The translations under genes were made by a program, and so were the position numbers. From assembly GCA_003989075.1 (NCBI GenBank), contig RXIX01000028.1, positions 1 through 33,308 on the forward strand: 33,308 nucleotides of DNA, written 5' to 3'. Positions 1 to 33,308 of the stretch are shown piece after piece (the stretch's first letter is position 1; every line of letters starts with the position of its first letter). The notes below the pieces were generated by a model. It ran no database searches. It was not told the origin of the DNA and saw only the letters and a program-made list of their open reading frames with translations. This DNA comes from Candidatus Competibacteraceae bacterium. Its GTDB lineage: Bacteria > Pseudomonadota > Gammaproteobacteria > Competibacterales > Competibacteraceae.

Positions 1-43
1 TTTTAAGGTCCTCGACGCGTTCGTCGTCGGTGTACTGTTCCAT
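1..43 (-). CDS. yfgM: YfgM-family tetratricopeptide protein, N-terminal fragment
   Basis: Only the first 14 codons are in the window; the gene runs off the left edge. The start reads MEQYTDDERVEDLK, which resembles the acidic N-terminus of YfgM proteins just before their single membrane helix. YfgM is an inner-membrane protein with periplasmic TPRs that associates with the SecYEG translocon and periplasmic chaperones (family knowledge). It lies 26 bp downstream of hisS on the same strand, the position yfgM holds in many gammaproteobacteria. The call rests on position plus a short N-terminus. Confidence 0.6.
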   Translation of the reverse strand, partial: MEQYTDDERVEDLK

Positions 44-69
44 GCGATCGGTCCTTTGCGTATTTCGAT

Positions 70-1347
70 TTAGGCGTCAAGCAGCGCGCGCAGGTGAGCG
101 GCAAGCTGGTTCTGGGGCAGACTGCGCTGTTCACCCTGGACTTCGCGCAGCGGCTTGAGGGCAATGCTGCCGCTGCGCACCTCGTCTTCACCCAGGATCA
201 GCGCGAAGCGGGCGCCGCTGTGATCAGCGCGGCGAAACTGGGCCTTGAAACCACCACCGCCGCAGTGCATGCGCAGGCGCAGGCCCGGCAACTGATCGCG
301 CAGTTGTTCGGCCAACGCCAGGCCCTGCTGCTGGGCAGCCTCACCGACCAGGATCAGATAGGCATCGGGAGCCTGATCAGCACCGGTCGTGCCACGCGCA
401 GCGAGCATCGCGACCAGGCGCTCCATGCCCATGGCAAAGCCTACGCCGGGCGTGCGCTGGCCGCCGAGCTGTTCGATCAGGCCATCGTAGCGACCGCCGG
501 CGCAGATCGTGCCCTGGGCACCGAGCGTGTCGGTGACCCACTCAAAAACAGTCTGCGAATAATAGTCCAGGCCGCGCACCAAGCGTGGATTCACCTCGTA
601 GGCGACGCCGGCGCTGTCCAGCAGCGCGCGCAGCCCGGCAAAGTGCGCCGCCGATTCCGGATCCAGATGCTCAAGCAGCAGCGGTGCCCCGGCGACCACC
701 GCGCGCATCGCCGGGTTCTTGGTGTCGAGGATGCGCAATGGATTGCTGTGCAGGCGGCGCTGGCTGTCCTCATCGAGTTCATCCTGGCGGGCGCTGAAAT
801 AGGCGACCAGTCGTTCCCGATAGGCGGCGCGGGCGGTGCTGGAGCCAAGTGAATTGATCTGCAGGGTGACCGCGTCCAGGCCCAGTTGTCGCCACAGCCG
901 CGCTGTCAGGCAGATCAGCTCGGCGTCGATGTCGGGACCGGCCATGCCATAGGCTTCGGCGCCGACCTGATGAAACTGGCGATAGCGGCCCTTCTGTGGC
1001 TTCTCGTAGCGGAACATCGGCCCGGCGTACCACAGGCGCTGGGTCTGGTTGTGCAGCAGGCCGTGTTCAAGGCAGGCGCGCACACAGCCGGCGGTGCCCT
1101 CGGGGCGCAGGGTCAGGCTCTCGCCGTTGCGGTCGTCGAAGGTGTACATCTCCTTTTCGACGATGTCGGTGACTTCGCCGATCGAGCGGGCGAACAGCTC
1201 GGTTTTCTCGGCGATCGGCAGGCGGATTTCCTGGTAACCATATCCGGTGAGCAGGCTGCGGATGGTGGTTTCCAGCGCCTGCCAGTGCGCGGATTCACCG
1301 GGCAGGATATCGTTCATGCCACGGATGGCTTGCAACTGCTTGGCCAT
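70..1347 (-). CDS. hisS: Histidine--tRNA ligase
   Basis: Class II aminoacyl-tRNA synthetase that charges tRNA-His in the cytoplasm. The 425 residues match the usual length. Visible signatures are the N-terminal [10 protein letters not shown], the motif 2 region with [16 protein letters not shown], the histidine-specific [13 protein letters not shown] and motif 3 GFAMGMERL, followed by a C-terminal anticodon-binding domain. It sits between rodZ and yfgM, all on the minus strand with short gaps, so co-transcription is likely. In many relatives ispG separates rodZ from hisS; here the gap is only 51 bp. Confidence 0.97.
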
Positions 1348-1398
1348 GATCAGAAGGGTCCGAAAGGTGGGCGGGGCGGGCGCGGCTGCGCCTTGGGT

Positions 1399-2523
1399 TT
1401 AGAGAGGGCTTTGATCCAGGGTGAAGCGGCTGACCGTGCCCCGGCGCGGTACATAAACGGCGGTATCGACCGGTTTTTCGCCCAGGGTCAGGCGCGCGGC
1501 CGGCGCATTGCCCAGGGTGACCGAGAAGGGCGGGGTGCCGGAGACTGTCTGGCTGCTGCGCGCCTTCATCAGGCCATTCAGCAGGATCTTGCCCTGGGCA
1601 TCCTTCACCTCGACCCAGCAGTCACCGCTGAATTCCATGGCCAGCCGGGTTTCGCCGGGCAGGCTGACCGGTGGCGCGGGTGGGGGTGCGGCGCTCTCTG
1701 CAGCCGGTGGCGGCGCTTCCGCGCTGGGTGCAGCGCTGGCGCTGGCGCTGTCGATGCCGGGAACGCTGGGCGGCGCCGGCGCATCCGGCACAGCGGTGAT
1801 CGGAGGGGCATCCAGCACTGGGGGCGGAGGTTCGGTACCGGGCGCGGCAGGCGTCAGGGTGGTCACGATCAGCGGCGGCGTGCTGGATACGGGCGGCACG
1901 CTGGGTGCGGCGGGTGTTGCTGGCACGGGTGCGGTGGGTGTGTTCGCCGCCGTCTCGCCGGAACCTGTCTGGAATGGATAATAGGTCTGCGAATGTCCGG
2001 TGCTGGCCGGCCGGGTGGCAGCAGGTGCCGTGGCCGGCGTATCCCCCGTGGGGTCGCTATTCCACAGGCTGGTCAGGCGGCGCGGGTCAAGCGCGTCCAT
2101 ATTCTGCACCGCAGTCCAGCCCAGTGCGATCACCAGTATCAGGTAGAGCAGGCCGCGCAGATCCCGGGCATGGGTCTGACGCTGCAGCGGGTGCAGCACC
2201 TGCAACGGCGGCGGACCTTCCACGATGCCGACCTGGGTGCGATAGCGCTCCAGAACCGCATCCTCGGGCATGTGCAGCAGGCGTGCGTAGCGGCTCAGGT
2301 AGCCGCGGGCGAACACCGGCGGACCGAGCCGGGCAAAATCATCGCCTTCAATCGCCGCGATCAGCAGCGGATTCAGGCCCAGGTGGCGGGCGACATCGCG
2401 CTGCCCGGCGCCCGTTTCGCTGCGGACCTGGGTAAACCAGGCGCCAAGCGATCCGGCATCGTCAGTCGCGCTCGGTGTCGGTGGGTTGAAATCGTCTTGG
2501 GGCGTCTTGTCCATCGTGCTCAC
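1399..2523 (-). CDS. rodZ: RodZ-like cytoskeletal/cell-shape protein (HTH + TM + DUF4115)
   Basis: Bitopic inner-membrane protein that links MreB filaments to the elongation machinery (family knowledge). An Xre-like helix-turn-helix domain spans about residues 25-95 (LGAWFTQVRSETGAGQRDVA, then YLSRYARLL). One transmembrane helix lies at about 122-140 (LRGLLYLILVIALGWTAV). A long Pro/Ala/Ser/Thr-rich periplasmic linker covers about 155-290, and a DUF4115-type beta domain about 295-370 (SGDCWVEVKDAQG...GNAPAARLTLG). The listed start is a GTG whose first bases overlap the pilF stop (GTGA), suggesting translational coupling; an ATG three codons in is the alternative. Confidence 0.93.
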   Translation of the reverse strand: MSTMDKTPQDDFNPPTPSATDDAGSLGAWFTQVRSETGAGQRDVARHLGLNPLLIAAIEGDDFARLGPPVFARGYLSRYARLLHMPEDAVLERYRTQVGIVEGPPPLQVLHPLQRQTHARDLRGLLYLILVIALGWTAVQNMDALDPRRLTSLWNSDPTGDTPATAPAATRPASTGHSQTYYPFQTGSGETAANTPTAPVPATPAAPSVPPVSSTPPLIVTTLTPAAPGTEPPPPVLDAPPITAVPDAPAPPSVPGIDSASASAAPSAEAPPPAAESAAPPPAPPVSLPGETRLAMEFSGDCWVEVKDAQGKILLNGLMKARSSQTVSGTPPFSVTLGNAPAARLTLGEKPVDTAVYVPRRGTVSRFTLDQSPL

Positions 2524-3275
2524 TGCGGCTGTTTCAGGCGACGGGCTTCATCGGAATTCGGATACTGCGTGGCCAGGGTATTGGCATACTGTTGGCGCAA
2601 TTGCGCATCGCCCTGCGGGCTGCTTTCAATCAGGATGCCCAGCCACAGGCTTTGTGCGGTGGCGCGGCTGCGGCTATGAAAACGCTGTAGAAAGGCACGC
2701 CCCTGCAGGGTATTGCCGCGCCGCTGGTTGAGCTGCGCCAGATCATACAGGGCGCTGGCATTGCTCGGATCGCTGTCCAGGGACTGGCGCAATGCGGCCT
2801 CAGCCTGCTCCAGGTCGTCCCGCTTGAGGGCGCAGCTCGCCAACCCGGCATAGGCATCAGCGGCGGTTGCGCCGGCGTTGGCCGGATCCGCGGCGATGCG
2901 ACGGAATTCGGCCTCGCCCTCGGCGGTGCGCACCGGCTCGCCAGTACACAGCAGCCGGGCGTAGTTGAGCTTGGCCAGGGTGTAGTCCGGCTTCAGGCTG
3001 ATGGCACGCTGGTAATGATCGGTGGCCGGACTGTACTCGCGCATTTCCTCGTAGAGTACGCCCAGGGCATTGTGGGCCTCCGGGTAGTCGTCATCGTATT
3101 GCAGCGCCTTAAGCAGCTTTTCCGCCGCGACTTCGAGATGACCCGATTGCATGTAGCCGATACCCAGCTTGAAGTTGGCCTCGGCGACATTGCGCTTGAA
3201 GTCCTTGTCCGCGCTGCTGGCGCAACCGGCCAGCAGTACGGTGGCCAGGAGTAACGGGGAGACGGCTAGCCGCAT
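2520..3275 (-). CDS. pilF: Type IV pilus biogenesis lipoprotein PilF/PilW (TPR)
   Basis: Outer-membrane lipoprotein with tetratricopeptide repeats that helps assemble the type IV pilus secretin (family knowledge). The start at 3275 gives a lipoprotein signal peptide, MRLAVSPLLLATVLLAGCAS, with lipobox LAGC and Cys18 as the predicted lipidated residue. TPR units follow (for example NFKLGIGYMQSGHLEVAAEK and YPEAHNALGVLYEEM), for 251 residues in total. An upstream in-frame extension to 3383 exists but would bury the signal peptide, so it was not used. It lies 13 bp after rlmN and overlaps rodZ by 4 bp, in the conserved rlmN-pilF-rodZ order. Confidence 0.93.
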   Translation of the reverse strand: MRLAVSPLLLATVLLAGCASSADKDFKRNVAEANFKLGIGYMQSGHLEVAAEKLLKALQYDDDYPEAHNALGVLYEEMREYSPATDHYQRAISLKPDYTLAKLNYARLLCTGEPVRTAEGEAEFRRIAADPANAGATAADAYAGLASCALKRDDLEQAEAALRQSLDSDPSNASALYDLAQLNQRRGNTLQGRAFLQRFHSRSRATAQSLWLGILIESSPQGDAQLRQQYANTLATQYPNSDEARRLKQPQ

Positions 3276-3288
3276 GGCAAACTCCCTT

Positions 3289-4389
<1,101 letters not shown>

Positions 4390-4417
4390 GGTGCGCAGTT
4401 TCCTCAGATAGGGGCCA

Positions 4418-4846
4418 TCAGCCGCGCGGACAGAGCTGGTCGGGGCTGAAGAAGAAGGCAATTTCAGCAGCGGCGGTTTCCGGTGCATCGGAACCGTGCG
4501 CTGCGTTGCGGGTAACGCTCTCAGCGAAATCGGCGCGGATGGTACCGGGCGCAGCCTTGGCGGGATCGGTCGCGCCCATGATCTCACGGTTGCGGGCAAT
4601 GGCGTTGTCGCCCTCCAGCACCTGCACCAGGGCCGGGCCGGAGGTCATGTAATCGACCAGAGCGGCGAAGAAGGGCCGCCCCTGATGCACTTCATAGAAC
4701 TGCTCGGCCTGCTCACGGCTCAGGTGGATCATACGCGCAGCGACGACGCGCAGACCGTGATCCTCGAAGCGGCTGATGATCTTGCCGATCAGGTTACGGG
4801 CAACAGCGTCGGGTTTGATGATGGACAGGGTACGTTCCACAGCCAT
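4418..4846 (-). CDS. ndk: Nucleoside-diphosphate kinase
   Basis: Transfers the gamma phosphate between nucleoside triphosphates and diphosphates through a phosphohistidine. The start at 4846 gives 142 residues beginning [20 protein letters not shown], the normal length. The active-site histidine lies in [16 protein letters not shown] ribosome site stands 6 bases before the ATG. Upstream in-frame codons to 4963 are unsupported because they cross the hairpin at 4893-4916. It leads into rlmN 28 bp downstream, an ndk-rlmN-pilF-rodZ arrangement common in gammaproteobacteria. Confidence 0.97.
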
Positions 4847-4892
4847 GGCAGGCTCCATGAAAAAGGCGAAAACACGGGTTAAGGATAACGCA

Positions 4893-4916
4893 AGCCCGAC
4901 GGCGGGGCGTCGGGCT
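4893..4916 (-). terminator. Hairpin after hisG, possible terminator
   Basis: A perfect 9-bp GC-rich stem (agcccgacg / cgtcgggct) with a 6-base loop lies in the 256-bp gap between hisG and ndk. On the minus strand it is followed by TTGCGTTATCCTT, only a weak T tract. It could end hisG transcription or act as a leader structure for ndk. Confidence 0.45.
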
Positions 4917-5102
4917 GGGGGTCGAAGTTTAACGATATTTCGCCGCGTACGGCAACGCATCAAAGCGATGCAGGACGGACGCAGGGGGGTGAAAGCGCTT
5001 GAGAATTCAGACCTTGCCGCACGGCGACTTTGCCAGCCATGCCCACATGGACCGGCGCCGGGCGGGAAAGTTTTACGGTGGCCGGTTGTGACGCGCGCCG
5101 GT

Positions 5103-5975
5103 TTAGACGATTTTCTTCAATTCGTATTCCAGAATGCCCTGAGCGCCAGCCGCAGTCAGGCGCGGGATCAGATCGCGCACCTGCTGGCGATCAACCACGG
5201 TTTCGACTGCCAGCCAGTCACGGTCGTAGAGATGGCTGACCGTGGGTGCGTGCAGGCTGGGCAGCAGCGGCACCACGGCGTCGATGTGTGCCGCCGGCAC
5301 ATTCATCTTCAGCGCTACCTTGTTGCGTGCGGCCAGTGCGGCGCGGGTGAGCAGGGCGATCTGCTCGATCTTGGTCTGCTTCCAGGGATCGGTGAGCGCA
5401 GTGCGGCTGGCGATCAGCCGGGTGGTGGTGTGCAGCAGGTCGCAGACGATGCGCAGGCCGTGGGCGCGGATGGTACTACCGGTTTCGGTGATCTCGATTG
5501 CGGCATCGACCAGACCCTCGACCACCTTGGCTTCGGTCGCACCCCAGGAAAATTCAACGCTGGCATCGATGCCGCGCTCAGCCAGATAGCGGCGGGTAAA
5601 ACCGACCAGTTCGGTGGCGATGCGCTTGCCGGCCAGGTCTTCCAGGCAGCGGATCGGCGAATCCTCGCGCACGATCAGCACCCAGCGCGCCGGCTGGTCG
5701 GAGCTTTTCGAGTAGCTCAATTCACCGATTTCCACCACGTCGGCTTCACTTTCCAGGATCCAGTCCAGCCCGGTCAGGCCCGCATCGAGAATGCCATTGG
5801 CCACATAGCGCGCCATTTCCTGAGAGCGCACCAGGGCGCAGCGGATTTCCGGGTCGTCGATGGTCGGGAAATAGTTGCGGCTGTGCGGGCTGATGGTCCA
5901 GCCGGCCTGGCCAAACAGCGCGAGGGTCGAATTTTCCAGACTGCCCTTGGGGATGCCGAGTTTGAGTTGGCGCAT
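5103..5975 (-). CDS. hisG: ATP phosphoribosyltransferase, long (HisG_L) form
   Basis: First step of histidine biosynthesis: ATP plus PRPP to phosphoribosyl-ATP. The 290-residue length and the C-terminal regulatory region (from about residue 215, with [20 protein letters not shown]) mark the long homohexameric form, which does not need HisZ. N-terminal [20 protein letters not shown] and the ligand region [17 protein letters not shown] are typical. It stands alone: no other his biosynthetic gene is near, although hisS lies a few kilobases away. It diverges from nfi across an 80-bp gap. Confidence 0.96.
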
Positions 5976-6018
5976 GGTGATGCCTTGTGATGCCGAGCGG
6001 ATTGGCGAAAGGGGCGCC

Positions 6019-6049
6019 AGTTTAACCGCGCCGGCCAGATGAATAAACT
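6019..6049. promoter_or_regulatory. Candidate face-to-face -10 elements between hisG and nfi
   Basis: The 80-bp divergent gap holds an inverted pair, agttta at 6019-6024 and taaact at 6044-6049. Each reads TAAACT toward its own gene. The -35 matches are poor on both sides. The nfi copy would start transcription close to the nfi ATG at 6056. This is a weak suggestion only. Confidence 0.25.
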
Positions 6050-6055
6050 CACCGG

Positions 6056-6718
6056 ATGAACCCGCTCCTGCATCCTGTCTGGACGCTGAGTCCAGCCGAG
6101 GCGATCGCCGTGCAGCGCGAACTGCGCCCCCATCTGGAACTGAGCGACCGGCTTGGTCCGGTGCGACGGGTGGCGGGTGTGGATGTCGGTTTTGAGGCTG
6201 AAGGTACGGTGACCCGGGCGGCGGTGGCGGTGCTGAGCTTTCCGCAACTGGAGTTGCTGGAAACCGCTATTGCCCGCTGCTTGACTGGCTTTCCCTATGT
6301 GCCCGGCCTGCTGGCGTTTCGCGAACTGCCAGCGGTACTGATGGCGCTGGAGCAGTTGCGTCAGCCGCCGGACCTGCTGCTCTGCGATGGTCAGGGTATC
6401 GCCCATCCGCGCCGTCTGGGCATCGCCAGCCATCTGGGCCTGCTGGTGGATATTCCGGCCATCGGCGTAGCCAAGACCCGGCTGTGTGGCAGCCACGACG
6501 AACCGCCCAGCCAGCGCGGTGCCTGGACGCCGCTGCGCGCCGGCCCTGAGATCATCGGCGCGGTGCTGCGCAGCCGACCGGGCGTCAAGCCGCTGTACGT
6601 TTCGCCCGGCCACCGCGTCAGTTTGGCGACTGCAATCGAGTATGTGATGGCCTGCTGCACCCGCTATCGCCTGCCCGAGACCACCCGCCACGCGCACCGG
6701 CTGGCCTCGGGTTGCTAA
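6056..6718 (+). CDS. nfi: Endonuclease V (deoxyinosine 3' endonuclease)
   Basis: Cuts DNA near deoxyinosine and other deaminated bases, starting alternative excision repair. The 220 residues match the family. Visible are the metal-binding Asp43 in AGVDVGF, the wedge motif and acidic residue in [10 protein letters not shown] (Tyr81, Glu90), Asp111 in [18 protein letters not shown] and the conserved GVAK at 137-140. It converges on opgD with only 12 bp between the stop codons, and it diverges from hisG. Confidence 0.96.
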
Positions 6719-6730
6719 GCGCGGCGCCGG

Positions 6731-8314
6731 TCAGCCGTGCTCTGACGGCAGCGGCGACCATTGATACAGCCAGGTCTCGCTGAGCGCGCCGTCGGTATCA
6801 CGCAGGTAGCAGCGCAGGTCGACCGGTTCGGGACCTCGGGCGATCAGGTCGAAATGGCAGCGCCACAGGGGGGATTCCAGAATTGGCCGGGCGGCGGCAT
6901 CGCGAATCTCGCCGCGCGAGGCGTTGATCACGACCTCGACCTTGGCATCCTGCGGCAGGCGCGGCAGCCGTCCACCCTGGAAATCGATCACGAACTTGCG
7001 CATCGGCACGGTTTTCTTCTGCCCGGGAATGCCGCCGGCGCCGATGCGCGTGGCGACGACCGTGGCGAGTTCGGGTTGCACCGGTGGCCGTTCGCCCCAG
7101 TACAGGCGATAGTCGAAGCGCATTTCCCGCCCCGGTTGCGCCGGCTCGGCCGGGTTCCAGAAGGCGACGATGTTGTCGAAGGTTTCGTCCGGGGTGGGAA
7201 TCTCGATCAACTGCACCGCGCCCTTGCCCCAGTCGCTGAGTGGCTCGACCCACAGCGAGGGCCGCTTGTTATAGAACGCGCCATCATCCTGGTAGTTGGC
7301 GAAGTCGCGATCACGCAGCAGCAGACCAAAACCGCGCGGCTTGTCGTCGAGGAATGAGTTGACGCGGATATAGTGCGGGTTGAGCAGGGGTCGCCAGATC
7401 CACTCGCCGGTGCCGGTGTGCATGGCCAGTCCGTCGGAGTCGTGGATTTCCGGACGGAAGTCGTCGGACAGCCGGCGATCATTCTCGCCGTTCTGGAACA
7501 TTGAGGTCATCGGTGCGATGCCCAGGCGCTCAATCGCCTTGCGCGGGAACAGCCGTGCTTCGACCTGCATCACCGTGGTGTCGCCGGGCGTGACCACGAA
7601 ACGATAGGCGCCGGCAATGCTCGGACTGTCGAGCAGGGCATGCAGGGTCAGCGCCGGCGCGTCGATCGCTGGCCGCTCCAGCCAGAAGGCGCGAAACTCG
7701 GGGAATTCCTCGGGGCGCTCCATGCCGGTATCGATGGCCAGGCCACGGGCGGACAGGCCATATTGCTTACTGGCGCCGACCGCGCGGAAATAGCTGGCGC
7801 CGAGGAACGAGAACATGTCGCGTTGCCAGTCGGCGCGGCTGTTGACGCGGAAACCGGCAAAGCCCAGATCGCCAATCTGCGCGGGGACCTTGTCCTTGAC
7901 CTTGGGGTTGTACTGGAACAGGTCTGGGGAGAAGTGGATCGGCCGGGCGATGCCGTCAGCGACTTCGTAGAGGCTGACCGGGTGGTGGAAGTACAGACCG
8001 AGGTGAAAGAAGCGCGCCTGGAAGGGCAGTTCGCCGCCGGCCCACAGCGAATGCTCGGGGCGAAAGACGTTCAGCGCCTGGTACTGGTCATAGTCCATCG
8101 CTGCCAGCCAGGGTGGCCGGGCGTCAGCGGGCGCCTGATAGGGCTCACTGGCCAGACGCCGGGCGGTATCCAGTAGCCAGTCACTGCTGAACGGCTGGCC
8201 ATCGCCCGGCCGGTCACTGGCACTGCTGCTGATGGCAGCCTGGACCAAGGGTGCCGGCAGCATCCCGCAAGCCGCCAATCCCAGCAACCGCGTTAACAAC
8301 TCCCGTCGTTTCAT
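6731..8314 (-). CDS. opgD: Periplasmic glucan biosynthesis protein, OpgD/OpgG family
   Basis: Periplasmic enzyme of osmoregulated beta-glucan synthesis. The 527 residues begin MKRRELLTRLLGLAACG, with a twin-arginine start, hydrophobic stretch and an AQA-like cleavage region. That Tat-type signal favours OpgD over OpgG, which normally uses Sec. Family blocks include MDYDQYQALNVFRPEHSLW, SPDLFQYNP, FLGASYFRAVG, FWLERP and ENDRRLSDDFRPEIHDSDGL. No opgH glucosyltransferase lies nearby, so the synthase must be elsewhere. The D versus G choice rests mainly on the signal peptide. Confidence 0.88.
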   Translation of the reverse strand: MKRRELLTRLLGLAACGMLPAPLVQAAISSSASDRPGDGQPFSSDWLLDTARRLASEPYQAPADARPPWLAAMDYDQYQALNVFRPEHSLWAGGELPFQARFFHLGLYFHHPVSLYEVADGIARPIHFSPDLFQYNPKVKDKVPAQIGDLGFAGFRVNSRADWQRDMFSFLGASYFRAVGASKQYGLSARGLAIDTGMERPEEFPEFRAFWLERPAIDAPALTLHALLDSPSIAGAYRFVVTPGDTTVMQVEARLFPRKAIERLGIAPMTSMFQNGENDRRLSDDFRPEIHDSDGLAMHTGTGEWIWRPLLNPHYIRVNSFLDDKPRGFGLLLRDRDFANYQDDGAFYNKRPSLWVEPLSDWGKGAVQLIEIPTPDETFDNIVAFWNPAEPAQPGREMRFDYRLYWGERPPVQPELATVVATRIGAGGIPGQKKTVPMRKFVIDFQGGRLPRLPQDAKVEVVINASRGEIRDAAARPILESPLWRCHFDLIARGPEPVDLRCYLRDTDGALSETWLYQWSPLPSEHG

Positions 8315-8355
8315 GCCTGTCGTCGCAACCCGTGTTTGTCGTTATGGGGGCGACG

Positions 8356-8361
8356 ATTATA
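8356..8361 (-). promoter_or_regulatory. Possible -10 element for opgD
   Basis: A perfect TATAAT on the minus strand lies about 40 bp upstream of the opgD start. No convincing -35 hexamer sits 16-19 bp above it, because that stretch is very GC-rich. If active, another factor or an extended -10 contact would be needed. Confidence 0.3.
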
Positions 8362-8416
8362 GCGCCGTGCCCGGGCTGGCGGCAGCGCCGGTCCGGGCGG
8401 AACGGGTGCGGTAGCC

Positions 8417-9064
8417 TTAGCCGGCGATGCGCTCGCGGATGGCGTTGACTACGCCTTCACTGCTGGGTGAATTGATGGTCAGCAGCAGGCCCTCGGCGCG
8501 GTAAAAATCGACCAGTGGCGCGGTTTTCTCGTTGTAGATGTCCAGGCGCTTGCTGATGGCTTCCTCGGTTTCGTCAGCGCGCTGCACCACCGGACTGCCG
8601 CACTTGTCGCAGATGCCTTCGACCTTGGGCGGCTGGCTGCGCACGTTATAGATCGCCTGGCAGGCGGTGTTGGCACAGGTGCGACGGGTGGTGAGGCGGT
8701 TGAGGATTTCCTCGCGCGGCACGTCGATATTGGCGACCACGTCCAGCTTGATGCTGAGTTTGCCGAGCAGGGTCTTGAGGGCCTCGGCCTGGGGAATGGT
8801 GCGCGGGAAGCCGTCGAGCAGGAAGCCCTGGGCGCAGTCGGGTTCCTGCAGGCGCGTTTCCATGATGCCCATGATCAGCGAATCCGGGACCAGATCGCCA
8901 GCTTTCATGTAGGCGTCGGCCTGCTTGCCCAGTTCCGTGCCGGCCTGCACTGCGCCGCGCAGGATGTCGCCGGTGGAAATTTGCACCGAGCCGTCAACCT
9001 GGGTCAGCAGTTTTGCCACGGTTCCTTTGCCCGCACCCGGGGCGCCTAGCAGAATCAGTCGCAT
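8417..9064 (-). CDS. adk: Adenylate kinase with four-cysteine lid
   Basis: Interconverts ATP plus AMP with two ADP. The start at 9064 gives 215 residues beginning MRLILLGAPGAGKGTVAKLL with the P-loop, preceded by a GAGGAA ribosome site about 9 bases upstream. The lid carries four cysteines, CANTAC followed after 16 residues by CDKC. This suggests a structural zinc site, with a two-residue expansion relative to the usual CxxC. The E. coli enzyme lacks these cysteines. DGFPRTIPQAEAL is the AMP-binding region. The 215-bp gap upstream holds no gene I can support. Confidence 0.96.
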   Translation of the reverse strand: MRLILLGAPGAGKGTVAKLLTQVDGSVQISTGDILRGAVQAGTELGKQADAYMKAGDLVPDSLIMGIMETRLQEPDCAQGFLLDGFPRTIPQAEALKTLLGKLSIKLDVVANIDVPREEILNRLTTRRTCANTACQAIYNVRSQPPKVEGICDKCGSPVVQRADETEEAISKRLDIYNEKTAPLVDFYRAEGLLLTINSPSSEGVVNAIRERIAG

Positions 9065-9081
9065 GAAAGGGTTCCTCACTT

Positions 9082-9151
9082 TTGAGTGGTGGTGGTTCAT
9101 ATCCGGTTGCCGCACCAGCGATCACCGGTCGCGCGCCAACCTTGAGTGGTG
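9082..9151. repeat. 10-bp direct repeat upstream of adk
   Basis: The word ttgagtggtg occurs at 9082-9091 and again at 9142-9151, exactly 60 bp apart, in the gap between the Rieske gene and adk. The proximal copy lies just above the adk ribosome site. It may be a regulatory repeat or chance. Confidence 0.3.
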
Positions 9152-9279
9152 CGGCGCGTCATCGGAGTGGTTACAGCCTTTTAATAGTGCTTGAGCGCGC
9201 CGGGCTGTGCAATCGCCGATCGCATATGTGCAGCCCTTTTGTCGGCCGCGACCGGTATTTCAGTGCGGTAGCGGACGTG

Positions 9280-9636
9280 TCAGGAGCGGCGCTGTTCCAG
9301 ATCCATATCGACCAGCAGCCAGCCGTCACGCTCGATCAGCGTCACTGCCTGCAGTGATTGCCGCGCGCAGGGACCGCTGAGGCAATAGCCGTCCTCGATG
9401 CGAAACAGCGCGCCGTGAATACCGCACTGGATGAGTGTACCGCTGATGTCGAGAAAGCGATCCGTTTCCCATTCCATCGGCGCGCCAGTGTGCGGGCAGC
9501 GGTTGCGATAGCCAAACAGGCCGCACGCAGTGCGCACCACGATCAGATCGGCATAGCGGGCATCCGGCCGCAGCATGAAGCCCTTGCTTTGACCTTCGAC
9601 CAGCGCATCAAGGCGGCAGAGACGCTGTTCGGCCAC
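9280..9636 (-). CDS. Small Rieske-type [2Fe-2S] protein
   Basis: A 118-residue soluble protein consisting essentially of one Rieske domain. The cluster motifs are C47-P-H49 (NRCPHTGAPM) and C71-G-I-H74 (IQCGIHGALF), giving two Cys and two His ligands. There is no signal peptide or membrane helix. The GTG start is 2 bp beyond the ubiI stop, so it is almost certainly co-translated as the last gene of the ygfB-pepP-ubiH-ubiI operon. Position suggests electron delivery to a redox enzyme, perhaps the neighbouring flavin hydroxylases, but that is inference. It is not fused to an oxygenase domain. Confidence 0.9.
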   Translation of the reverse strand: MAEQRLCRLDALVEGQSKGFMLRPDARYADLIVVRTACGLFGYRNRCPHTGAPMEWETDRFLDISGTLIQCGIHGALFRIEDGYCLSGPCARQSLQAVTLIERDGWLLVDMDLEQRRS

Positions 9637-9638
9637 GG

Positions 9639-10865
9639 CTAGCGCGCCGCCCGCGTCAGTCGCGGCAGATCGCCATCCAGGCCCATCGCCCGGCGGATCA
9701 GGGCCTGCTTCACCGGCCCGGCAGCATCGGTCAGACGCAGACCCAGGTTGCGCAGCAGGCGCAGCGGTGGCAGCGAGTTGCCAAACAGGCGCTTGAAGCC
9801 GTCCATCATGCCGAGCATCAGCAGGTTGTTGCCCTTGCGCCAGCGTTCGTAGCGGCGCAGCGTGGCCAGCGTTGCAAAATCCTCGCCGGCGGCCAGCGCA
9901 TCGAGGATCACCTCGGCCAGGCTTGCCGCATCGAGCAGACCCAGGTTCACACCCTGTCCAGCCAGCGGATGCACCACATGGGCGGCATCCCCGATCAGGG
10001 CCAGACCGGGCTGCACATAGGCCTGGGCGTGTTGCAGGCGCAAGGGGAAAGCCGCGCGCGGCCCAATCCCGGTGATCGCGCCCAGCCGGTGGTCGAAGGC
10101 CGTAGCCAGTGCCTGGGCGAAATCGGCATCGGGCATGGCCAGCAGCGCATCGGCCTTGGCTGGCGTGGTCGACCAGACGATCGAGCAGCGCCCGTCATGC
10201 AGCGGCAGGAAGGCCAGCGGTCCACTGGGCATAAAGCGCTGCCAGGCGGTTTCCTGATGGGGCTGCGCAGTGCGCACGTTGGCGACCAGCGCTTTCTGGC
10301 CATAGCCCCAGCCGCTGGTGTCGATACCGGCCTGCTGCCGCACCCGGGACATGGCGCCATCGGCGCCGACCAGCAGTCGGGTGGTGAAACAGCGCCCATC
10401 CTGCAGGCACACCCGCCAGCCCTGGCGGCTCAGTGGCTCGGCCCGCTCCAGCGCTGCCGGGCAGAGCAATTCCACCGCCGGCCAGCGCGCTGTTTGCTCA
10501 AGCAGGGCGGTTTGCACCACCCGGTTTTCGATGATCCAGCCCAGCAGTGGCTCACCGATGCTGGCGCTATCGAAATGGATCTGGCCAAAGCCGGTCGCGT
10601 CCCATACCCGCATGTCACGGAAGGGACTGACCCGCCAGGCGCACATTGCCTCCCAGGCGCCCAGGGCGGCAAACAGGCGCTGCGAGGCGCGGTTGATCGC
10701 TGAGACCCGCAGATCCGGTTCGGCATCCGGGCGAATGCGCTCCAGCGCTGCGCCTTCCAGCAGGGCAATACGCAGGTCGCTTGCCCCTAGCGCCCCGGCC
10801 AGCGCCGCACCGACCATGCCGCCACCGGCAATGATCAGATCATAATCCAGAGCTGTGTTGTTCAT
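9639..10865 (-). CDS. ubiI: FAD-dependent ubiquinone-ring hydroxylase, UbiI (VisC) type
   Basis: Flavoprotein monooxygenase of ubiquinone synthesis; UbiI enzymes hydroxylate C5 of the ring. The 408 residues carry the N-terminal dinucleotide motif IIAGGGMVGAALAGAL, LRVSAINRASQRLF, the DG motif LLVGADGAMSRVR and GDAAHVVHPLAGQGVNLGLLDA. GDAAH and the RVSAIN block follow UbiI rather than UbiH. It is 154 bp downstream of ubiH, in a gap with hairpins and short repeats, and 2 bp ahead of the Rieske gene. UbiF-like specificity cannot be excluded. Confidence 0.9.
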   Translation of the reverse strand: MNNTALDYDLIIAGGGMVGAALAGALGASDLRIALLEGAALERIRPDAEPDLRVSAINRASQRLFAALGAWEAMCAWRVSPFRDMRVWDATGFGQIHFDSASIGEPLLGWIIENRVVQTALLEQTARWPAVELLCPAALERAEPLSRQGWRVCLQDGRCFTTRLLVGADGAMSRVRQQAGIDTSGWGYGQKALVANVRTAQPHQETAWQRFMPSGPLAFLPLHDGRCSIVWSTTPAKADALLAMPDADFAQALATAFDHRLGAITGIGPRAAFPLRLQHAQAYVQPGLALIGDAAHVVHPLAGQGVNLGLLDAASLAEVILDALAAGEDFATLATLRRYERWRKGNNLLMLGMMDGFKRLFGNSLPPLRLLRNLGLRLTDAAGPVKQALIRRAMGLDGDLPRLTRAAR

Positions 10866-10883
10866 CAGGATCTCCGCGAGAGA

Positions 10884-10998
10884 CCCCGGCCTTCATGCCG
10901 GGGAGGGATAGCGGACGGCTCGACTGAGCGTTCGACTGAGCGCTCACGCCGAAGTCTCGCCGAAGTCGGCGCAACAGTCCCCCTGATGGAGACTGTTG
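10884..10998. repeat. Hairpins and short tandem repeats between ubiH and ubiI
   Basis: The 154-bp gap holds a perfect 7-bp hairpin at 10884-10903 (ccccggc / gccgggg, 6-base loop). Two copies of tcgactgagcg follow (10920-10930 and 10932-10942), then two copies of gccgaagtc (10949-10957 and 10959-10967). An 8-bp inverted repeat caacagtc / gactgttg lies at 10972-10979 and 10991-10998. The layout resembles a REP-type palindromic element. Neither hairpin has a T tract in the operon direction, so a simple terminator is unlikely. Confidence 0.6.
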
Positions 10999-11019
10999 TC
11001 GAGGAGTCTGTTGCCAGCG

Positions 11020-12261
11020 CTAGAGCGTTAGGCCGCGCGCCAGCTTCGGCAGGCGTCCATCCAGCCCCATGGTCTGGCGGGCGAAGGCATGCTTGAGCGG
11101 TGGCAGCAGGTCAAAGGCCAGCAGGCCCAGGTTACGGGCCGCGCGCACCGGCCACAGCGGGTTGGTGAACAGCCGGGTCAGGGCATCCGTAAAGGCCAGC
11201 GTCTGCCGCTGGTCCCAGCGGCGCCAATCGGCGTAGCGATTCAGTACCGCCAGCGTGCCGATATCGGCGTCCGCATGCCGGGCATCGGCGATCACCTCGG
11301 CCAGTGCCGCTACATCGCGGATGCCCAGATTGAAGCCCTGGCCAGCGATGGGATGCAGGGTATGCGCAGCATTGCCGATGATCGCCACCCGCTGGCGGGC
11401 ATGCTCGCGCGCCTTGAGCAGGAACAGCGGATAGGCCTGGCGCTGGCCGGCCCGGTGCAGCGGCCCAAGCCGTTCTCCAAAGCGCTGCTCAAGCAGAGCC
11501 AGGAAACCGGCATCGTCCAGCGCCAGGACCGGGGCAACTGCATCCTCCGCAACCGTGCACACCACTGCGCAGCGGTTATCGCTCATCGGCAGAAAGGCCA
11601 CCGGACCATCGCTGGTGAAGCGTTCATAAGCCACATTGTTATGCGGCAGGGTCGGGCTGACGTTGGCGATCACCGCCTGCTGGCCATACTCCCAGCGCAG
11701 CGCCGCGATGCCCAGTTGTTCGCGCACCACCGAGTTTGCGCCATCCGCCGCGATCAACAGGCGGGTGCGGTATTCGACACGCTGCCCGGCAGCATCGCGC
11801 AGCGTCGCCCGGGCGGCGTCGTTACTCAGGTGCAGCGTTTCCAGCCGTGCCGGACACAGCAGTTCAACACCGCGCAGCGTCGGCAGTTTTGCCAGCAGCG
11901 CCGCGCCAATCGCCCGGGCTGGTACGACATAACCGAGCGCATCAACGCCTTCCTCGTGGCAATCGAGATGGGCAAAACCGGGTGCACCGCGTTCGGAAAT
12001 GTGGATGCGTTCGATGGGTGTTACCGCTGCTGCAAGCGCCGGCCACAGGCCTAGGGTCTGGAAAATGCGTCGGGTACCCTGCGCCAGAGCCAGGGTGCGG
12101 TCATCGTAGCCAGGATGGGCGCTGACGGTCAGCGGTGCCGCCTCGACCAGTCCAATGCGCAGGTCCAGACCGTCCAGCGCGCAGGCCAGGCTGGCGCCAA
12201 CCATGCCGCCGCCGATGATGAGCAGGTCGTAATCGTAGTCGTAGTCGGTAGGGATGCTCAT
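11020..12261 (-). CDS. ubiH: 2-octaprenyl-6-methoxyphenol hydroxylase UbiH
   Basis: FAD-dependent hydroxylase of ubiquinone biosynthesis, acting on the ring after UbiI. The 413 residues include IIGGGMVGASLACAL near the N-terminus, the DDRTLALAQGTRRIF block, LLIAADGANSVVREQLGI, and GNAAHTLHPIAGQGFNLGIRD. The Asn in GNAA and the FNLG ending are UbiH-type. The N-terminus carries an acidic DYDYDYD run made by imperfect hexanucleotide repeats at about 12227-12250. It lies 37 bp downstream of pepP in the conserved ygfB-pepP-ubiH-ubiI operon. Confidence 0.94.
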   Translation of the reverse strand: MSIPTDYDYDYDLLIIGGGMVGASLACALDGLDLRIGLVEAAPLTVSAHPGYDDRTLALAQGTRRIFQTLGLWPALAAAVTPIERIHISERGAPGFAHLDCHEEGVDALGYVVPARAIGAALLAKLPTLRGVELLCPARLETLHLSNDAARATLRDAAGQRVEYRTRLLIAADGANSVVREQLGIAALRWEYGQQAVIANVSPTLPHNNVAYERFTSDGPVAFLPMSDNRCAVVCTVAEDAVAPVLALDDAGFLALLEQRFGERLGPLHRAGQRQAYPLFLLKAREHARQRVAIIGNAAHTLHPIAGQGFNLGIRDVAALAEVIADARHADADIGTLAVLNRYADWRRWDQRQTLAFTDALTRLFTNPLWPVRAARNLGLLAFDLLPPLKHAFARQTMGLDGRLPKLARGLTL

Positions 12262-12298
12262 GAGGAGGGTGATGGGTTGGCCAGTGTTGCGCGCGGCG

Positions 12299-13615
12299 TC
12301 AGGGCTGCATCAGCGCTTCGATGGCATCGATATCCTTGGCTGCGGCCACGGTCAGAACCTCGTGGCCCTCGGTAGTGACCAGCACGTCATCCTCGATGCG
12401 GATGCCGATGCGCCACCAGCGCTCCTCGACACCGGCGCTGCCGGCGGCAATGTACAGGCCCGGTTCGATGGTAGTCACCATGCCCGGCTCGAACAGCCGC
12501 CACTCGTCGCCGACCTTGTAGTCGCCGACATCATGCACATCCATGCCCAGCCAGTGTCCAGTGCGGTGCATGTAGAACGGTTTGTAGTCTTCATGGGCGA
12601 TCAGTTCATCAACATCGCCCTGCAACAGACCCAATGCCACCAGGCCCTCGGTGAGTGTGCGCACTGCGGTGTCGTGCGGCGCGCTGAACGGTTGACCGGG
12701 GCGCACCTCGGCGATGGCGGCCCGTTGCGCCGCCAGCACCACCTCATACAGGGCGCGCTGCTCGGCGGAAAAGCGGCCATTGACCGGAAAGCTGCGGGTG
12801 ATATCAGAGGCGTAGCCGTCCAGTTCGGCACCGGCATCGATCAGCACGATGTCACCGTTGCGCAGCGGGGCGTTGTTCTCGGTGTAATGCAGGATGCAGC
12901 TGTTATCGCCACCGCCGACGATGGATGGATAGGACCAGCCGGCGCCGTTGCGCAGGAAGGTGTGCAGAATCTCCGCTTCCAGCTCGTATTCCATCATGCC
13001 CGGCCGACAGGTCTGCATCGCCCGCTGATGGGCGCTGGCGGCAATGCGCGCCGATTCGCGCATCACTGCGATCTCTTCCGGCTCCTTGCGCAGGCGCATG
13101 GCGTGCAGCAGATGCTCCAGGGCGACGAAGGTCACCGGTGCGCGCACCCCGGTGCGGGCCTTGCCGCGCACCTGATTGAGCCAGTCCATGACCCGCTGGT
13201 CGAAGGTCGGATTATGGCCGATGGCGTAAAACACCCGCTCACGATTTTCCAGCAGCCCGGGCAGCAGTGTATCGAGCTGGCTGATGGGGTGGGCGTTATC
13301 GACACCGTAGCGTGCCATCGCGCCTTCGGGACCGGCGCGCCGCCCGTGCCAGGTTTCCATCAACGGGTCGCGCTCGCGGCAGAACAGCAGGAATTCCTGC
13401 TCGCCGCCCGGCACCAGCACGGCAATGGCTTCCGGTTCCGGAAAACCGGTCAGGTAATAGAAATCACTGTCCTGACGGAAGGGATAATGGACGTCGCGGT
13501 TGCGGGGTGCCTGTGACGCCGCCGGCAGCAGCGCGATCGAACCAGGTCCCATGCGCTCCATCAGGGCGCGGCGGCGGCGGGCGAAGGTAGCGGGCGGTAT
13601 GGTGCGAGCAAGCAT
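12299..13615 (-). CDS. pepP: Xaa-Pro aminopeptidase PepP
   Basis: Mn-dependent pita-bread-fold peptidase that removes N-terminal residues preceding proline. The 438 residues match E. coli PepP. Metal-binding blocks are visible: IDAGAELDGYASDITRSFPV, HRTGHWLGMDVHDVG, TTIEPGLYI and GIRIEDDVLV. The N-terminal domain contains RRRALMERMGPGSIALLPAA and DSDFYYLTGFPEPEA. It lies 18 bp after ygfB and 37 bp before ubiH, the conserved order in ubiquinone-making gammaproteobacteria. Confidence 0.97.
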   Translation of the reverse strand: MLARTIPPATFARRRRALMERMGPGSIALLPAASQAPRNRDVHYPFRQDSDFYYLTGFPEPEAIAVLVPGGEQEFLLFCRERDPLMETWHGRRAGPEGAMARYGVDNAHPISQLDTLLPGLLENRERVFYAIGHNPTFDQRVMDWLNQVRGKARTGVRAPVTFVALEHLLHAMRLRKEPEEIAVMRESARIAASAHQRAMQTCRPGMMEYELEAEILHTFLRNGAGWSYPSIVGGGDNSCILHYTENNAPLRNGDIVLIDAGAELDGYASDITRSFPVNGRFSAEQRALYEVVLAAQRAAIAEVRPGQPFSAPHDTAVRTLTEGLVALGLLQGDVDELIAHEDYKPFYMHRTGHWLGMDVHDVGDYKVGDEWRLFEPGMVTTIEPGLYIAAGSAGVEERWWRIGIRIEDDVLVTTEGHEVLTVAAAKDIDAIEALMQP

Positions 13616-13633
13616 CGACGGGCGTCTCCCGGT

Positions 13634-14200
13634 TCAGTGCAGACGTGGCGCCGCTGGGGCGATGGAGTCCAGCAGATCCTGCTGAATCGTCAGCAGGCCT
13701 ACCCGCAGATATTCGACCACTTCGGCATAGGCGCTTTCGGCATCCTCGCTGGCATCGGTCGCCTCGATGCTGGCGTGGGCGATCTCGGCCACATCGTGCA
13801 GAAATTCCTGGCTGGTCGCCGACAGATGTGCATTGGCGCGCGTTTGCTGGAGTTCCAGCCCCAGACCATACAGCAGGCCCTGGCACCAGGCGCTGAGGGC
13901 GGCGGTCCGCTGGGGCAGTTCGGTATCATCGTCGGGCAGCAGCAGCGAGATGGCGGTATCGGCGCTGCCCAGCTGCGCGGCGGTATGTTCAAACAGCATG
14001 ATCAAGCCCTGATGCTGGGTTGCGGCCTGATCCGCGCTGGGCGCGTCGAAGGTGCTGGCGACATGGTGCAGCCAGCGCCTGGCATCAAGACCCGGGGCAG
14101 CGCAAAGAAGACCGCATAGCAGGCCGTGCAGTTCCACCGCATCGAGTGGTTCGAGCAGCGTGGCGAAGTCGGAGAAACACAGCGGGACGGTTGCGGACAT
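13634..14200 (-). CDS. ygfB: UPF0149 family protein YgfB
   Basis: Small acidic helical protein of the UPF0149 family, 188 residues from the ATG at 14200 (MSATVPLCFSDFATLLEPLD). Conserved features are the cysteine-rich helix ELHGLLCGLLCAAP and the central AWCQGLLYGLGL, then a C-terminal DAESAYAEVVEYLRVGLLTI. In Pseudomonas a YgfB homologue affects expression of a peptidoglycan amidase linked to beta-lactam resistance; whether that applies here is unknown. It is first in the operon with pepP and ubiH, and divergent from the zapA cluster. Confidence 0.92.
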   Translation of the reverse strand: MSATVPLCFSDFATLLEPLDAVELHGLLCGLLCAAPGLDARRWLHHVASTFDAPSADQAATQHQGLIMLFEHTAAQLGSADTAISLLLPDDDTELPQRTAALSAWCQGLLYGLGLELQQTRANAHLSATSQEFLHDVAEIAHASIEATDASEDAESAYAEVVEYLRVGLLTIQQDLLDSIAPAAPRLH

Positions 14201-14279
14201 GTGGATAGCGATGCTGGGTGCGTGGCGAAATTCATTTAATCCTAGCATCCTGCGCATTGTTCCCGAAAGCGCGCTTCAA

Positions 14280-14309
14280 TTGACCATCCCGGAACAGGCG
14301 CTCTATAGT
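14280..14309 (+). promoter_or_regulatory. Sigma70-type promoter for the ZapB-like gene and zapA
   Basis: TTGACC at 14280-14285 and TATAGT at 14304-14309 are separated by 18 bp. A start about 7 bp after the -10 falls at about 14316, next to the ATG at 14317. The transcript would therefore be essentially leaderless if this promoter and this ATG are both used. Confidence 0.65.
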
Positions 14310-14316
14310 AATTGAT

Positions 14317-14745
14317 ATGAAAGACCAAGATCCGCAAGACCTCAGCCCACCTGCCGAGCCGTTGCTGTCGCCTGAATTCCTGAGCGATGTCGCGCCGGAC
14401 GGCCTGTCCGCATCCTCTGTTGGGGCGGCGGAATCCCCCGTGCCAGTCATTGCTGGACCGGCTGCTGCAGACGATACGCTTGCTGTGGACGGATCAGCTC
14501 AATCCGACAGTGTGCCCGGGCTGGAAGCCGATAATGTCACGGGCAGCGCCATGGGAGATCTGGTGCTGCTTACCGGTCGTCTGGGATGCCTGATCGCGCT
14601 GTGCGAGCGTCTGATGCAGGACAATGAAACCCTGCGTGAGCAGGCGCGGGAACTGTGTGCCGAACGCGATGCGCTGCAGGAACATAATGAACGGCTGCGC
14701 ACCCGTATCGAGGCCATGGTCGTACGCATTAAGGGTCTGGAGTAA
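14317..14745 (+). CDS. ZapB-like coiled-coil protein (TIGR02449-type) with N-terminal extension
   Basis: The last 64 residues (from Met79, nt 14551) form a coiled coil, including LVLLTGRLGCLIALCERLMQ and ERDALQEHNERLRTRI. They resemble the roughly 65-residue TIGR02449 family found beside zapA and likened to the division factor ZapB. The first 78 residues are low-complexity and rich in Pro, Ala, Ser and acidic residues, unlike the compact family. Either the protein is extended or translation starts at 14551, which has no clear ribosome site. zapA begins 6 bp after the stop. A role in Z-ring assembly is inferred from context. Confidence 0.75.
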   Translation: MKDQDPQDLSPPAEPLLSPEFLSDVAPDGLSASSVGAAESPVPVIAGPAAADDTLAVDGSAQSDSVPGLEADNVTGSAMGDLVLLTGRLGCLIALCERLMQDNETLREQARELCAERDALQEHNERLRTRIEAMVVRIKGLE

Positions 14746-14751
14746 AACGCG

Positions 14752-15069
14752 ATGAATCAGGACGTGATCGGCGTTACGGTGCAGCTGCTGGGCATCGACT
14801 ATCGGATTGCCTGCCGTCGCGATGAACGCGCTGGACTGATCGCGGCGGCGCATCATCTGGATAGCAAGATGCGTGAAGTGCGCGACCACAGCAGCAAGCT
14901 GCTAAGTCCAGACGCGATTGCAGTCATGAGTGCCTTGAATGTCAGCTATGAATGGATTCAGCAGCAACAGCAGTTAACTGAACAGGATACGGTTTTACGG
15001 CGCCACACCCAGGATTTATTGCAAAAAGTTGACGATTTGCTTAGCAAAGCCTCTGCCGCTGGATTATAA
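14752..15069 (+). CDS. zapA: Cell division protein ZapA
   Basis: FtsZ-ring stabiliser that bundles FtsZ protofilaments and recruits ZapB (family knowledge). The 105 residues have an N-terminal beta domain (VTVQLLGIDYRIACRRDE), the HLDSKMREVRDHSSKLLSPD segment and a long C-terminal coiled coil (SYEWIQQQQQLTEQDTVLRR). A GGAG ribosome site lies 9 bases before the ATG, inside the end of the preceding gene. The stop overlaps the putative 6S promoter, and 6S RNA and fau follow, the classic zapA-ssrS-fau order. Confidence 0.95.
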   Translation: MNQDVIGVTVQLLGIDYRIACRRDERAGLIAAAHHLDSKMREVRDHSSKLLSPDAIAVMSALNVSYEWIQQQQQLTEQDTVLRRHTQDLLQKVDDLLSKASAAGL

Positions 15070-15070
15070 T
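15041..15070 (+). promoter_or_regulatory. Candidate promoter for 6S RNA
   Basis: A perfect TATAAT at 15065-15070 overlaps the zapA stop codon. TTAGCA at 15041-15046 lies 18 bp upstream (4 of 6 matches). A start at about 15077 would give a 5' extension of about 24 bases relative to the 6S body, which could be trimmed, as E. coli 6S precursors are. Confidence 0.5.
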
Positions 15071-15100
15071 TTCCTTGAGCGCAGCTTTGTTCATGTCCTT

Positions 15101-15299
15101 TGGGCGTTCTCTGCGGTGTTCGAGTAGTGGGCCGGGTAACCCCTTGATCCTAGATGTTAATACCCAGGGAGCACAGCTGTTGGCGTAGGTGTGCATGTCC
15201 GCCCTCGCTGCGGAAAGCCTGATACGCTGCCTGTTCCCCCACTTGAACCACCACGGTTCAAGGGCGATGGTCCGAGACGGCACAGGCGGAGGACGCCCC
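15101..15299 (+). ncRNA. ssrS: 6S RNA
   Basis: Small RNA that binds the sigma70 RNA polymerase holoenzyme by mimicking an open promoter. The ends pair: gggcgttctctgc near 15102 with gcggaggacgccc near 15286-15298, allowing G-U pairs, closing a body of about 199 bases. The 5' arm contains ctctgcggtgttcg, as in pseudomonad 6S. The apical hairpin ttgaacc / ggttcaa (15243-15261) matches the E. coli TTGAACC...GGTTCAA hallmark. It lies between zapA and fau, its standard place. The exact ends are approximate. Confidence 0.9.
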
Positions 15300-15316
15300 C
15301 CTCCTTGAGTCGAATC

Positions 15317-15344
15317 AGGCGGTGCGTGAGCACCGCCTTTTTTA
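15317..15344 (+). terminator. Intrinsic terminator of 6S RNA
   Basis: A perfect 9-bp stem aggcggtgc / gcaccgcct with a GTGA tetraloop is followed by a run of T residues. It ends 35 bp before the fau ATG, so fau expression would need read-through or a promoter in that short gap. Confidence 0.88.
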
Positions 15345-15379
15345 TTTCGTGTTGTTTATGTCGCTGTTGCTGGGTGCCT

Positions 15380-16039
15380 ATGAATTTGCGGGAATCCGTT
15401 CCTGAATTGCGCCAGCGCCTGCGTGTCCAGCGCAGCGGTCTATCGACCGCAACGCGCCAGCAGGCGGCGCTGGCGGTTGCTGAAGTGTTGCGGCAATGGC
15501 CAGCGTTTGGCGCAGCGGCCCGGATCGCCGCCTACTGGGCCTGCGGCGGCGAGCTGGACCCGGCACCGGCGCTGGCTGGCGTAGTCGCTGCGGGCCGGGC
15601 AATCTATCTGCCGGTGCTGGCGGCGGACGGTTCCGGTGCGCTGCACTTTGCTCCGTATCAAGCCGGTATGCCGCTGCGCCGCAACCGTTTCGGTATTCCT
15701 GAGCCTGATGTGCAGCCGGCGGCGCTGCTGGCGCCTGCGCAACTGGGTCTGGTGCTGACGCCACTGCTGGCTTTCGACCGGACCGGCACGCGCCTGGGCA
15801 TGGGCGGTGGTTTCTACGACCGCAGCTTTGCCTTTCTGCGTGATCCGCGCTATCACGGTCCGCGGCCTTGTCTGCTGGGCGTAGGCTATGCGTTTCAGCA
15901 GGTCGAAAACCTGGTCCGGCAGCCTTGGGATGTGCCGTTGTCCGCGGTGGTGACTGAGCAGGGGTTGACGGTGTTTAACACGGAGGATGGCGTCTACGAT
16001 GAACTACTGGCTGCTGAAATCGGAACCGCACAGCTTTAG
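15380..16039 (+). CDS. fau: 5-formyltetrahydrofolate cyclo-ligase
   Basis: Converts 5-formyl-THF to 5,10-methenyl-THF using ATP (the ygfA product in E. coli). The start at 15380 gives 219 residues beginning MNLRESVPELRQRLRVQRSG. The conserved C-terminal substrate/ATP region LTPLLAFDRTGTRLGMGGGFYDR is present. In-frame codons upstream to 15191 would run through 6S RNA and its terminator and were rejected. There is no strong ribosome site. The 3' end overlaps the EVE gene by 41 bp. Linkage with 6S RNA is conserved in proteobacteria. Confidence 0.94.
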   Translation: MNLRESVPELRQRLRVQRSGLSTATRQQAALAVAEVLRQWPAFGAAARIAAYWACGGELDPAPALAGVVAAGRAIYLPVLAADGSGALHFAPYQAGMPLRRNRFGIPEPDVQPAALLAPAQLGLVLTPLLAFDRTGTRLGMGGGFYDRSFAFLRDPRYHGPRPCLLGVGYAFQQVENLVRQPWDVPLSAVVTEQGLTVFNTEDGVYDELLAAEIGTAQL

Positions 16040-16472
16040 CCTCGACGATCTCGCGGCAGCGCCGGGGCAGACCACAGCCTGGGAAGGCGTGCGCAATTAT
16101 CAGGCGCGCAATTTCCTGCGCGACGGGTTGCGGATCGGTGACCAGGCGTTTTTCTATCATTCCAGCATTGCCCAGCCGGCGATCGTCGGTCTTGTCGAGG
16201 TGACCCGGGCCGCCTATCCGGATGCCAGCGCCTTTGACCCCGGCAGCCCCTATTACGACCCGGCCAGTAGCCCTCAGGCACCACGCTGGTATTGCGTCGA
16301 TGTACGACTGATCGAACGCTTGCGCCGGCCGATAACCCTGGCCGGGTTGAAGCGCTGTCCGGCGCTGGCGGATTTTGCCCTGCTGCGTCGCGGCAACCGC
16401 CTGTCGGTGCTGGCGGTGAGCGCGGCGCAGTGGGCCTGTATTCTGGATCTGGCAGCGGCACCACTGGCCTAG
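15999..16472 (+). CDS. EVE domain (PUA-like) protein
   Basis: A 157-residue single-domain protein starting MNYWLLKSEPHSFSLDDLAA, the typical EVE opening. TTAWEGVRNYQARNFLRDGL, the FYHSSI segment and GLVEVTRAAYPD also match. EVE domains resemble PUA and YTH folds and are thought to bind modified nucleic-acid bases; the cellular role is unresolved. The ATG at 15999 has GGAGG 12 bases upstream; the ATG at 15987 would abut that site. It overlaps fau by 41 bp, and its stop is 1 bp from the converging ilvA stop. Confidence 0.92.
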   Translation: MNYWLLKSEPHSFSLDDLAAAPGQTTAWEGVRNYQARNFLRDGLRIGDQAFFYHSSIAQPAIVGLVEVTRAAYPDASAFDPGSPYYDPASSPQAPRWYCVDVRLIERLRRPITLAGLKRCPALADFALLRRGNRLSVLAVSAAQWACILDLAAAPLA

Positions 16473-16473
16473 C

Positions 16474-17994
16474 TTAGCTGCGTCCGTCCAGGAACAGCCG
16501 GTAGGCGGGATTAGCGGTTTCCTCGCTGAAAGGATAGCCGAGCGCGTGGATGTACTGCTGGAACTGTGGCCGCTCCGCCTCTGGCACCTGAATGCCGACC
16601 AGTACCCGGCCATGGTCGGACCCGTGGTTGCGGTAGTGAAACAGGCTGATATTCCAGCCATGGGCCATGCCGGTGAGGAACTTCAATAAAGCGCCCGGCC
16701 GCTCGGGAAACTGGAAGCGGTAGAGAATCTCGTCGCGAATCCCCGGAGCATGGCCGCCGACCATGTAGCGCACATGCAGCTTGGCCATCTCGTTATCGCT
16801 CATGTCCACTACCGGATAGCCCGCTTCGCGCAGGGTCGCGATGATCCGGCTCTTCTCGTCTTCACCCTCGCTGAGCTGGATTCCGGCGAACACCTGTGCC
16901 TGACGGGCATCGGCATAGCGATAGTTGAATTCGGTGATGGCGCGCTTGCCGATGCTGTTGCAGAACTTGCGGAAGCTGCCGGGCTGTTCGGGAATGGTGA
17001 CCGCCAGCAGGGCTTCGCGGCGTTCGCCGAGTTCGGCGCGCTCGGCGACGTGGCGCAGGCGGTCGAAGTTGATATTGGCCCCGCAATTGATCGCGATTAG
17101 ATTGGCGCCGCTGATGCCGGTGCGCGCTACATACTTTTTCAGACCCGCTGTGCCCAGGGCGCCAGCCGGTTCGGCGATCGAGCGGGTATCGTCGAAAATG
17201 TCCTTGGTGGCGGCGCAGATCTCGTCGGTGGAGACCACGATCACCTCATCCACCAGTTGCCGCGCCAGGCGGAAGGTTTCCTCGCCAACCTGTCGCACCG
17301 CAACGCCATCGGCAAAGATGCCGACTTGGTCGAGCATCACCCGCTGACCTTCCTGGAGCGCGTCATGCATCGAGGCGGCATCGTCCGGTTCCACGCCGAT
17401 GATCTTGATCTCGGGGCGCAGGAACTTGATATAGGCGGCGACGCCCGCGATCAGGCCACCGCCACCGACGGCGATGAAGACCGCATCAATGGGGTCGGGG
17501 TGCTGGCGCAGGATTTCCATGCCGATGGTGCCATTGCCGGCGATGACGTCGGGGTCGTCGTAGGGGTGGATGAAGGTCAGACCCCGTTCCGCTTCCAGTT
17601 GCCGGGCGTGTTGATAGGCCTCGTCATAGGTATCACCAAACAGAACAGTCTTGCCGCCCCGGTCGCGCACCGCCTGCACCTTGATCGGTGGCGTGGTGCG
17701 CGGCATGACAATGGTGGCCTTGACGCCGAGCCGTTGCGCGGCCAGAGCGACGCCCTGGGCGTGATTGCCGGCTGAGGCACAGATCACGCCCTTGTCGAGA
17801 GCGGCGCGGGGCAGTCCGGAGATCTTGTTGTAGGCGCCGCGCAGCTTGAAGGAAAACACCGGCTGCAGGTCTTCGCGCTTGAGCAGCACGCGGTTGTTCA
17901 GGCGCCGCGACAGCCGTGGCATCAGATCCAGTGGCGATTCGATAGCAACATCGTAGACGCGGGCGGTGAGAATCTTTTTGATGTAGTCGTGCAT
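16474..17994 (-). CDS. ilvA: Threonine ammonia-lyase, biosynthetic
   Basis: PLP enzyme that makes 2-oxobutyrate from threonine, the committed step to isoleucine. The 506 residues include the PLP lysine K50 in FSFKLRGAYN, the glycine-rich VGGGGLIAGVAAYIK, and two C-terminal ACT-like regulatory domains (EQPGSFRKFCNSIGKRAITE and ERPGALLKFLTGM), giving the isoleucine-inhibited form. N-terminal MHDYIKKILTARVYDVA aligns with Pseudomonas enzymes and supports the ATG at 17994. No ribosome site precedes it. It diverges from rpiA and converges on the EVE gene. No other ilv genes are nearby. Confidence 0.96.
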   Translation of the reverse strand: MHDYIKKILTARVYDVAIESPLDLMPRLSRRLNNRVLLKREDLQPVFSFKLRGAYNKISGLPRAALDKGVICASAGNHAQGVALAAQRLGVKATIVMPRTTPPIKVQAVRDRGGKTVLFGDTYDEAYQHARQLEAERGLTFIHPYDDPDVIAGNGTIGMEILRQHPDPIDAVFIAVGGGGLIAGVAAYIKFLRPEIKIIGVEPDDAASMHDALQEGQRVMLDQVGIFADGVAVRQVGEETFRLARQLVDEVIVVSTDEICAATKDIFDDTRSIAEPAGALGTAGLKKYVARTGISGANLIAINCGANINFDRLRHVAERAELGERREALLAVTIPEQPGSFRKFCNSIGKRAITEFNYRYADARQAQVFAGIQLSEGEDEKSRIIATLREAGYPVVDMSDNEMAKLHVRYMVGGHAPGIRDEILYRFQFPERPGALLKFLTGMAHGWNISLFHYRNHGSDHGRVLVGIQVPEAERPQFQQYIHALGYPFSEETANPAYRLFLDGRS

Positions 17995-17998
17995 AACG

Positions 17999-18031
17999 GC
18001 TATAAGGTGAGGCCCTGAATCGTGTCAGGGC
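17999..18031 (-). promoter_or_regulatory. Candidate ilvA promoter overlapped by a palindrome
   Basis: On the minus strand CTGACA (18023-18028) and TATAGC (17999-18004) are 18 bp apart. A start about 7 bp on falls at or next to the ilvA ATG, so the mRNA could be leaderless. A perfect inverted repeat gccctga / tcagggc (18012-18018 and 18025-18031, 6-base gap) covers the -35 and part of the spacer, as an operator would. Confidence 0.45.
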
Positions 18032-18125
18032 GCTGATGGTTGAATGGTGACTGGAGCCGGTCCGGCGCGGCAGCCGCTATGCAGCCGTCACGCGCCGCAC
18101 AATATCGCCGCAGGAGAGTGCCCGC

Positions 18126-18785
18126 ATGTCCAGTGATGATCTGAAAAAACGCGCCGCCGAGGCGGCTCTGGAATATGTCGAAGACAACATGATCGTGGGG
18201 GTCGGTACCGGTTCGACGGTGAACCATTTTATTGATGCGCTGGCGCGCATCAAGCACCGCATCGATGGTGCGGTATCGAGCTCGGAGGCGTCGACCCAGC
18301 GCCTGAAGGCGCATCATATCCCGGTGCTGGATCTGAACGCGGCCGGTCCGTTGCCACTGTATGTCGATGGTGCCGATGAGTCCAACCACTCCTTACAGTT
18401 GATCAAGGGCGGCGGCGCGGCGCTGACCCGCGAGAAGATCGTAGCGGCCGCCAGCGAGCAGTTTGTGTGCATCGCCGATCAGTCCAAGCTGGTGGACGTG
18501 CTGGGCACCTTTCCGCTGCCGGTCGAGGTGATCCCGATGGCACGCAGCCATGTGGCCCGTGAGTTGCTCAAGCGCGGTGGTCAGCCGGTGCTGCGCGAGC
18601 ATTGTGTGACGGATAACGGCAATCTGATCCTGGATGTCTATAACCTGCGCATCCTGGAGCCCGCCAGGCTGGAGGCGGAGTTGAACAACATTCCCGGCGT
18701 GGTCACCGTGGGCCTGTTCGCGCTGCGGCCAGCGGATCTGCTGCTACTGGGAACCCCCACAGGGGTGCGCACGCTGCGTCCTTGA
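18126..18785 (+). CDS. rpiA: Ribose-5-phosphate isomerase A
   Basis: Interconverts ribose 5-phosphate and ribulose 5-phosphate in the pentose phosphate pathway. The 219 residues carry [16 protein letters not shown], the active-site block [10 protein letters not shown] and the phosphate-binding [15 protein letters not shown]. An AGGAG ribosome site lies 9 bases before the ATG. It diverges from ilvA over 131 bp, a neighbour pair seen in other gammaproteobacteria. No plus-strand terminator with a T tract follows. Confidence 0.97.
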
Positions 18786-18813
18786 GCGCGGATCTGCCGG
18801 GTTCATCTCAATG

Positions 18814-18841
18814 AAAAACGGGCGCTGCATGCAGCGCCCGT
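18814..18841 (-). terminator. Intrinsic terminator of the first porin
   Basis: A perfect 24-bp palindrome (arms acgggcgctgca / tgcagcgcccgt, 18818-18841) is followed on the minus strand by TTTTT at 18814-18818. It lies 37 bp after the porin stop and faces the end of rpiA. Confidence 0.88.
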
Positions 18842-18877
18842 CGCCCTTACGCCTGTTTTCGCTCAGGCTGTGTCAGA

Positions 18878-19969
18878 TCAGAAGTCGACGCGGGTACCGA
18901 TCGAGAACGCGGTCTGATCACCGTAGAGAGTCGTATTGGAATCAGCGCTGCGACCGATGTACTCAACCCACATGCGGGTGCGCTTGCTGAAGTTGTACTG
19001 ATAGCCCAGCAGGTAGTTGTCGATGCTGTCAGAGCCATCAGTGCCCGGATCAAGCTGGCCGTAGGCAGCGCTGACGACATTGTTGCCGAAGGTGTACGAA
19101 CCGGCCAGGTAGACGTTGGTCGCGTCGTCGCCACCGAAGACCTTGACGTTATTGACCTTGACGTTGTTCAGCAGGCCGAATTCATTCAGGGTGCCCTGCT
19201 CATACATCAGACCGATCGTGAAGGCGCCGGCGGCGTAGCCCAGGCCAACGTTCCACTGCGACAGGTCCAGATCCAGGGCAAGACCGTTGCCGATCGAATA
19301 GCTGCTGTCGCCATCGAGCTGGATGTAGCTGACGCCCGCGAAGAACGGACCGCTGCTGTACTTGGCAGCGATATTCCACAGGTCAATGCTATCCGAATAA
19401 CCACTCGGGTCGTTCTTGGCGCCGTTCATGACCAGCATGGCTTCACCACTGAAGCCATTGAAGTCCGGCGTCGCGTAGTACAGGCTGTTCTCAAGGCGGA
19501 ACAGCGAGCCTTCGCCGTAGTCACGGTCAGCGGTCGGATTCAGACTGAAGCCGTTGAAGGAGCCACCGAGGAAGGCGGTAGCGCCGAGCGACTTGTCGGT
19601 ATTGAAAATATCGATGACGCTGGCGACGTGGTAGTACGGGCTTTCCTGGGTACCGAGGGTCAGGGTGCCGAAGCCGCCCTTGAGGCCGACGAACTTGGGA
19701 CGGTTGCTGCTTTCCAGGTTACCGCCTTCGGTCATGTCAACGCCGAATTCGTACTGGTACACAGCGCTCAGACCACCGCCCAGTTCTTCCGAACCCAGGA
19801 CGCCGATGCGCGAGGAGTTATTGACGACATCCCAGTAACCGCTGGCCGGATCATCGTCGTTGTAGTCAACCGATACACGCGCGGAACCGTACAGGATGGT
19901 GTCGGCCTGCGCGACCAGCGGGGCGCTCAGGGCAGCGGCAACGGCAAGAGCAAGAACGGATTTTTTCAT
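18878..19969 (-). CDS. Outer-membrane porin, first paralogue
   Basis: Trimeric 16-strand-type general porin (Gram-negative porin family) allowing small solutes across the outer membrane. The 363 residues start MKKSVLALAVAAALSAPLVA with a Sec signal ending AQA, then DTILYGSARVSVDYND. Hallmarks are the constriction-loop region after SSRIGVLGSEELGGGLSAVY, the FVGLKGGFGTLTLGTQ block and a C-terminal strand ending in Phe (TRVDF) for BAM recognition. The start at 19969 is set by the signal peptide. It has its own promoter and terminator and is closely related to the second porin. Confidence 0.95.
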   Translation of the reverse strand: MKKSVLALAVAAALSAPLVAQADTILYGSARVSVDYNDDDPASGYWDVVNNSSRIGVLGSEELGGGLSAVYQYEFGVDMTEGGNLESSNRPKFVGLKGGFGTLTLGTQESPYYHVASVIDIFNTDKSLGATAFLGGSFNGFSLNPTADRDYGEGSLFRLENSLYYATPDFNGFSGEAMLVMNGAKNDPSGYSDSIDLWNIAAKYSSGPFFAGVSYIQLDGDSSYSIGNGLALDLDLSQWNVGLGYAAGAFTIGLMYEQGTLNEFGLLNNVKVNNVKVFGGDDATNVYLAGSYTFGNNVVSAAYGQLDPGTDGSDSIDNYLLGYQYNFSKRTRMWVEYIGRSADSNTTLYGDQTAFSIGTRVDF

Positions 19970-20077
19970 GGCATGGATCCCCAAAGTTGTCTGCAAACCG
20001 ACCAGGACTTCAAAATTCACTTTCCGATCAACCGTGATTTGATGGGAAAGCACCCTTGAAGCAGTGTGTTACGGGAT

Positions 20078-20106
20078 TTTATATACGTATCGCAGCAAAA
20101 AAGCAA
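20078..20106 (-). promoter_or_regulatory. Promoter of the first porin
   Basis: TTGCTT (20101-20106) and TATAAA (20078-20083) are exactly 17 bp apart on the minus strand, with A/T-rich DNA upstream that could act as an UP element. The promoter of the second porin has the same architecture and shared spacer letters. The predicted leader is about 100 bases. Confidence 0.82.
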
Positions 20107-20211
20107 CTAATTTTTTATAAAAAAACAACTTTTGGCGTTAATGCAACGACGGGGTCCAGAATGGACCGATACCAGGATGGATCAAGAGGCTTGGGGCAGG
20201 GGCAATTAAAT

Positions 20212-20239
20212 GAAAACGGACACCCGAAGGTGTCCGTTT
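20212..20239 (-). terminator. Intrinsic terminator of the second porin
   Basis: An 11-bp perfect stem aaacggacacc / ggtgtccgttt (20214-20239) closes on a UUCG tetraloop when read on the minus strand. It is followed by TTTTCATTTAATT. It lies 27 bp after the stop of the second porin and upstream of the first porin's promoter. Confidence 0.9.
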
Positions 20240-20266
20240 ATCCAGCATCAGACCAATCGCTGAAGA

Positions 20267-21367
20267 TTAGAAGTCGTGACGGGTACCGATCGACACCACG
20301 TTCTTGTCTTCGTAGTAACCGTCCGAGGTGCGGCCCAGGTACTCAACCCACACGCGGGTACGCTTGCTGAAGTTGTACTGGTAGCCCAGCAGGTAGTTGT
20401 TGATATCTTCCTGCTGAATCACGCCCACCACACCATTGCTGACCACTGCGATGTTGTTGTCATCGGGGCTGACGAAGCCGTAGGCAGCGCGGACAACATT
20501 GTTGCCGAAGGTGTACTGGCCAGTCAGGTAGATATTCTGGCTCTTGCCGATGTACAGGTTGTTGACATCGCCATCTTCATAGGAGAGAGACGCGGAGAAG
20601 GGACCCTGGTTGTAGCCGAAGGCCAAACCCCACTGCTCGCCGTCATAGGTGGGAGCGGTCACGAAGTCGCCGAAGCTCGGGCCTTCCAGCGCCATGTAGG
20701 TCGCGCCAGCGAAGAACGGACCGTTCTTGTAGGAGGCGCTCAGGTTCCACATATCGACGCCGTCAGACAGATTGCTCGGCAGCAGGTTGGTGCTGTACAT
20801 CTTGCACAGCTGCGACGGAGTGTTCGGATCCTGCGGGGCGCAGCTGCCATTCATGACCAGCATGGCCTGGGCGCTGAAGCCACTGAAGTTGGGCGTGGTG
20901 TAGATCAGGCTGTTGTCCATACGGCGGCCGTATGCATAGCCCAGATAGCTGTCGGTAGCAAAGGAACGGCTGCTGTTGAAGATATCGCCGATGCCGATGA
21001 CGTTGTAGTAGGGGGTCCACTGGGTACCCGCAGTCACCGAGCCGAAGCCGCCCTTGAGGCCGACGAACTTGGGACGGTTGCTTTCCAGATTGCCGCCTTC
21101 GGTCATGTCAACGCCGAATTCATACTGATAGATGGCGCTCAGGCCACCACCCAGGTCTTCTTCACCACGCACACCCAGGCGGGAGGCGTTGTTGTACACG
21201 TCCCAGTAGCTGTCGCTGTTGCTGCCACTGCTGAAGGGATTGGCCGTGCCGTCGTCGACGTAGTCAACGGAGACACGGGCGGAGCCGTACAGGGTGGTGT
21301 CGGCGTAGGCGGCCGTGGAACCGATCAGAGCGGCGGCAACGGCCAGCGCAAGAGTAGACTTTTTCAT
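20267..21367 (-). CDS. Outer-membrane porin, second paralogue
   Basis: Same family as the porin at 18878-19969. The 366 residues begin MKKSTLALAVAAALIGSTAA with a signal peptide ending AYA, then DTTLYGSARVSVDYVDD. The two share blocks such as SVDY, YQYEFGVDMTEGGNLES, NRPKFVGLKGGFG and NYLLGYQYNFSKRTR, and both end in Phe (here TRHDF). They diverge in the middle, where this one has a two-cysteine loop (SCAPQDPNTPSQLCK), which could change channel selectivity. The start at 21367 is set by the signal peptide. Tandem duplication is the simplest origin. Confidence 0.95.
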   Translation of the reverse strand: MKKSTLALAVAAALIGSTAAYADTTLYGSARVSVDYVDDGTANPFSSGSNSDSYWDVYNNASRLGVRGEEDLGGGLSAIYQYEFGVDMTEGGNLESNRPKFVGLKGGFGSVTAGTQWTPYYNVIGIGDIFNSSRSFATDSYLGYAYGRRMDNSLIYTTPNFSGFSAQAMLVMNGSCAPQDPNTPSQLCKMYSTNLLPSNLSDGVDMWNLSASYKNGPFFAGATYMALEGPSFGDFVTAPTYDGEQWGLAFGYNQGPFSASLSYEDGDVNNLYIGKSQNIYLTGQYTFGNNVVRAAYGFVSPDDNNIAVVSNGVVGVIQQEDINNYLLGYQYNFSKRTRVWVEYLGRTSDGYYEDKNVVSIGTRHDF

Positions 21368-21432
21368 GATGGAACTCCCAGGTTTGCGTTGTATTCGCAC
21401 AACATAATGGCGTTTGCACTTCATTGGGGAAA

Positions 21433-21461
21433 TTTATACGCATTTTGCAGCGGAAACGCAA
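21433..21461 (-). promoter_or_regulatory. Promoter of the second porin
   Basis: TTGCGT (21456-21461) and TATAAA (21433-21438) are 17 bp apart on the minus strand, with A-rich tracts upstream. The shared motif with the first porin's promoter includes AGTTGC, GCTGC in the spacer, and GTATAAA or ATATAAA at the -10. The leader is about 60 bases. Confidence 0.82.
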
Positions 21462-21543
21462 CTGATATTTTCAAAAAAAACACAAAGGCCGTTAGTTTGT
21501 TTTAAACGAACAACAAAAGTGTTGCTTTAGTGCAAAATAAACT

Positions 21544-21575
21544 AAAAAGCCCACCTTGGTGGTCAAGGTGGGCTT
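21544..21575 (-). terminator. Intrinsic terminator after tRNA-Gln
   Basis: A perfect 11-bp stem aagcccacctt / aaggtgggctt with a 7-base loop (21547-21575) is followed on the minus strand by a T run at 21544-21548. It begins 5 bp after the tRNA CCA end and closes the rplM-rpsI-tRNA unit. Confidence 0.9.
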
Positions 21576-21580
21576 GGTGC

Positions 21581-21654
21581 TGGCTGGGGGACTAGGATTC
21601 GAACCTAGGTTGACGGAGTCAGAGTCCGTAGTCCTGCCGCTAGACGATCCCCCA
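21581..21654 (-). tRNA. glnV: tRNA-Gln (anticodon CUG)
   Basis: A 74-base cloverleaf on the minus strand. The acceptor arm TGGGGGA pairs with TCCCCCA, and GCCA follows with an encoded CCA end. The anticodon stem ACGGA / TCCGT holds the loop CTCTGAC, so the anticodon is CTG after U33 and before A37. The T arm has GGTTCGAATCC. The T-first acceptor pair is typical of glutamine tRNA. It begins 21 bp after the rpsI stop with no terminator between, so it is probably processed from the ribosomal-protein mRNA. The gene symbol is by analogy with E. coli. Confidence 0.96.
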
Positions 21655-21675
21655 GTAAAACCGATAAAGCTGTTG

Positions 21676-22068
21676 TTAACGCTTGGAGTACTGCGTGGCG
21701 CGGCGGGCCTTGCGCAGACCCACTTTCTTGCGCTCAACTTCGCGGGCGTCACGGGTGACGAACCCAGCCTTGCGCAGCGTGGCGCGCAGACTCTCATCAT
21801 ATTCAAGCAGGGCGCGGGTGATGCCATGACGGATGGCACCGGCCTGACCGGTGATGCCACCACCGCGCACGGTCACGTAGACATCAAAGCGCTCGCTCAT
21901 GTCAACGGCGCCGAGCGCCTGATGCACAACCATGCGCGAGGTCTCACGACCAAAGTATTCATCAAGCGGACGCTGGTTGACCGTGATTTTGCCGGTGCCA
22001 GGCTTCAGGAACACACGGGCGGTGGCGGTTTTGCGACGGCCCGTGCCATAGTTCTGGTTTTCAATCAT
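21676..22068 (-). CDS. rpsI: 30S ribosomal protein S9
   Basis: Small-subunit protein whose C-terminal tail reaches the P-site tRNA. The start at 22068 gives 130 residues, the E. coli length, beginning [20 protein letters not shown]. Conserved are [19 protein letters not shown] and the basic tail [26 protein letters not shown] sequence abuts this ATG; the ATG at 22083 has no ribosome site. It lies 36 bp after rplM in the universal L13-S9 operon. Confidence 0.98.
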
Positions 22069-22104
22069 TCCTGCTCGTTCCATGCGGTGTCAGGTTGCTG
22101 CTGC

Positions 22105-22539
22105 TCAGCGGGCCAGTTCCAGCGCCTTGGGCTGCTGGGCGGCATGGCAATGCTCGGGACCGGCGTAGACCTTCAGCTTGCGAAACATTGCCCGACCCAA
22201 CGTGTTCTTGGGCAACATGCCCTTGATGGCGATCTCCAGGGCGCGCTCCGGGGTCTGCTGCAACATTTTCTCCAAGGAGATGGACTTCATGTTGCCTACA
22301 TAGCCCGTAGTCCGGTAGTAGACCTTGTCGGTCTTCTTGCGACCCGTGGTACGCACCTTCTCGGCATTGACCACAATGATGTAGTCGCCGGTATCAACGT
22401 GAGGAGTATATTCGGGCTTATGCTTGCCCCGCAAGCGACGCGCGACTTCCGACGACAGCCGGCCCAGAACCTTGTCCGTGGCGTCGATCACGTACCAGTC
22501 GCGCTTGACCTCGGCCGGCTTGGCGCTGAAAGTTTTCAT
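22105..22539 (-). CDS. rplM: 50S ribosomal protein L13
   Basis: Early-assembly large-subunit protein, 144 residues against 142 in E. coli. It begins [20 protein letters not shown]. Conserved blocks include [32 protein letters not shown] and [20 protein letters not shown] strong promoter sits about 45 bp upstream, and rpsI and then tRNA-Gln follow. In E. coli L13 represses this operon through the leader; no such leader structure was identified here. Confidence 0.98.
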
Positions 22540-22584
22540 GTGTGACGTGCTCCGAAAATCCCGTGTACGCTTGGAAAGCCGCGT

Positions 22585-22613
22585 ATTCTATTCAGATGCC
22601 CCGCGCATTGCAA
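22585..22613 (-). promoter_or_regulatory. Promoter of rplM-rpsI-tRNA-Gln
   Basis: TTGCAA (22608-22613) and TAGAAT (22585-22590) are 17 bp apart on the minus strand. The -10 is followed by the GC-rich ACGCGGC. A GC-rich discriminator is typical of promoters repressed by ppGpp and fits a ribosomal operon. Confidence 0.78.
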
Positions 22614-22627
22614 GTCTGGCGAGTGTG

Positions 22628-22936
22628 CTAGATGCGCAGGCGTTCTACGATCCGGCCATTGCACAGATGCTCGTTGATGATCTCGTCGAGATCGGTATGG
22701 TCAACATAGGTATACCAGGTCTCCTCGGGATAGATCACCAGCACGGGGCCTTCGCCGCAACGATCCAGGCAGCCGGCATTGTTGATGCGCACCTTGCCGG
22801 GGATCGCCGCGCCAAGCGCCTTGACGCGCTGCTTGACGTGGTCGCGCGCTTCCTGGGCGCCGTATTGCTGGCAGCATTGCGAGCCGTCGGCGCGCAGGTT
22901 GGTGCAAAAGAAGACGTGATAGCGATAATAGGACAC
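22628..22936 (-). CDS. Thioredoxin-like [2Fe-2S] ferredoxin
   Basis: A 102-residue protein beginning [20 protein letters not shown]. It has cysteines in [12 protein letters not shown] and in [20 protein letters not shown]. This is the pattern of thioredoxin-fold 2Fe-2S proteins related to the NuoE subunit. The GTG at 22936 is chosen because GGAGAGG precedes it; a TTG at 22951 is within the same open frame but would absorb that ribosome site. It diverges from coq7 across only 31 bp. Its partner is unknown. Confidence 0.9.
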
Positions 22937-22967
22937 CGCAATCCTCTCCAAGGTTGAATGTACGCTT

Positions 22968-23612
22968 ATGACCGCCCGCTACTATACCCCTGCCGATGCC
23001 TTGCTTATCAGCTTTGATCAGGCCATGCGCACAATTTTTGGCCAGCCAGCCACAACCGGTCGCGGCAATCCCGCCGATCATGCAGCGGAAACTGACTTAT
23101 CACAGACCGAGCAGCGCGAAGCAGCACGGCTGATGCGGGTTAATCATACTGGGGAAGTCTGCGCGCAGGCGCTGTATCAGGGGCAGGCGCTGACTGCGAA
23201 GCTGGACACGGTGCGCGGCCGCATGGAGCAGGCAGCCCATGAGGAAAACGACCATCTCGCCTGGTGCGATGCGCGTCTGCAGGAACTGAGCAGCCGGCCG
23301 AGTGTATTCAACCCGCTGTTCTATGCCGGTGCTTTCGCCATCGGCGCGCTGGCCGGCAAGGCCGGCGATCGCTGGAGCCTGGGCTTTGTTGCCGAGACCG
23401 AGCATCAGGTGATCGCGCACCTGAACAGCCATCTGGAACGCCTGCCCGCTGCCGACCAGCGCAGCCGGGCGATTCTCGAACAGATGCGCGAGGACGAAGC
23501 CCGTCATGCGACCGAGGCGCTGGCAGCCGGTGGTGCGCGTCTGCCGCTGCCGGTGCGGGCTCTAATGAAGGGTGTGTCCAGGGTAATGACGGGCGCTACC
23601 TATTGGGCCTGA
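22968..23612 (+). CDS. coq7: 3-demethoxyubiquinol 3-hydroxylase Coq7
   Basis: Di-iron monooxygenase for the last ring hydroxylation of ubiquinone synthesis, replacing UbiF in many proteobacteria. The 214 residues carry the carboxylate-bridged iron ligands in [37 protein letters not shown] and [11 protein letters not shown]. The closest recalled match is the Pseudomonas Coq7. Its last 13 bp overlap the 3' end of speD on the other strand. With ubiH and ubiI in the window, three hydroxylases of this pathway are visible. Confidence 0.96.
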
Positions 23613-24436
23613 GGTGAACGGCAGCGTGCCTGACCGGCCTGATGGGATGATGGATTGGCGCCGCGAAAAATCTCCCGCATCTCGCGCCGCAGGCGTTGCG
23701 CCAACCGTGTGCGCTGTTCGACGGTCAGCAGCGCTGGATCGGTATCGATCAGGTGGCGTTCGAGCACGAAGTCCCGGCGCAGCAGCCGGGTGTGAAACAG
23801 GCGTTCGCGCGGCAGGTTGACATCAAGCATCCGGTAGCGCGCCTGAATCTCTGGCGCGAGATACTGGCTGATCGAGTCGATCGGGTGGTCGATGAACTGC
23901 TTGTGGCCCTCGACATCGCGGGTGAAGCCGCGTACCCGATAGTCAAGCGTCAGCACATCGGCAGCTGGATTGAAGCTGCCGATCAGCACATTCAGTGCCC
24001 GCAGTGGCGAAAGCTGGCCGCAACTGGAAACTTCGATATCGGCGCGAAAGGTGTTGATGACGCTGCCCGGATCGCTCTCGGGATAGGTGTGGGCGGTGAT
24101 GTGGCTTTTATCGAGATGGCAGATGAGCGCCTCGGGCCGGAGAGGGTGCGCGCTGTGCACCAGGTCTTCGGCGAGCAGCAGGCTGACGCTGGCGCCCTCA
24201 GGTTCGTAGTCCTGATGGGTGGCATGGAGAATCCGGGCGCCGATAAGTTGCGCGATGCGGCGCAGACGCTCAAGCAGCGGCCGGGCGCCATAGAGCGCAT
24301 CGATCTGGGCGCTGTATGCAGCCTGCTGGGCGGGTGTTGCCGTATAGCGGACGGCATAGACGCTGCAACTGAGGGTCTTGGCCAGATTGTTGAACGCCTG
24401 CAGGCGCAGGCGGGGCGGGGTCGCTGATTCTGGCAT
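23600..24436 (-). CDS. speD: S-adenosylmethionine decarboxylase proenzyme, E. coli type
   Basis: Makes decarboxylated SAM, the aminopropyl donor for spermidine. The proenzyme cleaves itself to create a pyruvoyl group; the predicted site is Lys110-Ser111 in [15 protein letters not shown]. The 278 residues fit the long gammaproteobacterial form, with [20 protein letters not shown] and [15 protein letters not shown] visible. The C-terminal dozen residues read into the end of coq7. It lies 25 bp after the osmC-like gene, as in Pseudomonas. No speE is visible. Confidence 0.95.
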
Positions 24437-24461
24437 GGTGCGCGACCCCGGCAGCTTGTGC

Positions 24462-24878
24462 TCAGCTCTCGCGGATTTCGAAGGTGTGGGTGATGCGCGC
24501 GGTCTTGCCGAGCATGATCGAGGCCGAGCAGTATTTTTCCGCTGAAAGCTGAATGGCGCGTTCGATGTGCTTGGCGCTCAGGTTCACACCGGTGAACAGA
24601 AAGTGCACATGAATGCCGGTGAATACCTTCGGATCCTCGCTGGCGCGCTCGGCTTCGAGCTGTACCTCGCAGCCACGCAGATCCTGGCGGGCCTTGCGCA
24701 GGATGTTCACCACATCGATGGCGGTGCAGCCGCCCATACCCATCAGCAGCATTTCCATCGGTCGCGGGCCCAGGTTATGACCGCCCAGTTCCGGCGGCCC
24801 ATCCATCACCAGCGCATGGCCGCTGGGCGATTGGGCGACGTAGGTCATGTCTTCCAGCCAGGTGACACGGGTCTTCAC
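24462..24878 (-). CDS. OsmC/YhfA-family protein
   Basis: A 138-residue OsmC-fold protein. The two conserved cysteines stand in [14 protein letters not shown] and [11 protein letters not shown], the arrangement used by OsmC/Ohr proteins to reduce organic peroxides, although the YhfA subgroup function is unproven. The start is a GTG overlapping the trpC stop as GTGA, indicating translational coupling. In Pseudomonas the same gene lies between vfr and speD; here no vfr is present. Confidence 0.92.
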
Positions 24879-25693
24879 GGCAATACTCCAGGGCTAAGCG
24901 TGAACAGTTCGGCCAGTTTCGCGCCGGGATCGGCGGCGCGCATGAATGCTTCACCCACCAGGAAGGCGGATACGCCATGCTCGCGCATCAACGCCACATC
25001 GGCCGGGCCATGAATGCCGCTCTCGGTGACCACGAGCCGATCGCCGGGCATGCGCGCCAGCAGCTTCAGCGTGGTATCGAGACGGGTTTCAAAACTGCGC
25101 AGGTTGCGATTGTTGATGCCGATCAGCGGCAGATCAAGTGCCAGCGCCCGCTCCAGTTCGTCGCCATCATGCACTTCCACCAGCACATCCAGATGCAGCT
25201 CAGTGGCCAACTGGGCCAACTCGCGCAGCCGGGCATCCTCCAGTGCGGCGACGATCAGCAGAATGGCATCAGCACCGATCAGCCGCGCTTCATGGACCTG
25301 ATAGGGATCGATGATGAAATCCTTGCGCAGTGCGGGCAGGGTGCAGGCGGCGCGCGCCTCACGCAGGTCATCCTCATGACCCTGGAAAAAGTCATGATCG
25401 GTCAATACCGATAGACAGGCCGCGCCTCCGGCAGCATAGCTTTGGGCAATCTGTGCCGGGTGGAACGGATCGCGCAGCAGACCCTTGCTGGGCGAGGCGC
25501 GTTTGATTTCGGCGATTACTGCCGCCCGGCCCTCGGCCATGACCTGTTGCAGGCGCTTGTGGAACGGTCGCGGTTGCGGCAGATCCGCCAGTCGGGCGAT
25601 CACTTCAGGCAGGTCCAGCCGCGCCCGGCGCTCGGCGACTTCCTCGGCCTTGCGGGCGAGAATCCTGTGCAGAATGTCGGGTGTGCCGCTCAT
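24875..25693 (-). CDS. trpC: Indole-3-glycerol phosphate synthase
   Basis: Closes the indole ring in tryptophan biosynthesis. The 272 residues form a monofunctional TIM barrel with the catalytic lysine in [14 protein letters not shown], plus [27 protein letters not shown] and [12 protein letters not shown]. It is not fused to TrpF. It overlaps the trpD stop by 4 bp and the downstream OsmC-like start by 4 bp, so trpD-trpC-osmC is a tightly coupled unit. Confidence 0.97.
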
Positions 25694-26724
25694 GCCGCCA
25701 ATTCCCGGGTGCAGTGCACGAATTCATCCAGCTTGGCCCGTGCCGCGCCGCTGGCCAGAGTTGCGCGCGCCAGAGCGATGCCTTCGCCAATATCGGCGGC
25801 CAGATTGGCGGCGTACAGGGCGGCGCCGGCGTTGAAGATAACGATATCGCGCGGCGTGCCCGGTTCATTGTCCAGGGCATTGAGCAGCATGGCCCGGGAT
25901 TGCTCGGCACTGTCGACGCGCAGGCCGCGATTGGACACCATCGCCAGACCGAAATCCTCGGGGTGAATTTCATATTCGCGGATCATGCCATCCTTAAGCT
26001 CGCCGACCAGGGTGGTTGCCCCGAGCGAGATTTCATCCATGCCATCCTTGCCCCAGACCACCAGCACATGCTGCGCGCCGAGCTGCTGCATCACCCGCAC
26101 CTGGATGCCAACCAGATCAGGGTGGAAGACGCCCATCAATTGATTGGGTGCGCTGGCCGGGTTGGTCAGCGGGCCGAGGATATTGAAAATGGTGCGCACC
26201 CCCATTTCGCGGCGTACCGGAGCGACGTTTTTCATCGCCGTGTGGTGGTTGGGTGCGAACATGAAGCCAATGCCGGTGGTTTCGATGCAGGCAGCGACCT
26301 GGGCCGCGTTCAGATCGATGCGCGCGCCAAGTGCTTCCAGTACGTCGGCGCTGCCGGATTTGGAGGAGACGCCGCGATTACCGTGCTTGGCGACCCGCGC
26401 ACCGGCGGCGGCGACTACGAACATGCTGGCGGTGGAAATATTGAACGTATGGGCGCCATCGCCGCCGGTGCCGACGATATCGACGAAATGCTCGTGTGGT
26501 GGCGCGACGTGGACCTTGGTGGACAGTTCGCGCATGACCGTGGCGGCGGCGCTGATTTCGCCAATGGTTTCCTTCTTGACCCGCAGACCGGCCAGGATTG
26601 CTGCCGTCATCACCGGGGAAATCTCGCCGGCCATGATCTGGCGCATCAGCGAGAGCATCTCATCGTAGAAGATCTCGCGGTGTTCGATGGTGCGTTGCAG
26701 GGCTTCCTGGGCGGTGATGAGCAT
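25690..26724 (-). CDS. trpD: Anthranilate phosphoribosyltransferase
   Basis: Joins anthranilate to PRPP. The start at 26724 gives 344 residues beginning [20 protein letters not shown], with a GGAG ribosome site 7 bases upstream. PRPP-binding [35 protein letters not shown] and [20 protein letters not shown] are present. A longer open frame to 27009 overlaps trpG and is spurious. It is 31 bp downstream of trpG and overlaps trpC. Confidence 0.97.
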
Positions 26725-26755
26725 CGAAGTCTCCGGGGCGCCGGGCGATCGGGCC

Positions 26756-27337
26756 TCAGCGTGGATTGAGAAAATTGTGCAGCAGGGCGTGGCCGTGCTC
26801 GGTGAGAATTGATTCGGGGTGGAACTGCACGCCTTCGACCGGCCATTCGCGGTGGCGCACGCCCATGATTTCGTCGCAGTCGCCGTCCGCAGTCTGGGTC
26901 CAGGCGGTGATCTCCAGGCAATCGGGCAGGCTGTCGCGCTCAATGACCAGGGAATGATAGCGCACCACGGTGAAGGGATTGGGCAGGCCGGCGAACACGC
27001 CCTGATCACGATGGTAAACCAACGAGGTCTTGCCGTGCATCACCTCGCGGGCGCGGATGATGCGGCCACCGAAGGCCTGGCCGATGCTCTGGTGGCCGAG
27101 GCAGACGCCAAGGATGGGAATTTTGCCGGCGAAGTGCTCGATGGTGGCAAGCGATACGCCGGCTTCGCTGGGCGTGCAGGGGCCGGGTGACAGGACGATG
27201 CGCGCCGGCTGTAATGCGGCTATGTCGTCCGGGGTGATCTGGTCATTGCGATATACCTGCACCTCTTCGCCCAGTTCGCCAAAATACTGGACCAGGTTGT
27301 AGGTGAAGGAGTCGTAGTTGTCGATCATCAGCAGCAT
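26756..27337 (-). CDS. trpG: Anthranilate synthase glutaminase component (TrpG/PabA)
   Basis: Class I glutamine amidotransferase supplying ammonia to TrpE and possibly PabB. The 193 residues have the catalytic triad Cys79 (GVCLGHQ) and His173/Glu175 (VQFHPES), plus [12 protein letters not shown]. An AAAGGA ribosome site lies upstream. It starts the trpGDC cluster. In relatives trpE lies directly upstream; here the type I restriction locus occupies that side, so trpE lies elsewhere. Confidence 0.95.
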
Positions 27338-27568
27338 AGCGCAGCTATCCTTTGTTCGGTATGGCCATGGTTCCAGATAATCGGCTTTGATATCCGCTAC
27401 TTATTTTGATGCCCCTGCACCGATGGTCGGGAACCGAATGCACGAAAGTTATTATTGTCCCCCATATCGGTCATGTGGACTACCGCGCCTGTCCTGCAGG
27501 GTGCAAGGGAGTTGCTTCGCTCGGCTGGCGCGTTGCTGTCAGGGTCATGAGTTGTTGCAACAAAGCTG
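27338..27568. other. Non-coding gap between trpG and hsdR
   Basis: This 231-bp stretch separates the core trp genes from the restriction locus. I see no RNA gene, no clear terminator and no protein I recognise. A minus-strand frame stays open from the hsdR 3' end to about 27397, but it overlaps hsdR and has no family signature. The segment must hold the trpG promoter and the hsdR 3' end, and may be the scar of the island's insertion. Confidence 0.4.
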
Positions 27569-30064
27569 TCAGCAAAGCGCCGCCGGTTCAGCATATAGAT
27601 ACCGCTGAAAGCCACTGAACACCTTGCCGATTGCATCCGGCCGACCCAGATCAGCCACCGCATCCGGGATGGAATCGTGGTATTTCAGCTTCAGGAGGGG
27701 TGTCAGCTTGGCTTGATCCAGTTCTTCCACCCCGAGCGCCACATAGTGCGACAGCACGAAGTCGAGAAACACCCGCTGCTTCGGATTGAAGTTTGCGCTG
27801 ATGATCGCCATCGCCCGATCCGCCCGTTCCTTACGGGTCAGCGGTTCCAGTGCATAGGCCACATGGGCCAGCACATCGAACAGGTCGCTTTTCTCGGCAT
27901 CAATGATCTTCTGCATTTCGGCCAGTTGGTCCTTGCCGAATCCCTTTGCGGCCAGACCTTCCAGCAACTTGCGGCGGGTATCGGGCGTGCTCCACAGCGC
28001 CCGCAGTTCGTTTTCGTCCTTGAAGAAATCAGGCAGCCTGCCGAACAGCGCTTCCATGAACTGCTGCGCCGACATCGGGGTGCCGTCCGGGTGCCAGAAG
28101 CTGGTAACCACCATGTGCTGGATTGAGCGCGACTTGCCATCGGCCAGCTTCACCTTGACCTTCTTCTTGCACACGCAGGGGCGCTGCAGGCACTTCGGGC
28201 AGGCTTCCTTGGGGCAGGTGCAGGGCGATATGCCGCAGCGGTAACAAGCCGTTGGCAGCTCCTTGATACAGATACAGGGCAGCGCATGGCATTTGCTGCA
28301 AGTCTCCGGCTCGATCGGCTCACCATCCCATTCCGGGTCGCTGAAATGATGGTGCGCCTTGACGAAGTCGTAGATCGTGAAGTAATCCTTGCCGTCGTAA
28401 AGCCGCGTGCCGCGCCCGATGATCTGCTTGAACTCGATCATCGAATTCACCGGCCGCAGCAGGACGATGTTGCGCACGTTGCGCGCATCGACGCCGGTGG
28501 ACAGCTTCTGCGACGTGGTGAGGATGGTCGGGATGTGTTTCTCGTTGTCCTGAAAATCCCGCAGCCATTGCTCGCCCAAAGCGCCATCGTTGGCGGTCAC
28601 CCGATGGCAGTAGTTGGGATCGGTGCTGGTCTTGGCCTGGTTGATCAGGTCGCGGATTGCCAGGGCATGATCCTGTGTGGCGCAGAACGCCAGCGTCTTT
28701 GCCCGCTGATCGATCTGCGCCATGAAAATCTCGACGCGCTTCTTCTCGCGCTCCTTGATCTCGATGATCCTGTTGAAGTCCGCTTCTTCGTAGCGCTTGC
28801 GGGCCTCGATCTCGCCTTCAACCACCGTGTCGTCGGGCGTATAGATGTATTCGTCGAGCGTGGTTGATATCTGCTTGACGCGGAACGGTGTCAGAAAGCC
28901 ATCGTTGATGCCGTCCTTGAGCGAGTAGATGAACACCGGCTCGCCGAAGTAGGCATAGGTATCAACATTGTCCTTGCGCTTTGGGGTAGCGGTCAGGCCA
29001 AGCTGTACGGCTGGGGCAAAGTAATCGAGGATGCCGCGCCAGTTGCTCTCGTCGTTGGCTCCGCCCCGGTGACACTCGTCAATGACGATGAAGTCGAAGA
29101 AATCGGGCGGATACTCGCCAAAGTAGAGGCTGCGTTCGGGTTGTGGTTCGACAAGCTCACCACGAACGTCGGCCATATTCCGTTCGCCCTGAGCCTCCTG
29201 AGCTTGTATCGAAGGGCGAAGGGCCGGCCCGCTCATGAAGGTCTGGAAGATGGTGAAGAAGAGGCTGCCGTTCTTCGGCACCTTGCCCTTTTTGCGGATA
29301 TCCGCCGGGTCAATGCGCACCAGCGCCTTATCGTCGAAAGCGGAAAAGGCGTTGTAGGCTTGATCGGCCAGAATGTTGCGGTCGGCCAGGAACAGGATGC
29401 GCGGTCGACGGGTCGGTTCGTTTCCGTTCGCACTGAGCCTGTCGCAGTGCCAGTCAGTCAGATTCCACCGGCTCTGAAACAGCTTCCACGCGATCTGGAA
29501 GGCGATGAAGGTCTTGCCGGTGCCAGTCGCCAGCGTTAGCAGAATGCGTTCCTGCCCGGCCGCTATGGCTGCCAACACCCGCTCGATGGCAATATCCTGA
29601 TAGTAGCGCCCCTGAAAGAAGCCGCCCTTATCCTCAAATGGCACGGATGCAAAGCGATCCCGCCAGGCGTTTTGGGTGGTGAAGGTGCGCTGCCACAGTT
29701 CATCGGGTGAAGGGAAAGCGGCAATCTCGCCTTCTTCCGCCGTCTGCATGTCAATACCGTAGATGCCCTGCCCGTTGCTGGCGTAAGTGAAGCGCAGCGC
29801 CAGTTTGCCGGCGTAGTCCTTGGCCTGCGCTACGCCTTCGGTTAGCGCCTTGTCCCACGCCTTGGCCTCGACCACTGCCAGCTTGGTGTTGCGGTATTCC
29901 AGAACGTAATCCGCCGTTAGCGGCTTGCCGCGTTTGTCCGCGCCTTCCAGTCGGCCCAGCGTGATCGGGTACTCGCGCCGAATGCGACTGCCTTCGACGA
30001 CACCCCAACCAGCCGCAGCAAGTGCAGGGTCAATGTGTTCAGCACGGGTTTCGGCTTCGTTCAT
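27569..30064 (-). CDS. hsdR: Type I restriction enzyme R subunit (EcoEI-like)
   Basis: Motor and nuclease subunit of a type I restriction-modification system. The 831 residues contain an N-terminal PD-(D/E)XK nuclease (Asp52, Glu66-x-Lys68 in ADYVLEYRNTKLAVVEAKAW). SF2 motifs follow: Walker A ATGTGKT (179-185), DECH (329-332), GLTATP (about 356-361) and motif VI QIIGRGTRL (about 547-555). An EcoEI_R-type C-terminal region includes IQHMVVTSFWHPDG. Two oddities stand out: peptides from palindromic repeats at about 205-217 and 282-310, and a three-fold Cys motif at 589-632. It starts 8 bp after the small nuclease-like gene. Confidence 0.95.
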   Translation of the reverse strand: MNEAETRAEHIDPALAAAGWGVVEGSRIRREYPITLGRLEGADKRGKPLTADYVLEYRNTKLAVVEAKAWDKALTEGVAQAKDYAGKLALRFTYASNGQGIYGIDMQTAEEGEIAAFPSPDELWQRTFTTQNAWRDRFASVPFEDKGGFFQGRYYQDIAIERVLAAIAAGQERILLTLATGTGKTFIAFQIAWKLFQSRWNLTDWHCDRLSANGNEPTRRPRILFLADRNILADQAYNAFSAFDDKALVRIDPADIRKKGKVPKNGSLFFTIFQTFMSGPALRPSIQAQEAQGERNMADVRGELVEPQPERSLYFGEYPPDFFDFIVIDECHRGGANDESNWRGILDYFAPAVQLGLTATPKRKDNVDTYAYFGEPVFIYSLKDGINDGFLTPFRVKQISTTLDEYIYTPDDTVVEGEIEARKRYEEADFNRIIEIKEREKKRVEIFMAQIDQRAKTLAFCATQDHALAIRDLINQAKTSTDPNYCHRVTANDGALGEQWLRDFQDNEKHIPTILTTSQKLSTGVDARNVRNIVLLRPVNSMIEFKQIIGRGTRLYDGKDYFTIYDFVKAHHHFSDPEWDGEPIEPETCSKCHALPCICIKELPTACYRCGISPCTCPKEACPKCLQRPCVCKKKVKVKLADGKSRSIQHMVVTSFWHPDGTPMSAQQFMEALFGRLPDFFKDENELRALWSTPDTRRKLLEGLAAKGFGKDQLAEMQKIIDAEKSDLFDVLAHVAYALEPLTRKERADRAMAIISANFNPKQRVFLDFVLSHYVALGVEELDQAKLTPLLKLKYHDSIPDAVADLGRPDAIGKVFSGFQRYLYAEPAALC
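28169..28300 (-). other. Triple CxxC-x4-CxC cysteine segment in HsdR
   Basis: Three units are spaced through residues 589-632: CSKCHALPCIC, CYRCGISPCTC and CPKCLQRPCVC. Each has the pattern C-x2-C-x4-C-x-C with Pro before the third Cys, so twelve cysteines could bind two or three metal ions. It links the helicase to the C-terminal domain. Confidence 0.85.
29143..29167. repeat. Degenerate REP-like palindrome inside hsdR, copy 1
   Basis: gtggttcgacaagctcacca with flanking gaac carries the TTCGACAAGCTCA core of the right-edge array in reverse orientation. On the coding strand it reads as part of the peptide VRGELVEPQ, a translation typical of this repeat type. Confidence 0.75.
29180..29220. repeat. 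Degenerate REP-like palindrome inside hsdR, copy 2
   Basis: ccgttcgccctgagc is followed by a short duplicated cctgagc-like insertion, then cttgtatcgaagggcgaa. The ends ttcgccct / agggcgaa are perfectly complementary. It is the same palindrome as the right-edge array with a few extra bases in the centre, and it translates in frame within HsdR residues 282-296. Confidence 0.75.
29424..29450. repeat. Degenerate REP-like palindrome inside hsdR, copy 3
   Basis: ccgttcgcactgagcctgtc then gcagtgc: the same CCGTTCG..CTGAGC.TGTCG core as the array, with a diverged right arm. Translated in hsdR it gives CDRLSANGNEP, a familiar reading of this repeat (compare DRLRANGNE). Confidence 0.75.
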
Positions 30065-30072
30065 ATAGGTTT

Positions 30073-30564
30073 TCAGGTGCGAATGATCAGTACGGTCGCC
30101 TGAACGTCGATTCGGAAACCGTAGTTCCGATGGAATCGAAGCATGCGTTCGTTATCAATATGCGCAAACGGTTTATGACGCTTGTTACAAGCAAACGCTT
30201 TTTTGTGGCGAAACCGCGTCAGGTCATGATGGTCGCGGAGAAAACGGATCGTCGATTCCAATTGCTCAATGGCATGCGATTGCCAGTCGTCTTTTTTATC
30301 TTTCAACTCTACCAGATACAACAGATCGTCCGTGGTCAGCATGCCATCGCAGCGCCCCCGGCTTGGCTCATCGCCGTCCTGAATCACGCACTTGTCGATG
30401 GCAGTGAATGTGACCGCCTTCCGTGCAGGGTTTTCCACGGTCGCAACCCATTTTTCCGGTGTGGTCGTATCGACATAAGCTGGGGTCGCATTCTGGTCAT
30501 CACACAGCCCGAACCGTTCCTGACTGAACGGGCCGCTCTGACATTCCGGCTTGAAGAAATCCAT
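30073..30564 (-). CDS. Small PD-(D/E)XK-like protein embedded in the hsd operon
   Basis: A 163-residue protein I cannot assign to a named family. Its central segment RCDGMLTTDDLLYLVELKDK has the shape of a PD-(D/E)XK nuclease core: Asp73, then Glu86-x-Lys88 at the end of a beta strand. A helix beginning AIEQLESTIRFL follows. Later parts (HHDLTRFRHKKAFACNKRHK) are basic and could contact nucleic acid. The ATG abuts the stop of the ATPase gene (TGA directly followed by ATG), and hsdR starts 8 bp downstream. It is probably the effector or partner of the ATPase. Nuclease activity is inferred, not shown. Confidence 0.75.
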   Translation of the reverse strand: MDFFKPECQSGPFSQERFGLCDDQNATPAYVDTTTPEKWVATVENPARKAVTFTAIDKCVIQDGDEPSRGRCDGMLTTDDLLYLVELKDKKDDWQSHAIEQLESTIRFLRDHHDLTRFRHKKAFACNKRHKPFAHIDNERMLRFHRNYGFRIDVQATVLIIRT

Positions 30565-31809
30565 TCAGATCGTCTCTTCCAGCTCCAGCAACTGGTCGAA
30601 CAGTTCATTCCCTGTGTGCAACCATTCATTCAGCACGTTCTGATCCGAGGGAATGCCCTCGAAACAAGGCAGCCGGCTAATGCTGCCATCCCGCTCGTTA
30701 CACTGGTAGATCGCAACATCGTTGGCCCGCAGCAAAGCCTCTTGAGGGACGATGGCATTCAGTCGGGGCAGCAAGTTCTCGCGCCCGTGCGAAATGATAT
30801 GTTGCTGCACGTGTTTTCCCTGAATCGCAAGGCTGAGGTAATTGACGATATAGGGGCTGTGCGTGGTCAGCACCAGACGGTTGTGCTCGCCTTGGCTATT
30901 GAAGGCCAGCAGGCTTTTGAGGATGTCCCATTGCGATGATGGAAACAGGTTTTGCTCCGGCTCCTCGACGATATTGATGAACGCCGTCTTGTTGAAACGG
31001 CGGGAAAGCACGGAGATTGCCACCCGTTTTTGCTCTTCTGTCAGGGCGTCATTAGCAAAAATACTTTCCACGCCTTTCTTGAACCGATCCAGTTCGTCGG
31101 TGCTCATCGGCTGCTGGCTGCTCTGGCTTGGTTCCTGAACCGTACTGGCTAGATGCTTGCTAACCAGATACAAGGGAACGAATGACTGAAAACCGCTGGA
31201 CGCATCCGTCAAACGCAGCTTATGACCCGGCCCCCTGATGTTGAGGATGTCGTTGAGCCTGTCGTACTCGATTTCGCTGTTATTGATTGGCAACTTCAGC
31301 GCACCCCGCAGGCTGTCTTTGGCCTGATCGAAAGCCGTGAGAAACTCCTTCAATGACTCGGAAGAAAGTTTCAATTCCCGGGGATTTCTCACGTAGGAAA
31401 TGAAATTGCGCTCCGCTGGCACATACATCACCTGAGGCAGGGCGTACTCCTCATGGGTGAGTTCCGTGATGTTCAACTGCCCATCTACATAGCGGATCGT
31501 GCAGGCATTGCCCTCATACTCGATTTCAACACTCCTCCGAGTGCTGGACTCCAGATAATTTTCCAGGCGGTGATAGCTCAGAAACTGGCTCTTCATCCGT
31601 CCCTTGCGTTCGAACCACTTTTTCTCATAGTCCCCACGAACCAGCGCCTTCTCAATCGAGGAAAAGGAGGAAAACAGTTTGGCTACCGTGCTTTTCCCTG
31701 CCCCCTGATTGCCGATAAAAACGGTGACTCGCTTGAAATCGATCCAGCCATCGTTTTCTGACAAGCCGGGGCCGATGGGGCCGAAGTTCTTGATGCGGAG
31801 TCGGATCAT
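30565..31809 (-). CDS. ABC/OLD-like AAA ATPase embedded in the hsd operon
   Basis: A 414-residue ATPase of the AAA_15/AAA_21 (OLD/RecF-like) group. Walker A is GNQGAGKST (33-41), a signature-like ASSGFQS lies at 203-209, the Walker B region is INIVEEPEQNLFP (278-290) with Glu where Asp is usual, and the H-loop is TTHSPY (315-320). No TOPRIM domain follows; the last 80 residues are helical. Such ATPases act as sensors in several phage-defence systems, paired with an effector. It lies 24 bp after hsdS and is directly joined to the small nuclease-like gene. Confidence 0.85.
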   Translation of the reverse strand: MIRLRIKNFGPIGPGLSENDGWIDFKRVTVFIGNQGAGKSTVAKLFSSFSSIEKALVRGDYEKKWFERKGRMKSQFLSYHRLENYLESSTRRSVEIEYEGNACTIRYVDGQLNITELTHEEYALPQVMYVPAERNFISYVRNPRELKLSSESLKEFLTAFDQAKDSLRGALKLPINNSEIEYDRLNDILNIRGPGHKLRLTDASSGFQSFVPLYLVSKHLASTVQEPSQSSQQPMSTDELDRFKKGVESIFANDALTEEQKRVAISVLSRRFNKTAFINIVEEPEQNLFPSSQWDILKSLLAFNSQGEHNRLVLTTHSPYIVNYLSLAIQGKHVQQHIISHGRENLLPRLNAIVPQEALLRANDVAIYQCNERDGSISRLPCFEGIPSDQNVLNEWLHTGNELFDQLLELEETI

Positions 31810-31833
31810 GGCGTGCTTCCAGTCAATATTTGG

Positions 31834-33051
31834 TTACAACTTACCGGAAAAGGCTTGGTGCAGCAGGGATTTTTTCAATTCGTCTAGCGCCGCAAACTTG
31901 CGCTGGTAGATGGATTCGAGGCGTTGGGTTTCGTCACGAACGGCACCCAGCTTCGCAACAATCTCCTCCTGCTTCGGAATTGGAGGTATCGGCACGGGAA
32001 GCTTAGAAAAGAAACCGAGGCTCAAGTTGGCCCTTGCGTTATTGACCTCATTGTCGTGAAGTACCTGCTTGAACACTGGTGAGTTGAGTAGGTAAGTCAA
32101 ATAGTGGTTGTTGAGTAGATGTGGCTCACAACGAATCAAGCAAACAGCTTGGTTGATGTTTGCCACGTCATCCGTATTGAATACTGCTGTTCGTCCAATC
32201 GACGCGCCAACAATGTTGGTCAGCACGTCACCATTTTTCAGAATCGACTTCTTGTCCTTCACGTTGAACTCTTCTTCTACGTATTTCGGTTTCTCAAGCA
32301 ATATTTCATACTCACCAACATTCTCACTTGTGACAAACAAGATGCCGGGTGATTCGACATAGGAAATACCCTGCCATTTCGGAGACGAGCCTTTTGTGAT
32401 TCGCTCGCATAATTCTGCCAGCGGTCTCTCCACCCACCCTTCACCCCGCTGCGTGAAAACGGATTGCAAATGGCTTTCAAACAAGGCGCGGGCGTTCTGA
32501 AGGTTCTTTTCGGCGTTGGCTTTGGCAGTGGCGATGCCGTCAAAGGCTTCGTCGAGGATGGCGACGATGCGGTGCTGTTCGGACTGCGACAAAGGGTACG
32601 CAACTGAAAAATTTTCAGCCAAAACTGAGCGGGCCAATTCTGTTTGCCCACCGCAGCCTTCGCCTGCTTTTTTGATCGCTTCTTCAATGAAGATAAGCAT
32701 GTACCCAAAGAAGTCGGAGAAAAATCTCCCGCGTAGTGGGCGAGCAATGGTGACGTGAGAATCGACCGTCGTCGGCTCAATCGGCGCTTCACGCAACTGC
32801 GCCACCCGCCCGAGGGTGCCAGTTCCAGTCGAGTTAATCAGCACATCACCAAGTTGAACTAACCGCTCTGCGCTTACTCGCTTTGCTGATGAGTCATGCC
32901 GTCGCGCCAGTTCAAAGTTGATTGTGTGGTCACGAATGCACTTCTGGTTCAGGACGCACATTCCTCCCTCTTCAAGATATTTTGGAGAGATACCACGATT
33001 CAGAAAACTGCAAACCTCACCCAATTTTCTGGTCTGCCAGCCGGCCTTCAT
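31834..33051 (-). CDS. hsdS: Type I restriction-modification specificity subunit
   Basis: Determines the DNA sequence recognised by the type I complex. The 405 residues show two target-recognition domains (about 1-150 and 205-350). Each is followed by a conserved helical spacer: YPLSQSEQHRIVAILDEAFD then a helix to about 200, and PIPPIPKQEEIVAKLGAVRD to the end (KKSLLHQAFSGKL). A GAGG ribosome site stands 7 bases before the ATG. Only 16 bp upstream the REP-like array begins. hsdM is expected upstream, outside the window. Confidence 0.95.
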   Translation of the reverse strand: MKAGWQTRKLGEVCSFLNRGISPKYLEEGGMCVLNQKCIRDHTINFELARRHDSSAKRVSAERLVQLGDVLINSTGTGTLGRVAQLREAPIEPTTVDSHVTIARPLRGRFFSDFFGYMLIFIEEAIKKAGEGCGGQTELARSVLAENFSVAYPLSQSEQHRIVAILDEAFDGIATAKANAEKNLQNARALFESHLQSVFTQRGEGWVERPLAELCERITKGSSPKWQGISYVESPGILFVTSENVGEYEILLEKPKYVEEEFNVKDKKSILKNGDVLTNIVGASIGRTAVFNTDDVANINQAVCLIRCEPHLLNNHYLTYLLNSPVFKQVLHDNEVNNARANLSLGFFSKLPVPIPPIPKQEEIVAKLGAVRDETQRLESIYQRKFAALDELKKSLLHQAFSGKL

Positions 33052-33067
33052 CGTGACACCTCATCTT

Positions 33068-33308
33068 CCGTTCGTCCTGAGCTTGTCGAAGGATGAACGG
33101 AGTTAGTGAGATGCCCTTCGACAGGCTCAGGGCGAACGGATATGGAGGGTTCTGGGCGAGCGGATATGGAGGTCTCAGGGCGAACGGAGTTAGTGAGATG
33201 CCCTTCGACAGGCTCAGGGCGAACGGATATGGAGGTCTCAGGGCGAACGGATATTTCCGTTCGTCCTGAGCTTGTCGAAGGATGAACGGAGTTAGTGAGA
33301 TGCCCTTC
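33068..33308. repeat. Composite array of REP-like palindromes, cut by the window edge
   Basis: Two identical 33-bp palindromes (33068-33100 and 33257-33289; core cctgagcttgtcgaagg with ends ccgttc / gaacgg) are mixed with a 26-bp relative, cccttcgacaggctcagggc plus gaacgg (33114-33139, 33201-33226, and a third from 33302). The 13-base linker agttagtgagatg occurs before each relative. Partial units atatggaggtctcaggg plus cgaacgg occur at 33163-33186 and 33227-33250. The order looks like repeated duplication of an element pair. It ends at the window edge, so its full size is unknown. Confidence 0.92.

What the first reader, a model, noticed from the sequence alone, without database searches (positions are those of the whole stretch)
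33068..33308. Composite REP-like array immediately upstream of hsdS
Two exact 33-bp palindromes, at least two full 26-bp relatives and 13-base linkers form an ordered block that has duplicated as a unit. It begins 16 bp from the hsdS start, so it sits in the mRNA leader or between hsdM and hsdS, where it could stall polymerase, protect mRNA ends or set subunit ratios. It could also be a site of recombination for swapping specificity genes.
Basis: partly seen in the sequence, partly recalled or inferred. Interest (0 to 1): 0.6.

Follow-up and report, generated by a model that had tools for sequence, protein, structure and literature searches.

The report
REP array ending a GIY-YIG cassette
The repeat block beside this restriction gene is probably the tail end of a small mobile-looking cassette, a GIY-YIG DNA-cutting-enzyme gene bracketed by hairpin repeats, and related cassettes in other bacteria suggest that this enzyme, not the usual transposase, is the partner of a widespread hairpin-repeat family.

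Summary
The array is real: hairpin repeats (loop GAGCYTGTCGA) in four exact copies, with linkers and half-units, 16 bp before hsdS. It runs to the end of contig C28; its last 77 bases are a k-mer shared with contigs C96 and C117, so what lies to the right is unresolved. Synteny (trpE-hsdM on C25; trpG-trpD behind hsdR here) puts hsdM across the gap.

It is probably not an mRNA leader. On the hsdS strand it is an open frame whose TGA overlaps hsdS's ATG, and it aligns without gaps (137 nt, 81%) to the 3' tail of a GIY-YIG nuclease gene between hsdM and hsdS in Candidatus Nitrotoga.

The genome's one RAYT is flanked by ordinary GTAG REPs, not these. Instead, these repeats bracket one subfamily of single-domain GIY-YIG genes: 8 of 13 loci found by protein alone have an exact copy within 350 nt (0.09 expected). 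Distant Sphingomonas and Methylobacterium homologues are bracketed by divergent hairpins of the same design; about sixty other GIY-YIG genes are not.

Against: several repeat-rich genomes lack the gene, and this genome's GIY gene is not assembled. Mobilisation by the nuclease is inferred, not shown.

The parts
33068..33100 (-). Full REP hairpin, hsdS-proximal copy (10-position stem, loop TGAGCTTGTCGAA read on the + strand)
33101..33114 (.). Linker (contains GTTAGTGAGATG, reads CATCTCACTAAC on the hsdS strand)
33115..33140 (+). 26-nt REP with one long arm, inverted relative to 33068-33100
33155..33188 (+). Two degenerate half-arms (GGCGAGCGGA at 33155, GGCGAACGGA at 33179)
33189..33201 (.). Linker, second copy
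33202..33227 (+). 26-nt REP, second copy (87 nt from the first)
33242..33251 (+). Half-arm GGCGAACGGA
33257..33289 (-). Full REP hairpin, second identical copy
33290..33308 (.). Linker, third copy, and start of a next REP cut by the contig end
33232..33308 (.). 77-mer identical to C96:1-77 and to the end of C117: assembly break point
33048..33308 (-). Open frame through the array (86 codons, 5' end off the contig), stop TGA overlapping the hsdS ATG; proposed 3' coding tail of a GIY-YIG gene
33057..33062 (-). GAGGTG, likely Shine-Dalgarno of hsdS
   Evidence: sequence; inference
31834..33051 (-). hsdS, type I specificity subunit
30565..31809 (-). AAA ATPase gene inside the RM operon
30073..30564 (-). 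Small gene between the ATPase gene and hsdR, no Pfam match
27569..30064 (-). hsdR, EcoAI/FtnUII family
26756..27337 (-). trpG-like glutamine amidotransferase; with trpE on C25 it anchors C25 next to this contig

Best explanation
The array is the 3', translated end of a REP-GIY-YIG-REP cassette that inserted at the hsdM|hsdS junction of a type I RM operon. In many relatives hsdM's stop and hsdS's start overlap (ATGA). In the cassette form hsdM is followed by a small GIY-YIG nuclease gene whose coding tail is made of REPs and ends in an overlap with hsdS's start. In this genome that tail has grown by tandem duplication of an 87-nt block, and the assembly breaks inside it. The REP family (loop GAGC-N2/3-GTCGA, variable stem) belongs to this GIY-YIG subfamily in the way GTAG REPs belong to RAYTs. 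Most likely mechanism: the nuclease recognises the hairpin or its loop, nicks or cuts there, and repair copies REPs, and sometimes the whole cassette, into new places. Shown: the anatomy, the homologous junction, the bracketing and its statistics, loop conservation with stem covariation. Inferred: presence of the GIY gene in this genome's gap, nuclease activity on REPs, copying. A side-effect on hsdS translation through RNA hairpins is possible.
For: Open frame through the array with TGA overlapping hsdS ATG. Gapless 137-nt, 81% alignment of array plus hsdS start to the GIY tail plus hsdS start of Nitrotoga BS. GIY-YIG gene between hsdM and hsdS in L066, L075, L100, with REPs in its tail. C25 (trpE-hsdM) and C28 (hsdS..hsdR-trpG-trpD) are neighbours. 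GIY subfamily and REP co-occur: 6 of 8 genomes against 21 of 361, Fisher 2e-6; 7 of 7 in a second set. 8 of 13 loci found by protein alone have an exact REP within 350 nt, 0.094 expected. In Nitrotoga BS the only two REPs of the genome are in the GIY tail; in Nitrotoga CP45 three of four flank the gene. Divergent homologues in Sphingomonas and Methylobacterium are bracketed by divergent hairpins of the same design. About 60 other GIY-YIG loci lack such repeats. RAYT of this genome has its own GTAG REPs.
Against: The GIY core is not found in this genome's assembly. REP-rich genomes G034 (99 copies), G143 (39), G284 (46), G391 (24) have no subfamily match. G169 and G130 have the gene and REPs in the genome but none beside the gene; G324 and G338 have the gene and no exact REP. 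REP units are open in two frames on this strand, so the open frame alone is weak evidence. No biochemical or mobility data; the 14-nt duplication was seen at one junction only.
Confidence: 0.62

Rival explanations
1. Plain intergenic REP/BIME cluster: repeats of a genome-wide family landed between hsdM and hsdS and expanded, with no GIY gene involved. Any effect is through RNA hairpins (protecting the hsdM mRNA end, lowering hsdS translation).
For: 39 copies genome-wide, many not near any GIY gene; no GIY core of this subfamily in the assembly; strong RNA fold, z = -8.2, with the sequence before hsdS predicted paired.
Against: Gapless homology to the GIY tail and hsdS start of Nitrotoga BS; stop-start overlap kept; three relatives have the gene at this junction.
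Confidence: 0.25
2. The GIY-YIG gene is cargo, not agent: REPs are spread by another enzyme (for example a RAYT acting in trans) and accumulate at GIY genes because both tolerate or prefer operon junctions.
For: REP-rich genomes without the GIY gene; a RAYT is present in this genome; a Coxiella GTAG REP listed in PMC2817692 has a similar loop, GAGCTTGCGA.
Against: RAYT flanked by GTAG REPs of a different sequence; in low-copy genomes the REPs sit at the GIY gene; the hairpins change sequence together with the GIY gene across classes.
Confidence: 0.3
3. Assembly artefact: the block, or its duplication, was made by the assembler.
For: The contig ends inside the repeat at a 77-mer shared with two other contigs; no read data available.
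Against: The hsdS-proximal 137 nt match another species without gaps; repeats shorter than k = 77 can be resolved by such an assembly; only the outermost 77 nt are ambiguous.
Confidence: 0.08

Closest known systems
RAYT-associated GTAG REPs / REPtrons / REPINs (PMC2817692, PMC3116915)
   Same: Short imperfect palindromes in many copies, in dimers and clusters, bracketing a small gene for a DNA-cutting enzyme, often in inverted orientation.
   Different: Enzyme is a GIY-YIG nuclease, not an HUH tyrosine transposase; no GTAG head; conserved loop with variable stem; the 3' REPs are often inside the gene's reading frame.
CGTC-tagged REPs and intragenic REPs (PMC3733652)
   Same: Palindromic repeats, in some cases inside coding regions; described as apparently lacking a dedicated transposase.
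   Different: Array units are not CGTC-tagged hairpins of the described families; partner gene proposed here; the ~60 other GIY-YIG loci tested gave no CGTC link.
GIY-YIG homing endonucleases and UPF0213-type single-domain GIY-YIG proteins
   Same: Same catalytic domain (PF01541; nearest solved relatives 1zg2 and 1ywl); a small nuclease gene that could spread by cutting and repair.
   Different: Not tied to introns; tied to a multi-copy hairpin family; mobility not shown.

Membership tests
REP/BIME (general) | Short (20-40 bp) imperfect palindrome able to form a stem-loop | tested here: met
   33-mers fold with 10 pairs in the stem region; stems covary around a constant loop. The 26-mers alone fold no better than shuffles.
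REP/BIME (general) | Many dispersed copies in the genome | tested here: met
   39 exact cores, 0 in the reversed-pattern control. Below the >100 usual for REPs.
REP/BIME (general) | Mostly extragenic | tested here: inconclusive
   Copies read through frames in hsdM on C25 and on C96; not counted genome-wide.
GTAG REP / REPtron | GTAG (GTRG) head on the REP | tested here: not met
   Array units carry CCGTTC at the arm end, no GTAG.
GTAG REP / REPtron | RAYT gene flanked by this REP | tested here: not met
   The RAYT on C147 is flanked by GTAGGGTGGATAAGCG... repeats; no array core on C147.
CGTC REP | CGTC tag next to the stem and family consensus | tested here: inconclusive
   The 33-mer contains CGTCC at the arm, but the commoner variant reads CGCCC; consensus sequences of PMC3733652 are in a figure not held.
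GIY-YIG cassette bracketed by REPs (proposed here) | GIY-YIG gene of subfamily A2 with REPs on its flanks or in its tail | tested here: inconclusive
   Met in relatives; in this genome only the tail is assembled.
GIY-YIG cassette bracketed by REPs (proposed here) | Tail frame ends in an overlap with the next gene's start | tested here: met
   TGA at 33050-33048 overlaps hsdS ATG at 33051-33049; same in L066, L075, L100.
GIY-YIG endonuclease | Catalytic Tyr, Arg and Glu conserved | tested here: met
   R26 and E64 invariant, Y6 and Y16 nearly so in A2; PF01541 matches in members. Not testable for this genome's own copy.
GIY-YIG endonuclease as REP mobiliser | Cleaves DNA at REPs | not testable with these tools
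   Needs biochemistry.

The most novel reading that the evidence does not exclude
A further large class of bacterial REPs (conserved loop GAG(C)...(G)TCGA, variable stem), spread over Alpha-, Beta- and Gammaproteobacteria, has a dedicated GIY-YIG endonuclease as its mobilising partner. This would be a second, unrelated enzymatic solution to REP spread beside the HUH-type RAYT, with cassettes found at stop/start junctions of operons.
Probability: 0.4. Interest if true: 0.85.

Novelty: new variant of a known kind. Interest (0 to 1): 0.72.

Why it matters
REPs are among the commonest bacterial repeats, and for some families no enzyme is known to spread them; [quoted passage not shown] A GIY-YIG nuclease bracketed by its own REP family, with REP sequence changing along with the enzyme, gives a concrete enzyme-substrate pair to test. 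It would also explain repeat-encoded tails (RPEPVEG, STSSGRTE, LRQAQDER) on proteins, and why such arrays sit at operon junctions.

Tried and rejected
RAYT as partner: found, but with its own GTAG REPs. Locating hsdM by sequence overlap at contig ends: C25's end matches nothing else; solved by trp synteny. C117 as the hsdM side: its end reads into the array, but its last ORF does not look like HsdM. Own-genome GIY-YIG genes: only one on C4 in a 740-codon frame (uvrC-sized) and a different, frame-broken one on C6. General GIY-REP or CGTC-REP link: about 60 other GIY loci show none. Order-level sample around G164: only 11 genomes, uninformative. More relatives in plasmids, phages and viral contigs: few, four useful. 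Literature for REP cores or REP plus GIY-YIG: no relevant paper in the held open-access library; absence there is not proof of novelty. Rfam: only 6S and a tRNA in the window. An alignment of two cassette starts was made on mismatched strands and not used.

Full report
Observation. The array is present as described. Two identical 33-mers, two 26-mers, three linkers and several half-arms lie in 241 bases, and a block is duplicated with an 87-nt period. The 33-mers form an imperfect hairpin: ten complementary positions, one of them G.T, around the loop TGAGCTTGTCGAA. The window is the whole contig C28. Its last 77 bases are identical to the first 77 of C96 and the last 77 of C117, which is how a k=77 assembly ends at a repeat. 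What follows to the right is therefore unknown, and the outermost 77 bases could belong to more than one place.

Where hsdM is. C25 carries trpE followed directly by an hsdM that runs off the contig end about 61 codons short. The window carries hsdS, an AAA ATPase gene, a small gene, hsdR, then trpG and trpD on the same strand. In HsdR relatives the order is hsdM-hsdS-(other genes)-hsdR, with HsdM about 80% identical to the C25 protein. So C25 and C28 are very probably neighbours, the RM operon sits between trpE and trpG, and the array sits between hsdM and hsdS. The distance across the gap is unknown.

What stands between hsdM and hsdS in relatives. In many of the HsdR relatives hsdM's stop overlaps hsdS's start as ATGA. 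In three (L066 Propionivibrio, L075 a gammaproteobacterium, L100 Candidatus Nitrotoga sp. BS) a gene for a single-domain GIY-YIG nuclease stands between them. Its 3' coding tail contains the same REPs, and it ends in a stop that overlaps hsdS's start. In L072 the same gene with a REP tail stands directly before what looks like a cut-short hsdS start. In L075 a 14-nt sequence, GGCGATGCTATGAA, is found on both sides of the insert, as a target duplication would leave; it was not seen in L066 or L100.

The window's array fits this. Read on the hsdS strand it is open for 86 codons and its TGA overlaps the hsdS ATG. The hsdS-proximal 137 nt align without a gap, 111 of 137 identical, to the GIY tail and hsdS start of L100. 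An open frame by itself proves little, since the array is open in two frames on this strand. The gapless homology running out of the REP into the leader and ATG is the stronger point. The GIY core itself is not in the assembly. It would lie in the gap, or it may have been lost, leaving the tail.

The repeat family and its partner. The genome has 39 exact copies of the 17-nt core. Relatives mostly have none, a few have tens. Its one full-length RAYT (C147) is bracketed by GTAGGGTGGATAAGCG-type repeats, a standard GTAG REPtron, and C147 carries no copy of the array's core. The GIY-YIG subfamily was therefore tested as partner. In a class-wide sample of 369 genomes, 8 carry it and 6 of these carry the REP, against 21 of the other 361 (Fisher P = 2e-6). 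In a second set of 34 genomes, all 7 that carry it also carry the REP; four of those seven came in because of loci in which the REP had been seen.

Thirteen subfamily loci were found by protein similarity alone. Eight have an exact REP within 350 nt where 0.094 are expected (P about 3e-15; this treats copies as evenly spread and loci as independent). In Nitrotoga BS the only two REP copies of the genome are in the GIY tail. In Nitrotoga CP45 three of four flank the gene. A common layout is a REP 35-70 nt upstream of the start and one or more in the coding tail, often inverted to the first. About sixty GIY-YIG genes of other subfamilies have no such repeats and hardly any other flanking hairpins; most of their genomes lack this REP, so that is a partial control only.

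The link holds when sequences diverge. A Sphingomonas parapaucimobilis plasmid homologue (53% identical) is flanked by hairpins with loop GAGCGAAGTCGA; five of the six such hairpins in the surrounding 50 kb lie within about 0.9 kb of the gene. In Methylobacterium bullatum the only two CTCATCCTGAG...CTCGAAGGAGG elements among the hits in 50 kb flank the gene in inverted orientation. Across all fetched DNA the loop is constant while the stem covaries (CCCT/AGGG 65 contexts, TCCT/AGGA 18, GGCT/AGCC 11, TGGT/ACCA 11). 143 of 221 distinct contexts have at least 4 stem pairs, against about 41 when right arms are dealt out at random. Contexts are related by descent, so the contrast is indicative.

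Where the cassettes sit. Judged by reading the neighbouring ORFs (not all run against a family library), cassettes lie at junctions of same-direction genes: hsdM|hsdS, an hsdM C-terminus (L184), before hsdS (L180) and before hsdM (L183), ureE|ureF-like (L147), a mutase|GTPase pair (L182), and in the annotated plasmid nrdR|RNA methyltransferase (L259, overlap of 4 nt). This could be site preference or survival of harmless insertions.

Mechanism. By analogy with RAYTs, which are described as always flanked by two inverted REPs (PMC2817692), I propose that the GIY-YIG nuclease recognises the loop in a folded REP, cuts, and that repair spreads REPs and at times the whole cassette. Its active-site residues are conserved (R26 and E64 invariant, Tyr nearly so) and its domain matches UPF0213 structures. 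Steps shown: bracketing, loop conservation, position at operon junctions. Steps inferred: cutting, copying, and presence of the gene in this genome. Against a strict link: G143 and G284 have 39 and 46 REPs on large contigs and no detected gene, G034 has 99 in a fragmented assembly, G169 and G130 have the gene with no REP beside it, and G324 and G338 have the gene and no exact REP. Loss of the enzyme after spread would explain the first group, but that is not tested.

Effect on hsdS. The array folds strongly as RNA (z = -8.2), and a CAUCUCAC linker is predicted to pair with the GAGGUG before the ATG. The linker occurs with REPs elsewhere in the genome, so this is probably incidental, though it could lower HsdS relative to HsdM.

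Novelty. The array is a REP array. The new point is the GIY-YIG partner and the loop-defined REP class. I found no paper on it in the held library, which is incomplete. I rate it a new variant of a known kind, with the more novel reading (a second enzyme class for REP spread) at 0.4.

Noticed in passing
25690-33308 and L057:57-2649: The type I RM operon (hsdM to hsdR) appears inserted between trpE (C25) and trpG-trpD (this contig).
   Followed up: partly
L057:1366-2649 (C25 hsdM): hsdM carries an in-frame REP fragment in its N-terminal part (peptide PSTGSGQAG) absent from relatives such as L066.
   Followed up: partly
L066:2880 (hsdM of Propionivibrio): hsdM of Propionivibrio also carries REPs inside its coding region, adding about 117 nt in frame.
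   Followed up: no
L041:1990-2725 (C147): A RAYT gene (NF047646) bracketed by inverted GTAG REPs: a standard REPtron, separate from the array's family.
   Followed up: yes
L076, L093, L094, L102 (hsdM C-terminus): REP-like peptide ALSEVEG or ALSAAEG at the same place in HsdM of several genera, where others read SIDPATF.
   Followed up: no
L154, 30 nt downstream of the GIY domain: A GIY-YIG gene of another lineage has the hairpin TTATAAGTTCATTGAGCTGGTCGAAATGAACTTATAA, with the same kind of loop and a different stem.
   Followed up: no
L036:566-702 (C139): Five head-to-tail copies of the REP at an exact 30-nt period, unlike the inverted pairs elsewhere.
   Followed up: no
L277, L278, L279 (G391): In this repeat-rich genome without a detected GIY gene the REPs form tight inverted pairs with a 4-nt spacer.
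   Followed up: no
15105-15296: 6S RNA gene (RF00013, 81 bits).
   Followed up: no
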